The translations under genes were made by a program, and so were the position numbers. 60,454 nucleotides of DNA, from contig JADFDJ010000013.1 of assembly GCA_018262895.1 (NCBI GenBank), forward strand, positions 1 through 60,454. Reading direction: 5' to 3'. Under the pieces are notes generated by a model. It saw only the letters and a program-made list of their open reading frames with translations, was not told the origin of the DNA and did not search any database. The stretch comes from Methanomassiliicoccus sp. Its GTDB lineage: Archaea > Thermoplasmatota > Thermoplasmata > Methanomassiliicoccales > Methanomassiliicoccaceae. This document shows positions 1 through 60,454 of this stretch, piece after piece (position 1 is the stretch's first letter; each line of letters opens with the position of its first letter).

Positions 1-35
1 AGGATACGTGTGAAATAACAAGTATGAAAAGAAAG

Positions 36-67
36 AAGAGGCATCTCCATACGCGGAGACCTCTTTT
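36..67 (+). terminator. Hairpin followed by T-run, probable terminator
   Basis: Arms AAGAGG-CA-TCTCC and GGAGA-CCTCTT enclose a 6-nt loop (ATACGC) and run into TTTT. The only flaw is a two-base bulge. It would end a plus-strand transcript entering from the left edge. The gene it serves is outside the window. Confidence 0.5.
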
Positions 68-117
68 AACAAAGGTGTAAGATGTTTTTATAGCGATGGC
101 ATCCAATCTATCACCGA

Positions 118-672
118 GTGAGGGATATGCGTTCTGAGAGGAGCGATTGGCAGATGGAGGAGCAGATCCTCAAAAAACAGCTGGGCCTGCTGGCGGCGGC
201 GATCAGGGTGGAGACCTACGGGAGAGACTTCTACCTGAGGATGAGCGAGTGCGTCATGGACAAGGAGGGGAAGCTGATACTCCGAAGCCTGGCCAAGGAT
301 GAGAGGGACCACCGAACATGGCTCATAAGGCAGATCGACAGGATCTTTCCCGGTAAGAACGTGGATACCATCGTGCCGGACCCAGATTATGCTGACATCG
401 TTCCCCAACGTCCCTTCCCCGATCTCCCACCGGGGGCATGCTTCTCCTCCCAGGACGAGATCAAGGCAGTGGAGATGGGCATCGAGGTGGAGAAGGCCTC
501 CGTGCGCATGTACAGCGAGGTCGCTTCCCTGACCCGGGACCCGGAGCTGAAGGCGTTGATGCAGCGCCTCGTCGAGTGGGAGAGGGGGCATCAGAAGACC
601 CTCGAGGATAACCTGGAGTACCTGAAGAGGGGCGGAAGCTGGTATGGATACAATCCCATCCTGGAAGGCTGA
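118..672 (+). CDS. Rubrerythrin/ferritin-like domain protein
   Basis: Small all-helical protein of the ferritin-like diiron superfamily. Metal-ligand patterns can be seen: a Glu in ETYGRDFY, DERDH near residue 60, a Glu in EVEKAS and EWERGH near residue 150, spaced as in rubrerythrin-type four-helix bundles. No rubredoxin CxxC domain is present, so it is an erythrin-like variant. In anaerobes such proteins usually reduce peroxide or handle iron, and the position beside an HdrD-like reductase fits an oxygen-sensitive anaerobe. The start is uncertain: GTG 118, ATG 127 or ATG 154. A TATA-like TTTTTATAG at 85-93 favours a leaderless 118 or 127, while GAGAGGAG before 154 would serve as a ribosome site. 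Confidence 0.7.
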   Translation: MRDMRSERSDWQMEEQILKKQLGLLAAAIRVETYGRDFYLRMSECVMDKEGKLILRSLAKDERDHRTWLIRQIDRIFPGKNVDTIVPDPDYADIVPQRPFPDLPPGACFSSQDEIKAVEMGIEVEKASVRMYSEVASLTRDPELKALMQRLVEWERGHQKTLEDNLEYLKRGGSWYGYNPILEG

Positions 673-835
673 TATGTTCTCCCGATGATGCCTCAGGGGG
701 GCCCCTGGGAACATCTGGACATCCTCCACTGTCCATTCCCGTTCCGTCGATAGTTTAAAGAAGTTTTCTTCCATACTGTGGTTCCGTATCGCTATTAACA
801 GGAGATAACAGGCTCTAATTCTTAGAGGAATACCC

Positions 836-2122
836 ATGGTAAAGATGCCGGATATCAATAGGGAACTTCTTGCTTGTCTGCAATGCGGTTATTGCGTGCG
901 AGTCTGCCCCACGTACGAGCAGACCCCATGGGAGTCCGTCACTCCCCGGGGCAAGGTATTCTACCTGACACAATTGATGAAGCGCTCCCCGATGGACACT
1001 CTGCTGGGACGCAAAGTGAAGGTCGACCAGGAGTTCGTGGACGCTCTCTTCAGCTGCACCGGCTGCGCCCAGTGCGAGACCGTATGCCACGTAAACATCG
1101 AGTTCGCGGAATTCTGGGAAAAGGTCAGGGAGTGGGTGGTCAGCCAGGGGAAGGGGCCCCTGCCGGCGCATTCCAAGCTCGCCCAGAGCATCAAGGACTT
1201 CGGCAACCCCTACAATGAGCCAAGGGAGAAGCGCGGCGACTGGTGGCCGTCGGAGATCCCCCACACCGAAAATCCCGACATCATCTTCTACGCAGGCTGC
1301 ACCGGATCCTACAGGATGCAGAGGATCGCCAAGGCTGGAGCCATCGTTCTGCACCGTGCCGGTGTTAAGCTGGACATTCTGGGGGGAGAGGAGTACTGCT
1401 GCACCTCCCCCATGCTCCGGACCGGGCAGACCGGTCTAACCACCGAGTTCGCACAGAACAACATCCGGGCTGTCGAGAAGAGGGGGGCCCAGGCAATGGT
1501 CACCACCTGCGCCGGCTGCTACAAGACCACCTCTACCGATTACGGTAAGTTCTTCTCCAACCCCACCTTCCCGGTGTACCACTTCTCGCAGTTCGTGAAC
1601 AAGCTGATCAAGGAGAAGAAGCTCAAGTTCACCAAGGAGGTCAAGGCCAAGATCACCTACCATGACCCCTGCCACCTCGGTAGGCATGGAGGTGTGTTCG
1701 AGGACCCCCGTGAGGTGCTCAAGAAGATCCCCGGCGTGGAGCTGGTGGAGATGCCACGCAACCGCATGGGATCCCGCTGCTGCGGTGCGGGGGGCGGCTA
1801 CAAGAGCGGGTTCAACCAGCTCGCCGTCAACATCGCTGCGGAGAGGGTGAAGGAGGCCGTCGCCACCGGTGCGGATATCCTGGTAACGACATGCCCGTTC
1901 TGCGTTCTTAACCTTCAGGCGGGGGCCAAGCAGATCGGCGCCAGCATAAAGGTGTTGGACATATCCGAGCTGCTCCTAGACGTCACCGACCCCAGCGCCG
2001 CCCCGGCCGCTTCTGAGGGCGCCAAGGCAGAAGGTAAGGTGGCGGCAAGGCCGGCGAAGGCCGAGGGCGCTGCCAAGCCCGTCGCGGCCGAGAAGGCCAA
2101 GGCCTCCGCCCAGAAAGCATAA
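836..2122 (+). CDS. hdrD: HdrD-like iron-sulphur oxidoreductase (CCG domains)
   Basis: Resembles heterodisulfide reductase subunit D. The N-terminus has two 4Fe-4S motifs (Cys 14/17/20/24 and 74/77/80/84). Two CCG cysteine-rich domains follow, with hallmark pairs EYCCTSP plus CAGC and SRCCGAGGGYK plus CPFC. In methanogens HdrD reduces CoM-S-S-CoB, receiving electrons from a membrane partner. No hdrE, hdrA or fpo gene is adjacent, so the partner is unknown; GlpC-type or other CCG oxidoreductases are alternatives. Unusual is a C-terminal tail of about 40 residues (from about 388) made almost only of Ala, Lys, Glu and Pro. Start ATG 836 has GAGG 7 nt upstream; ATG 845 is also possible. Confidence 0.72.
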   Translation: MVKMPDINRELLACLQCGYCVRVCPTYEQTPWESVTPRGKVFYLTQLMKRSPMDTLLGRKVKVDQEFVDALFSCTGCAQCETVCHVNIEFAEFWEKVREWVVSQGKGPLPAHSKLAQSIKDFGNPYNEPREKRGDWWPSEIPHTENPDIIFYAGCTGSYRMQRIAKAGAIVLHRAGVKLDILGGEEYCCTSPMLRTGQTGLTTEFAQNNIRAVEKRGAQAMVTTCAGCYKTTSTDYGKFFSNPTFPVYHFSQFVNKLIKEKKLKFTKEVKAKITYHDPCHLGRHGGVFEDPREVLKKIPGVELVEMPRNRMGSRCCGAGGGYKSGFNQLAVNIAAERVKEAVATGADILVTTCPFCVLNLQAGAKQIGASIKVLDISELLLDVTDPSAAPAASEGAKAEGKVAARPAKAEGAAKPVAAEKAKASAQKA

Positions 2123-2140
2123 ACCCCTTCCAGAGGTCCC

Positions 2141-2199
2141 TTTTATATGAGCGTTCCACTGCGAGATGGCTATCGCCGTTCGAACAACCAGGCGATAGC
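2141..2199 (+). promoter_or_regulatory. TATA box and 5'-leader hairpin of the Lhr-type helicase
   Basis: TTTTATAT at 2141-2148 is a good archaeal TATA box. About 20 nt later a perfect 9-bp inverted repeat, GCTATCGCC (2169-2177) and GGCGATAGC (2191-2199), lies in the expected leader or at the transcription start, before ATG 2237. It could be an operator or an RNA hairpin. Confidence 0.4.
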
Positions 2200-2236
2200 T
2201 TGAAATATCAAAGTGCCCTCGATTTGTCGCCTGGCC

Positions 2237-4978
2237 ATGGTTTTTGAGCAGCTAGATACACGCATCCAGCAGGTCCTCCGGGACAAGGACATCCACGAGC
2301 CCACAGGCCCTCAGAGGGAGGCCATCCCCCACATCCTCCGTGGCGAGCACCTGCTCTTGGTGGCCCACACCGGCATAGGTAAGACAGAGGCCGCCATGCT
2401 GCCCATCTTCCACCGTCTCATGGGAACCCCGGGAAAGGGCATCAGGTGCATCTACATCACACCCCTGCGGGCGCTTAATCGGGACATGCTCAAGCGCCTC
2501 ACGGAGTTCGGGGAGGCCTTGGACCTGAAGGTAGCGGTGAGGCACGGCGATACCTCCCAGACAGAGCGGCAGCAGCAGTCCCGGGACCCCCCGGACGTGC
2601 TCATAACCACCCCCGAGACGGTGCAGGTGCTGTTCACAGGCAAGAGGCTGCGGGAGCACCTGTCCCGCGTGAAGCATGTGGTCATCGATGAGATACATGA
2701 GCTTGCCAGCAACGACCGGGGAGCGCAGCTGGCGGTCGCCCTGGAGCGGCTGGTGGAGATCTCCGGGGAGTTCCAGCGCGTCGGCCTGTCCGCCACCGTG
2801 GGGTCCGTGGAGGAGGTGGCAAGGTACCTGGGAGGGGAGGGCCGGGAGGTGCACACCGTCAGCGCCCACATCTCCAAGGACCTCCAGGTGAACGTGCAAT
2901 CGCCACCGGTCGTCGATGAGGACCGGGACCTTGCAGGCCGCCTGCAGAGCGACCCGCACCTGGTGTCGGGGATGAGGCGGTGCAAGGACCTGATCGAGGG
3001 GCACCGCTCCACCCTCATGTTCGTCAATACCCGGGACACCGCCGAGGCCATCGCCGCCCGCTACCACATCTGGGACGAGGAGTTCAAGGTGGGGGTGCAC
3101 CATGGGTCGCTTTCCAAGGAGGTGCGGATCGAGATGGAGGAGGACTTCAAGAACGAGCGCCTCAAGGGCCTCATCTGCACCTCCTCCCTGGAGCTGGGTA
3201 TAGATATAGGGTCCGTGGACTTCGCCATCCAGTACAACTCCCCACGCCAGGTGTCCCGCCTCATACAGCGCATGGGGAGGGCAGGGCACTCGGTTGGGGA
3301 GCGCTCCGAGGGGGCGATAGTGGCCTCCAACCCTGACGAGGTCGCCGAGAGCCTGGTCATCGCGCGCCGGGCGATGGCCGGGGAGCTGGAGGACCTCCGG
3401 GTCCGGGAGAGGCCGCTGTCCGTGCTGGCCAACCAGCTGGTGGCCATGGCCATGGTGGGGCAGGTGGAGAAGGAGCTGGCCTACCAGGTGATCAAGCGGG
3501 CCTATCCCTTCCGGAACCTGCCGCGGGAGGAGTTACGTGACGTCATGGAGCAGCTGACGAGGATAGGGCTGCTGTTCGACAATGAGGAGCGGTACCGCCG
3601 CAGCAACCGGGGGATGCGGTACTTCTACGACAACCTGTCCATGATCCCGGACGAGCGAACGTTCCTGATACGGGACATCTCCTCACGGCGGATCATCGGG
3701 ACCCTTGACGAATCGTTCGTGGTCTCCTTCGCCGAGCCATACGCGGCCTTCATCACCCACGGCAAGACATGGAGGATCGTGGAGGTCAGGGAGGACGAGC
3801 TGTTGGTGGAGCAGATACGTGACATCGGCTCCATCCCCTCATGGGTGGGGGAGGAGCTGCCCGTGCCGTTCGAGGTGGCACAGGAGGTGGGCCGCCTCCG
3901 CCGCTTGCGGTCCTACGACGACTACGCCGGGGACGCCGATGCCATCGAGGCGTTGAAGGAGTACCTGGGCAAGCAGGACGTGGACGGGGCGGTGCCCTCC
4001 GATCAGATGGTGACGCTGGAGATGGGAAAGCGCATGGCGGTGCTGAACATGTGCTTCGGCACGCAGGTCAACGAGACCATATCCAAGATCCTCTCGGTCC
4101 TGCTGACGGCGCGCCTGGGGGAGAGCGTGGGGGTGCACACCGATCCTTACCGCATCGTCATCGAGCTTCCCCGGGACATTGACCCCAAGCTCATAATCGA
4201 GACCCTTAGGTCCATAAGGTCGGAGGGGGTGGAGAGCCTGGTCCGATTGGTCCTGAAGTCCTCCTCCTACCTGAGGTTCAGGTTCGTGTTCGTGGCTAAG
4301 AAGTTCGGCGCCATAGAGCGCGATGCCGACTACCGGCAGGTGAACTTCACCAGGCTGGCCGAGGCCTACGAGGACACGGTGCTGTTCGAGGAGGCGGTGA
4401 GGAAGGTGCTGTGGGAGGACTTCGACGTGGAAGGCACCGTCAAGGCCATGCGGCGGATCGAGAGCGGGGAGATAACCTTCCGCACCATGGGGCTGACCAC
4501 CATGGGCCGCGCGGGACTGCAGCACTCCCGGGAGCTCATAATGCCCCAGCGCGCCGACCACACCATACTCATGGCCCTCAAGAAGAGGCTGGAGGCGGAG
4601 GTCATGAGCATGTCCTGCCTCAGCTGCCATACCCAGTGGCGGCTGAAACCTCAGGACGCGCCTGACCGCATATTCTGCCCACGCTGCGGGGGACAGATGG
4701 TGGCCGCCCTCCTGCCATACAACAAGCAGGACATCGCCCTCCTCAAGAAGGCCAAGCCCAACGAGGAGGAGACCAAGGAGATCAAGAGGATGTTCAAGAA
4801 CGCCAGCCTCATCAGGGAGCACGGGAAGAGGGCCATGGTCACCCTGGCCGGAAGGGGCATAGGGCCGGACACCGCCGCCCGCGTCCTTTCATCGTTCTAT
4901 GAGGACGAGGACGAGTTCCTGCGTGACATCCTCAGTGCCGAGCTCACGTATGCCAGGACCAAGCGCTTCTGGGACTGA
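2237..4978 (+). CDS. Lhr-family DEAD/DEAH superfamily 2 helicase
   Basis: ATP-dependent helicase of 913 aa, in the size class of archaeal Lhr-core proteins. Visible are motif I AHTGIGKTEAA (about residue 43), motif II DEIHE (about 150), SAT motif III, motif VI QRMGRAGH, and the long C-terminal region typical of Lhr. Near residue 793 is a zinc-finger pattern CLSC...CPRCGG, followed by a helical tail. The family unwinds DNA or RNA:DNA hybrids and is linked to repair and RNA metabolism. ATG 2237 is preferred over an upstream GTG at 2213 because homology begins at FEQLD. It ends exactly where the convergent gene begins (stops at 4976-4978 and 4979-4981). A far larger Lhr-type helicase lies at 46.6-52 kb. 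Confidence 0.85.
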   Translation: MVFEQLDTRIQQVLRDKDIHEPTGPQREAIPHILRGEHLLLVAHTGIGKTEAAMLPIFHRLMGTPGKGIRCIYITPLRALNRDMLKRLTEFGEALDLKVAVRHGDTSQTERQQQSRDPPDVLITTPETVQVLFTGKRLREHLSRVKHVVIDEIHELASNDRGAQLAVALERLVEISGEFQRVGLSATVGSVEEVARYLGGEGREVHTVSAHISKDLQVNVQSPPVVDEDRDLAGRLQSDPHLVSGMRRCKDLIEGHRSTLMFVNTRDTAEAIAARYHIWDEEFKVGVHHGSLSKEVRIEMEEDFKNERLKGLICTSSLELGIDIGSVDFAIQYNSPRQVSRLIQRMGRAGHSVGERSEGAIVASNPDEVAESLVIARRAMAGELEDLRVRERPLSVLANQLVAMAMVGQVEKELAYQVIKRAYPFRNLPREELRDVMEQLTRIGLLFDNEERYRRSNRGMRYFYDNLSMIPDERTFLIRDISSRRIIGTLDESFVVSFAEPYAAFITHGKTWRIVEVREDELLVEQIRDIGSIPSWVGEELPVPFEVAQEVGRLRRLRSYDDYAGDADAIEALKEYLGKQDVDGAVPSDQMVTLEMGKRMAVLNMCFGTQVNETISKILSVLLTARLGESVGVHTDPYRIVIELPRDIDPKLIIETLRSIRSEGVESLVRLVLKSSSYLRFRFVFVAKKFGAIERDADYRQVNFTRLAEAYEDTVLFEEAVRKVLWEDFDVEGTVKAMRRIESGEITFRTMGLTTMGRAGLQHSRELIMPQRADHTILMALKKRLEAEVMSMSCLSCHTQWRLKPQDAPDRIFCPRCGGQMVAALLPYNKQDIALLKKAKPNEEETKEIKRMFKNASLIREHGKRAMVTLAGRGIGPDTAARVLSSFYEDEDEFLRDILSAELTYARTKRFWD

Positions 4979-5602
4979 TCACTTCCTCCGGAACCGGTTC
5001 CTCACGCTCCCCACGCCGGGGATCGACGCGACGACCAGGTCGCCGTCGCGGAGCGCGCTGACCCCCTCGGGAGTTCCGGTGGCGATGATGTCCCCCTCCT
5101 CCAGGGTCATGAAGCGGGAGATGTAGGATACCAAGCGCTCGGGGGGAAAAACCATGTCCGCGGTGTTCCCCCTCTGCCTAACCTCCCCGTTGACTGTAAG
5201 AACGAGCTCCAGCTTGTGGACGTCCTCCACCGAGGATAAAGGAACGGGCTGAGACATGGGGGCGAAGGTGTCCATGCTCTTGGAAAGGGTCCACGGGTTC
5301 CCGGCCCTGCGTGCCGCATTCTGCATGTCCCTGGCCGTCACGTCGTTGAACACGGCGACGTGCGAGACCCTGCCCAGCGCCTCCTCGTCGGTCACGTTCC
5401 TGGCGGTCCGGCCGATGATGAGGGCGAGCTCGACCTCGTGGTCCACCCTCCCCACATCACCGGCCACTATTTCCTCACCATCCCCTATCAGCGCGGAGGA
5501 GGGCTTGAGGAAGATCATGGGCTCCTCCGGAGCCTGGGAGTTGAGCTCCTTTGCGTGGGCGCGGTAGTTCTGACCTATGCACACGATCTTGCCGGGCGGC
5601 AT
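4979..5602 (-). CDS. Fumarylacetoacetate hydrolase-family protein
   Basis: 207 aa, the length of single-domain FAH-family enzymes (acylpyruvate hydrolases, oxaloacetate decarboxylase/tautomerase, HpcE-like). Recognisable are IGQNYRAHAKE at the N-terminus, FLKPSSAL, the metal-binding stretch DHEVELALIIGR, the ARDMQ segment, and GTPEGVS near the C-terminus. These enzymes cleave or tautomerise beta-keto acids using Mg/Mn; the substrate cannot be told from sequence. It is translated just after the 77-aa gene; GAGGAG overlapping that gene's stop serves as its ribosome site. Confidence 0.85.
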   Translation of the reverse strand: MPPGKIVCIGQNYRAHAKELNSQAPEEPMIFLKPSSALIGDGEEIVAGDVGRVDHEVELALIIGRTARNVTDEEALGRVSHVAVFNDVTARDMQNAARRAGNPWTLSKSMDTFAPMSQPVPLSSVEDVHKLELVLTVNGEVRQRGNTADMVFPPERLVSYISRFMTLEEGDIIATGTPEGVSALRDGDLVVASIPGVGSVRNRFRRK

Positions 5603-5608
5603 GGCTCC

Positions 5609-5842
5609 TCAGAGGTAGTCGCTCACCGTCTGCAGCTTGAAAAGAACATGCTTCCCCTTGAGTGTCTGATGCACCTTGTCAGCAAGATAGATAGCATCCT
5701 CCACCGTCGCCTTGTTGCCCCACCGGTAGATGAAATCGTAGCTTCCGGTGGTGGGCTCGAAACCCAGGCCGTGAAGGGCGTCCATGACCTCTGACGGGCG
5801 GGCACCCTCGGTATTGAATGTTATCGTGAGATAGGTAATCAT
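5609..5842 (-). CDS. Small conserved-type protein of unknown function (77 aa)
   Basis: Not recognised. It starts MITYLTITFN and carries a pattern of beta strand, helix (PSEVMDALHGLGF), strand (YDFIYRW), helix (VEDAIYLADKVHQTL), strand (HVLFKLQTV), which would suit a small ferredoxin-like alpha/beta fold; this is inference. No cysteines. It is the first gene of an operon with the FAH-family enzyme, six bases upstream of it, and probably starts without a leader (TATA about 28 nt upstream). Confidence 0.75.
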   Translation of the reverse strand: MITYLTITFNTEGARPSEVMDALHGLGFEPTTGSYDFIYRWGNKATVEDAIYLADKVHQTLKGKHVLFKLQTVSDYL

Positions 5843-5865
5843 GGTTCAAGGAATAGCAGGGGTTG

Positions 5866-5874
5866 AATTTAAAG
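5866..5874 (-). promoter_or_regulatory. TATA box of the small gene/FAH operon
   Basis: CTTTAAATT on the minus strand, centred about 28 nt before ATG 5842, which implies a leaderless or nearly leaderless transcript. The remainder of the gap up to 6076 holds no gene I can support. Confidence 0.5.
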
Positions 5875-6076
5875 AATCACCCCTACGTTCCAGACGTTCC
5901 GAAAGGATATGAAGAGCAATAAGAGTGAGGAGAAAAAGGTGGGAGCGGCGGAGGAAAAATGGATGATCGATTGAGGTTCTGATTAGGGGGGGTTCTCCGC
6001 TCCCTAGTACTAAATCATCGACGTAGGTATATAATTAGTAAATATCTAGAAATCAGTATTGATATTGAGCTGCAGA

Positions 6077-6730
6077 TCAGACCTCTAGGCCAGCAGGTCC
6101 GCTGACGGACGGAGCGGCCTGCTCCGCCGGTCCCTTGAACCCTTTGGCCACGATATATATCTCCGAGCTGCTGGAGCGAGAGGCCTTGGGGGAGTGCAGG
6201 CGGACGGAGGAGAAGCTCTTCTTGACCTCCGACAGGAAGTCGTTCATCATGTCCCCCTCGAAGATCTTCATGACCAGGGAGCCGCCGGGCCTCAGGGTCC
6301 GGCGGGCGAACTCCAGGGCATGGGTGCACAGGTCCACCGACCGCGCATGGTCCATGGAGTAGCTGCCGCTGATGTTGGGCGACATGTCGGAGATGACGGT
6401 GTCGGCCTTGCCACCGAGCAGGGACCTGAGCTCCTCCACCGTCTCCGGCCGGGTCATGTCCCCGCGGATGGTGCTCACCCCCTCCAGGGGAGCGATGTGC
6501 TGCAGGTCCACCCCCACCACCTTCCCCTTTGGCCCCACGCGCTCCTTGGCGATCTGCAGCCAACCTCCGGGGGCGGCGCCCAGGTCCACCACCGATCCGC
6601 CCTCCTGAAAGATCCCGAAGCGCTCGTCTATCTGATGGAGCTTGAACGAGGCCCGCGAGCGGTAGTTCAGCTGCTTGGCCTTGCGGTAGTAGAAGTCCTG
6701 CCTCCTCTCCTTGAGCCAGCGCTTGCTCAT
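6077..6730 (-). CDS. rlmE: 23S rRNA 2'-O-ribose methyltransferase RlmE (FtsJ/RrmJ)
   Basis: SAM-dependent 2'-O-methyltransferase that modifies a uridine of 23S rRNA in the peptidyl-transferase region. The Rossmann SAM motif VDLGAAPGGW is at 49-58. The catalytic K-D-K-E tetrad is complete: K30 (SFKL), D115 (SDMSPN), K155 (VMKIFEG), E190 (SSEIYIV). The core ends near residue 200; the last 17 residues form a low-complexity tail. It is divergent from purM across an 88-bp gap. A CTTTAAG TATA-like element about 25 nt before the start suggests a leaderless message. Confidence 0.92.
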   Translation of the reverse strand: MSKRWLKERRQDFYYRKAKQLNYRSRASFKLHQIDERFGIFQEGGSVVDLGAAPGGWLQIAKERVGPKGKVVGVDLQHIAPLEGVSTIRGDMTRPETVEELRSLLGGKADTVISDMSPNISGSYSMDHARSVDLCTHALEFARRTLRPGGSLVMKIFEGDMMNDFLSEVKKSFSSVRLHSPKASRSSSSEIYIVAKGFKGPAEQAAPSVSGPAGLEV

Positions 6731-6818
6731 GAATGACCAATCCTCGCCTCGTCCTTAAAGATTGTCCCCCTGCCGATAAAAGGTTTCAAGTCTTGGAGCG
6801 GATACCGTATCGGTCAGA

Positions 6819-7850
6819 ATGTCCGACAGCAAGAAGCCCCTCACATATGCCCAGGCGGGAGTGAACATCGATGCCAAATCGCAGGCCATCGAGGCCTTGG
6901 TGAAGCAGCTGGTCTTCCGCCGTTCGGGACCGGTCAGGATGATCGACCTCCCGGGGCAGTTCACAGGCCTCATCGACTTCGGCGACGTGGCCCTCACCCT
7001 GTGCACCGACGGCGTGGGCACCAAGCTCCTCGTCGCCAAGGCTATGGGCAAGTGGGACACCATCGGCATAGACTGCGTGGCCATGAACGTCAACGACACC
7101 ATCTGCGTGGGGGCGGAGCCCATCTCCTTCGTGGACTACCTCGCCATCGACCGACCGGACCCCGAGCTGATGGGCAAGATCGGTATAGGCCTGAACCGCG
7201 GCTGCGAGCTGGCCAACTGCGATCTGGTGGGCGGGGAGGTGGCGGTGCTGCCCGAGATAATGAAAGAGCTGGACCTCTCGGGCTGCTGCCTGGGCATGGT
7301 GCGGAAGGACCGCATCATCGACGGTTCCAAGGTCGCCCCCGGCGACGTGGTCATAGGGCTGCCGTCATCGGGCGTGCACTCCAACGGCCTCACCCTTGCC
7401 AGGAAGGTCCTGGAAACAAACGGCATCGGCCTGGACCAGAGGTTCCCTCAGCTGCGACAGAGCATCGGCCTGGAGCTGCTGACCCCCACCGAGATCTACG
7501 TCCGCAAGGTGCTGGAGATCGTGGACAAGTGCACGGTGCACGGGATGATCGACATAACGGGCGGCGGCCTGCGTAACTTCCTGCGAATGCGCAAGGGCAT
7601 AGGAATCGTGATCGAGGACCCCATGCCGGTGAACCCCGTCTTCCAGGTGCTGGCGGAGATCGGTTCCCTGGAGCTGGTGGAGCAGTACCAGATCTTCAAC
7701 ATGGGCATGGGCTTCGCTCTGGTGTGCCCTCCCGATGAGGCGAAGACTGTGCTCTCAGTCTATGGTGATGGCGCCCGCGTGGTGGGCACGGTGATAGCTG
7801 GTGAGGGCGTGACCGTACCGTCGCTCGATATCCGTTACGATAAGTACTGA
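6819..7850 (+). CDS. purM: Phosphoribosylformylglycinamidine cyclo-ligase PurM
   Basis: AIR synthetase of de novo purine synthesis: converts FGAM and ATP to AIR. 343 aa, the normal length. Diagnostic segments are YAQAGVNIDAK at the N-terminus, TDGVGTK, the GIDCVAMNVND loop, GGEVAVLPE, GLPSSGVHSNG and DITGGGLRN. It stands alone, with no other pur gene beside it. Confidence 0.95.
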   Translation: MSDSKKPLTYAQAGVNIDAKSQAIEALVKQLVFRRSGPVRMIDLPGQFTGLIDFGDVALTLCTDGVGTKLLVAKAMGKWDTIGIDCVAMNVNDTICVGAEPISFVDYLAIDRPDPELMGKIGIGLNRGCELANCDLVGGEVAVLPEIMKELDLSGCCLGMVRKDRIIDGSKVAPGDVVIGLPSSGVHSNGLTLARKVLETNGIGLDQRFPQLRQSIGLELLTPTEIYVRKVLEIVDKCTVHGMIDITGGGLRNFLRMRKGIGIVIEDPMPVNPVFQVLAEIGSLELVEQYQIFNMGMGFALVCPPDEAKTVLSVYGDGARVVGTVIAGEGVTVPSLDIRYDKY

Positions 7851-7873
7851 GCCCTCCTACGGCCGGTCTGTCG

Positions 7874-9499
7874 TCAACGCCTGCCAGTAAGGGACCACAT
7901 CTCCGTTCCACGCTCACGGAAATGGACCACCTTGCGCTCTTCCAGCAGCTCCTCTAGGACCTTCTGCAGGTGCACGTCCTCTATGTTGGTCAGGGACGAA
8001 AGCTCGGAATATGAGAGGTTCATCTCCCCCAGCTCCCGGATGACCCTCTTCTTGTAGTCGGCCTTCAGGATCTCCGGTATCTCCTTCTTGGGCTTCCTCT
8101 TCCTGGTAAGTAAGAGGACCCCCGCCACGATCGCAACGATGATGACGATGAAGGATGGCCACTCCACCGTGGTGCCGGTCACGAAGCTCTGGGTCTCGCC
8201 GCCTACGGTTACCTCGTGCGTCCCGTCGCCCAGGTTTGTGGCCCGGAAGGTGATGTTCTTGCTCTCCCCCGGCTCCAGGGCGACCCTCTCGGAGGCCACC
8301 TGCTCCCCGTCCAGGATCATGGTGAGGTCGTAGCTGCCGGAGCTGTTCCCCTCGTTCACGATCGCTATGCTCACGGTAATGGACCCGCCGCGGTTGGTCA
8401 TCAGGACCAGGGGCCACCACATCTCGTTGACCTCCATCTTGACCTGGAAGTCCTGGACGGCCAGGCGGGCCAAGGTGCCGCCCGAGGCCGCGAACACCGC
8501 CAGGGCCCCGGTGTTGCCGATGTAGCTCCTTACCTCCCAGGTCACAGTTGTCTCCGAAATCGGCGATAGACGGCTCCAGGACCCTGCATCCAGCTGGTAC
8601 AGTCCCATGATCGTGGAGCCTCGGGGCAGCGCGGAGGTGTCCAGCCCCACCACGATCTCCGACATGGGAGAGATGCTCGCCTTCACCAGTTTGCCGTTCC
8701 CCAGGTACCCGCTGAAGTTGTAGACCGCGACCGTTTCCGCACCTGGGGGGCCGTTGGGCAAAGACGAGGCGTTGGCCGCGGTCAGAGAGATGCGGCTGGG
8801 CACCATGCCGTCGGTGGTGGTGATGGAGGTACCTTCCGGAAGGTGGATGCTGAACCGGCCCGTCCTGTCGGTGGCTATCACCGTCTCCAGGGTTTTCCCG
8901 TTGATGTCGGTGCCGACCACGGTCTCCTTCCCCAGGATGTCGACGATCACGAAGTTGTACGAGCTCCCGCCCACCGGTATGTCCACCAGCAGGTAGTTTA
9001 TGTTGAAGCTGAGCCCGTCGCCCTGGGCATCGTTCTGCGGGGTCCCGGTGTCCACGAACTCCCAGGACCAGATGGCGGTCACCGATTCCCCCGCGGACAG
9101 CGGACCGATCAGAAGCTGGTTCTCATCGGTGGGGTGGTCCGGGAGGTCCCCCAGCGTGGAGGGTAAGGAGAGGGATGTGTGGAGGCCGTTGGCCGAGAGG
9201 TGGAACCGCAGGTACTTGCTGAGGGCCGCCCCGTCGCCGCGGAGATCGGTCTCCTGGACGTTGCTTATCCATATCATGAGGTTGGCGGTCATGGAGCCGG
9301 CGTTGCGGATCTCGATGGTGGTGGTCCCCGTGTCCCCGGGCATCATGGAGCCGGCGCTCCAGGCGACGCTCCCCTGGCCTCCCAGGACCAGGTCCACGGC
9401 CCCGCTGGCAGCGTCCGCCCCCGGCAAAGGCAGGGATACCGATAGCAACAGGAGGGCTATGCAGGCGGCCGCCGTGCCGAGGGGACGTCCCCGCCTCAT
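7874..9499 (-). CDS. TasA-like membrane protein with cytoplasmic winged helix
   Basis: 541 aa; last gene of the SipW operon. A signal peptide (RRGRPLGTAAACIALLLLSV, cut near ADA) precedes a domain that copies the TasA/camelysin layout (VDLVLGGQGSV, MPGDTGTTTIEIRNAG, then a jelly-roll-like region with GDG). After beta-rich middle domains comes a CARDB/APHP-like module (SYDLTMILDGEQVASERV), one membrane helix at about 447-468, basic residues KRKPKKE, then a cytoplasmic segment (about 475-541) predicted as winged helix (LGEMNLSYSELSSLTNIED, ERKVVHFRERGTEMW). That order suggests a surface receptor able to signal to DNA, or a fibre anchor; this is inference. ATG 9499 overlaps the previous stop as ATGA. 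Confidence 0.7.
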   Translation of the reverse strand: MRRGRPLGTAAACIALLLLSVSLPLPGADAASGAVDLVLGGQGSVAWSAGSMMPGDTGTTTIEIRNAGSMTANLMIWISNVQETDLRGDGAALSKYLRFHLSANGLHTSLSLPSTLGDLPDHPTDENQLLIGPLSAGESVTAIWSWEFVDTGTPQNDAQGDGLSFNINYLLVDIPVGGSSYNFVIVDILGKETVVGTDINGKTLETVIATDRTGRFSIHLPEGTSITTTDGMVPSRISLTAANASSLPNGPPGAETVAVYNFSGYLGNGKLVKASISPMSEIVVGLDTSALPRGSTIMGLYQLDAGSWSRLSPISETTVTWEVRSYIGNTGALAVFAASGGTLARLAVQDFQVKMEVNEMWWPLVLMTNRGGSITVSIAIVNEGNSSGSYDLTMILDGEQVASERVALEPGESKNITFRATNLGDGTHEVTVGGETQSFVTGTTVEWPSFIVIIVAIVAGVLLLTRKRKPKKEIPEILKADYKKRVIRELGEMNLSYSELSSLTNIEDVHLQKVLEELLEERKVVHFRERGTEMWSLTGRR

Positions 9500-10026
9500 A
9501 CGGGACGGTAGTATACCCTCACCTCTTCCAACACCGGGGTCACGCCCGGTGAGTCGCTGGTCAAGACCGCCCGCCACTGCACGTACCGCCCCTCCGTGCC
9601 CTCCAGAGATGCGTAGGTTCCGCTGCCCAGAACCTGCCACCCAGCATCTGGCTCTCCGGACGAAAGGTTGTCGGACACGCGTATCTCCAGGCTCACGGTG
9701 GTGGAGGATGGAAGGGTCCGGTCCCAGAAGGCGTAATCGAACTTCGCCCCGTTCATGCCCGTATCATGGACCGCTGAGGTGAATATGCCCGTTCCCGTGG
9801 AGGCAAGGATGATGCTCCCTGGGAAGGTAACCAGGTCCACATTGACGCCCGTGCCGGACGCGAACTCCGGCTGTGCGGTCTGCCTCCAGGAGGAGGGGGT
9901 CCAGGCGGCGAAGTTGTTCCCTGCGGAGACCTCGGTGTCCACGGCGGTGCACAGAACCTCACCTGCCCCAATGGATAGCACCAGCACGGCAACGAGCAGG
10001 GGTGCCCAGCGCCTATGGGGCATCAT
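9496..10026 (-). CDS. Secreted protein with SipW-type signal peptide
   Basis: 176 aa. Its N-terminus (RRWAPLLVAVLVLSIGAGEV, then TAVDTEVSAGNNFAAWT) matches the signature of SipW-processed proteins: a hydrophobic helix followed by D-T-E-x-S-x-G-N-x-F. The same pattern occurs in the first gene of the operon (NDTETSSGNSFTAGT), so both look like substrates of the signal peptidase encoded between them. The rest is beta-rich and ends EVRVYYRPV, without a membrane anchor. Start ATG 10026 overlaps the peptidase stop (ATGATG; the second ATG, 10023, is equally possible). Confidence 0.72.
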   Translation of the reverse strand: MMPHRRWAPLLVAVLVLSIGAGEVLCTAVDTEVSAGNNFAAWTPSSWRQTAQPEFASGTGVNVDLVTFPGSIILASTGTGIFTSAVHDTGMNGAKFDYAFWDRTLPSSTTVSLEIRVSDNLSSGEPDAGWQVLGSGTYASLEGTEGRYVQWRAVLTSDSPGVTPVLEEVRVYYRPV

Positions 10027-10526
10027 TCGCCTCCCTCCTTGGGACCCTGGGCGCCGCCCTTCACGATGACTTCCTTGGCCTCGCTGAAGACCAACAGGGC
10101 TCCCAGGAGGATGATGAACGTCCAGCCAAGGGGTCCATGCAGGAAGCTCACCACGTGACCTAGATAGGGTGCGGTGAACGCTACCTTCCCCTCCACATCC
10201 CCGTAGGCCACGGCATACGGGTCCACGTCCTCGTTGGCGTCGCCCTTGGTGATGATGGTGGAGTTGGCGCCATCCATGGCCATTATGCGGTGGCAAACAT
10301 AGGACCCGTCTGAGGTCCTATAGCACGCCACATCCCCTACCTCCAGGTCCTCCGGCCGCTCCGGGGAGGTCACGGCCAGATCCCCCACGTTTATGGCAGG
10401 GGACATGCTCCCGGACCGCACCACGTCCAATCTCCATCCGAAGGCCGGTGCCAGAATGCCGGCCAGCGCCAACGCTAGGAACGCTGCTACCGCGACGGTC
10501 CCGATATGACGTGGCCTGACCCTCAC
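10023..10526 (-). CDS. sipW: Signal peptidase I, SipW/Sec11 type
   Basis: Membrane serine peptidase of 167 aa with the archaeal/endoplasmic-reticulum Ser-His-Asp arrangement. N-terminal helix (about 8-28), catalytic Ser40 in RSGSMSP, His79 in YVCHRI in place of the bacterial Lys, and Asp96 to Asp102 in KGDANEDVDP. A C-terminal helix (WTFIILLGALLVFSEA) is typical of SipW. It lies between two genes with SipW-type signal peptides, which makes it a dedicated peptidase rather than the housekeeping one. GTG start with GGAGG 7 nt upstream. Confidence 0.88.
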   Translation of the reverse strand: MRVRPRHIGTVAVAAFLALALAGILAPAFGWRLDVVRSGSMSPAINVGDLAVTSPERPEDLEVGDVACYRTSDGSYVCHRIMAMDGANSTIITKGDANEDVDPYAVAYGDVEGKVAFTAPYLGHVVSFLHGPLGWTFIILLGALLVFSEAKEVIVKGGAQGPKEGGE

Positions 10527-10557
10527 ATCAACCCTCCATGACCTCGCTCGTCCAGCT

Positions 10558-11142
10558 CTAGGTCTGGGTCAGGGTGTACTCGATGCTGAAGGTACAGATG
10601 TCGCCCTGTATCTCGTTCCCCACGGAGGTCGGGATCAGGTACTTTATGGACACCTTGGAGGTGGCCCCTCCCGCGAGCGAGCCCAGGTTCCAGCTGGTGG
10701 TGGCGGAGTTGACCGTGCCGCTGTAGGCGGTGGTCTCCGTCCCGTCGACAAGCCCGTTGCTGTTGCTGTCCACCCATACGGTTATCATCATGCTGCTCCC
10801 GAGCTCGCCGGAGTCGGTGCCCAGCAGCGCCTCGGGCTCCGATGTGGAGCCGGGTCCGTTGTTTATGTTCGTCAGGCGCCCGCTCAGGGTACCGGGGGAG
10901 TTGCCGGCGTTGGTCAGCAGCATGGTCTTGAACCCCGTGGAACCGGGGACCAGGTTCTCGGCGGTGAACTCGGTAGAGGCCCAGGGATTCTGGGCGTCCA
11001 CGGTCAGATCGATTGTCCCGGCAGTGAACGAGTTGCCGCTGCTGGTCTCGGTATCGTTGAAATACGCGTACAATACCCCGCTGCTCATTACAGCGACCAT
11101 TGACAGCGCCAGAAATGCGATGATAGCTCTTCTCTTGATCAT
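10558..11142 (-). CDS. TasA/camelysin-like surface fibre protein
   Basis: 194 aa; first gene of the operon. MIKRRAIIAFLALSMVAVMS is the signal helix, followed by YFNDTETSSGNSFTAGTIDL, close to the consensus of the TasA/CalY family, whose members polymerise into biofilm fibres in Bacillus. The body contains the family's NAGNSPGTLSGRLTNI and DSNSNGLVDGTE-like segments. Archaeal bundling pili are built from TasA-related subunits, so an archaeal donor-strand fibre is plausible; this function is inferred. ATG 11142 is chosen because the signal peptide begins there. A TATA-like GTTATATTG lies about 75 nt upstream, giving a leader of roughly 50 nt. Confidence 0.8.
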   Translation of the reverse strand: MIKRRAIIAFLALSMVAVMSSGVLYAYFNDTETSSGNSFTAGTIDLTVDAQNPWASTEFTAENLVPGSTGFKTMLLTNAGNSPGTLSGRLTNINNGPGSTSEPEALLGTDSGELGSSMMITVWVDSNSNGLVDGTETTAYSGTVNSATTSWNLGSLAGGATSKVSIKYLIPTSVGNEIQGDICTFSIEYTLTQT

Positions 11143-11309
11143 GTACCCATCTCTCATCGGGTTGCCGAGGATGGAGCTGCTCGGTTCCCGGGACCCGTTG
11201 GACGAGGTTACAATATAACAGTTAGTATCTTGTTCGCCATCTTGGTAATCAGCGATAAATATTGGAAATAAAAATGGATGGCCAGCACTCTTAGCAAGGA
11301 AAGTACTAT

Positions 11310-11855
11310 CTACAAATAGAGACGGTGGGCGATCGCCCCCACCACCGCGCCCATGGCGGTGCATGTCTCCAGTGAGAAGCCTCCGGGGGTGATGTCCAAG
11401 TGTTTTCGGGCCATCTCGAACACCTCCCGGGGAGCTCCCTTGGGTCCCAGCCCGAAGACCACCATGACGCTCCTCCCCTGCCTCAGGAGGGCGATGATAT
11501 CGTCCAAGCTCACCTTCTTCCCCTCCTCCGGCTTGCGCGTGGTCAGCACAGCCTCTCCCAGCTGCGGGGGGAAGCCCCGGTTAGGGTAGGGGAAGGTCTG
11601 GAACCGACCCTTGGAGGTGAGCTCCCTTAGGAACTGGCCGTTCTCGCCTATGGAAGTGGTGGTGGCGACCCAGTCCGCGATCTCCTGCGGGGTGCCCAGG
11701 TCCTGGGGGAAGGGGAACCCGAAGGTCGCGAGGTTGAAGTCGAATGCCAGGGCCAGAGGTCCCGCCCGTGCCAGGGCCCGTCGGTGCGCCTCACGGAAGT
11801 TGCGGGGATCGTAGGAGTTGTAGAGTGCGATGGTGGGACGGCCCAGGCGCGACAT
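11310..11855 (-). CDS. DUF531-like archaeal protein
   Basis: 181 aa. The segments IALYNSYDPRNFREAHRRAL near the N-terminus and SLETCTAMGAV at the C-terminus match my memory of the archaeal DUF531 family, whose function is unknown. The C-terminal half (VMVVFGLGPKGAP, then the SLETCTA loop) is reminiscent of a SPOUT-type methyltransferase knot, but I cannot confirm that. ATG 11855 is preferred to TTG 11864. The gene stands alone between the TasA operon and deoxyhypusine synthase. Confidence 0.6.
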   Translation of the reverse strand: MSRLGRPTIALYNSYDPRNFREAHRRALARAGPLALAFDFNLATFGFPFPQDLGTPQEIADWVATTTSIGENGQFLRELTSKGRFQTFPYPNRGFPPQLGEAVLTTRKPEEGKKVSLDDIIALLRQGRSVMVVFGLGPKGAPREVFEMARKHLDITPGGFSLETCTAMGAVVGAIAHRLYL

Positions 11856-11932
11856 GGTGCTCAATGGGCGCGATTGCCTGTGACCTCATAAAAGGTGCGC
11901 CCGTTGGAAAGGAATGAGGGGTTTGGACCTGC

Positions 11933-12973
11933 TCAGGCGAGGTCCGAGCTGGTGTCCAGCATCTTCGCCCACTCATATTTCGGGCGCTTCTTGAGGTCAG
12001 TGTTATGGTAGACGTAGCTGAATATGAGGGGCACGACCGTGGTGGCCTCGGCGTATACCATCTGCTCGTAGGTGGTCTCCACCTTCCCCCAGGAGCTGGC
12101 CTCCTTGAGCGTGGAGCTGGAGCAGGCGCCATCGCGGACGTCGGCCACGGTGATCTGTATGGCGTACTGGTGCATGGGCACGTCCTTCCCCAAGCACTCC
12201 GCGCAGACCACGGTGTCCTGAGCGAAGTTCTTGGGCACCCCGCCCCCTACCATGAACAGCCCCGAGGTTTTGGCGCTCATCTTGATCCTGGTGAGCTCGT
12301 AGAAGTCCTTTACCGAGTCTATAGACACATGCTCCTTGGGGTTCTCGGCCTGATGCATCACCAGACCGAAGCCTGCGCTGGAGTCCGAGAACGCGGGGCA
12401 GAACACCGGGACGTGGTTCTTGAACGCCAGCTCCACCAGGGAGTTCCTCTTCTTGGCGTTCTTGGTGAGGTACCTGCCCATCTCCCTGATGAACTCCCTG
12501 GACGAGTACGGGCGCGGGTCCAGCTTGTCGGCGATCGCCTTTATTGTGGCATCGCACTTCTGGAGCTGCTCCTCGTCGATATACGTGTCGTAGATCCGGT
12601 CGATGTAGTTCTTGCGCAGCATGTGGTCATCGATGAACGGCGTCCCGTGATAGTGCTTGAAGCCCAGGGCCTCGAAGAAATCCATGTCGACTATGGAGGC
12701 TCCCGTGGCCACCACGGCGTCGATCATGTTGTACTTGATCATGTCCGCGTAGACGCTCATGCAGCCGCCGGCGCTGGTGCTCCCCGCGAGCGTCAGGATG
12801 ATGGTGCAATCCTTGTCCTCCAGCATCATCTTCAGTATGTCCGCTGCCCTTGCTGTGTCGCGAGAGCTGAAAGACATCTCGCGCATGCTGTCGATGATAG
12901 GCGTGGAGTCGTACTTGGTCGCGTCAACGTGCTTGACGGTCTTCTTGAGGAGGTCTTTCTTCTTCATGTCCAT
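11933..12973 (-). CDS. dys: Deoxyhypusine synthase
   Basis: Transfers the aminobutyl group of spermidine to a lysine of translation factor aIF5A, the first step of hypusination. 346 aa. Recognisable are LAGSTSAGG (about 62-70), FCPAFSDSSAGF, VGGGVPKNF (about 242-250) and the catalytic lysine K297 in EASSWGKVET, the place of the essential Lys of the family. Homospermidine-synthase-like paralogues share the fold, but the Lys motif favours true DHS. The start could be ATG 12973 or ATG 12967. Confidence 0.9.
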   Translation of the reverse strand: MDMKKKDLLKKTVKHVDATKYDSTPIIDSMREMSFSSRDTARAADILKMMLEDKDCTIILTLAGSTSAGGCMSVYADMIKYNMIDAVVATGASIVDMDFFEALGFKHYHGTPFIDDHMLRKNYIDRIYDTYIDEEQLQKCDATIKAIADKLDPRPYSSREFIREMGRYLTKNAKKRNSLVELAFKNHVPVFCPAFSDSSAGFGLVMHQAENPKEHVSIDSVKDFYELTRIKMSAKTSGLFMVGGGVPKNFAQDTVVCAECLGKDVPMHQYAIQITVADVRDGACSSSTLKEASSWGKVETTYEQMVYAEATTVVPLIFSYVYHNTDLKKRPKYEWAKMLDTSSDLA

Positions 12974-13230
12974 CCACTCAGCACTTGGACGAAAGCATCG
13001 ACAGACCGTCAGGTGCGCCCTGTTCAGGTCATCGACCGCCCGTCAATACATGGTGATGATATCAGCCATATTAAGCTTAGCTTTCTTGGACCATGGCCAA
13101 CAAGGGTCTGGGAACGGAGGGCCGGCCCTGGTATCGCCTATGGAAGAGGTCGAGGCACCAGAAGTTTAACCTACTAGAAGGGGATGAGGCTGCACCGAGA
13201 ACGGAGGGTACGAAGACCGTCAGGAGAAAA
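12974..13230. other. Intergenic stretch upstream of dys
   Basis: 257 bp with no supportable gene. It holds the dys promoter region (minus strand) with a TTAATAT element near 13070. An eight-codon upstream reading frame (MADIITMY) lies in the possible dys leader, probably by chance. Confidence 0.4.
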
Positions 13231-13401
13231 TCATAGCTTTTCGGGAACTTTGCGGGGACGGCTGCAGATCGCGTATATGTCCCCGTCGAAGAAAACGTCC
13301 AGTTCGGGATGCTCGGCCTGGATCTCCTCTATCTTCCTGAGCACCTCACGGAGAGTCAAGTCGCTCTTCTTGTCGATCTTGACATGTATCTGCTTCTCCA
13401 T
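13231..13401 (-). CDS. 56-aa protein of unknown function
   Basis: Short open frame starting MEKQIHVKIDKKSDLTLREV and ending PRKVPEKL. It has a strand-helix-strand look: a charged first strand, an amphipathic helix (REVLRKIEEIQAEH), then LDVFFDGDIYAICSR. Codon use (GAG, AAG, CTC rich, GC third positions) matches true genes here, and its composition fits a folded small protein rather than noise. It is divergent from the KaiC gene across 234 bp. Function unknown. Confidence 0.6.
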   Translation of the reverse strand: MEKQIHVKIDKKSDLTLREVLRKIEEIQAEHPELDVFFDGDIYAICSRPRKVPEKL

Positions 13402-13527
13402 GCTTAGAACTCCACGCGACGCTCTCGCTATCCTAATCGAATGAGGCTGTCGGTATATATGTTTTTGTTTCTAGCTATCCGGACTGATTGGCATGCTGGA
13501 TGGGCCAATATTAGGGCGTTTTTTCAC

Positions 13528-13546
13528 CCCGCCCCATAGGGGCGGG
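13528..13546. repeat. Perfect GC hairpin CCCGCCCC/GGGGCGGG
   Basis: 8-bp inverted repeat with a 3-nt loop (ATA) between the divergent 56-aa gene and the KaiC gene. A T-run precedes it on the plus strand, so it does not look like a terminator in either direction. It may be an operator or leader hairpin. Confidence 0.4.
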
Positions 13547-13635
13547 ACGTATTATCAATTCAGAATAAAATAGCAGGAAATCGTTAATATGCCCTCAAAC
13601 GCTCTCCAGGATACCTAAGAACGACAGGTGCGTAA

Positions 13636-15459
13636 TTGGCCCGCAAAAGGAAGGCCCGAGAGGAGGATGCCTCCGAGGCCGACGGAGACACAACCGCCAA
13701 CGTCCCGAACTCAGGGGACATCGCCGCAGCCAGAGCTGACGATCTGCGCAAATGGATGGCGGGGGAGTCCACTCTGATGGCATGGTTGGAGGAGGATCCC
13801 TCTCAACAGCCTACTTTCTACAACACCACTAACGTTCTTGACCTGGACCCCGATCTGAAGCAGAAGATCGCCCGGTACGAGGCGGAGATAGAGTCTCTTA
13901 AGAAGATGGTATCCTCCGGTGGAGGGTCGACCAGTGACCAGGAGGTCGCCGGCCTGAGGGCCGAGGTCGAGCGTTTGACCAAGGTCAACCTTGAGCTCAG
14001 GGACCGGGCCGGGGCCACGACACCAGAGGCATTTCGGGAAAGGGAGGCTCAGCTTCGGGAGAGGGAAAACGAGCTGGACGCCAGAGAGAGGGCGATCAAC
14101 CTCAACGGCGCGGGCGACCCGGTCATGCTGGAGCGGTGCAAAGCCGAGCTCAGCGAGAAGGAGGCCGAGGCGCAGAAGAGGGAGGCCGAGCTGCGCGCCC
14201 AGCTGGAGCGGGCAGAGGCGGACCTGAGAGCCAAGGAGATAGAGCTGAAGCTGCGCGATGACGAGCTGAAGCTCGCAAAGATGTCCAAGCCAGAGGCCAA
14301 CAAGGAGATGGAGCAGAAGCTAAAGGGCCTGCAGGACAAGGAGAGGCGGGCCTTGGAGCTGCAGGACACCGTAAACAGCTTGAAGGACCTCCTGAAAGAG
14401 AGGGACGACGAGCTCAAGGGACTGAAGGAGATAATCAGTTACCGCGAGAACGAGCTGGCCCGCAGGGAGGAGGACCTCAGCTTCCGCGAGCGCAAGGTCA
14501 CCGAGGAGAAGCGCCGCCTGGAGGAGGCCAAGCGCATCACCGGAGGCCTGGAGGAGGCGGAGCTGAAGAAGCGCCTGGACGAGCTGAAGGCAGAGGTGGA
14601 CAAGAAGGAGCGGGACCTCAAAGCCAAGGAGGATTACATCCGCAACAAGGAGGCCGAGCTGAGGACCAGGGAGCAGGGTGCGATCGAGGAGGAGCTGAAG
14701 CACAAGGAGGCGGACATAGCTCTGGAGACCGATTCTGCCAAGGTCAAGACCGGCAACCCCCGCTTTGACGACCTGCTGCTGGGAGGCATCCCCTTCGGCT
14801 CGAACGTGCTTGTGCACGGCCCCCCCTTCGTTGGCAAGGAGACCATGGTGAACCAGTTCATCGCCGAGGGGCTGAAGAAGGGCATTCCCGCCATCTGGGT
14901 CTCCACCGACAAGACCACCTCAGACCTGCGGGAGGAGATGAAGCTGGTCCTCCCGTCTTATGAGGACTACGAGGCCCTGGGCCTGGTCCGGTACATCGAT
15001 TCCTACTCCCGGAGCATGGGCGACACCACCGTGGACAAATATACAATATATATTGACGAGCCCACCGCTCACGACAAGATCATGGAGGCGGTGGACGAGG
15101 CGGCCAAGGCGTTCCGGGAGAAGCATGAGTACTACCGCGTGGCCTTCCGCACCATCTCCACGCTCATCGCCTACTCCGACCCCAACACCGCGTTCCGCTT
15201 CCTGAGCCCCTTCTGCGGCCGGAGGAAGAGGGACCGGGCCGTCTCCATGTACACCATCGAGAAGGGCATGCACGGCGAGCAGGAGATACAGATGCTCGGC
15301 TCCATCATGGACGGGATGGTGGACTTCAAGGTCGACCAGCTCAAGCTGTTCTTCATGGTCAAGGGCATAACCGATGTGCAGTCCCGTTCGTACATCCGAT
15401 ACACAGCCACCCGTCACGGCCTAAGCATAGGCTCCTTCGCTCTGGACCACATTAAGTAA
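13636..15459 (+). CDS. KaiC/RecA-like ATPase with long N-terminal coiled coil
   Basis: 607 aa. Residues about 65-365 are almost continuous heptad-rich coiled coil (Glu/Lys/Leu), preceded by a short acidic region with a helix KWMAGESTLMAWLEED. The C-terminal 220 residues form a KaiC-type RecA fold: GNPRFDDLLLGGIPFGSN, Walker A GPPFVGKE at about 394-401, then WVSTDKT. The usual GK(T/S) is replaced by GKE, so ATP hydrolysis may be altered. KaiC-like proteins in archaea act in signalling and surface motility. It starts at TTG 13636 with AGGTG upstream. No kinase or Kai partner is adjacent. Confidence 0.8.
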   Translation: MARKRKAREEDASEADGDTTANVPNSGDIAAARADDLRKWMAGESTLMAWLEEDPSQQPTFYNTTNVLDLDPDLKQKIARYEAEIESLKKMVSSGGGSTSDQEVAGLRAEVERLTKVNLELRDRAGATTPEAFREREAQLRERENELDARERAINLNGAGDPVMLERCKAELSEKEAEAQKREAELRAQLERAEADLRAKEIELKLRDDELKLAKMSKPEANKEMEQKLKGLQDKERRALELQDTVNSLKDLLKERDDELKGLKEIISYRENELARREEDLSFRERKVTEEKRRLEEAKRITGGLEEAELKKRLDELKAEVDKKERDLKAKEDYIRNKEAELRTREQGAIEEELKHKEADIALETDSAKVKTGNPRFDDLLLGGIPFGSNVLVHGPPFVGKETMVNQFIAEGLKKGIPAIWVSTDKTTSDLREEMKLVLPSYEDYEALGLVRYIDSYSRSMGDTTVDKYTIYIDEPTAHDKIMEAVDEAAKAFREKHEYYRVAFRTISTLIAYSDPNTAFRFLSPFCGRRKRDRAVSMYTIEKGMHGEQEIQMLGSIMDGMVDFKVDQLKLFFMVKGITDVQSRSYIRYTATRHGLSIGSFALDHIK

Positions 15460-15531
15460 GGGTGCGTCCTAAGATCGCAGAGGTACGCGCTCAGACCGAG
15501 CTACGGGCCGGCCGATCCTTGTTCTGACCCC

Positions 15532-15963
15532 TCAGGCGAACTCCGGCCCCGGCTGGGTTCGCGGGGCGGGGCCGGCCTTCTTCTCGATGTTGATGCGGGG
15601 CAGGGGGAAGGGCGGAGGCAGCCTTATGTCCCGGGCGATGAGAAGCGCGGTGGGTATGCAGTTGGAGACCACGATGTTGTGCACGATGTTCGCGTCCTCG
15701 TTGGGCATCGACGATGTGGCGCTCCACTCCTTGATGAGCGGATCGACCTCCCCCTCCAAAAGGACGTTCCCCTCTATCTTGATGTACCCCATGCCCACAT
15801 AGTTGACGGTGAACCTGAACTCCACGGAGGCCGTCCTGTCGGAGGAACGGCTGATCTGAGTAACCGTGCTGTTGTGATCGATACGGATGTTCGCCATATG
15901 CTCTCCGGCCTTGGAGAAGCGCTTGGCCTCGATAGTGTTGGTCTCAAATCCCATTAGCTGCAT
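15532..15963 (-). CDS. Conserved archaeal protein, possibly SecB-like
   Basis: 143 aa from ATG 15963 (MQLMGFETNTIEAKRFSKAG). Beta-strand-rich middle (ASVEFRFTVNYVGMGYIKIE, then GNVLLEGE), a helix containing NIVHNIVVSNCIPTALLIAR, and a C-terminal PPPFPLPRINIEKK motif. This arrangement resembles archaeal SecB-like proteins of the MJ0357 type, as I recall them; the match is weak and function remains unknown. The final proline-rich tail (about 15 residues) is not conserved-looking. It converges on the KaiC gene. Confidence 0.65.
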   Translation of the reverse strand: MQLMGFETNTIEAKRFSKAGEHMANIRIDHNSTVTQISRSSDRTASVEFRFTVNYVGMGYIKIEGNVLLEGEVDPLIKEWSATSSMPNEDANIVHNIVVSNCIPTALLIARDIRLPPPFPLPRINIEKKAGPAPRTQPGPEFA

Positions 15964-16035
15964 TGTTTCGCCCCAGAGGCGATAACCGGGACCACTAATA
16001 GAGATTTGCACCGGGGATCAGAAAATAAGAAGGAG

Positions 16036-16108
16036 TGCCGCAGGCCGGACTTGAACCAGCGACTTCAAGATCTTCAGTCTTGCACTCTCCCAGCTGAGTT
16101 ACTGCGGC
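16036..16108 (-). tRNA. tRNA-Phe (GAA)
   Basis: 73 nt, full cloverleaf: acceptor GCCGCAG/CTGCGGC, discriminator A, D-stem ACTC/GAGT, anticodon stem CAAGA/TCTTG around CTGAAGA (anticodon GAA), T-arm GCTGG-TTCAAGT-CCGGC. No intron and no encoded CCA. A TATA-like TTTTATAATA lies about 25-35 nt upstream. Confidence 0.96.
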
Positions 16109-16416
16109 TTTGCCGGTCAGTAAACGGCGCTCGTATTATAAAACTTCCTAGTCGAGCCGACCTAGGAAGTTAGAAAGCAGGAGGGCGTAAAAGCGTTCCG
16201 ATAATCGATAGGGAGGGGTTAGGAAACAGGCCGACAGGGACTTCGTTCACGCTTGTGATAATCACCGCGAACCCTATGGCCATGCTGCCTTAATACATGT
16301 GCAATCTTGAATATAATTATCTTTTCCAGCAGGTCACTATGTGTTTTTGCAATCCAGCTAGAAGGCTTTAAGATGAGGCCCATGTTTTTCAACGCTCGAT
16401 TGTGGAGTAAAGGATT
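16109..16416. other. 308-bp intergenic region, tRNA-Phe to pilus operon
   Basis: Holds the tRNA-Phe promoter (minus), the inverted repeat at 16142-16171, and the pilus operon promoter region. Near 16310-16325 is an AT-rich stretch (GAATATAATTATC), a likely TATA or enhancer-type element; GCTTTAAGATG near 16370 is closer to the pilin start. No gene seen. Confidence 0.5.
16142..16171. repeat. 10-bp perfect inverted repeat AACTTCCTAG/CTAGGAAGTT
   Basis: Two 10-bp arms separated by 10 nt, with an additional inner TCG/CGA pairing, so the whole 30 nt could form one hairpin. It sits immediately upstream of the tRNA-Phe TATA element and far upstream of the pilus operon. It could be a protein-binding site or a terminator for plus-strand transcription; no T-run follows. 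Confidence 0.5.
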
Positions 16417-17358
16417 ATGGTGGTACCAGTGCGCACTAGGGCTCTGACAAGATCTCGCAGAGTAGCTCTTTTAAAGAAGGACCGCCAAGGGGTCGCCTCC
16501 ACCATTGGTACGATCATGGCCCTGCTGGTCTTCCTGGCGTTCATGTCCCTGATCGTCAACTCCTATGTCCCCGCGTGGATGCTGGACAATGAGCGCTCGC
16601 ATATGAACAAGGTCATGGACCAGTTCGGAGAGCTCAAGGGGAAGGTCGACAGCATGATCGCCCAGGAGAGGACGACTGGCGATACCTCGCTCAACATGTA
16701 CGCGCCTATAACCGTGGGCTCGGAGGGGGTGCCGGTGTTCGCCACTCCCACGGCAGGGCTGATATCCCGGGTCCCACAAGGAGTGGGCACTACAGGTATT
16801 AACATCCAGTTCAGTTATGCCACCACTGGGGAGGATGTCCCAGTGGATGTCTCCGGCGGAGGGAAGATCGAGCTTTACGCCCCTAACCGGTACTACGTGC
16901 AGCAGTGGATAGCCTACGAGAACGGGGCTATCATCATCAAGCAGCAGGACGGTCAGGCCATGAGGGCGTTCCCTAACCTGGACATCTCCAAGAACGCCGG
17001 GAGCATCAACGTTGGCTTCACGGAGGTAGATATCATCGGTACCAACCAGTCCCTTACCGGTTCGGAGACCGTGGGCTTCAGCCTGGACCTGTTGTACATA
17101 GATGCCCAGACGTACACCGTGGCCGGGGACGGGACGTGGAAGCTTACCATGAACACCACATACGGTGCGGCATGGTGGAGATACTTCAACGATACCTTGA
17201 CCGCCGCGGGCCTGGTCTCAGGTACGGATTATGTGCTCACGCCCACGCTCCCTGTGGTCGCCACCGATGATGTCGTGCAGATAAGCCTGACCTTGAACAA
17301 CTGTGGGACCGTTGCCTACAACCGTGCCTACGTCAGCATGACAATGCTGACGTCCTGA
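16417..17358 (+). CDS. Type IV pilin-like protein (class III signal peptide)
   Basis: 313 aa. The N-terminus has a basic leader, then KKDRQGVASTIGTIMALLVF continuing as a hydrophobic helix; cleavage by a prepilin peptidase would be after Gly25, leaving the helix that forms a pilus core. The body is beta-rich and Asn/Thr-rich as in surface subunits, with several N-x-S/T sites. At about 290 residues after processing it is larger than most archaeal pilins. It heads the pilus operon, 9 bp before the first ATPase. Whether it is the main subunit or a minor tip pilin is not known. Confidence 0.8.
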   Translation: MVVPVRTRALTRSRRVALLKKDRQGVASTIGTIMALLVFLAFMSLIVNSYVPAWMLDNERSHMNKVMDQFGELKGKVDSMIAQERTTGDTSLNMYAPITVGSEGVPVFATPTAGLISRVPQGVGTTGINIQFSYATTGEDVPVDVSGGGKIELYAPNRYYVQQWIAYENGAIIIKQQDGQAMRAFPNLDISKNAGSINVGFTEVDIIGTNQSLTGSETVGFSLDLLYIDAQTYTVAGDGTWKLTMNTTYGAAWWRYFNDTLTAAGLVSGTDYVLTPTLPVVATDDVVQISLTLNNCGTVAYNRAYVSMTMLTS

Positions 17359-17367
17359 GGTGAGAAC

Positions 17368-19116
17368 ATGCAAAAGGCCGAACTAATAAGCAGGAAGGGG
17401 AAGAAGGCCAACATGGTCGATCCTGAGCCTCCTAAGGAGGGAGGCGTGGAAAAGGTGCGGGACAGGTACCTGAAGTTCATACGCAGGGTGGCGCCCAACA
17501 GGGCCGGCAGAGTCATGCTCTCCAAGGCCGAGGTGAAGCAGAAGATAGAGTGGTCCAAGGGTGTCGGCTCCATTATCACGGAGATACCCAAGATAGAGGA
17601 CCCTCATGTGGAATCGGTCGACCTGTACCCGGTACTGGAGCCTTACAGCTACGCCCGCATCACCTATAACAACGAGACCAGCGAGTACTTCATGGAGTCG
17701 CTGGAGCCCAAGCTCACGGAGGAGGACGAGAAGCTCCTCCTCCTCATCAAGGACACCCTGGGACGTGCCCTGGGGTACGAGTGGACAAAGCTCACCAGCC
17801 TGGATAAGAAGGAGTACCTGGTGGAGAGCGTGGAGTCCTTTATCACCAGCAGGGGCATGAAGGTCGATCCCCTCCTGAAGAAGAAGCTCAACTACTACAT
17901 CCTGCGGGACTTCGTGGGATATGGAAAGGTGGATATCCTCATGCGCGACGAGAACATCGAGGATATCTCCTGCGACGGGGTGGGCATCCCGCTGTTCATC
18001 TACCACCGCAAATATGGAAGCCTCAAGACCGGCCTGGTGTTCGATGACGAGGACGCCCTCAACAACTACGTGGTCGCTCTCGGCCAAAGGTCGGGTAAGC
18101 AGATATCGGTTTCCAATCCCATCCTCGACGGGACATCGCCGGAAGGACACCGTATACAGGCCACGTACGCCCGCGAGGTAACCACCAGGGGCTCCACCTT
18201 CACCATAAGGCGGTTCAAGGAGAAGCCCTTCACCCCCGTGCACCTGGTCAAGTCCAAGACCGCCAGCGCGGAGATGATCGCGTACTTCTGGCTGGGGGTG
18301 GAGAACGGTGAATCGATGATCATCTGCGGCGGAACGGCGTCGGGGAAGACCTCCACGCTTAACTCCCTGGCACTTTTCATCCCTCCCGGAGCCAAGATCG
18401 TTACCATGGAGGATACCCGGGAGATCAACCTCCCCCACATGAACTGGATCCCGGGCACGACCCGGTCCGGGGTGGGAGAAAGAGGACCCGACGGGAAGAC
18501 CGCGGGAGAGATCGATATGTACGATCTGATGCGTGCCTCGCTGCGTCAGAGGCCCAACTACATCATCGTGGGAGAGGTCCGAGGCAAGGAGACATACACC
18601 ATGTTCCAGGCCATGGCCACCGGGCACACCACGTACTCCACCATGCACGCTGACTCCGTCCAATCGATGGTCAACAGGCTGGAGAACCAGCCCATCAACT
18701 GTCCCCGTATATTGCTGACTGCCCTCAGGAACGTCATCATCCAGTCCCAGGTGAGGGTGGGCCAGGACCTCACCAGGCGTATGAAGCAGGTCATCGAGAT
18801 CGTGGGCTTCGAGCCCGATACCAACGAGCTCATCTCCAACACAGTGTACGAGTGGGACCAGGCCACGGACCGTTTCGTGTTCAAGGGGCACAGCTTCCTC
18901 TTCGACAAGATCATGGAGATGAAGAACCTCACCAACGAGGAGATGTCCGCCGAGTTCAACAGGCGGGTGGACCTCATCAAGTACATGGTGTTCAGGGATA
19001 TCACCGATCACCACAAGATCTGGGAAGTGATCAACCAGTACCTCAAGGACCAGGAGAAGACTATCACCAGGGTCCGCCGGGAACTGCAGGAAGGGGGGAT
19101 CGCCGTTGGCGCCTGA
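17368..19116 (+). CDS. Type IV pilus/Tad-type secretion ATPase (first copy)
   Basis: 582 aa, GspE/TadA/ArlI superfamily hexameric ATPase that powers pilus assembly at the inner face of the membrane. An N-terminal domain of about 300 residues precedes Walker A CGGTASGKTS (about 319-328), then an Asp box with TMEDTREINLPH, a His box (GHTTYSTMHADS) and a Walker B-like region with IIVGEVRGKE. It is closely related along its length to the ATPase at 21060-22742. GGTG before ATG 17368. It overlaps the next gene by 11 bp. Confidence 0.9.
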   Translation: MQKAELISRKGKKANMVDPEPPKEGGVEKVRDRYLKFIRRVAPNRAGRVMLSKAEVKQKIEWSKGVGSIITEIPKIEDPHVESVDLYPVLEPYSYARITYNNETSEYFMESLEPKLTEEDEKLLLLIKDTLGRALGYEWTKLTSLDKKEYLVESVESFITSRGMKVDPLLKKKLNYYILRDFVGYGKVDILMRDENIEDISCDGVGIPLFIYHRKYGSLKTGLVFDDEDALNNYVVALGQRSGKQISVSNPILDGTSPEGHRIQATYAREVTTRGSTFTIRRFKEKPFTPVHLVKSKTASAEMIAYFWLGVENGESMIICGGTASGKTSTLNSLALFIPPGAKIVTMEDTREINLPHMNWIPGTTRSGVGERGPDGKTAGEIDMYDLMRASLRQRPNYIIVGEVRGKETYTMFQAMATGHTTYSTMHADSVQSMVNRLENQPINCPRILLTALRNVIIQSQVRVGQDLTRRMKQVIEIVGFEPDTNELISNTVYEWDQATDRFVFKGHSFLFDKIMEMKNLTNEEMSAEFNRRVDLIKYMVFRDITDHHKIWEVINQYLKDQEKTITRVRRELQEGGIAVGA

Positions 19117-20146
19117 TATCTCCGACTCATTCACCAAGTTCGATGCCAAGAACAAGAACTACATGAAGACCAAGAGGACCTCGGAGCATACCGAGGTCTG
19201 GGGGCCACACCTCATCAAACTGCCGGAGGGGGTGATCCCCGACTACATCGCCCTCACCCCGTATCAGATGCTGTGCTGGAGGACGATGGGGAAGGCGGTG
19301 AAGCTCCGCGCCAAGCCCAATCCCAAGCTGGAGCAGCAGCTTCTGCAGGCCCACATGAGGATGAGGCCCGAGGAGTACGTTGCCTATGTCTGGATGAGCA
19401 CGTTCATCGTGTTCGCCATAAGCACGGCCATAGCCGCCCTCTTCGGAGGTCTGCTCCTGGCATTCTTCAACGTGCAGCCGGCCCTGGTGCTGGTCTTTAT
19501 CGTCATGCTCATCGCCATGCCTCCCCTGCTGGCGTACATGGTACTTATGTCGATACCGGGCTCGAAGGCCAAGACCCGTGCCCGCGACATCAACAAGCGC
19601 ATAGGGGCGGCCATGAGCTTCATCTCCGCGATGGCCTCCGCCGATGTCAACGTGGACGTCATCTTCAAGGAGCTTGCCAAGCAGGACATCTACGGCGAGA
19701 TAAAGCACGAGGCGGAATGGATCACCCGTGACACCGAGCTCCTGGGCATCGATATCCTGACAGCGATCAACCGGGCCGCCCAGAGGACGCCGTCGGTCAA
19801 GTTCCAGGAGTTCCTGCAGGGTGTGGTCACCAGCTCCACCTCCGGTGGGCAGCTGAAGCCGTACTTCCTGCAGAAGGCCGAGCAGTACGAGAAGGAGGGG
19901 AAGCTGGACATGAAGTCCCAGCTGGAGAGCCTGGGCCTGATGGCGGAATCGTTCGTCACCGTGGTGGTGGCCTTCCCCCTGTTCCTGGTGGTGATCATGG
20001 CCATCATGGCCATTGTCCCGGGTGGTGGCGGGGACAGCTCCATGACCATCCTGCTGCTGGAATTGGTGATCGGGCTCATGATCCCCATGAGCCAGTTCGG
20101 TTTCATATTCTTCATTTGGAACATGACCAAGGAGTCGTCGATGTGA
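19106..20146 (+). CDS. Pilus assembly membrane platform protein (TadC/ArlJ-like), first
   Basis: 346 aa. An N-terminal soluble part, two adjacent membrane helices (about 92-152), a cytoplasmic T2SF/GspF helical region (RIGAAMSFISAMASADVNVD), and two C-terminal helices. This layout is that of the single-repeat platform proteins TadB/TadC and ArlJ, which anchor the ATPase and drive subunit insertion. TTG start 19106, with AAGGGGGGAT upstream, lies inside the end of the ATPase gene, so the two are translationally coupled. Confidence 0.82.
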   Translation: MAPDISDSFTKFDAKNKNYMKTKRTSEHTEVWGPHLIKLPEGVIPDYIALTPYQMLCWRTMGKAVKLRAKPNPKLEQQLLQAHMRMRPEEYVAYVWMSTFIVFAISTAIAALFGGLLLAFFNVQPALVLVFIVMLIAMPPLLAYMVLMSIPGSKAKTRARDINKRIGAAMSFISAMASADVNVDVIFKELAKQDIYGEIKHEAEWITRDTELLGIDILTAINRAAQRTPSVKFQEFLQGVVTSSTSGGQLKPYFLQKAEQYEKEGKLDMKSQLESLGLMAESFVTVVVAFPLFLVVIMAIMAIVPGGGGDSSMTILLLELVIGLMIPMSQFGFIFFIWNMTKESSM

Positions 20147-20155
20147 GGTGATGGC

Positions 20156-21058
20156 ATGGCCGAGGACATAATGGACCTGGATCAACTGGACATTCAGAAG
20201 CTCGACTACGGCCGCACCATCCTGATGGTCTCGGGGGTGATAGCGGCGATACTCCTGGTCATCGGACTATTGGACGGTATCGGCGGGCTGGACACCCCCC
20301 TGCTGTGGATAGACTACGTGAGCCTGGGGCTCATGGCCATCAGCGGGCCTTACGGTTTCTACCAATCCTCCCGGAGGAAGAAGATACAGGACATCGAGAA
20401 GCGCCTGCCGGAGTTCCTGCGGGACGTGGCCGAGGCCGGCCGCTTCGGCATGACCCTGGCTCAGGCAGTTAAGGTGGCCTCCCGGGGCCGCTACGGCAAG
20501 CTGACCCCTGAGATACGCAGGATGGCCGCCCAGATCGACTGGGGAGTACCTGCATCGGAGGCCATGCGGCTGTTCGCGGAGAGGGTGGACACCCCCTTGA
20601 TAAGGAGGATGACCTCCATCATCATCAAGGCCAACGACGCCGGGGGGTCGGTCGCGGACGTGCTGACCATGGTCGCCCACGATGCCCGCGAGACCATGCT
20701 CAACCAGGCCGAGCGCAAGATCGCCATGTCCACCTACATGATGGTCATCTACATCGCGTTCGCGGTGTTCATCGCCACCATCTTCATCCTGAACTCCACC
20801 TTCCTGCCGAAGATGACCGAGGCGGGAGCGGCGGTGGCCGAGGGCGCGGAGAAGGCAGGGATCGATACCAGCTCCATAGCCACCATCCGCGTCAACATCA
20901 TACCAACGGTGCAGCTGCTCTTCATCATCTCCGTGGTCATACATGCGTTCGGCGACGGGATACTGGCAGGGGTGCTCTCGGACGGGCAGATATCCACCGG
21001 CCTGAAGCATAGCTTCATCATGCTGTTAATAGGTCTAATGGGAACGAGGTTGATCTGA
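20156..21058 (+). CDS. Pilus assembly membrane platform protein, second
   Basis: 300 aa with the same single T2SF unit as its neighbour: two N-terminal helices (about 21-38 and 47-64), a cytoplasmic helical domain (LPEFLRDVAEAGRFGMTLAQ, and NDAGGSVADVLTMVAH), then C-terminal helices. The two platform proteins pair like TadB and TadC. ATG 20156 lies 9 bp after the previous stop with GAGGTG upstream. Confidence 0.82.
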   Translation: MAEDIMDLDQLDIQKLDYGRTILMVSGVIAAILLVIGLLDGIGGLDTPLLWIDYVSLGLMAISGPYGFYQSSRRKKIQDIEKRLPEFLRDVAEAGRFGMTLAQAVKVASRGRYGKLTPEIRRMAAQIDWGVPASEAMRLFAERVDTPLIRRMTSIIIKANDAGGSVADVLTMVAHDARETMLNQAERKIAMSTYMMVIYIAFAVFIATIFILNSTFLPKMTEAGAAVAEGAEKAGIDTSSIATIRVNIIPTVQLLFIISVVIHAFGDGILAGVLSDGQISTGLKHSFIMLLIGLMGTRLI

Positions 21059-21059
21059 C

Positions 21060-22742
21060 ATGGACGAAGCGATGCGGCAAGAGGAGATCGAGCCTCTGTT
21101 CGAGGACGAGACGAAGGAGAAGAAGGAGAAGCTCTCCGTGGCCTCCCGCTACCTGTCCTTCCTGGTCAAGGTCCGCAGCAAGCCCATGAGGGTGCGGCTG
21201 CCCTCCGGGACCACGACGGAAGCGTCGGCCATAACCGAGATACCCAAGATCTCAGACCCCAACATCGAGGAGGTCGAGGTGACCCCCATCGAGGAGCCGT
21301 ACTCCTTCGTCAGGATCAAGTACGACACCGTGGCCGGGGAGTACCTCTATGAGGTCATCGAGCCCATGCTCACGGAGGACGAGCACAACGTACTGGACCT
21401 TCTCAAGAGCTCCCTCATCGTCTCTCTCAACCTGGCCGAGACCAATGAGCTGGAGCAGAAGCGGGACATACTCAACAAGGCCACCGAGAGGATACTGTCC
21501 AAGCTCAACGTCAATCTCAACCCCATCTCCAAGGAGAGGATCCTGTACTTCCTGCGGCGTGACTTCACCGGGTACGGTGTCATCAATGTGATGATGTTCG
21601 ACCCCAGCATCGAGGACGCGTCCTGCGATGGCGTGGGCATCCCCCTGTACATCTACCACCGCAAGTACGGTAGCATCAAGAGCAACATCACCTTCGATAA
21701 CGAGCAGGAGCTGGACGCCTACGTGGTGTGGCTGGCCCAGAAGTGCGGCAAGCACATCTCGGTGGCCAACCCCCTGCTGGACGCCACCATCCCGGACGGC
21801 TCCAGGCTCAACGCCACTCTGGGGAAGCACGTCACCAAGCGCGGCTCCTCGTTCACCATCCGGCGTTTCAAGGACAACCCCTTCACCCCCGTCGACCTGC
21901 TGAAGTTCAAGACCATGTCCACGGAGATGATGGCCTACCTGTGGATATCCGTCGAGTTCGGATCGTCCATGCTGGTCTGCGGCGGAACGGCTTCGGGGAA
22001 GACCACCACTCTCAACGCCATCCTGCTGTTCATCCCTCCGCAGATGAAGATCGTCAGCATCGAGGACACCAGGGAGCTGAACCTCCCCCACGAGAACTGG
22101 ATCCCTGGACTTACCAGGGAGGGGTTCGGGGGCAAGAGCGGGGCCCTGAGCGGATCGATCAACATGTTCGACCTCCTCACCGCCGCGCTGAGGCAGAGGC
22201 CCCAGTACCTGATGGTCGGTGAGGTCCGAGGCAAGGAGGCGTACGTCGTCTTCCAGGCCATGGCCACCGGCCACATATCCTACTCCACCTTCCACGCCGA
22301 GGACGTGCAGGCCATGGTCCACAGGCTGGAGAACGACCCCATCGACCTGCCCCGTGCCTTGCTGACCGCGCTCAACCTGGTGCTTCTGCAAGGACAGGTC
22401 AAGGTGGGTACGAAGATGACCCGACGGGTCAAGGGATTGACGGAGATAGTGGGCATGGACCCCGAGACGGGAGAGCTCATCACCAACTCGGTGTTCACGT
22501 GGAACCCCGCGGACGACAGCTTCACCTACTCCGGGCACTCCTACACATACGAGAAGGTCCGCGCCGTGCGCAACTGGTCCCCCCGTGAGATGGAGAGGGA
22601 GGTGCGGCGCCGCATAGAGATCCTGGAGTACATGAAGAAGATAGGGGTCAACAACTACCGTCAGGTGGCGAAGATCGTTTCCGCGTATTACAAGGACCCC
22701 GAGAAGGTCATGAAAGAGGTCAAGGAGAAGATGGCCGATTGA
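21060..22742 (+). CDS. Type IV pilus/Tad-type secretion ATPase (second copy)
   Basis: 560 aa, paralogue of the 17368-19116 ATPase: shared blocks include ITEIPKI, the GVGIPLYIYHRKYGS region, RRFKDNPFTPV, Walker A CGGTASGKTT (about 306-315), SIEDTRELNLPHENW, MVGEVRGKEAY and GHISYSTFHAED. All catalytic boxes are intact in both copies. Its start (ATG 21060) is next to the previous stop. Two complete ATPases around two platform proteins suggest antagonistic motors (extension and retraction) or two machines; the sequence does not decide. Confidence 0.9.
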   Translation: MDEAMRQEEIEPLFEDETKEKKEKLSVASRYLSFLVKVRSKPMRVRLPSGTTTEASAITEIPKISDPNIEEVEVTPIEEPYSFVRIKYDTVAGEYLYEVIEPMLTEDEHNVLDLLKSSLIVSLNLAETNELEQKRDILNKATERILSKLNVNLNPISKERILYFLRRDFTGYGVINVMMFDPSIEDASCDGVGIPLYIYHRKYGSIKSNITFDNEQELDAYVVWLAQKCGKHISVANPLLDATIPDGSRLNATLGKHVTKRGSSFTIRRFKDNPFTPVDLLKFKTMSTEMMAYLWISVEFGSSMLVCGGTASGKTTTLNAILLFIPPQMKIVSIEDTRELNLPHENWIPGLTREGFGGKSGALSGSINMFDLLTAALRQRPQYLMVGEVRGKEAYVVFQAMATGHISYSTFHAEDVQAMVHRLENDPIDLPRALLTALNLVLLQGQVKVGTKMTRRVKGLTEIVGMDPETGELITNSVFTWNPADDSFTYSGHSYTYEKVRAVRNWSPREMEREVRRRIEILEYMKKIGVNNYRQVAKIVSAYYKDPEKVMKEVKEKMAD

Positions 22743-22764
22743 GCCGTCCCTGATCTATTTTTTT

Positions 22765-23355
22765 CTATTCTCCGCCTGCTCCCCAGTACGCGTCCACCGC
22801 CTGCAGTACCCACAGGGCGCACCACAGCACCGCGCCCAGCACGGCGATTCCCGCCAGGTCGTGCAGCCCTCCAATGGTGACGATCAGCGCGGTAGGCGCC
22901 ACCAGCAGCAATGCCAGGCCTAGGACGAAGAACAGCGCCCCCTTGAAGAAGGACAGGTTGAAGAACTGCCCCAGGCCCCATATGGAGAACAGCCCGGGCA
23001 CCAGCCCCAGGATCAGGGCGGCGATGGGGCGGGACTGGGACCGGTACAGCTTTTCCGGGCGGAGCAGGCGCCCACAGTTCGTGCAGAAGCGGTCCTCCGG
23101 ACCGATCTTGGCCTGGCAGCTCTGGCAGACGTAAGGGTCATCGGCGAGGAAGCCGCACCGGCCGCAGAACCTTTCTCCTCCGCTCATGACGCCGCCGCAG
23201 TTCTGGCACCGCAGGACCTCGGTATTCAGGTTCGTGGCCTCCGTGCCCCCAACGCTGCCGGCGTCGGTCCTTGATTCCAGAAAAGCACCGCAGACGGGAC
23301 ATAGGTTGTCACCGTCAGGCACACCGCTCCCGCACTGCGGACAGCTCGTGTTCAT
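22765..23355 (-). CDS. Zinc-ribbon membrane protein
   Basis: 196 aa from ATG 23355. Zinc-ribbon halves: CPQC/CPVC (residues 5-22), CQNC/CGRC (about 51-67), CQSC/CTNC (about 77-93). Then a basic linker and three or four membrane helices (IAALILGLVPGLFSIWGLGQ, and GALFFVLGLALLLVAPTALI, and a last helix). It belongs to the wide group of archaeal zinc-ribbon/membrane proteins, partners unknown. It is convergent with the pilus operon and just downstream of the giant surface protein. Confidence 0.72.
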   Translation of the reverse strand: MNTSCPQCGSGVPDGDNLCPVCGAFLESRTDAGSVGGTEATNLNTEVLRCQNCGGVMSGGERFCGRCGFLADDPYVCQSCQAKIGPEDRFCTNCGRLLRPEKLYRSQSRPIAALILGLVPGLFSIWGLGQFFNLSFFKGALFFVLGLALLLVAPTALIVTIGGLHDLAGIAVLGAVLWCALWVLQAVDAYWGAGGE

Positions 23356-23460
23356 CCCCCCGACATGAATCCTGGGTCGATTAAAGATTCCGCTGCTAGG
23401 TCGCCGCTGACAGAACAAATTAAAAGAAGGAAGGGTTTGGGAAGGGGTTTCCGATCAGCC

Positions 23461-26400
23461 CTAGTTCTCAGGCTTCTTCTCCTCTGGACTATCCACCGGC
23501 TTCTCCTCGGCCTTCTCCTCGACGGGAGCCTCCTGGCCTTCGACCGGCTTCAGGTCCTCCAGCTTGGGGGCGGCCTTCTTCTCCACCGGCCGGCGCACTA
23601 TGCGCCTCAGGGGCTTGGCAGGAGCCTTCTCCGCCTTAACCTCCTCGGCAGGTGCCGGGGCGGCTTCCAGCTTCGGTTCCTCGGCCTTGGGCTGCTCCAC
23701 CTTCGGCTGCTCCAGGGTGGACCCGCACTTATGGCAGATGGTGGCGCCGCGGGGGTTGAGGGTGCCACACGTTGGGCAGGAGGAGCCGCTGAACTTGCGC
23801 TTCTCCTCCTCCTGGGAGAGCCAGCTCTCGAAGCTGACGAAGGACGGCTGCTTCTTCCACCACTCCGTGAACTTGGCGTCGGAGTACTTCTTGCCCATGG
23901 CTGCCTTGGCCTCGGCCCGGAACGTATCCGCGTAGGCATCGTACTGCTCCCTCATCTTGGCGAGGTAGGCGTTCTCCTCCTCCGCGATGGCCTCGTTTAT
24001 GAACTTGGCGCCGCACTCTGGACAGCTCGAGGAGTTGGATGGTATCCACGCTGCGCACTCGCTGCACTTGGCGGTACCGACCTCGAACTCCACGCCGCAC
24101 TTGGGGCAGCGCTTCGAGGCCTCGGGGATCAGCGCACCGCACTCGCCGCACTCCACCATCTTCCCCAGGCCGTACTTGTACAGCCACACGGAGAAGAACA
24201 GGATGGCCGCGGCGATGACCGCGAGGATGACCAGGTAGAGGTACCAGGGTACGCCGCCCTCGGCGACGCCCTTGATGCTGACGTTCTTGAAGGTGCTGGT
24301 GGTCTTGTCACCGATGGTCACCGAGGTGTGCACCTGGTAGTTCCCGCTGGCCCCGTCGGGCACGTACAGAGATATGGTGTAAGTACCCTTGGCGCCGGTC
24401 TTGGCGGTGAAGGGCTCGCCTACCATCTGTCCGTCCCTGACCAGGTAGGCGGTGACGGTCACGCCCGATATGGGCTGGGTGGTGTTCTCGTTGGTCACCT
24501 TGCCGGTGACCAGGATGCTCTCGCCAGGCTTGTAGTCGGCGCCCTCCAGGGGGTTCAGCTCGATCTTGGCGTTGGGCGCGTCGATCACGAACGCCATGGT
24601 GATGTTGTTGTTGGAGTTGTCGCTCTCCTCTATCAGCCCGTCCTCGTTGGCGAATATGAGGATGGTGTAGTTGCCCATAGCCCGGTTTATAGTCCAGGTG
24701 GTGTTGACCACGACCTGCTTGCCGATACCTACGTCCTTCTTGACGGTGGCGAACGATACTGGGTTGCCGTCCTCGTCCACAGCGTAGAAGACGAACTTCA
24801 CGCCGCTGGCGGCGGTGCTGCCGATGTTCCTGGCAGTGACGGTGATGTTAACCGTCTCTCCCTGGCTGGCGTGGGTGACATCTAGGTCCGCCCTGGTTAT
24901 CTCCATGTCATCATCGAAGGTCAGGTCCGCCCTCTGGTCATTGACCGTGAGGGTCATGGTGGCCTCGTTGTTGGTGTAGGAGACCTCATTGACGCGCCCG
25001 GGCAGGTTGGGGTTGACGAGCACAGTGATGTACACATCATCGCTGCCCTGCCCCTCGGCGATGTTCGCGATCCAGTGGCCCGTCATCGTCACCGTCTGCC
25101 CGGCAGCTATGGTGGAGATGACCTCGGTGTCCAGGAGGGTGCCCGTGGAGCTGCTGCCCAGGTAGTAGTGCACCAGCACGTTGGTGGCGGCGATGTCCCC
25201 GATGTTCTTTATCGATGCTTCGATGCTCACATCATCGTTGACGCTCACCGGGCTGGCAGGGTCGAACACAACGTAGCTGACCCTGAGGTCGGCGAAGTTG
25301 AGGACCCTCTGCTCGAAGGAGTAGGTGTTGTTGGCCTCCGAGATCTCGGTGATCGTTCCCAGCCTGTCTATGACGACCTCCAGGATGTATGTACCGGCCA
25401 TGCTGGGGGTCCAGGAGATGGAGGCCTCGGCATAGTCGTTTACGTCTATGTAGCTGAGGGTGGTGTCGGACAGCAGGGTCCTGACCCCTCCAGAGGGATC
25501 GGTCGCGTAGAAGCTGACCCTCACGTTCTCGGCGGAGACGTCCCCGTTGTTATGGACCTTGGCCTTTATGGTCGTGCTCTGGTCCCTGATCGGAGAGGAG
25601 GGAGTGAGCACTACGTCACCAGAGGCCACGTACAGGTCGGGGATGCCGTGGACGGTCACCAGGGTGTAGTTGCCGTTGTTGTTGTTGTCGAACTCCGCTA
25701 TGCGGTTGAAGGGATCGATGGCCACGCTGATATTACGCTGCCCTAGGATGGAAGCGGTCCAGATGGCGGACACCGTCACGGTCTGACCGGGAGCGATGTA
25801 GTCGATCATGGTGTGGTAGAACGTGACCCCGGTCTCGTAGAAGTACACGTCCACGTCACGGGCCGCAACCACTCCGATGTTGGATACCTCGGTGGTTACC
25901 GTCACCTGCTGGTAGTGATAGGGCGTGGTCGTGGTCAGCTCGATGGGCGGGTCCAGGTCGGGGAGGGCCCCAGCGATGCTTATGGTCACCGGCGCCATCG
26001 AGGTCCTGGTCACCGGCTCAGAGTAGCCGACGACCCCCACGTTCATGGTGTACAGTCCGTAGAACGTCTGGCCTCCATAGGTGTAGCTGGCATTGGCGAA
26101 GTAGCTGCCGAGGAAGCCCTCGAAGGTCGACATGCCCGCTGTCCGGATATCGGTCAGGACGCGGAAGCTTATCGAGCCATCGGCACCGGTCTGATCGTCC
26201 CCATAGGCACCGTTGACGGGGTGGAATATGGAGACGTCAGCTCCGGACAGCCTCTCCCCGGTACCGTCCAGAACCACTACCTTTACCCACCGGTAGTGGT
26301 AGATGGTGGCGGAGTCCTTGGGGTTGAGGGACGGTATCGATATGTTGGTGACATAGGCCTTCGCTTGGCCTCCGAACGAGGACCATGACTGACCGAAGTT

Positions 26401-29400
26401 GGTGTCTACGGCCACCACATGAGCGTAGGAGGTCGCCGGCGTGACCAGGTCCCCTGCTACCGTCGATGAGGTGATGTATACCGTGGCGTTATCGTCGGCC
26501 CGTATGTGGACCGCGGATGATATGGTAGAACCTATCACCGTCAGGTTGGCGTTGTCCATCAGGTAGAGGTCGATGTGCAGGTTGGAGTTCAGGCTCGTGC
26601 CTGAGATCAGCCTGAGGGTCGCATCATCCTTCACGATGATCTTCAGCTGGTAGGAGCTGGACTGCACCTCGGTGAACGCGGTGTTGGTGATGGTCAGAAC
26701 ACCGTCGTTGACGACCAGCACATTGTACGCCCAGTTGAAGGCGTTCGGGCCGGTTATGGTGAGGGTCGGGTACTGGGTCTCACCGATCACCAGGTCTGAA
26801 CCAGTGCTGGCGATGTTGACTGTCAGGGACTTGTACGCCACGTTGTTGGTGTAGTCATACTCCTCGACGTTGTGGTTCGAGTTCACGTAAACGTAGATGG
26901 GGTAGGTCCCGATCTGTGACGGCGTCCAGGTGTAGGTGGTCTGGGTGAAGCTGCCCGTGGATACCGTCAGGACGGTGGAGCCGATGTACAGACCGCCCGA
27001 CTGAGCGTTGCCAGCATAGAGGTCCACGGTCACGTTGTTGGCCGAGGCCCGACCGGTGTTGTTCACGTATATGGTGGCGGTCACCGTCTCGATGGACGAG
27101 GCCGGCTGGGGGCTGAACGATATGTCGGCCGAGGTGATGCTGAGCTCGGCCAGGTTCTTCAGCACGGTGAACTGCTTGGACATCACGTTGTTGGTCTTGC
27201 TCTCCTCGGATATCTTCCTCTCGGGGTCGATGAACACGCTGATGGTGTGGGTACCTGCAGGCACGTTGCTCCAGGTTACCGTCGACAGCGTGTAATCGTT
27301 CTCAGAGCCGATGGCGATGGTCTCTATCGTCTGGTTGTTCCAGAAGGCCGCATTGGTGCCCCCGACATACCCCACGATGGAGACCTGCACCTTGGTGGCG
27401 GTGGTCTTACCGCGGTTATGAACGGTGGCCGATATCTGTATGCTGTCGCCCTCGTAGGCGGTCAGGGGAGTGACCGTTATCGGCAGGACCACCAGGTCCG
27501 GAAGCTCCAGGGCCAGGCTGGGCAGGGTCACGTTGATCTGCTTCCAGGTGTTCCCCGACGTCATATCGGGATAGGGCTGGAAGGAGACACCAGTGCTGTT
27601 CATGAACAGAGAGCCGGTGGTGTTCTCATACGTAACGGTCATCTCGTAGGCGAAAGCGGCGTACGGGTTGGGGTTCTTAGGGTCCAGCACCTCAGAGAGG
27701 AGGGGTATCTTGGCCTTGCCCTCGTTGTCGGTCACGTTGTAGGTGTTGGAGTTCTTGTTCAGGTACTGGAGGACCTCGCTGGACGGATAGTTCTGAACAC
27801 CCGCGGGGGTGTTGTAGTACGCAGGCACTCCAGAGCTCTCTATCACGGAACTTACGACCGCTCCGTTTACTGGCAGGGACTGGACGTCGGATACCGTGAC
27901 GTTAGCCCAACGGTAGATGTTTATCGTGGGGCTGAGCGTGATATTTATCCAAACGCAATTAACTGCGAAGAATTGTCCTGAAGCGCCATTATTCACAGTT
28001 TGAATTACTATTGTTTTAATGTCTTCTATTGAGTCTACACCTTGGGAGTATAAGTCAAATTCTGGTGCAATTTCGTGGGTTGTCTGAGCTACCTGAATAT
28101 TTGTATTTGTTAGGCCCCCACCATTAACACTATATTTGACATAATTCGAACCAGTATATGTGTTGGCTGAATAATCAAATACCAAAGAGGCCCCACTAAT
28201 TGGACCAGATAAATCACTCGTGTTGAAGTTGTATAAGCTTAGTGTTGTGCCATATGGAACTGTGTAATAGCTTGAGTCCTTTGCAGTCACACCGGATATT
28301 GCTGAACCGGTGGTATCGACTACAGCAGTCTTGTCTGAGACTATTGAAGTTACTGTCTTCTCAACGGTCACGAATGCTGGCTGCCTATTGGCGATCGTGG
28401 TTGGCTCCTTTTCTGCGTCGGGGTCAAGGGTGATACCATACAGGTAGGCCATGGAGTTATCACGCAGGACCATGGTGTTGTGGTTCTCCTTGTCGGAGAA
28501 GTCCACGCCGATCATGGAGTTCACGGCGGTGAACTGAGTGTTACCGGCGAGGGTAATGCTGGTGTAGGTAGGCAGCGTTATCTTGAAGGTTATCCAGACC
28601 TTGTTGATGTACAGCGTCTGCCCGCCATTGTTGGAGAACCCGATGTTCAGACCGGAGAGGTCCAGGGAGGACATGGACGGCAGGGCCGCGCTGGCGACCA
28701 CCTGGTCGGCCGTGCCCGTGACGGGGTTGACGGCGGTGTTGCTGAAGGTCATGGTGGTGGATCCAACGGCGCCGTTCTCGTATTGGTACAGCACCTTGGA
28801 GGAGCTCGAGTAGGTGTTCCCGGTGTAGTACTGGACATACAGGGTGGCCTGCACGTTGTCCGCAGCGTTGAACACCAGTCCGCCGCTGTCGAAGCCATCC
28901 AGCCACATTGTCTTGGTGTTGGCGACCACATAGTACTCCAGGTCGGAGCGCAGGAGGGAGTCCAGGTCAGAACCGGTTGTATCGTTGCTGGCCTTGGCCG
29001 AGGGCATCCTGGAAAGGTAGTAGTCCGCGGCCTCCCTGGCGCCGGTGGTGTCGTTATCGTTGTCAGCGACGAAGGGGTAAGAGTGGTCGTACATTCCCAA
29101 GTATATCTGATCTAGGAAGGGGGTATCGGCATCAGGGGTCTGGTAGATGTTGGGTAGGGATGAGTCGTATATGTTCACGGTCGAGGACATGAAGAGCAGG
29201 ACCGGAGCGTATCCATAGGACGATTCAGGGAAGTAGGTCTCGTTGCAGAACGAGCCCACCTGGTCGTTGCCGGTGATGCTGGAGCGCCACATGGTGAGGG
29301 TGGAGTCGTCCACGATCATGTGACCGGGGAAGCTCAGCACGCTGTCGTAGGCCTCCAGGGTACCGCCGTTGCGGACCATCACGGCCAAGCTGGGGAAGGC

Positions 29401-29799
29401 GTTGAGCTGATTAAGGTTGGTGGAAAGGGTCGAGTTGCTGAGGACCAGCTTTCCTCCGTCCTCGATGATCAATGTGTAGATCCTATCGTCGGCGGTCCCG
29501 GCGGTCCTGTCGCCTCCGATGTTCTCGGCGAACACCAGGCCTCCGCCGGTGACGGTGACCACGCCGCCGTCCCTAATGGTCAGGTTCCCGTTCATCGTGT
29601 AAGTCGACGTAATATTCCAACTTTTAACGGTGTAATCGGAACCGATGATGCGGTCCCCGTTGGAATAGTCAGAAGGCAGAGAGGCTTGGACCTCGTTTGA
29701 GCTCACCATGAGTATCACCACTCCGGCGAATGATGACATCAGGAGACCTATTGCGATCAGGATGCTCGCAGCTCGATTGGCGACAATACGACCTTTCAT
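23461..29799 (-). CDS. Giant surface protein with CARDB repeats and cytoplasmic zinc ribbons
   Basis: 2112 aa. N-terminal signal helix (ANRAASILIAIGLLMSSFAG). The external part has parallel beta-helix-like stretches (LTIRDGGVVTVTGGGLVFAE, ALYTVE-like) and jelly-roll-like modules, then a long series of CARDB/APHP-type Ig-fold repeats marked by LPDLVV, AEGQTVT and EESNSNN-like linkers. A membrane helix at about 1850-1875 is followed inside the cell by three zinc ribbons (CGEC/CPKC, CSEC/CPEC, CPTC/CHKC), an acidic-helical linker and a Pro/Ala/Glu/Lys tail with LRRIVRRPVEKK. The inner part is unusual for an adhesin and suggests an intracellular partner. An AT-rich patch is described separately. 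The promoter has GATATAAATAAAC about 70 nt upstream. Confidence 0.82.
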   Translation of the reverse strand: MKGRIVANRAASILIAIGLLMSSFAGVVILMVSSNEVQASLPSDYSNGDRIIGSDYTVKSWNITSTYTMNGNLTIRDGGVVTVTGGGLVFAENIGGDRTAGTADDRIYTLIIEDGGKLVLSNSTLSTNLNQLNAFPSLAVMVRNGGTLEAYDSVLSFPGHMIVDDSTLTMWRSSITGNDQVGSFCNETYFPESSYGYAPVLLFMSSTVNIYDSSLPNIYQTPDADTPFLDQIYLGMYDHSYPFVADNDNDTTGAREAADYYLSRMPSAKASNDTTGSDLDSLLRSDLEYYVVANTKTMWLDGFDSGGLVFNAADNVQATLYVQYYTGNTYSSSSKVLYQYENGAVGSTTMTFSNTAVNPVTGTADQVVASAALPSMSSLDLSGLNIGFSNNGGQTLYINKVWITFKITLPTYTSITLAGNTQFTAVNSMIGVDFSDKENHNTMVLRDNSMAYLYGITLDPDAEKEPTTIANRQPAFVTVEKTVTSIVSDKTAVVDTTGSAISGVTAKDSSYYTVPYGTTLSLYNFNTSDLSGPISGASLVFDYSANTYTGSNYVKYSVNGGGLTNTNIQVAQTTHEIAPEFDLYSQGVDSIEDIKTIVIQTVNNGASGQFFAVNCVWINITLSPTINIYRWANVTVSDVQSLPVNGAVVSSVIESSGVPAYYNTPAGVQNYPSSEVLQYLNKNSNTYNVTDNEGKAKIPLLSEVLDPKNPNPYAAFAYEMTVTYENTTGSLFMNSTGVSFQPYPDMTSGNTWKQINVTLPSLALELPDLVVLPITVTPLTAYEGDSIQISATVHNRGKTTATKVQVSIVGYVGGTNAAFWNNQTIETIAIGSENDYTLSTVTWSNVPAGTHTISVFIDPERKISEESKTNNVMSKQFTVLKNLAELSITSADISFSPQPASSIETVTATIYVNNTGRASANNVTVDLYAGNAQSGGLYIGSTVLTVSTGSFTQTTYTWTPSQIGTYPIYVYVNSNHNVEEYDYTNNVAYKSLTVNIASTGSDLVIGETQYPTLTITGPNAFNWAYNVLVVNDGVLTITNTAFTEVQSSSYQLKIIVKDDATLRLISGTSLNSNLHIDLYLMDNANLTVIGSTISSAVHIRADDNATVYITSSTVAGDLVTPATSYAHVVAVDTNFGQSWSSFGGQAKAYVTNISIPSLNPKDSATIYHYRWVKVVVLDGTGERLSGADVSIFHPVNGAYGDDQTGADGSISFRVLTDIRTAGMSTFEGFLGSYFANASYTYGGQTFYGLYTMNVGVVGYSEPVTRTSMAPVTISIAGALPDLDPPIELTTTTPYHYQQVTVTTEVSNIGVVAARDVDVYFYETGVTFYHTMIDYIAPGQTVTVSAIWTASILGQRNISVAIDPFNRIAEFDNNNNGNYTLVTVHGIPDLYVASGDVVLTPSSPIRDQSTTIKAKVHNNGDVSAENVRVSFYATDPSGGVRTLLSDTTLSYIDVNDYAEASISWTPSMAGTYILEVVIDRLGTITEISEANNTYSFEQRVLNFADLRVSYVVFDPASPVSVNDDVSIEASIKNIGDIAATNVLVHYYLGSSSTGTLLDTEVISTIAAGQTVTMTGHWIANIAEGQGSDDVYITVLVNPNLPGRVNEVSYTNNEATMTLTVNDQRADLTFDDDMEITRADLDVTHASQGETVNITVTARNIGSTAASGVKFVFYAVDEDGNPVSFATVKKDVGIGKQVVVNTTWTINRAMGNYTILIFANEDGLIEESDNSNNNITMAFVIDAPNAKIELNPLEGADYKPGESILVTGKVTNENTTQPISGVTVTAYLVRDGQMVGEPFTAKTGAKGTYTISLYVPDGASGNYQVHTSVTIGDKTTSTFKNVSIKGVAEGGVPWYLYLVILAVIAAAILFFSVWLYKYGLGKMVECGECGALIPEASKRCPKCGVEFEVGTAKCSECAAWIPSNSSSCPECGAKFINEAIAEEENAYLAKMREQYDAYADTFRAEAKAAMGKKYSDAKFTEWWKKQPSFVSFESWLSQEEEKRKFSGSSCPTCGTLNPRGATICHKCGSTLEQPKVEQPKAEEPKLEAAPAPAEEVKAEKAPAKPLRRIVRRPVEKKAAPKLEDLKPVEGQEAPVEEKAEEKPVDSPEEKKPEN
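27945..28350 (-). other. AT-rich module inside the giant surface protein gene
   Basis: Over about 400 bp (residues about 483-618) the base composition and third codon positions become AT-rich (AAT, ATT, ACT, TTA-type codons), against the strongly GC-rich sequence on both sides. The reading frame stays open. The encoded module (YYTVPYGTTLSLYN to AVNCVWINITL) has the layout of the preceding, GC-rich module (YYTGNTYSSSSKVLYQYENG to INKVWITFKITL). Confidence 0.7.
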
Positions 29800-29940
29800 A
29801 AACCCACCGATCCCTATGTTTTTAACTTCGGGAATTCGTCGCTATCAGAAGTGTCAGTTTATTTATATCTGAGCATACAATTAACAAAAAATTAAACGAA
29901 CGGGAAAATAAAAAATCGAGCCTGGGTAGGGACTGGTTCC

Positions 29941-31041
29941 CTACTTTCGGCGAATGATTTTACGAATGGAAACCGGCTTTTTCGAGGGGTCGTCGGCTGC
30001 CTCGTCCTTCTTTTCAGAGGGTTTTTTCTTCGTTGGAGGTGCCTTGATCACGTGCCCGCAGTGGGGGCAGGAGGCATCGTCCTCGGATACGCTCTTGAAG
30101 CAGCTAGGGCAGGTAGGGCCGCTAGGCTTCTCCTCGGCCTTGAAGACCGGGGTGGGCTCCTCCTCAGGCTCGGCCTTGAAGACCGGCGTAGGGGCCTCTT
30201 CCTCCGCTTCCTCGGCCTTGAAGACCGGGGTGGGCTCCTCCTTCTCCTCGGGGATCTCGGGCTCGGGCTCCTTCTCCACGATCGGCTCTTCCTCTATGAC
30301 CGGCTCGGGCTCCGGCTCGGGCTCCTTCTCCACGATCGGCTCTTCCTCTATGACCGGCTCGGGCTCCGGCTCGCTATCGAAAGTCGAGACGGGGGCAGGC
30401 GAGGCTTGCCGGACCAGGGCCTCCTCGCGCTGGTTCAGGGACTTCTCCCACTTGACGAAGCGCTTCTGCTCCTCCAGGACCACCTTGCGGCCTTCGGCCA
30501 GCAGAGCCTCCTGATCGGCAAGGACCTTCGACTTGGCCAGAAGGCTCTCTCTGGCGGCGGACAGCTCGTCCAGCAGCTGGTGGGACCTCTCCTGGTCCTT
30601 AAGGATGCTTTCCTCCATCTCCCGGATGCGTTCGCTCATGGCCCGGATGCTGCTCTCATAGTTGGCGCTCCGCTCGGCCAGGGCGGCGATGCCTTCCTCC
30701 CTGCGGGTCAGCTCCTGCTGCCTCCTCTCTATCTCGTTGCGGGAGGCGTTGACCTGCTCCTCGCGCCTGAGCAGCTCCTTCTCGAGTTGTGTCACCTTGC
30801 CCTCACGCTCTAGGACCGCGGTTTCCCTAGGTGTCAGGTCGGCCAGCCGTGACTGGATCTCCTTCTCGTGGGCGTCCAGCTTTGCGGCGCGGGCATCAAG
30901 CTCCTTGCGGGTCTTGTCAAGCTCGGCCTCGAAGGACTCGATCTTGTCCCGTCTCTTCTTGAGCTCGGCCTCCTGGGTCTTAACCTTGTCCTTGAACTGC
31001 TCGATGACCTCCCATATGGGGGTCTCATCAGTAGTGGCCAT
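29941..31041 (-). CDS. Coiled-coil protein with acidic repeats and zinc ribbon
   Basis: 366 aa from ATG 31041 (MATTDETPIWEVIEQFKDKV). Residues 10-200 form coiled coil, followed by an acidic Glu/Pro linker with an exact 18-residue repeat (EPEPEPVIEEEPIVEK type), three PTPVFKAEE units, one zinc ribbon (CPSC/CPHC) and a basic tail IRKIIRRK. It is downstream of the KaiC-like gene (52 bp) and likely its partner. The tail resembles LRRIVRRP at the C-terminus of the giant surface protein. Function unknown; a scaffold role is inference. Confidence 0.75.
   Translation of the reverse strand: MATTDETPIWEVIEQFKDKVKTQEAELKKRRDKIESFEAELDKTRKELDARAAKLDAHEKEIQSRLADLTPRETAVLEREGKVTQLEKELLRREEQVNASRNEIERRQQELTRREEGIAALAERSANYESSIRAMSERIREMEESILKDQERSHQLLDELSAARESLLAKSKVLADQEALLAEGRKVVLEEQKRFVKWEKSLNQREEALVRQASPAPVSTFDSEPEPEPVIEEEPIVEKEPEPEPEPVIEEEPIVEKEPEPEIPEEKEEPTPVFKAEEAEEEAPTPVFKAEPEEEPTPVFKAEEKPSGPTCPSCFKSVSEDDASCPHCGHVIKAPPTKKKPSEKKDEAADDPSKKPVSIRKIIRRK
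30259..30372 (-). repeat. Tandem 54-bp repeat within the coiled-coil protein gene
   Basis: Two nearly identical 54-bp units (18 codons, EPEPEPVIEEEPIVEK plus two residues), in frame. The unit starts CTTCTCCACG on the plus strand at 30271 and again at 30325. Slippage or recombination would change linker length without breaking the frame. Confidence 0.75.
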
Positions 31042-31093
31042 GTGTATCCCTCCATCGATCCTTGCCAACAAGGCGGTCCGCGCGATCGCGACA

Positions 31094-31828
31094 CTATCCC
31101 AGGGACGGCCCCAGGACGTTCAGCCCGCTCTCCCCGACCTCCACTGTATGCTTTTCCATACTGTGCTTGCAGGCCCTCATCTTCTCTACCCTTATGAACC
31201 GGACCAGCTTCCCCTTTGTTCGGTCGAGGCCCAGCTCTATGATTCCGTCCACCAGGAACCCTTCGTTCCCCATTAGGTCGGACGGGCCCCCGCGCACACG
31301 CTCCATGACTATGAAGCATATCAGGTTCTGATCGCGCAGGGTCTTGAAGAAATAGAACATCTTCTTGCGCATGTTCTCCTGGTGTTCCATCAGGGAGTAG
31401 AGCGCTCCCAAGGAGTCCAGGGTGAAGACGGAGAACTTGTCCCCGTGCTTCTTCTTGTAATACTCTATGGTCTGCTCAATGAATTGGATGTAGTCGGTCG
31501 GGCTGTCCTCCTCGATGACGTCGTCCAGCTCTCGTAGGTCGGTGATATCCGATATTTCCATGTTGGGACTGGGATCGATGCCCAGGCTCTGCATGTTGTT
31601 GCGGTGGCTGGCCGTCGTCTCCTCGAGCGTCACGTAGAGGCCGACTTCGCCAGACTTCTCGAGATAGTTCGACATGACCGAGTAGCAGAAGCTGGTCTTC
31701 ATCGAGCCGGGAGGGCCGGTGACCAGAATTACCTTTGGTGCTTCGATGTCCGACCGGAATATCCGGTCGAGCCCCGGTATGGAATCCCGTAGCGTAGTCT
31801 TACCCCGGACATTCAAAACTACAGCCAA
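31094..31828 (-). CDS. KaiC-like/RAD55-type ATPase, single domain
   Basis: 244 aa. RecA/KaiC fold with Walker A GPPGSMKTS at 38-46, LYVTLEETTASH, a Walker B-like FSVFTLDSLGALYSL and GPSDLMGNEGFLVDGIIELG. It belongs to the archaeal KaiC/RAD55-like group linked to signalling and surface organelles (ArlH is a distant relative). Ends in a short C-terminal extension with no extra domain. TTG start 31828, with a TATA element about 25 nt upstream, so the transcript is probably leaderless. It is followed by the coiled-coil zinc-ribbon gene. Confidence 0.8.
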   Translation of the reverse strand: MAVVLNVRGKTTLRDSIPGLDRIFRSDIEAPKVILVTGPPGSMKTSFCYSVMSNYLEKSGEVGLYVTLEETTASHRNNMQSLGIDPSPNMEISDITDLRELDDVIEEDSPTDYIQFIEQTIEYYKKKHGDKFSVFTLDSLGALYSLMEHQENMRKKMFYFFKTLRDQNLICFIVMERVRGGPSDLMGNEGFLVDGIIELGLDRTKGKLVRFIRVEKMRACKHSMEKHTVEVGESGLNVLGPSLG

Positions 31829-31848
31829 TTAAAAAGGTTGCGACGATA

Positions 31849-31860
31849 AAATTAAAAAAG
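31849..31860 (-). promoter_or_regulatory. TATA box of the KaiC-like gene
   Basis: CTTTTTTAATTT-type element on the minus strand, centred 25-27 nt upstream of TTG 31828. This spacing puts the transcription start at or next to the start codon. Confidence 0.45.
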
Positions 31861-31891
31861 TGGACCAACCGCCCTATCGGCGGTATCTGGC

Positions 31892-35824
<3,933 letters not shown>

Positions 35825-35834
35825 GTGATCACCT

Positions 35835-38383
<2,549 letters not shown>

Positions 38384-38438
38384 ACGTAGAAGCTGTGCAT
38401 CCCTTCTCCTACTTCGACCATTAATGTAATAGACTCAA

Positions 38439-38450
38439 GGTATTAATACC
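38439..38450. promoter_or_regulatory. 12-bp perfect palindrome between gyrB and thiC
   Basis: GGTATTAATACC is symmetrical and extends outward imperfectly (AAGG...CCCTT). It lies in the 285-bp divergent gap. A second element, CTATATAAG at 38468-38476, is a TATA candidate, and T-rich TTTTTTTATATT at 38524-38535 could serve thiC. The palindrome is a possible repressor site. I see no TPP riboswitch and no gene in this gap. Confidence 0.3.
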
Positions 38451-38600
38451 CTTCGAACTGCATCTGGCTATATAAGTAAAACCCCTATCCTCGGCATGAG
38501 GGAAAAATGGCGCTTGCTAACGCTTTTTTTATATTCTCCGAAACCCCCGGGGGCGGAAATGTCTTTTAGTAAGATGGGCTTAGGATTTGACCGATAGAAG

Positions 38601-39863
38601 ATGGTCGTTTCGGTCGAACCCTACGTTGAGCAGATCAAGGAGGTGGCCCGCAAGGAGGGGCTAGAGGAGAGCGTTCTCGCCCGGCGGGTCCGGGAGGGGA
38701 GGGTGGTGATACCCTTCAACCCCGTGCACGGTCCCCGGGCCTGCGGTATAGGGGAGGGGCTGAGCGTCAAGGTCAACGTCAACGTGGGCACGTCCCGCGA
38801 CCGCGTGGAGGTCGAGGAGGAGCTGGAGAAGGTCCGCCTGTCCATGGAGTACGGCGCCGATGCCATCATGGACCTGAGCACCGGCGGGGACATCGACGCC
38901 ATCCGGCGGAAGATCATCGCCTCCTGCCACCTGCCCGTGGGCACCGTGCCCATCTACCAGACCGGGCTGAGGATGGCCCGCCAGGGCGCGCTGGTGGACA
39001 TGGACGAGGACGACATCTTCAACGGCATCGTGCAGCACGCCAAGGACGGCGTGGACTTCATGACGGTGCACTGCGGGATCACCAAGGAGGCCGTAGAGCG
39101 CCTGAAGCGCACACCCCGGGTGACCGATGTGGTCTCCAGGGGCGGGTCCTTCCTTGTGGCGTGGATCCTGCACAACGGGGAGGAGAACCCCCTCTACAGG
39201 AACTTCGACTACCTCCTCGACCTGGCCAGGGAGCACCAGTTCGCCCTGTCCCTGGGAGACGGCTTCCGGCCAGGATGCATCAATGATGCCACGGACGCCG
39301 CGCAGGTTCAGGAGCTCCTGAACCTGGGGGAGCTGGTGGGCCGCAGCCGCCGGGCAGGGGTGCAGACCATGGTCGAGGGCCCGGGGCACGTGCCCATCGA
39401 CCAGATCGCCGCCAACGTCCGCCTGGAGAAGAGCGTATGCGACGGCGCCCCCTTCTACGTGCTCGGTCCCCTGGTCACGGACATCGCCCCGGGTTACGAC
39501 CACATCACCGGGGCTATAGGGGGAGCGATAGCCGCCTACCACGGCGCGGACTTCCTATGCTACGTCACCCCCGCCGAGCACCTTTCCCTCCCTACGCCCC
39601 AGGACGTCAAGGACGGGCTGATCGCCAGCAAGATCGCGGCCCACGCCGCGGACGTGGCCCGGGGCCGGGGGCGGGACCGGGACCTGCGGATGTCCACCGC
39701 CCGCAAGGCGCTGGACTGGCCGGGCATGTACCGCGAGGCCATAGACGAGAAGAAGGCCCGGGAGTACCGCGCCCGGGGGACCACCGAGGAGAGCGAGGGG
39801 TGCTCGATGTGCGGCGACGTGTGCGCCATCAAGATCGTCAAGGAGTACCTGAAAAGGGAGTGA
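38601..39863 (+). CDS. thiC: Phosphomethylpyrimidine synthase ThiC
   Basis: Radical-SAM enzyme that rearranges AIR into hydroxymethylpyrimidine phosphate for thiamine synthesis; 420 aa, the short form found in archaea and anaerobes. Recognisable: VNVNVGTS, GADAIMDLSTGGD, PVGTVPIYQ, DFMTVHCGIT, VEGPGHVPID and GYDHITGAIGGA. The cluster motif at the C-terminus reads CSMCGDVC. Since AIR is the product of PurM, both ends of that branch point are in this window. It stands alone, with the tRNA-Thr gene just downstream. Confidence 0.95.
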   Translation: MVVSVEPYVEQIKEVARKEGLEESVLARRVREGRVVIPFNPVHGPRACGIGEGLSVKVNVNVGTSRDRVEVEEELEKVRLSMEYGADAIMDLSTGGDIDAIRRKIIASCHLPVGTVPIYQTGLRMARQGALVDMDEDDIFNGIVQHAKDGVDFMTVHCGITKEAVERLKRTPRVTDVVSRGGSFLVAWILHNGEENPLYRNFDYLLDLAREHQFALSLGDGFRPGCINDATDAAQVQELLNLGELVGRSRRAGVQTMVEGPGHVPIDQIAANVRLEKSVCDGAPFYVLGPLVTDIAPGYDHITGAIGGAIAAYHGADFLCYVTPAEHLSLPTPQDVKDGLIASKIAAHAADVARGRGRDRDLRMSTARKALDWPGMYREAIDEKKAREYRARGTTEESEGCSMCGDVCAIKIVKEYLKRE

Positions 39864-39868
39864 GATGG

Positions 39869-39968
39869 AGCCACTGAGGGGTTTCGAACCCCCGACCTAC
39901 AGTTTACGAAACTGTCGCTCTTTCGCGGTCCCAGAGGTCCTCCGGAACTGCCGCTGAGCTACAGTGGC
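39869..39968 (-). tRNA. tRNA-Thr (CGT) with a D-loop intron
   Basis: Acceptor GCCACTG/CAGTGGC, discriminator T as in archaeal tRNA-Thr, anticodon arm ACAGT-TTCGTAA-ACTGT (anticodon CGT), T-arm GGGGG-TTCGAAA-CCCCT. The two D-stem halves GCTC and GAGC are separated by 35 nt, not the usual 7-8. Removing 28 nt (39921-39948) gives GCTC-AGCGGCA-GAGC, a standard D-arm, and a 72-nt tRNA. Genomic CCA follows the discriminator (39866-39868). The gene overlaps the first bases of an alternative GTG start of the neighbouring plus-strand gene. Confidence 0.93.
39921..39948 (-). other. 28-nt insertion in the tRNA-Thr D-loop, probable noncanonical intron
   Basis: The precursor can form a relaxed bulge-helix-bulge: inner pairing TTCC/GGGA, a CAG bulge, a 4-bp helix GCGG/CCGC, a GAAA bulge, and the outer D-stem GCTC/GAGC. 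This is the shape recognised by the archaeal splicing endonuclease. Exact cut points may shift by one base because of flanking repeats. Confidence 0.8.
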
Positions 39969-40050
39969 GGACGAAATCCATCAAGCCCTACCTCGATTTA
40001 TAGGTTTCCACCCCGGTCGATTGTGCTGGTCGACTAACGGGGACATAAAC

Positions 40051-40058
40051 ACTATAAA
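40051..40058 (+). promoter_or_regulatory. TATA box of the DnaA-like gene
   Basis: ACTATAAA centred 23-25 nt before TTG 40078. It supports a leaderless start there and argues against the longer GTG 39964 start, which would lie inside the tRNA gene. Confidence 0.5.
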
Positions 40059-40077
40059 TCGACTCCACGTTATTCGC

Positions 40078-41940
40078 TTGGTAGCCGTGCTTCTGGAACT
40101 GGGTGTGCCGCAGGGACAGGTCGTCTCCCGCTGGAAGGGAGGCGAGGGGGTCTTGAGAGAGGCACTCGGCCGAGTGAAGGCCGCCTCGTTCACCGGGTAC
40201 CTCAAGATCAGCCTGTCCAAGGAGGGCGACCGCTCGGAGGCCTTGCTCTCCTTCGCCAGCGGGGTGCCCACCTTCTGCCTCAACGTCTTCCAGCCCTACG
40301 GAATGGAGGAGATCTGGTTCCTGGGGGATAGGGCCACGGAGTACATGTTCGCGGACGCGTCCCAGCCCGAGGCGGTCATCACCCTGCACGGCGACGTCAA
40401 CCTGCGGGACTTCGAGCAGCTGTTCCCCAAGGCCCGCATCAAGAAACTGGAGGCGCCCAGGAGGCCGATGCCGCCGGCCGAGGTGAGGCAGGAGAAGCTG
40501 CGGGGAGAGCAGGGCGGGGGGCAGCGGGGGGCGGACCTCATGGGCCCTTCGGCAACAGAGGAGGCCGACCGCAAGAAGGTGGACCAGCAGGCCAAGGGCG
40601 TATACGACCTGATCCTCCAGTACCACAAGATGCGCTCCCATGAGACCAGCGGGGGAACGTGCGAGAGGTGCGGGGGCCCGGTGGACCTCCTGGGCTACTG
40701 TCCCAAGTGCGCGCCGGGCGAGGACGAGCGTCCCGAGGTCCTCATACCGCGCATGGACCCGCGGTTCACCTTCGACTCGTTCGTGGTGGGCAGCGGCTCC
40801 CGCTTCGCGGAAGCGGCAGCGCGGGCGGTCGCGGCCGACCCTGGTTATCTGTACAACCCCCTCTTCATCCACGGCAAGACGGGGCTGGGCAAGACCCACC
40901 TGCTCCAGTCCATCGGGCATCTGCTGAAGGGCATCGACGCCGGCCTGAGCGTGACCTACCTCCCGCTGGAGTCCCTTGACGAGGAGTACCTGCAGTCCAT
41001 AGGCAACAAGTACGAGGGTCCGCGGCAGGAGCTCGAGCAGACCGGCCTGCTGCTGATAGACGACCTCCAGTACCTATCGGGGAAGGACCGGGTGCAGGAG
41101 GAGCTGCTGAAGGTCATCAACAAGCTGGTGCCGGCGGGCATACAGATCGTCATCACCGCCGACCGCGCCCCCCGGGAGATACCCGCGCTGCTGGAGAGGC
41201 TCACCTCGAGGGTGGAGTCAGGCCTGGTGGTGGACATCGGGCCCCTGGACCAGCCCAGCAGGCTGGCCATCCTGCAGAGGCTGGCCAGCGATGCCGAGCT
41301 GGAGATACCCGATGAGGTCATGGCCTTCGTGGCCGAGAAGTGCCCGGACAACGTCCGCCAGCTGGAGGGGGGTATGAACCGCGTCCTCGCCTTCGCCTCC
41401 CTCATGCGCTCCGAGATCACCCTGGACATAGCGCGTGAGGTGCTGGGGACCGAGAAGGCCGTTCCCAAGGTCCGGAAGGCGAGGCTGGAGGCGCACCGCT
41501 CCTATGTGGTCGAGGAGTCCCGCCCCGAGCTCACCTACGAGCTGATGGCCGAGAAGCTGGACGAGGGCTACCGGGGCCTGGTGTTCAGCCGCAGCAACCC
41601 CAACTCGGTGCGGGAGAAGATCCCGGGCCGCAAGGCGGAGATATACTGGCTGACGGAGCATGAGTCCAAGAAGGGCAAGACCGTGCCTCCCTCGCTGGAG
41701 AAGATAGTCATGCTGTCGGAGGACCACATGCGCCTGGACGGCCCATCGATCGTGGTCCTGGACGACCTTCACTACCTGATAAGCAACGCCACCTTCGAGG
41801 GCGTGGTGCGGTTCCTGCGGGCCATGGTGGACACGGTCTCGGAGCGTCAGGCCATCTTCGTGGTGTCCATCAGCCCAGAGAGCCTCAGGCTCCAGGAGCG
41901 CTCCATAATCGAGAGGGAGCTGGAGCCGGTGCGGCCATGA
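40078..41940 (+). CDS. DnaA-type AAA+ ATPase fused to a DUF835-like domain
   Basis: 620 aa from TTG 40078. Domain 1 (about 1-110): a beta-rich unit with FTGYLKISLSKEGD, similar to sensor/effector domains of the DUF4388 sort (weak). Then a linker, one zinc ribbon (CERCGG/CPKC, about 215-235) and a clear DnaA AAA+ domain: FTFDSFVVGSGSRFAEAA, NPLFIHGKTGLGKTHLLQSI (Walker A), LLLIDDLQYLSGK (Walker B), TADRAPREIPALLERLTSR, and NVRQLEGGMNRVLAFASL. The bacterial DNA-binding domain IV is missing. In its place is a DUF835-like module (GLVFSRSNP, SIVVLDDLHYLISNATFEGV). So it probably does not bind a DnaA box itself. Hda-like regulation or signalling are possible roles. TTG start is inferred. Confidence 0.8.
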   Translation: MVAVLLELGVPQGQVVSRWKGGEGVLREALGRVKAASFTGYLKISLSKEGDRSEALLSFASGVPTFCLNVFQPYGMEEIWFLGDRATEYMFADASQPEAVITLHGDVNLRDFEQLFPKARIKKLEAPRRPMPPAEVRQEKLRGEQGGGQRGADLMGPSATEEADRKKVDQQAKGVYDLILQYHKMRSHETSGGTCERCGGPVDLLGYCPKCAPGEDERPEVLIPRMDPRFTFDSFVVGSGSRFAEAAARAVAADPGYLYNPLFIHGKTGLGKTHLLQSIGHLLKGIDAGLSVTYLPLESLDEEYLQSIGNKYEGPRQELEQTGLLLIDDLQYLSGKDRVQEELLKVINKLVPAGIQIVITADRAPREIPALLERLTSRVESGLVVDIGPLDQPSRLAILQRLASDAELEIPDEVMAFVAEKCPDNVRQLEGGMNRVLAFASLMRSEITLDIAREVLGTEKAVPKVRKARLEAHRSYVVEESRPELTYELMAEKLDEGYRGLVFSRSNPNSVREKIPGRKAEIYWLTEHESKKGKTVPPSLEKIVMLSEDHMRLDGPSIVVLDDLHYLISNATFEGVVRFLRAMVDTVSERQAIFVVSISPESLRLQERSIIERELEPVRP

Positions 41941-43095
41941 TCACAGCCTCTTCTCTTCCGCACGGAACTCGATGAGGCGGTCCAGGACCTCCTCGTGACG
42001 CCCCCTCTTCATGGACACGCCCGCGTCCTTCAGCAGCTTCACCATGGAGGTTACGTCCTTGCCCTTGGCCTTGGCCTCCAGCAGGGACTGCTTGGCCTTC
42101 CGCAGCTCCTCCGCGAGCATGTCCGGCAGGGCCTTGTTCAGCACCTCCCTCCCCTTGCGGGAGAGGATGCCCATGGTGTTCCAGTCCCCGGTCTCCCCCG
42201 CGTCCCGGGCCTCGTTGAGGAGCTTTCGCGACTCCCTGACGTCGAGGTAGAACCGCTCCGAGTTGAGGATCATCTTCTCCAGGGACTCGTACAGCTCGTG
42301 GGCCTCGACGTACTTGCCGGTGAGAACCTCGGCCTGGCGCTTCCCTGAGCGGGCCAGTTCCAGAGCGGCGGCGAAATCCTTCTCCGCCAGCCTCTCCTTG
42401 GATTCCGCTATATTACTGGATATGGTCTCGTGGTCGGAGCCCATCTTGCGGGCCACGTCCTCCAGGTTCTCCAGGTACATGATGTCCCGTTCCAGCCTGT
42501 CGGTGATCACGCGCTCCAGCATCCCCCGGCACTCCCGCATCGTTTCCACCGCCGGCTCTATCTCCCGGCGCTTTCCCAGGGCCACGGCCTTGTCGATGAG
42601 CCTGCGCGTGGCCGTGGTGTCGATGGAGTAGTCCTTGGCCAGGGTCAGCAGGGGGCCGACCTCGTTGACCAGGCCGGAGAACTCCTCCTTCATCTCCTTT
42701 TCCTTTGCTGCCTTGGCCTTGTCCGGGGATTCGGCCTCAGGGACCTCCGGCGGTTTCGGCGGTGCGGGAGGGGGGGCGCTCACAGGTGGTGCGCTCACAG
42801 GGGGGGCGGGCGCCGGCGGCAGCGGGGCCGGTTCCGGCGCGGGCTCAGGGGCCGGCTCTGTCAGGTCGATGTCGCGGCCGCACTCCGGGCAGGTCACGCT
42901 CTCCCCCGATATAACTGCTTGACAATGGGGGCACTCGATGTCCGCGACCTCTTCTATCACGAACTCCACGCCGCACTTGGGGCAGTGGTCCACCTCTCCT
43001 CGGATGTGCGTCCCGCACTCCGGGCAATCGAACTCGAAATCGTCCTCGACTTGATCGTTAGTGGCGGTACCTGACAGACCATCACCTCTGGCCAA
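41941..43095 (-). CDS. Zinc-ribbon protein with helical C-terminal domain
   Basis: 384 aa from TTG 43095. Two zinc ribbons at the N-terminus (CPEC/CPKC about 24-41; CPHC/CPEC about 55-72), a Pro/Ala-rich linker (APEPAP and PPVSAP repeats, about 78-125), and about 240 residues of helices with heptads and repeats (LVNEVGPLLTLAKDYSIDTT, MRECRGMLERVITDRLERDI). Function unknown. Its stop abuts the stop of the DnaA-like gene. TATA-like TTATTTAA about 30 nt upstream makes a near-leaderless TTG start plausible. Confidence 0.72.
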   Translation of the reverse strand: MARGDGLSGTATNDQVEDDFEFDCPECGTHIRGEVDHCPKCGVEFVIEEVADIECPHCQAVISGESVTCPECGRDIDLTEPAPEPAPEPAPLPPAPAPPVSAPPVSAPPPAPPKPPEVPEAESPDKAKAAKEKEMKEEFSGLVNEVGPLLTLAKDYSIDTTATRRLIDKAVALGKRREIEPAVETMRECRGMLERVITDRLERDIMYLENLEDVARKMGSDHETISSNIAESKERLAEKDFAAALELARSGKRQAEVLTGKYVEAHELYESLEKMILNSERFYLDVRESRKLLNEARDAGETGDWNTMGILSRKGREVLNKALPDMLAEELRKAKQSLLEAKAKGKDVTSMVKLLKDAGVSMKRGRHEEVLDRLIEFRAEEKRL

Positions 43096-43119
43096 TAAGC
43101 TAACGTACGAGACCCTGTT

Positions 43120-43131
43120 GGGTTAAATAAT
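43120..43131 (-). promoter_or_regulatory. TATA box of the zinc-ribbon helical protein
   Basis: AATTATTTAACC on the minus strand, about 30 nt upstream of TTG 43095. Confidence 0.4.
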
Positions 43132-43162
43132 TGTCGAACTGCCAACGCAAAGTGAGAATCAC

Positions 43163-43963
43163 TCACCCATCCAGCATGGATTTCATGCGCACCGCGTCGC
43201 CCGAGGGATCGGGGGTCTCGGAAATGATTGTGACATCCCTCCCACACTCCCGCAGCAGGCCGCTCAGCAGGGAGAAGTCGGGGTCCTTGGCCTCCAGAAG
43301 CAGGTGGCGCTTCTCTCCCTTCGCCGTGTACTCGATGCAGCTGAAGTGGCAGTGCAGCCGCCCCGGGATCATGTCGAGACCTCCGTACAGGGCTGCCTTG
43401 AAGTCATCCCTCGTGCGCAGGCACCCCTGCCCCCGGGCATGGATGTGGGCGAAGTCCGGGACCGGCTCTACCCCCTCGATCTCTTCCATCACCCGTGCGA
43501 TCTCCTCGTAGGTCCCCCAGCTGCCCACCTTGCCCATGGTCTCCAGGCCGATGATGGGGCTCAGGCCCTCGTCCACCGCCACCTTCCGCACCCGCCTGAG
43601 GCTGTCCACCACGGCGGCGGTCGCGGCCTCCGGCTTGCGGCCCATGTAAGAGGCGGCGTGCACCACCACGATGCGGCCACCGAAGGCATCGGCGGAACGC
43701 AGCGACCTGATGAGCCAATCCTCGCTCTTGGCCTTGCCCTCCCTGTCGGAGTTGAAGTTGATGTAGTACGGGGCATGGGCGCTGAGCGATATCCCCAGCT
43801 CCCTCGCCCGCGGTGCCAGCTCCTGGGCCTTCTCCACGCTGAGGTTCACGCCCCTCCCGAACTGGACCTCCAGGGCATCGAGCCCCAGGGCCTTGACGTT
43901 CTCCACGGCCTTGACCGCCCCCTTGCTGCCTGGAGGGTACCCCGCGGGACCGAAGCATATCAT
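43163..43963 (-). CDS. nfo: Endonuclease IV-like TIM-barrel protein (AP endonuclease family 2)
   Basis: 266 aa from ATG 43963 (MICFGPAGYPPGSKGAVKAV). The TIM barrel shows metal-ligand segments of the family: LSAHAPYYINF, VVVHAASYMG, IGLETMGKVGSWGT, PDFAHIHARG and HCHFSCIEYTAKGEKRH, then ISETPDPSGDA. Endonuclease IV cuts abasic sites, which would complement the glycosylase encoded at 45.3-46.1 kb. Other xylose-isomerase-like barrels share the fold, so the substrate is not certain. Divergent from the adenosine-specific kinase gene. Confidence 0.78.
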   Translation of the reverse strand: MICFGPAGYPPGSKGAVKAVENVKALGLDALEVQFGRGVNLSVEKAQELAPRARELGISLSAHAPYYINFNSDREGKAKSEDWLIRSLRSADAFGGRIVVVHAASYMGRKPEAATAAVVDSLRRVRKVAVDEGLSPIIGLETMGKVGSWGTYEEIARVMEEIEGVEPVPDFAHIHARGQGCLRTRDDFKAALYGGLDMIPGRLHCHFSCIEYTAKGEKRHLLLEAKDPDFSLLSGLLRECGRDVTIISETPDPSGDAVRMKSMLDG

Positions 43964-44020
43964 GCGCAGGCCATCGCACAGCCCGCCTAATAACATTCTC
44001 CCTGAGCCCAGATAGCAAGG

Positions 44021-44058
44021 ATATTTATCGCGGGAGGGGCACTTCGGTAAGGGAGAGC
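44021..44058 (+). promoter_or_regulatory. Promoter and ribosome site of the 44-46 kb operon
   Basis: ATATTTAT at 44021-44028 with its start about 25 nt downstream, followed by GGGAGAG directly before ATG 44059. The three genes to 46149 overlap and probably share this promoter. Confidence 0.45.
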
Positions 44059-44541
44059 ATGAGGACAGACGCAGTGGAGCTGAGGAAGCCCGCCGATGCC
44101 AACATCATCGTGGGGCAGACCCATTTCATCAAGACGGCCGAGGACATCTACGAGGCCCTGGTCAACTCGGTGCCCGGTATCAAGTTCGGGATCGCGTTCT
44201 GCGAGGCCTCGGCGGACAGGCTCATCAGGGTCGAGGGGAACGACGAGGAGCTGCGCGCAGCCGCCGTGGACAATGCCCAACGCATAGCGGCAGGCCACAC
44301 ATTCGTCGTTGTGCTCTCGCAGGCCTATCCCATCAACGTTCTGGGGGCCATCAAGGCGGTGCCCGAGGTGTGTGGCATCTTCTGCGCCACGGCGAACGAG
44401 GCCGAGGTGCTGGTGGCCCAGACCGAGAGGGGGAGAGGCATCATCGGAGTGGTCGACGGACAGACGCCACTGGGGGTTGAGACAGATGAGGACGCCAAGA
44501 AAAGGAGAGAGTTCCTTCGACACATCGGATACAAGCATTGA
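44059..44541 (+). CDS. Adenosine-specific kinase family protein
   Basis: 160 aa; matches the small archaeal family annotated adenosine-specific kinase: NIIVGQTHFIKTAEDIYEAL, GIKFGIAFCEASADRLIRVE, NAQRIAAGHTFVVVL, and VPEVCGIFCATANEAEVLVA. Reported to bind AMP and phosphorylate adenosine in one crenarchaeal member; biological role uncertain. First gene of the operon; the methyltransferase frame starts inside its end. Confidence 0.85.
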   Translation: MRTDAVELRKPADANIIVGQTHFIKTAEDIYEALVNSVPGIKFGIAFCEASADRLIRVEGNDEELRAAAVDNAQRIAAGHTFVVVLSQAYPINVLGAIKAVPEVCGIFCATANEAEVLVAQTERGRGIIGVVDGQTPLGVETDEDAKKRREFLRHIGYKH

Positions 44542-45310
44542 TGTTGAGAACCTGGACCTGTACGAGGCCTCGGCCAAGTACTATGATATCTGGCACGAGG
44601 ACTATCAGGAGGACGTGAGGTTCTATCTGAAGCTGGCCGAAAGGACCGGGGGACCTATCCTGGAGGGCATGAGCGGCACCGGCCGCATACTCCTTCCCTT
44701 CGCCCGCGCGGGATATGAGATAACAGGCGTGGACCGCAGCACCGCCATGATGGACAACTGCGCCACCAAGCTCTACCTCGAGGACCCCGACGTGCAGCAG
44801 CGGGTCGACATGATCCAGGGCGACATAAGGGACGTCAAGCTGGACCGCAAGTTCAAGCTCGCCATCATACCGTACAACTCTTTCCTCCACCTCCTGGAGG
44901 TTAAGGACCAAGAGATGGCGCTGAGCAACATACGCGAACACCTCGAGGACGGGGGCCTGTTCGCGTTCGTGGTGTTCTCCCCGCGTCTGGACCGGCCCGA
45001 GCACCTGCTGCGGCACCGCGGGACCAGGCTCACGAAGCAGGGAGAGATCATCTCCTGGTTCGAGTCCCAGATCTTCGACCAGCCCAGCCAGAAGACGATG
45101 GTGACCTACTTCTACGACATCTCCCGTCAGGACGGCACCCTGCGGCGGGTGACCTCGGTGTTCACTCTCCGATACCTCTTCCACCGTGAGGCCCTGGAGC
45201 TGCTGGACCGGTGCGGCTTCGACGTCCTGGAGGTCTACGGCGATTACGAGGGGGGGCCGTACAAGGCCACCAGCGAGCTCATGATGTTCGTTGCCAGGAA
45301 GAAAGGATGA
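44486..45310 (+). CDS. Class I SAM-dependent methyltransferase
   Basis: 274 aa from ATG 44486, overlapping the kinase gene by 56 bp; it is the only start codon ahead of the conserved region. Motif I is LEGMSGTGRILLPFARAG, then ITGVDRSTAMM and AIIPYNSFLHLLE. Substrate unknown; the acidic ILEGMSGTGR in place of the usual DLGCGTG is distinctive. The gene ends in a four-base overlap (ATGA) with the glycosylase gene. Confidence 0.82.
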   Translation: MRTPRKGESSFDTSDTSIDVENLDLYEASAKYYDIWHEDYQEDVRFYLKLAERTGGPILEGMSGTGRILLPFARAGYEITGVDRSTAMMDNCATKLYLEDPDVQQRVDMIQGDIRDVKLDRKFKLAIIPYNSFLHLLEVKDQEMALSNIREHLEDGGLFAFVVFSPRLDRPEHLLRHRGTRLTKQGEIISWFESQIFDQPSQKTMVTYFYDISRQDGTLRRVTSVFTLRYLFHREALELLDRCGFDVLEVYGDYEGGPYKATSELMMFVARKKG

Positions 45311-46149
45311 AGGTGCCCCTGCTTGACCTCGGGTACACCCTGGACAACGGCCAGGTGTTCCGGTGGTCCCGGGACGGCGACTGGTGGCGGGGCGTGGTGG
45401 GCTCCAGGTCCATACGCCTCCTTCAGGAGGGCGACCGCCTGCGCGTCGAGGGCGACGTCAGCACCGCCTTCCTGCGCCGCTACCTCCGCCTGGACGATGA
45501 CCTGGAGGCCATCTACGAGGACATATCCCGGGACCAGTGCATAGCTGCCATAATCGAGCGCTTCCGGGGCATGCGGCTGATCCGCCAGGAGGTGTGGGAA
45601 TGCTCGGCCTCGTACCTGCTGGCGTCCTACTCCAACGTGTCCCGGATCAAGAAGATGATCGAGGCCTTATGCCGCACCTACGGCCGTCGGCTCCCGGACG
45701 GCCAGTACGCCTTCCCCACCCCGGAGGAGATCGCAGAGGGGACCGGGGACATCGGCATTTGCCGGCTGGGCTACCGCGCTGACTGGATAAGGTGCTACGC
45801 CCGCGCCGTCAGGGACGGGGATTTCGACCTGGAGCACCTTCAGGGGCTGGAGTACGAGCAGGCGGTGAGCTACCTGAAGAGGGTGAAGGGGATCGGCGAC
45901 AAGGTCGCCGACTGCATCGCCCTGTTCTCCCTGGACCACCTGCAGGCGTACCCGGTGGACGTCCGTATCGCCCGGGCCATGAGGGAGGTCTACGGGGTCT
46001 CGGGGAGCTACAGGAAGGTGAGCGGCCATGCCCGGCGGCATTTCGGCAGGTATGCCGGTTACGCTCAGGAGTACCTCTACATCGCCGAGGACCGTGAGAA
46101 CAGAAAAGGGTTGGAGCCTACGCCTTCGTGTCGCTCACCAAGCAGGTAG
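45307..46149 (+). CDS. ogg: OGG1-type 8-oxoguanine DNA glycosylase/lyase
   Basis: 280 aa. OGG N-terminal domain followed by HhH-GPD: hairpin KRVKGIGDKVADCIALF with catalytic Lys199, then Asp218 in YPVDVRIARAM. It removes oxidised guanine and nicks the strand by beta-elimination. The start ATG 45307 overlaps the previous stop. The ending runs 32 bp into the convergent HTH gene. The nearby endonuclease IV-like gene fits the next step of base-excision repair. Confidence 0.92.
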   Translation: MKVPLLDLGYTLDNGQVFRWSRDGDWWRGVVGSRSIRLLQEGDRLRVEGDVSTAFLRRYLRLDDDLEAIYEDISRDQCIAAIIERFRGMRLIRQEVWECSASYLLASYSNVSRIKKMIEALCRTYGRRLPDGQYAFPTPEEIAEGTGDIGICRLGYRADWIRCYARAVRDGDFDLEHLQGLEYEQAVSYLKRVKGIGDKVADCIALFSLDHLQAYPVDVRIARAMREVYGVSGSYRKVSGHARRHFGRYAGYAQEYLYIAEDRENRKGLEPTPSCRSPSR

Positions 46150-46510
46150 TGCACACGCAATCGGGCGCCTTGATCCCCGTGTGGGTCTCGTAGACCTTCA
46201 CGAGCATCCCGCTGCGCTTCACCATGTCGCACACCCGGCAGGTCTCGGTCACGATATCGGAGCCGGCGACGATGCGCTGAGCAGAGCGGGCGATCTCCTC
46301 TCGGAACTCATCGTACTTCCCGCTGCTCTCCAGCTCCCTGTTGGTCCCTCTCTTGGACTTCAGATACTGAGATATGGCCGCGTCAGTGACCCCGAAGCGC
46401 CTTGCCACCTCCGCCTGGGTGAACCTGTGCTTCTCCACAAGCTCCCTCGCCAGCTCGCGTCTTATTGAAGGGAGTACATACCATACAATAAGCTCGCAGG
46501 GTATCTTCAT
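46118..46510 (-). CDS. HTH transcriptional regulator with CxxC pairs
   Basis: 130 aa. Helix-turn-helix in the first 60 residues (FTQAEVARRFGVTDAAISQY), followed by a helical segment and two cysteine pairs, CRVC at about 92-95 and CVCTTC at about 118-123, likely a metal-binding or redox-sensing end. Resembles the archaeal COG2522 group of predicted regulators. Targets unknown; the promoter holds an imperfect palindrome that could mean self-regulation. Confidence 0.82.
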   Translation of the reverse strand: MKIPCELIVWYVLPSIRRELARELVEKHRFTQAEVARRFGVTDAAISQYLKSKRGTNRELESSGKYDEFREEIARSAQRIVAGSDIVTETCRVCDMVKRSGMLVKVYETHTGIKAPDCVCTTCLVSDTKA

Positions 46511-46525
46511 GAGGCCTCGAATCGG

Positions 46526-46548
46526 GTTAACAATATTTAAACATTAAC
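46526..46548 (-). promoter_or_regulatory. TATA region with imperfect inverted repeat before the HTH gene
   Basis: GTTAACAATATTTAAACATTAAC has outer GTTAA/TTAAC arms and an inner TATA-type TTTAAATATT, 16-38 nt upstream of the start codon. A binding site covering the TATA box would suit autorepression. Confidence 0.35.
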
Positions 46549-46577
46549 AGTATTAATGACCGGCAGGCCTGGATACC

Positions 46578-49500
46578 TCAGACCTCGCCCGGATGGGTCT
46601 TCTCGTAGAATGCCTGGACCTCCCAGTCGGGAACGGTGGGGACGTTGTCCGCCACCCTGACGGTTAGCCCCAGGGACCTCAGGTAGCGGTTCAGTATCAG
46701 GCGTGCCTCCCCTTCGCCCTTAAAGTTCTGGACCATCATGTCCGTGGCCTTGATCCTTCCCCAGAAGGAGCCGACGACCCGGGGGCCGTCCATGACCAGG
46801 GAGTAATAGCTGCCTCCCAGTTCCTGCCTTATCCTCTCGCCCAGGTAGGTGTGGAGGGCGTCCTCGGGACCGAGCACGAACTTCTCCGTGATCTTGACCT
46901 TCCCTATCCTTCCCAGGTCTTCCCTTATGACCCAGTAAACGTTCTCGTCGCCCTCGACCAGGAAGCCCTTCGCCAGGAAGCCCTCCCTCTCCAGCTCGGC
47001 CAGTATGTTACGGAGCTCCTTCATGGGCAGCTCGAACCGCATGAACCTCGCCAGGTTCTCCGCGGTGAACAGCCCGAAGTTGCGGAAGCAGTGCCGTACG
47101 ATCTCCTTCCTCGCCTCAGGAGCGCTTAGCATGCTGGGGGGTATCAGGCGGACCCTCTTGTTCTGGTCCACGTAGGTTATGGTGGCGCTGTTCAGGGCCT
47201 TGAGCGCATCGTGCGTGCCCCGGTGGCCAAGGGGGGAGCGGTCGAACAGCTGGTTCCGTGATAGGGGCTTGCTCTCCGCGATGGTCTGGATGACCGCGGC
47301 CATGTCGTCGGTTATCTCCCGGTCCTTGGCCCGGCGGCACAGGGACGCGAACTCCAGGGAGCAGTAGGTGACATAGTCGGGGATGGCCTGCACCTTGACC
47401 AGGAAGCCCATCTCGAACATCTTCTTCAGGGGGATGCGGTTCTTGCACCGCAGGGCCGCGGCCGCGTCCGATCTAAGGCCACCGACGGTCTTGACCGCCT
47501 CCACGACGTTGGTGAAGCGGCGCTTGGGGTCTATGTGCTGCTTCCACAGTACGAAGGACAGGACGTCCTCCCAGGAATGACGGTCCAGGACCATGGAGCC
47601 CTTGGCGAACATGGCCCCCATGCGCACGTAGCCGTGCTCGCCGAGCACCTTCTCCATGTCCTCGGGCACGTCCTGCGGAGCGGTGTCCAGAAGCTCGCGG
47701 AGGCGGACGATGTCGAAGCCCATCATGGAGTAGAAGGCCATGAACCGGTCCAGTGCCTCCAGGGCTTGGGGCAGGAGAGCGGGGTCCTCGAGGTCCAGCT
47801 CCCTGATCTCGATGCAGCCGCTCATGTTCCACTTCTCCGCCCCGCCCACCAGGCGCCCGTCGGCAACGATGGGGAAGATCCACCGGTCCCCATAGCGGGC
47901 GGCTATGGAGGCCCACAGCGACTGCACCGAGGGATCGTAGAGGGAGACGACCCTCATCCCCGTCGAGGGGCTGGGCGCTTCCCTCAGCGCGTCCATCTCG
48001 TCCTTGAAGAGGTACATCTCCTCCCGGGACTCGCCCACGCTGATGGTCTCCACATCCAGGGTGTCGAGAACCGCGGCCACCTGGGCCATGGGGAACTGGG
48101 TGGCGGTGGTGATGGTGTAGATGGAGACGGGGCCGTGGACCCTCACGAACCTCTCCACTATGGCCCTGTAGGGATCGCCCTCGTAGGGGGGAGCGTCGTA
48201 TGCAAGGTAGACGTTCTCCGACGACCACTCCTCCCTCTCCTCGAACCTCCTCACGATGTGCATGTTGCGGTCCAGGCGGTCCACGCTCTCCTTGACCTCG
48301 TCCCTGCTGGCGCCAACCACGGGCACGATCTGGCGCAGGGACATACCTTCGTCGCTGGAACGGATGACGTCCAGGACCCGCAGGTCCAGGGGCCGGAGGG
48401 GGCCGTTGCGGTACGCCGCCACGTACGCCGGGGCGTCCCTGGCCCGCACGTACCTCACCCGGCCGCGAAGGAAGCGCCCCAGCAGGAGGTCCCCGGAGCG
48501 GCGCATCTCCTCCCAGTCCTTGAGCTGGAACCCTTCAACGCGGTAGAACGCGTCCAGAGGCATGCCCAGGTCCCCGAAGTGGTCGAACAGGGCCTCGATG
48601 GTCGGGAACACCCGCTCCTGCTTGGAGCGGCGGTACCTCTCCACCGTCCGGTGATCGTAGGCCTTCAGGTCGTTGGTCTTGAGGCGCAGGTAGTCCCGCT
48701 TGAGCATGTACTGCTCGTGCTCGGAAACCAGGAAGCGGCCTTTGGCCACGCGGCCTTCCTGCGACAGGTCGTCCAGGACCTGGCGGACCTCGGCATCATC
48801 GAGGCCGAGGGCGTAGGCGATCTCCTCCGCGGTGGCCGGGGCGAAGCACTCCAGGTGCCGCAGCAGGACCTCGTCCAGGGCCTCCTGGCGCGGCCTGCGC
48901 TCGACCTCCCGCCGGCGGTACGACCACTTACCTTCGTGGTATAGGACGCGCCCCACCCCTCCCGTCGCCTCCAGCTTGCGCAGCGCTGGATAGACCTTGT
49001 CGCTGGCGACGTCCAGCCTCTCCGCCAGCTCCTGCGGCGTGCGCGGTTCCGACAGCTCCTCCAGCATTGACTGCTCCAGCTCCCCCAGGGCGCGGTCCCG
49101 GGACAGCACAGAGATGTACGTGGAGAGGTCCTCCGTGGGGACGAAGTAGGCGTCATCGATGTACACCGAGGAGATGGCCCCCTCCTCGATGAGCTCCCGG
49201 GACCACGCATCCACCTGTTCACGTGAGGAAACGGTGTAAGGGTACACATTACGGCCCCTCTCCTTGAGCACCCGGATGGGGGCGGCCCGCTGTACAAGGG
49301 AGAGGAGCTCCTCCTTGCTGGTGACCATACCTAACCGCTTGCGGAAGTAAGGCACCACCTGGTCCTCGGTGAACTCGAACTCCGAGACCTCGGAGCCCAT
49401 GACCTTGGAGAGCACCTTGCGGTGCAGCTCCCTCAGGAGGGCGCCCCGGTCCTCCATGAGGACCATGTCCGATATCCCCGCCAGGACCGCGTTGTGGGCG

Positions 49501-51956
49501 AAGGGGGAGGGCGTGGAGGTGTAGTCGATGGACCTCACCTTTACCTCGCCGCTCTCGATGGACCGAAGCACCACCTGGGCGTTCTTGATGTCCATCACGT
49601 CCTCCATTATCTCCCGGTAGGTCTCGTCGATGACGGGCACGCCCTTCATGCTGCTCAGCGCCTCCAGGAGGTAAGTGGAGCGCACCTGCTGCCTGCCCAC
49701 GGACACCTCCCTGCCCTTGTAGTTGCGGAGGATCATGAAGCTGCGGGAGGCGGTGTGCCGGAACCTCTGCTTGAACAGCTCCGAGTCCTTGATGGCCCTC
49801 ATCAGGACATCCTCCAGCATCGTTGAGCGGAGTATCCCTTCCAGCCCCTTAAGCTCGATGCGCTTGGGCGAGGTGACCATGAACGTGTCATCGGTTATGG
49901 TGACCGACACGTTCCCGCCGATCTGCTGGGTGAGCATGAACGCGTACGCCCGGGAGAGAGCGTCGTTCACCCGCCGCCCGAAGGGGAAGTGGAAGATGAC
50001 GCAGTAGTTGCCGCTCATGTCGATGTACCCCTCTATCGCCAGCTCCTTGTCGTTGGGGATGAAGTCGCAGGCGGCCTTCTGCTCCCGGAAGTACGAGAGG
50101 ATGGAGCGGGCGGAGCCGTGGTCGATGCCGAAGGAGCACAGCCACTCGATTATCTCCCCGTCCTCGCGGCCCAGCTTGTGCATAAGCTCGCGGCGGAAGA
50201 CGGCGATGTTCATCGACAGGTCGAAGGACCGGGGCAGAAGCTCGCCGCTCCACGTGGGCACCGTGGGCTTACGGCCGGCGGCCTCCCTCACGAACGCCTT
50301 CATGCCCTTGGTCCTAACGTACTCGTACGATTTTCCGCCGAGAACGAACACGTCCCTGGGGGAGAGCCTCTCCACGAACTTCTCGGTCAGGTCGCCGATG
50401 AGCCCTCCCTTCTCGGTGAACACCTTGTAGTTGGCCTCCTCCGGTATGGTGCCGAGGTTCAGGAAGTAGATCATTCGGGAGCCGGACCGGCGGCCGAACC
50501 GTCCCTCAGCCTCGTCGTACCACAGCTTTGGATAAACGCCCTCGAAGGCGTCCTTGCTACCCAGGTACCTCAGCACCTCCAGGTACTGCTGCTTGGGGAG
50601 GTTGCGGTAGCAGTACGAACGGCGGACCACCTCCAGCGCCTTGTCCACGTCCCACCTCTGCTCCAGGGACATTCCTACAAGGCTCTGTGAAAGCACGTCG
50701 AGGCAGTTCTCGGAGATGGCCACGCGGTCGATGTGCTTCCGGTGCGCGGCCCGGCACAGCACCGCGCACTCCACCAGGTCGTCCTTCTCGAACACCAGCA
50801 TGCGGCCCTTGGAGGTAAGGCCCAGACCGTGCCCGCTCCTGCCGATGCGCTGCAGGCCCTTGGCCACTGATTTCGGCGACCCTATCTGCACCACCAGGTC
50901 CACGAACCCGATGTCGATCCCCAGCTCCAGGGAGGTGGAGGAGACGACGCACTTCAGCTCGCCCTTCTTCAGCCTCTCCTCGACGTCCAGCCTGATCTCC
51001 TTGGCCAGGGACCCGTGGTGGGCCTCTATGCTCTCCACGCCCCTCTCCTTCAGCTTGTATACCACGTTCTCCGTTGCCGACCGGGTGTTGGTGAACACTA
51101 TGGTGGTGCGGTGCTCCTGTATCATCTCGAAGAGCTGGTCGTACATCTTGGAGTTGACTATCTCGTAGGGCAGGGCGGTCATGTCGTCGGTCGGGCACTC
51201 GACCCTGACGTCGAGGTCCTTCTGGCGCATGATCTCCACCACGTTCACCTCGCGGGGCTTGCCGCCCTCGTAGCCCACCAGGTACTCGGCGACCTCCTCG
51301 ATGGGCGCCAAGGTAGCGGACAGGCCCACGCGCACGAAGGGACGGGCGCAAAGCTCCTGAAGCCTCTCCAGCGTCAGTGACAGGAAGACCCCGCGCTTGG
51401 AATCGCAAACCTCGTGGATCTCGTCCAGGATGACGTACTCCACCTGCGCCAGCTTCTCACGGAACTTGGGGGCCGCGAGCACCAGTGCCAGGGACTCGGG
51501 GGTGGTTATCAGGATGTGGGGCGGCTTGCGGAGCATCTTCTGCCGCTCGGCCTGGGAGGTGTCCCCGGTACGTACCCCCACCCGGATCTTTGGGAAGTCA
51601 ATCCCCTCCTTCCCGGCGACCTCCTTCATCTCCCGCAGAGGCTCCTCGAGGTTGCGGTTGATATCATTGGCCAAGGCCTTGAGGGGTGAAACATAGACGG
51701 CGTACACGCGGTCCTCCAGCCGCCCCTCCTGGGAGTACTTGAACAGTTCGTTGATGATGGAAGTGAAAGCGGTAAGGGTCTTGCCCGAGCCCGTGGGCGA
51801 GGACACCAGGACGTTCTCGCGCCTGTGGATGAGGGGTATGGCGAAGGACTGGGGCTCGGTGAAGTCCTTGAACTTTCCGTTGAACCACTTCGCGATGAGG
51901 GGGTCCAACAAAGAGATGACCTCGTCCTTTTTGAACTTCCTAGAAACCTTATGCAT
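46578..51956 (-). CDS. Giant Lhr-type helicase (1792 aa)
   Basis: Superfamily 2 helicase with an Lhr core: motif I SSPTGSGKTLTAF (about residue 50), motif II DEIHEVC (about 177), SATLAP, QRIGRSGHG motif VI (about 368), then a winged-helix region. Beyond the Lhr core it has about 900 more residues, with winged-helix-like parts (AEEIAYALGLDDAEVRQVLD), and the end MVQNFKGEGEARLILNRYLR. This extends past the length of bacterial Lhr-HTH proteins. ATG 51956 is preferred because of SD-like GGTGT and because the N-terminus MHKVSRKFKKDE starts the helicase domain; an in-frame upstream extension exists but looks non-coding. Confidence 0.88.
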   Translation of the reverse strand: MHKVSRKFKKDEVISLLDPLIAKWFNGKFKDFTEPQSFAIPLIHRRENVLVSSPTGSGKTLTAFTSIINELFKYSQEGRLEDRVYAVYVSPLKALANDINRNLEEPLREMKEVAGKEGIDFPKIRVGVRTGDTSQAERQKMLRKPPHILITTPESLALVLAAPKFREKLAQVEYVILDEIHEVCDSKRGVFLSLTLERLQELCARPFVRVGLSATLAPIEEVAEYLVGYEGGKPREVNVVEIMRQKDLDVRVECPTDDMTALPYEIVNSKMYDQLFEMIQEHRTTIVFTNTRSATENVVYKLKERGVESIEAHHGSLAKEIRLDVEERLKKGELKCVVSSTSLELGIDIGFVDLVVQIGSPKSVAKGLQRIGRSGHGLGLTSKGRMLVFEKDDLVECAVLCRAAHRKHIDRVAISENCLDVLSQSLVGMSLEQRWDVDKALEVVRRSYCYRNLPKQQYLEVLRYLGSKDAFEGVYPKLWYDEAEGRFGRRSGSRMIYFLNLGTIPEEANYKVFTEKGGLIGDLTEKFVERLSPRDVFVLGGKSYEYVRTKGMKAFVREAAGRKPTVPTWSGELLPRSFDLSMNIAVFRRELMHKLGREDGEIIEWLCSFGIDHGSARSILSYFREQKAACDFIPNDKELAIEGYIDMSGNYCVIFHFPFGRRVNDALSRAYAFMLTQQIGGNVSVTITDDTFMVTSPKRIELKGLEGILRSTMLEDVLMRAIKDSELFKQRFRHTASRSFMILRNYKGREVSVGRQQVRSTYLLEALSSMKGVPVIDETYREIMEDVMDIKNAQVVLRSIESGEVKVRSIDYTSTPSPFAHNAVLAGISDMVLMEDRGALLRELHRKVLSKVMGSEVSEFEFTEDQVVPYFRKRLGMVTSKEELLSLVQRAAPIRVLKERGRNVYPYTVSSREQVDAWSRELIEEGAISSVYIDDAYFVPTEDLSTYISVLSRDRALGELEQSMLEELSEPRTPQELAERLDVASDKVYPALRKLEATGGVGRVLYHEGKWSYRRREVERRPRQEALDEVLLRHLECFAPATAEEIAYALGLDDAEVRQVLDDLSQEGRVAKGRFLVSEHEQYMLKRDYLRLKTNDLKAYDHRTVERYRRSKQERVFPTIEALFDHFGDLGMPLDAFYRVEGFQLKDWEEMRRSGDLLLGRFLRGRVRYVRARDAPAYVAAYRNGPLRPLDLRVLDVIRSSDEGMSLRQIVPVVGASRDEVKESVDRLDRNMHIVRRFEEREEWSSENVYLAYDAPPYEGDPYRAIVERFVRVHGPVSIYTITTATQFPMAQVAAVLDTLDVETISVGESREEMYLFKDEMDALREAPSPSTGMRVVSLYDPSVQSLWASIAARYGDRWIFPIVADGRLVGGAEKWNMSGCIEIRELDLEDPALLPQALEALDRFMAFYSMMGFDIVRLRELLDTAPQDVPEDMEKVLGEHGYVRMGAMFAKGSMVLDRHSWEDVLSFVLWKQHIDPKRRFTNVVEAVKTVGGLRSDAAAALRCKNRIPLKKMFEMGFLVKVQAIPDYVTYCSLEFASLCRRAKDREITDDMAAVIQTIAESKPLSRNQLFDRSPLGHRGTHDALKALNSATITYVDQNKRVRLIPPSMLSAPEARKEIVRHCFRNFGLFTAENLARFMRFELPMKELRNILAELEREGFLAKGFLVEGDENVYWVIREDLGRIGKVKITEKFVLGPEDALHTYLGERIRQELGGSYYSLVMDGPRVVGSFWGRIKATDMMVQNFKGEGEARLILNRYLRSLGLTVRVADNVPTVPDWEVQAFYEKTHPGEV

Positions 51957-52128
51957 CTCTCTTACACCGTTGAAATCATGCTCGATTCCCCGTTCCGATA
52001 TTACTAGCTTTCGGGCAGATAATCGAAAGTGCGGACGGTTCCCACAAATTTCAGGACCTTCATGTCCTTCGCGACCTGGGGGCGGAGCCCCCATTCCTGA
52101 TCATGCTGGAAGCGTCCACGCAAAGACG

Positions 52129-52141
52129 AAAAGATTTATGT
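52129..52141 (+). promoter_or_regulatory. TATA box of the surface protein gene
   Basis: AAAAGATTTATGT centred about 29 nt before ATG 52165. It places transcription at or just before that ATG, which decides the start against the in-frame ATG 52138. Confidence 0.45.
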
Positions 52142-52164
52142 ACGAAGGACCATGGGCTGCCATC

Positions 52165-53190
52165 ATGAGGGCCTCCGCATTCCTGGTCGCGCTGCTGGTG
52201 GTGGGCATCGCTGTTGTACCTGGCATGGTAGCGGGCGCCGACAACATCACCCTCAGCGGGCATGTGGAGAGGGTCAACGGCAGCCCTTTCCAAGGAGTCT
52301 CCATATCCATCCGCAACATGGAGACCGATGTTTCCCTTGCTCCCGTCCTCACCAATGCCGGGGGCAATTTCGAGGTCTCGCTGCCTGCAGGCACCTACGA
52401 GATCACCGCTTCCTATGAGGGGTACAGGGCCACCACTTCCTACTCGAACATATCGACCAGCATCAGCACCCTGTCCTTCGTCCTGTACGAGGTCCTGGGA
52501 ACGGTCAGCGGCCGGGTGACCGACGGGGTCACCACCCTGAGCAATGTGACGGTCTCCCTCTTCAACTCCGTGTCCAACTTCTCCGCCCAATCGACCCCAC
52601 CCTACGGCGCCTTCAGGGTGGAGAACATCACCCCGGGGGTCTACATCGTGAAGGCCTTCAAGACCGGCTACAACACCACGGTGTACCCGGACCCCATCAC
52701 CATCGTCAAGGGCAGCGATGTGGTCATCGACCTGACGCTGGAGGCCTCTTCCAACTTCTACGGTGGGCTGAGCGGGAGGGTGCTCTACAACGGCAACCCT
52801 CTGGAGGGGGTCAGGGTCATGCTCTCCGCCGAGGGCATGGCCAACCAGGTCACGTCCACTGACAGCTACGGCAACTACACCTTCAACCAGGTGCCGCCAG
52901 GCGACTATGAGCTCCTGCTCTCGAAGAACGGTTACGTGGGCGCTACCTACAACGTGAAGATCTCGCCCCTCACGCAGATCACCCAGGACGCGTCCCTGAA
53001 GAGGGACTCCCTCCCCGGGACCAGCGGCTTCGTGAGGGACTTCGACCTCTCCCACTCCCTCATGGTAATAGGCCTGGTGCTGGCATTGACCATCAGCCTG
53101 GTGTCCCTGTTGATCATGAGGCGCATACGTGGCCGACCGGAGCTGCTGGAGAAGGAGGAGCCGGAGCCGGGCGAGAAATCACAGGCCTAG
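52165..53190 (+). CDS. Membrane-anchored surface protein with carboxypeptidase-regulatory-like domains
   Basis: 341 aa. Signal peptide MRASAFLVALLVVGIAVVPG, then three Ig-like carboxypeptidase-regulatory domains, each with the GNFEVSLPAGTYEITAS / GAFRVENITPGVYIVKA / GNYTFNQVPPGDYELLLS pattern. A membrane helix (SLMVIGLVLALTISLVSLLI) and a charged tail ending EKSQA follow. Several N-x-S/T sites imply glycosylation. It has no enzyme domain; it probably binds other surface material. It overlaps the convergent fumarase gene by 12 bp. Confidence 0.8.
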   Translation: MRASAFLVALLVVGIAVVPGMVAGADNITLSGHVERVNGSPFQGVSISIRNMETDVSLAPVLTNAGGNFEVSLPAGTYEITASYEGYRATTSYSNISTSISTLSFVLYEVLGTVSGRVTDGVTTLSNVTVSLFNSVSNFSAQSTPPYGAFRVENITPGVYIVKAFKTGYNTTVYPDPITIVKGSDVVIDLTLEASSNFYGGLSGRVLYNGNPLEGVRVMLSAEGMANQVTSTDSYGNYTFNQVPPGDYELLLSKNGYVGATYNVKISPLTQITQDASLKRDSLPGTSGFVRDFDLSHSLMVIGLVLALTISLVSLLIMRRIRGRPELLEKEEPEPGEKSQA

Positions 53191-53769
53191 GTCCCTCTTT
53201 ATCTTGGCCAGGTTCTCCTCTGCCATGCGGTCCACCTGCTCGTAAAGCGAGCTGCCGTGAGCGTCCATGGCCACCACCAGCGGTCCCAGCTCCTCCGCCT
53301 CCACCACCCACAGGGCCTCCGGCATACCAAGGTCCAACCATTCCACGCACTCCACCCTCCTGATACCATCGGCCGCCAGGACCGCGGCCCCGCCGGTGAA
53401 GGCCAGGTACACGCATCCCTGCTCCCGCATGGCCTCCAGCGTGGGCCGGGACATCCCTCCCTTGCCGATGATGGCGCGGACCCCGAACTCCCTGATGAAG
53501 CGGGGCTCGAGGGCGTTCATCCTCGCAGAGGTGGTAGGCCCGGCGGCGATGATCTTCCACCCGTCGTCCTTCTGAGCTATGGGCCCGCAGTGGAACAGCA
53601 CCCCGTCCCTGAGGTCGAAAGGGACGTCCTCTCCACGTTCCCGCATATCCAGGGAGCGGATGTGCACCTCGTCCCGTCCGATGTGGACCTTGCCCTCAAC
53701 GAGGACCTCGTCTCCCAGCCTCAGGGAGCGCACGGTGTCCTCGCTCAGCGGGGCCTTCAGCGTCCTCAC
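53179..53769 (-). CDS. fumB: Fumarate hydratase class I, beta subunit
   Basis: 196 aa from GTG 53769, which overlaps the alpha stop as GTGA and has GGAGGTG upstream; GTG 53784 is a less likely alternative. Matches the C-terminal half of class I fumarases: LRLGDEVLVEGKVHIGRD, FHCGPIA, GPTTSARM, GKGGMS and GAAVLAADGIRRVECVEWLD. With the alpha subunit it interconverts fumarate and malate. Tartrate dehydratase is a related alternative. Confidence 0.9.
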   Translation of the reverse strand: MRTLKAPLSEDTVRSLRLGDEVLVEGKVHIGRDEVHIRSLDMRERGEDVPFDLRDGVLFHCGPIAQKDDGWKIIAAGPTTSARMNALEPRFIREFGVRAIIGKGGMSRPTLEAMREQGCVYLAFTGGAAVLAADGIRRVECVEWLDLGMPEALWVVEAEELGPLVVAMDAHGSSLYEQVDRMAEENLAKIKRDLGL

Positions 53770-54623
53770 CTCACCACCTCCCACCGCCCGTCAGGATGAA
53801 CGCGCGCCGTGGCCCTGCGGGCGGCCCAGCACTGCATGTTAACCGCTACCGGGAGGGAGGCGGTGTGGCAGTATGCCGTCCCGATCCTGACGCCCAGCAC
53901 CGTGGTGCGTCCCCCCAGGCCCATGGGGCCAACCCCTGTGAGGTTCAGTGCCTCATGCAGCTCGCCCTCCAGCTCCCGGAGCGTGGGATCATGGCTATCC
54001 TCGGTGAGGGGGCGGAGGAGCGCCTCCTTGGCCATCTCCATGGCGAGGTCCGCGGTGCCTCCGATGCCCACGCCGACTATGGTCGGGGGGCAGGGCCTTC
54101 CTCCGGCCCTGACCACCGTGTCCAGTACGAAGCGCTTCACCCCCTTGAGGCCATCCGACGGGGCCAGCATGGCCAGTGCGGACATGTTCTCCGAGCCCGC
54201 CCCCTTTGGGAGAACGGTGATCTCCGTGTGGGCCCCGCCCGTCGGCCTGTACACGATGCGGGGGATGCCGTCGCCGACATTGGTGCCGGGGTTCTCCCTG
54301 GTGAGCGGATGGACCGCGTTGGGTCGAAGGGGTATCTCCCTGGTCGCGCGCTCCACGCCCATGCGGATCCCCTCCTCGATCTCGCTGCAGACCCTGCCGG
54401 AGACGAAGAATACGGGGACCCCCGTGTCCTGGCATAGGGGCAGGGAGAGCCGCTCGGCCGCCTCCAGGTTCCTCAGGATGGTCTCCAGCTGCGTCCTGGC
54501 GATATCGCTGGTCTCCTCCTCCGCCGCCCTGCGAAGGGCTCCCTTCACATCACCAGGGACGCGTATAACCGCCTCCCGAAGGATGGTCACCACCGCTTCC
54601 TCGATGACCGCCACCAGGTCCAT
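53766..54623 (-). CDS. fumA: Fumarate hydratase class I, alpha subunit
   Basis: 285 aa; carries the oxygen-sensitive 4Fe-4S cluster. Cluster cysteines C64 (LPLCQDTG), C178 (GRPCPPT) and C252 (TAYCHTA) are present, as are PNAVHPLTRENPGTN and the GSENMSALAML region. Works in a partial reductive or oxidative TCA route. A TATA element about 27 nt upstream indicates a leaderless start at ATG 54623. A possible annotation as tartrate dehydratase or mesaconase cannot be excluded from sequence. Confidence 0.9.
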   Translation of the reverse strand: MDLVAVIEEAVVTILREAVIRVPGDVKGALRRAAEEETSDIARTQLETILRNLEAAERLSLPLCQDTGVPVFFVSGRVCSEIEEGIRMGVERATREIPLRPNAVHPLTRENPGTNVGDGIPRIVYRPTGGAHTEITVLPKGAGSENMSALAMLAPSDGLKGVKRFVLDTVVRAGGRPCPPTIVGVGIGGTADLAMEMAKEALLRPLTEDSHDPTLRELEGELHEALNLTGVGPMGLGGRTTVLGVRIGTAYCHTASLPVAVNMQCWAARRATARVHPDGRWEVVR

Positions 54624-54645
54624 GTTCCAGGGTATCCATCCGCCG

Positions 54646-54653
54646 GATATATC
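54646..54653 (-). promoter_or_regulatory. TATA box of the fumarase operon
   Basis: GATATATC lies 23-30 nt before ATG 54623, implying leaderless transcription of fumA-fumB. Confidence 0.45.
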
Positions 54654-54703
54654 ACTTCACTGACCGGCGTCCGGCCTCTCCCAGCACGTCACAGGGTCAC
54701 AAG

Positions 54704-54747
54704 GATATATATCCAGGTCCAATAATCACACGAGCCAAAGGAGGAGA
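54704..54747 (+). promoter_or_regulatory. ABC operon promoter and strong ribosome site
   Basis: GATATATAT at 54704-54712 and, after a leader of about 15 nt, AAAGGAGGAG at 54738-54747 directly before ATG 54749. One of the strongest ribosome sites in the window. Confidence 0.55.
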
Positions 54748-54748
54748 G

Positions 54749-55687
54749 ATGTTGGGAGATCCTATAGTGATACAGAGTCTGACCAAGGACTTCAATGGCT
54801 TCCGCGCCGTGGACGATCTAAGCCTGACGGTGCGCCAAGGGTCCTTCCTCGGCTTCCTCGGCCCCAACGGGGCCGGGAAGACCACTACCATCAAGATATT
54901 GACCAATCTGCTTTCGGCCAGCGGGGGCTCGGCCTCGCTCAACGGCATTGACGTGGTGCAGCACCCCAAGGAGGCCCTGGCCCAGGTGGGTGCCGTGGTG
55001 GAGACGCCGGAGTTCTACCCCTACCTGACGCCGAACGAGACCTTGGCCTATCTGGGCGAGATAAGGGGGATGAGCAAGGAGGACATCTCCCGCCGCACAA
55101 AGGTGGTTCTGGAGACGGTGAAGATGACCGAGTGGGCGGACAAGCGCATAGGTAAGTTCTCCAAGGGGATGAAGCAGCGCGTGGCCATCGCCCAGGCGAT
55201 GCTGCATGAGCCCTCCGTGATCATCCTGGACGAGCCCACGTCGGGCCTTGACCCCCGGGGAATGTACGAGGTCAGGGAGATACTCAGCGAGCTGAAGAAG
55301 CAGGACTACACCATATTCATGTCGTCCCACCTTCTCAACGAGGTTCAGGAGGTGTGCTCGGACGTGGCCCTCATCAACCGCGGACGGCTCCTCAAGACCG
55401 GATCGGTGGAGGAGCTTCTGGAACAGGCCTCCGTGAAGAGGATCGAGGTCCGAACCATCCAGCAGATGAGCGGTGAGCTTCTGAACAGCATCTCCAAGAT
55501 CGAGGGGGTGCAGGAGCTGCGGGCCTCGGGAGAGAACCAGTTCATGTTCTCCCTCACCGGCAAGGACCAGGAGCAGGCGCAGATGCTTCTGAGGCTGCAG
55601 TCGCTGGGACTGAACGTGGTCTCCTACAAGGAGTCGGGGCTGGCGCTGGAGTCGCTGTATATGTCCCTGATCAAGGATTCGAGGTGA
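54749..55687 (+). CDS. ABC transporter ATP-binding protein
   Basis: 312 aa. Walker A GPNGAGKTTT (about residues 39-48), signature FSKGMKQRVAIAQAM (about 137), Walker B VIILDEPTSGLD, and a C-terminal extension (KRIEVRTIQQMSGELLNSIS) typical of DrrA/CcmA-type exporter ATPases. It drives the permease encoded next. The cargo is unknown. Confidence 0.92.
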   Translation: MLGDPIVIQSLTKDFNGFRAVDDLSLTVRQGSFLGFLGPNGAGKTTTIKILTNLLSASGGSASLNGIDVVQHPKEALAQVGAVVETPEFYPYLTPNETLAYLGEIRGMSKEDISRRTKVVLETVKMTEWADKRIGKFSKGMKQRVAIAQAMLHEPSVIILDEPTSGLDPRGMYEVREILSELKKQDYTIFMSSHLLNEVQEVCSDVALINRGRLLKTGSVEELLEQASVKRIEVRTIQQMSGELLNSISKIEGVQELRASGENQFMFSLTGKDQEQAQMLLRLQSLGLNVVSYKESGLALESLYMSLIKDSR

Positions 55688-55692
55688 TGACG

Positions 55693-56550
55693 ATGAGCGA
55701 AACGAACGTCAATGCGGCTTCCAGAGCGGCGAGGGAGCTGCCGTCCGACCTGCAGCAGGTGGGGGTGGTGGCTAAGTACGACATCATGAAATATCTACGC
55801 AGCCGCAGGCTCCTGGGCATGCTGATCATCGAGGCCATTGTGCTCATCGCGATCACGGCTCTGCTGGCCACGTCGAACAACCCCAAGACGGCCGACGGCG
55901 TGGTCGGACAGTACGCAGGCTTCGCCACCATCCTCATAGTCATCGGGGCCACGTTGTTCGGGGGAGACGCCATCGTCTCCGAATACCAGGGGCGGACCGG
56001 CTACCTGCTCTTCCCCAACCCCATCAAGAAGGTGAGCATCATCGTCGGCAAGTTCATCTCCTCGGTGGCGGCCATGGTGCTTATCCTGGCGATATACTAC
56101 GCCATCGCCCTGGTGGCGGGGTTGGTCATGGGCAACGGCTTCTCCACGCTGGGTCTGGCCTCCCTGGGGCTGGCGATACTGTACGGAATCTCCGCACTGG
56201 CGGTGGCGTTCCTGATCAGCTCGTTCATGAAGGGCACAGCCGGCTCTCTGATCCTCACCTTCGCCCTGTTCTTCTTCGTGCTGGACATAATCTCGTCCAT
56301 CATGGGCTCGCTCGGAGGGATCAAGCCGTGGTTCCTGGTCAACTTCGCAGGCACGAGCCTGTCGTACGTGACCACCGACCCCTACCCCGTGGATACGATC
56401 CAGAGCTTGGATATCGGCGCCGGGCAGTCGATGACCTTCTACTACTTCTACCCGGACGTCGGCCTGTCGATCGCCGTCATGGCCGTGTACGCGGTCGTCG
56501 CCCTGGTCCTGGCATACCTGATCTTCAGGCGCAGGGAGATGTCCGCCTAA
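55693..56550 (+). CDS. ABC-2-type transporter permease
   Basis: 285 aa from ATG 55693, 6 nt after GAGGTG; ATG 55687 or GTG 55684 would overlap the ATPase stop. Six membrane helices can be seen (LLGMLIIEAIVLIAITALLA first, then FATILIVIGATLFGG). Forms the exporter with the upstream ATPase, probably as a dimer, as in drug or Na+ export systems. Confidence 0.88.
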   Translation: MSETNVNAASRAARELPSDLQQVGVVAKYDIMKYLRSRRLLGMLIIEAIVLIAITALLATSNNPKTADGVVGQYAGFATILIVIGATLFGGDAIVSEYQGRTGYLLFPNPIKKVSIIVGKFISSVAAMVLILAIYYAIALVAGLVMGNGFSTLGLASLGLAILYGISALAVAFLISSFMKGTAGSLILTFALFFFVLDIISSIMGSLGGIKPWFLVNFAGTSLSYVTTDPYPVDTIQSLDIGAGQSMTFYYFYPDVGLSIAVMAVYAVVALVLAYLIFRRREMSA

Positions 56551-56626
56551 ACCACTTACCCACTTTTCCTTTCACTCCCTGGCGGCGACCCCAAACTTAA
56601 TCCCGCAAAAGGCGTTGGTGGCCGGC

Positions 56627-57379
56627 ATGCGTACGGGGATCTTGCACATCGGCGACGAGCTGCTCACGGGCGATATCGATCCATACCCGAAGGAGATCAT
56701 CGCCATGATACGGGGCAAGGGGTCCAACCTGGACCTGCTGGAGGTCCTGGGCGACAACGAGGACGACATCGTCAAGGGGTTCCAGCACGCCCAGGCGCTG
56801 GGCATCGAGGTCCTGATCGTCACCGGGGGCCTCGGTCCAACGCTCGACGATGTCACCCGGGAGGCCCTGGCCCGGTACCTGGAGGCGGACCTGGTGGTGG
56901 ACGAGGGGGCGGAGAGGGCGCTGCAGGAAGCCCTGTCCCGGTGGCACGGCCGGAGCGAGACGCTGAACGACATCCAACGCCGCATGGCCCGCGTCCCCCG
57001 GGGTACGAAGGCGTTGAGGAACATCACCGGGGCGGCCTGCGGGGTGGAGGGCACGAGGGAGGGGATGACCGTCTTCCTACTCCCGGGGTTCCCCAACGAG
57101 ATGGTGCCTATGTTCCGCGAGCACATCCTCCCCCGCATACGAGAGAGCGGCGATGTGGAGCTGAAGCTGCAGGTCTGGCAGGGCGAGTCCATACTGGAGC
57201 CCCTGTTCCAGGAGGTGGTGTCCGCGCACCGCGTGCGCATCGCCTCCCTTCCCTCCACGAGGTGGCGGGAGGAGGGCAACAAGGTGATCTTAAAGGGCCC
57301 GCAGAAGGAGGTGGAGGAGGCCCGCTCCCACTTCCTCCGGCTGCTGGAGAAGCTGCCTCAGGACGTCAGTTCCCGATGA
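56627..57379 (+). CDS. CinA-like MoCF-domain protein
   Basis: 250 aa from ATG 56627 (GGTGG 5 nt upstream; TTG 56615 and GTG 56618 are alternatives). Molybdopterin-binding/CinA N-terminal fold: ILHIGDELLTGDI, VLGDNEDDIVKGFQHA, VTGGLGPTLDDVTREAL, then GVEGTREGMTVFLLPGFPNE. The nicotinamide deamidase domain of bacterial CinA is absent, as in archaeal homologues. The family is linked to pyridine nucleotide repair. Its end overlaps nmd3 by 14 bp in the opposite direction. Confidence 0.82.
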   Translation: MRTGILHIGDELLTGDIDPYPKEIIAMIRGKGSNLDLLEVLGDNEDDIVKGFQHAQALGIEVLIVTGGLGPTLDDVTREALARYLEADLVVDEGAERALQEALSRWHGRSETLNDIQRRMARVPRGTKALRNITGAACGVEGTREGMTVFLLPGFPNEMVPMFREHILPRIRESGDVELKLQVWQGESILEPLFQEVVSAHRVRIASLPSTRWREEGNKVILKGPQKEVEEARSHFLRLLEKLPQDVSSR

Positions 57380-58394
57380 AGTACAGATCCCCCTCGTAGG
57401 GGAAGACCTTGATGGTGTCCCCCTTCCTCTCGAAGTTCCGGGGATGCCTGATCTCCACCGTCTTGAAAGTCAGGGGGTGCATGATCTGGAACTCCCGCTC
57501 CGTCTCCGTCAGGACCACGGCATCGAGGACGTCCTTCCTCGTGCCGACCACGTTCACCTCGCGAAGCTCGGAGTTGGGCACCACGATCATCTCGTTGCTC
57601 TTTAGGTCGCGCACCTTCGCCGACTGCGGCCCGGTGCTGTGCACCATGTACAGCCGCTTGTTGATGAGGAGTATGTCCCTAACCCGGTAGGGCGGAAGGC
57701 GCACCAGGTAGGTCACGCGGTATATGTCGTGCCCGTCCTTCTGCCCCTGCAGGCTCGATGATTCCTTGTACTCCGCCCCGTAGGTGGACACGAGGTCCCG
57801 CGACAGCCCCTTGCCGAGCGCTATGGTGCTCACGTACAGGTCGAAGCCGCCGTGCTCCTGCACGACCTTGGCGATGAACGCTTCCCGGCTCTCCTTGGCG
57901 ACGCCGCGCACGTAGTCCATGGCCCGGTTCAGCACCTGCTCCTTCTCCTCGTCGGAGAAGCGCCTGTCCGAGGGGCGGACCTGCACGATGGACTCGAAGT
58001 AGTTGCCCTGGATCTTGTTGCACTTGGGGCACACGTTGCGGCGCACCCTGACGGTGGTGTCCAGCGTCTCCTCCACTTCCAGGTCATCGTGCATCAGCCG
58101 GGCCACCAGGTGCACCTGGTAGTGCTTGGCGTCCATCCTCTGGACCCCTACCTCGAGGTCGTATAGCCTCCCGTCCTGCCGCGCCTGGAGGTTCTCGGTG
58201 GCGTAGTCCTTGACCGCCTCCACCTCGTCACCGTAGTACTTCCACTGCTTGCCGATGAGGTACTCGCTGCAGTGCGCGCACACGTTCAGGTCCAGGAACT
58301 CGGGGATGGAGGTGAAGCGGTTGCTCTGCAGGAAGCACTCCGGGCACAGGGCGCCGTACGTCCTCCCCTCCCGACCGCACTTGACGCAGAACAT
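57366..58394 (-). CDS. nmd3: NMD3 family 50S ribosome biogenesis protein
   Basis: 342 aa; archaeal homologue of eukaryotic NMD3, the adapter for large-subunit maturation. Zinc cysteines CVKC/CPEC at residues 3-20, CAHC (39-42) and CPKC (about 123-126); then ALGKGLSRDLVSTYGAEYKE and the C-terminal ribosome-binding beta domains. It begins exactly at the DUF424 stop, so the three genes mcm-DUF424-nmd3 are co-transcribed. Confidence 0.92.
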   Translation of the reverse strand: MFCVKCGREGRTYGALCPECFLQSNRFTSIPEFLDLNVCAHCSEYLIGKQWKYYGDEVEAVKDYATENLQARQDGRLYDLEVGVQRMDAKHYQVHLVARLMHDDLEVEETLDTTVRVRRNVCPKCNKIQGNYFESIVQVRPSDRRFSDEEKEQVLNRAMDYVRGVAKESREAFIAKVVQEHGGFDLYVSTIALGKGLSRDLVSTYGAEYKESSSLQGQKDGHDIYRVTYLVRLPPYRVRDILLINKRLYMVHSTGPQSAKVRDLKSNEMIVVPNSELREVNVVGTRKDVLDAVVLTETEREFQIMHPLTFKTVEIRHPRNFERKGDTIKVFPYEGDLYFIGN

Positions 58395-58688
58395 CTACAT
58401 CTTCGCCAGCTGGGCATGGGGGACCCCAGCGATCCTCAGTACGCATTCAACGTCTATGTAGCCCTCGCGGACGGCCACGGCCACCGCGCGCTCCCCCACG
58501 AGGTTGGCCACTGTGCACATGGTGAGGCGGTTGAGGAGCGCGTCCTCGCTGCCCTCCTCGCCCTCATAGAATTCCCGGCACACATCGAGCCTGAGGGGCT
58601 CTTCCCTGAGGACCGTGCCCACGAGCTCCTTGTCCGCCGCCGCCAGGACCAGCTCCCGGCCGTGCCTGTGCATGCGCATAAAGAACAT
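58395..58688 (-). CDS. DUF424 family protein
   Basis: 97 aa from ATG 58688, 1 nt after the MCM stop, with GGAGGGA upstream. DUF424 features: ELVLAAADKELVGTVLREEP, FYEGEEG, TMCTVANLVGERAVAVAV, and IAGVPHAQL. Function unknown; commonly found in archaea, also near translation genes as I recall. Between mcm and nmd3 it may link replication with ribosome assembly. Confidence 0.85.
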   Translation of the reverse strand: MFFMRMHRHGRELVLAAADKELVGTVLREEPLRLDVCREFYEGEEGSEDALLNRLTMCTVANLVGERAVAVAVREGYIDVECVLRIAGVPHAQLAKM

Positions 58689-58689
58689 A

Positions 58690-60454
58690 TCATCCCTCCG
58701 AGGCCAGCTTGTAGAAGCCGGGCGCGGGGGAGTATATCTCTCCGTTCTGGCCAAGCCGTTTTATGAGCGTCTTGGCGCGGTCCTCGGCAATGCCCTCGGC
58801 CAGCGCCGACTTGTATATCTCGTCCGCGGGCACTCCCTTCTTGCTGTCTGAGCTCTTCGACAGCTGGGAGATGAGCTTCTTGATTATCCCGATCTGCTCC
58901 CTCTGCGAGTGCGACGTGCCCGTGGCGATGATATCGAAGTCGAGCTTGTCGCCCTCCCCGGCGATGCGGCGCAGGTAGTACTCGACGATCCTCACGGCGC
59001 GCTGCGCGTCATCCGCCGTGACCACCGGCGAGAGGCGGGCGCGGGCGCTGGCCTCCGACAGCCGCACGAACGCCTCCAGCTGACGGGCTGTGATCGGCAC
59101 CGAGGCGCCCTCGCCCTCCCCCTGCTTCCTTATCTTCAGGTAGAACTGGGAGATGATGGCCATGGCCTCGTCCGAGAGCACGGGGAATATCTTCTTGGAG
59201 TAGGCCACGTACTTGCGGAAGAAGTCCCTCTCCAGGACCGGCTGCATGGCGGTGGTGTCGCTGAGGATCTTCTCCCCGTCGACCCCTGTCAGCGCGGAGG
59301 GGTCGGCGTACTTCCGGACCTGGCCCCGGCGGTGCGACTTCAGGATATGCTGCGTGATGCTGGCGTCCTTGTCCACGGAGGGTTTGTCTGTTAGGGCGAA
59401 GATGAGGTCGAACCTCGACAGCAGCGCCGGCGGCATGTTGATCTGCTCGGCTATGTACTGGTGCTCCTGGAACCTACCGTACTTGGGGTTGGCCGCGCCC
59501 AGCAGGGAGCACCGGCACTGCAGGGTGGCGGTGATGCCGGCCTTGGCCACGGACACGGTGTTTCCGCACCACAGGGCCTTACCGTTCCTGCGGACGTACA
59601 GGACGTGGTCGGGTACCTCCACGCAGTACACCCGGCCCCGGTAAGGGACGCGCTCCACCGCATGCGGCTGTGATGGGTCGATCTCCACCTCAACGGCCCC
59701 GCCATCCTCGCTTTGGAGCATGGTCACGGTGTAACGGGGCACGTCGGCCTCATAGCCCGGCCGGGAGCGGGACCGGTACCTCCCCGGCATGGAGACTGAG
59801 ATCTGGGCGGACATGCCGATGCGCAGCGCCAGCTCCTGCAGGTCGTCGGCCAGCCTCTTGGACCGGGTGCGGAGCTCCTGCCCGCTGCCCCGTCCCGGGC
59901 CCTCGTAGCCGAGCATGAGCGCCTCGTAAAGGATGCGCAGCTGCCGCGGTGGAAGCGCCAGCACCTCCCTTGGTATGTGCTCCTCGTCCTTCCGGCCCAG
60001 CGATGCCAGGTAAACGGCGAGCGGCCTGTCGTGGACGACGATCTCGCCGTCCTCGAGAACCTGCTTGAGGCCCAGTCGCTCGAGGCACCCGCCGATGCAC
60101 TCCTCCTTGGAGGATGTAGAGGTTCCCGATGATGATGCCGTCCGGCTCCCCGTCCTTCCGGTGGACCCGCCCCGCCGCCAGGTAGTAGCCGAGCAGCTCC
60201 AGCCAGTCGTCCATGGGAAGCTCCCTGGGCCTGCCCTTGCTGCCTGGCACCGCCGGGATCGTGAAGAGCTCGGTCTCCTTCCCCTCCCAGGAAGCGCTCG
60301 TCTGGAACCGGAGCTTGGAGCTCAGGGGAAGCTCGTCCATGCGTCCCAGGGAGTACGGCCCGTAGCCCTCCTCCTCCAGCCGGGAGACGTACATGTTGTG
60401 GTTGGGGGTGACCATGAGGTCCACTTCCTTCCCCCGGAGGCGGTACATGTCCCC
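58690..60454 (-). CDS. mcm: Replicative MCM helicase, partial, intein with a broken frame
   Basis: C-terminal part of MCM; the N-terminus, Walker A and Walker B lie beyond the window. The C-extein (58690-59559, 289 codons) begins TVSVAKAGITATLQCRCSLL, with sensor 1 GAANP, Arg finger LLSRFDLIF, the helical lid and a C-terminal winged helix (GVPADEIYKSALAEGI). Upstream is an intein whose coding frame changes between about 60105 and 60130. As it stands, no continuous reading frame joins the two parts, so either a base error or a programmed shift must be invoked, because MCM should be essential. Confidence 0.85.
59560..60454 (-). mobile_element. MCM intein, frameshifted
   Basis: Runs off the window edge. 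Visible are block B VTPNHNMYVSRL, a degenerate LAGLIDADG-type motif (LELLGYYLAAGRV), block F VYCVEVPD and block G VLYVRRNGKALWCGN, then extein Thr. The residue before the final Asn is Gly rather than His. Frame A ends its sensible sequence at about GIIIGNLY. The sensible sequence continues in another frame as SKEECIGGCLERLGL, and the break coincides with a TCCTCC-TT-GGAGGA inverted repeat (60101-60114). Confidence 0.85.

Follow-up and report, generated by a model that had tools for sequence, protein, structure and literature searches.

Four genes on the minus strand of the window (the whole stretch of DNA that was analysed, 60,454 nucleotides) constitute a real TasA/SipW-type operon in an archaeon, and the cassette probably builds a TasA-type surface fibre, of which we infer the formation, the cleavage, the polarity and any biofilm function. 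On balance, we favour a reading in which these genes specify a TasA-type donor-strand fibre that is secreted and based in the membrane, with P0003 as starter, P0001 as shaft and P0004 as base. The complement of parts fits these three roles, since P0003 is donor-only, P0001 has both donor and acceptor, and P0004 is acceptor-only. Neither TasA/SipW systems nor archaeal TasA-like pili are new. What seems new is that three complementary parts come together and that the set occurs in two domains of life; no description of a starter-shaft-base composition was found in the literature searched, which did not take in the primary AbpA paper.

The window is an entire contig (G000:C4) of a 2.34 Mb genome, which is 99.7% complete. 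The initial annotation had placed four genes at 7874-11142, and these coordinates were confirmed, with all four ORFs on the minus strand (Table 1). It had also called the four genes translationally coupled, which stands for P0002, P0003 and P0004, joined by ATGA overlaps at P0002/P0003 and P0003/P0004; P0001 is separated from P0002 by 31 nt, so that strict coupling applies to three of the four genes only. The operon is flanked by two genes that are presumably a DUF531-like gene and purM. The archaeal host proposed earlier is borne out by a close cassette-bearing relative, Methanomassiliicoccales PtaU1.Bin030, whose P0004 is 94% identical, and the named relatives bearing the cassette are Methanomassiliicoccales and Methanomassiliicoccus MAGs. 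A search for a leader RNA element gave Rfam matches at chance level only. Upstream of P0001 (window 11207-11219), an inverted repeat, GTTA-N5-TAAC, overlaps a TATA-like box, TTATAT, and the stretch reaching to the P0001 ATG is conserved in two other loci (L027 and L028); the box and the repeat are possibly a promoter and an operator.

Table 1. Features of the cassette in window coordinates.
Feature	Residues	Window position	Strand	Description
Cassette slot		7851..11309	.	between purM and DUF531-like gene
P0001		11142-10558	-	194 aa; TasA/camelysin-like fibre subunit
P0001 parts	1-26; 27-39; 40-194			signal peptide; donor-strand segment; jelly roll
P0001 YFNDTETSSGNSF	27-39	11026..11064	-	proposed donor strand after SipW-type cleavage A26|Y27
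P0002		10526-10023	-	167 aa, GTG start; SipW-like ER-type signal peptidase
P0003		10026-9496	-	about 176 aa; donor-only protein
P0003 TAVDTEVSAGNNF	27-39	9910..9948	-	proposed donor strand; residue numbers as in P0001
P0004		9499-7874	-	541 aa; acceptor-only membrane protein
P0004 domain order				signal peptide, TasA jelly roll, further beta domain, CARDB, TM helix, cytoplasmic tail (predicted model mf3e481d73c35)
P0004 jelly roll	35-172	8984..9397	-	TasA-like, directly after signal peptide
P0004 TM helix	447-467	8099..8161	-	from model secondary structure; hydrophobic stretch, then KRKPKK
P0004 cytoplasmic tail		7877..8098	-	helical, possibly winged-helix-like; low confidence, pLDDT about 29-66

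P0001 is a TasA/camelysin protein, as had been suggested from its sequence. It matches PF12389 (4.9e-10, 40 bits against a cut-off of 22.5) and passes TIGR04088, the SipW-cognate signal model (29.9 bits, cut-off 19). A single-sequence search of PDB with P0001 alone gave no match; with a profile from an eight-sequence alignment, the best PDB matches were the Bacillus subtilis TasA fibre 8aur (3.9e-4) and then the TasA monomer 5of1 (9.7e-4), while AbpX came next, weakly (E 0.067-0.087), and AbpA was not among the matches listed. Structure prediction of 10558-11142, proposed earlier as a check against TasA, yielded a TasA jelly roll (pLDDT 77). The top Foldseek match of this model is again the fibre 8aur (E 7.9e-5, probability 1.00), which is its sole PDB match below 0.001; TM-scores of 0.44-0.51 are moderate, and alignments of 11 and 13 rows are shallow. 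Two further filament proteins, the CanA cannula protein and the 0406 filament subunit of Sulfolobus acidocaldarius, reached a probability of 1.00 with E > 0.001, and neither AbpA nor AbpX was among the 50 best fold matches. In a TasA fibre, each subunit is completed by the N-terminal strand of its neighbour (PMC9674648, PMC10151520). In the monomer model, P0001 residues 22-38 are unplaced (pLDDT < 50); the corresponding segment of TasA is its donor strand, and in the profile alignment, residues 27-39 are aligned with FNDIKSKDATF of TasA.

The motif that follows the signal peptide of P0001, DTETSSGNSF, recurs in P0003 as DTEVSAGNNF, with D30, E32, N37 and F39 at identical residue numbers, so that the DTExSxGNxF signature noticed earlier in both small proteins holds. 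It is above chance, because P0001 passes TIGR04088 and because a profile of the TasA signal and donor segment, run against 509 sequences, finds the N-terminus of P0003 at E=2.1e-4, against E=1.3 for the best unrelated ORF of the window. Seven third-gene relatives match this profile at E < 0.05, and in 7 of 14 relatives the donor motif is weak (E of 1 or worse, or no match); in the third gene of L028 it is degenerate. None of 17 anchors of the P0004 type scored better than E 2.9.

The initial annotation had read P0003 as a second TasA-like fibre protein. This was rejected: no Pfam or TasA profile is matched by P0003, its relatives of the same type are also without a TasA profile match, and the signal/donor segment alone is held in common. 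P0003 is instead a shell, made of a SipW-type N-terminus and a C-terminal beta module (GRYVQWRATLTTSD..TPVLQEVRIYY), and it lacks the middle part. Relatives in the alignment carry a kelch propeller at this place or, in a Methanofollis contig, a DUF2341 domain; this insert is missing from P0003 in the genus of the window. In most proteins of the P0003 type, a conserved Cys occupies the predicted P1 position (C|xxVDxE), which is Ala in TasA; this Cys is residue 26 of P0003 (window 9951-9949) and is also found in L029, L030, L033, L036 and L055-L057. A lipoprotein site was considered for this Cys and set aside, as by eye the preceding residue does not fit a lipobox.

P0004 has a TasA fold but no donor strand. 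It had been described as a large membrane protein; the jelly roll without donor strand had been missed. Pfam gave CARDB (9.3e-8) and a weak PF12389 match. An hhalign comparison of P0001 35-194 with P0004 26-175 reached 98.1% (E 6.6e-14), and a QGDxLSFxIxYxL strand is common to both proteins. In Foldseek, P0004 matched the TasA monomer 5of1 with probability 1.00 over 189 columns (TMt 0.49), at rank 46 and E 4.7e-3. In every anchor with its N-terminus present, the TasA homology starts at profile column 39-56, past the donor columns, with no N-terminal profile match in P0004; the first jelly-roll strand opens the mature anchors, as in ADA|ASGAVDL and AQA|QAPIDL. A winged-helix assignment for the tail of P0004, made by eye, is no more than a lead: the copy in the window has no Pfam match, the model is of low confidence there, and a winged-helix match was obtained for one relative only (0.0074, below the cut-off).

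P0002 is an archaeal-type peptidase that probably acts as SipW does. It passes TIGR02228, the archaeal/ER-type model (78.9 bits against a cut-off of 51.85, 3.6e-22), and S40, H79 and D96 are invariant in an alignment of ten sequences, which gives a Ser-His rather than a Ser-Lys arrangement. The description as a SipW-type peptidase is kept in the sense of an accessory Ser/His signal peptidase travelling with P0001; it does not extend to the Bacillus SipW equivalog NF046067, for which P0002 is below the cut-off (73.4 bits against 190). The chromosomal slot is filled by the cassette in four genomes (G000, G003, G006 and G009) and empty in four others (G001, G005, G007 and G012), with the DUF531-like gene and purM adjacent. 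The P0002 family had no match at 1e-5 in exactly these empty-slot genomes, so the peptidase is dispensable at the family level and travels with the cassette. Loci of f2, another family of the same taxonomic order (L037-L043), have SMDG/HR peptidases beside secreted proteins starting GxGYAYTAxTVND..NSASA or GYSA..VTN, an arrangement that resembles a divergent SipW/substrate pair; one genome of this family (G293) gave a weak TasA match, 8.1e-7.

The gene set and its order recur in relatives, and all four genes are present in seven Methanomassiliicoccales regions. The same composition was found in contigs labelled Methanosarcinaceae, Methanococcoides, Methanofollis and several Dehalococcoidia, these being MAG labels. 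Among 400 genomes of the class, a true anchor occurs in six, all of which also have TasA (6/6), and the remaining weaker anchor matches cover CARDB or the middle region only. An independent instance comes from a Dehalococcoidales genome, which has a second, differently ordered cluster of a peptidase, a TasA, a donor-only protein with propeller-like repeats (2.2e-10) and an acceptor-only anchor (4.2e-23, columns 44-190). A donor-only member is not always present: at L053, a Chloroflexota locus, the third gene encodes another complete TasA. Peptidase and anchor-domain trees loosely grouped the Methanosarcinales and Chloroflexota copies, with support too low for a direction of transfer.

In the proposed mechanism, P0002 would cut the SipW-type signal peptides off both small proteins, P0001 and P0003, and free their N-terminal segments, as their shared motif suggests. 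P0001 would form the shaft: it combines a donor strand with a TasA jelly roll, which points to the insertion of each subunit's strand into the next, with the fold taken from prediction and the polymerisation from the likeness to TasA. P0003 may start or tip the fibre, much as TapA is proposed to supply TasA with its first strand (PMC9674648, PMC10151520); having a donor strand and no TasA domain, it could do only this. The propeller or other variable insert of its relatives is a probable adhesin, and the lack of the insert that would make a tip adhesin counts against that role in this genus. P0004, with a jelly roll and a TM helix and without a donor strand, could only receive the last strand, and so would anchor the fibre in the cell membrane. 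Further points against this model are the weak or degenerate donor motif in several third-gene relatives, the second TasA of L053, the moderate Foldseek TM-scores and the shallow alignments. Attachment or cell-cell cohesion is the likely role of such a fibre.

A plainer explanation, which we regard as possible but rather unlikely, is that the operon encodes an ordinary archaeal TasA/AbpA-type fibre and its peptidase, together with a secreted adhesin (P0003) and a TasA-domain surface protein with another job (P0004), without any starter or base logic. The motif of P0003 may indeed be a mere peptidase recognition signal, and at L053 two TasA proteins occur without a donor-only partner; however, the donor/acceptor complement is repeated in unrelated contigs, even in a differently ordered cluster, and the P0004 type is always without a donor strand.

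It is very unlikely that P0001 does not polymerise at all and is displayed as a monomeric surface protein or acts as a camelysin-type metalloprotease, since its best fold match is the fibre form of TasA, bacterial and archaeal TasA homologues of the family assemble into filaments (PMC9674648, PMC10903470), and the HExxH zinc motif is absent from the P0001 sequence; what speaks for this idea is the name of the Pfam family, camelysin metallo-endopeptidase. P0002 could also be the general signal peptidase of the cell, incidentally placed in the operon, and no other S26 protein of this genome exceeds the cut-off of TIGR02228. This we hold to be highly improbable, because the genome has one other S26 protein, long and divergent, on contig C28, with ESKSM serine and IIHR histidine motifs, and because the four related genomes that lack the P0002 family also lack the rest of the cassette.

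The starter-shaft-base fibre that we favour shares several features with known systems. Like tapA-sipW-tasA of Bacillus subtilis, the cassette has a TasA-fold subunit with a SipW-type signal, a dedicated signal peptidase of the ER type and, as proposed strand giver, another substrate of that peptidase (TapA in Bacillus). The gene order differs, the strand-only protein is not TapA and has propeller or other inserts in relatives, and a TasA-domain membrane protein is added. Archaeal TasA-like fibres have already been published (PMC10903470), and the archaeal bundling pili, AbpA of Pyrobaculum and ABPx/AbpX of Pyrodictium, are likewise archaeal TasA-like donor-strand filaments. In Bacillus cereus, sipW-tasA, calY and capP also pair subunits of the TasA family with SipW and add an accessory protein for assembly (PMC13082335); CapP is a DUF4047 chaperone-like protein, and the cassette has a TasA-domain membrane protein instead. 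In chaperone-usher pili, a comparable strand donation links a tip subunit, a shaft and a terminating subunit; the analogy is one of function only, and the cassette contains neither an usher nor a chaperone gene.

How TasA-type fibres are started and anchored is poorly understood outside Bacillus subtilis, in which TapA fills part of this role and is not conserved even inside the genus. With its strand givers and receivers, membrane base and dedicated peptidase, the cassette would be a minimal fibre system for reconstitution. A wider proposal, which we advance tentatively and consider rather doubtful as a whole, is that a starter/shaft/base fibre with one dedicated peptidase has been exchanged between methanogens and Dehalococcoidia, and that in some lineages the cytoplasmic helical tail of the base could report attachment into the cell. 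The carriers are methanogens and Dehalococcoidia-labelled genomes, which can share anoxic habitats, and this raises the question of cell contact in such communities.

Some loci depart from the usual arrangement. In L119 (G046, 6330-6667), no peptidase ORF of at least 90 aa lies between the TasA gene and the P0003 homologue, and the other three genes are present. In L030 (224-1303, on a contig shared with L047), tasA and the peptidase are in one frame and the TasA C-terminus is in another; this frame break is a frameshift or an assembly error in that MAG. The Dehalococcoidia-labelled L118 (G413:C40) has three TasA-family genes and a short P0003-type gene in a row, and its peptidase is encoded apart from the TasA genes, on the other strand.
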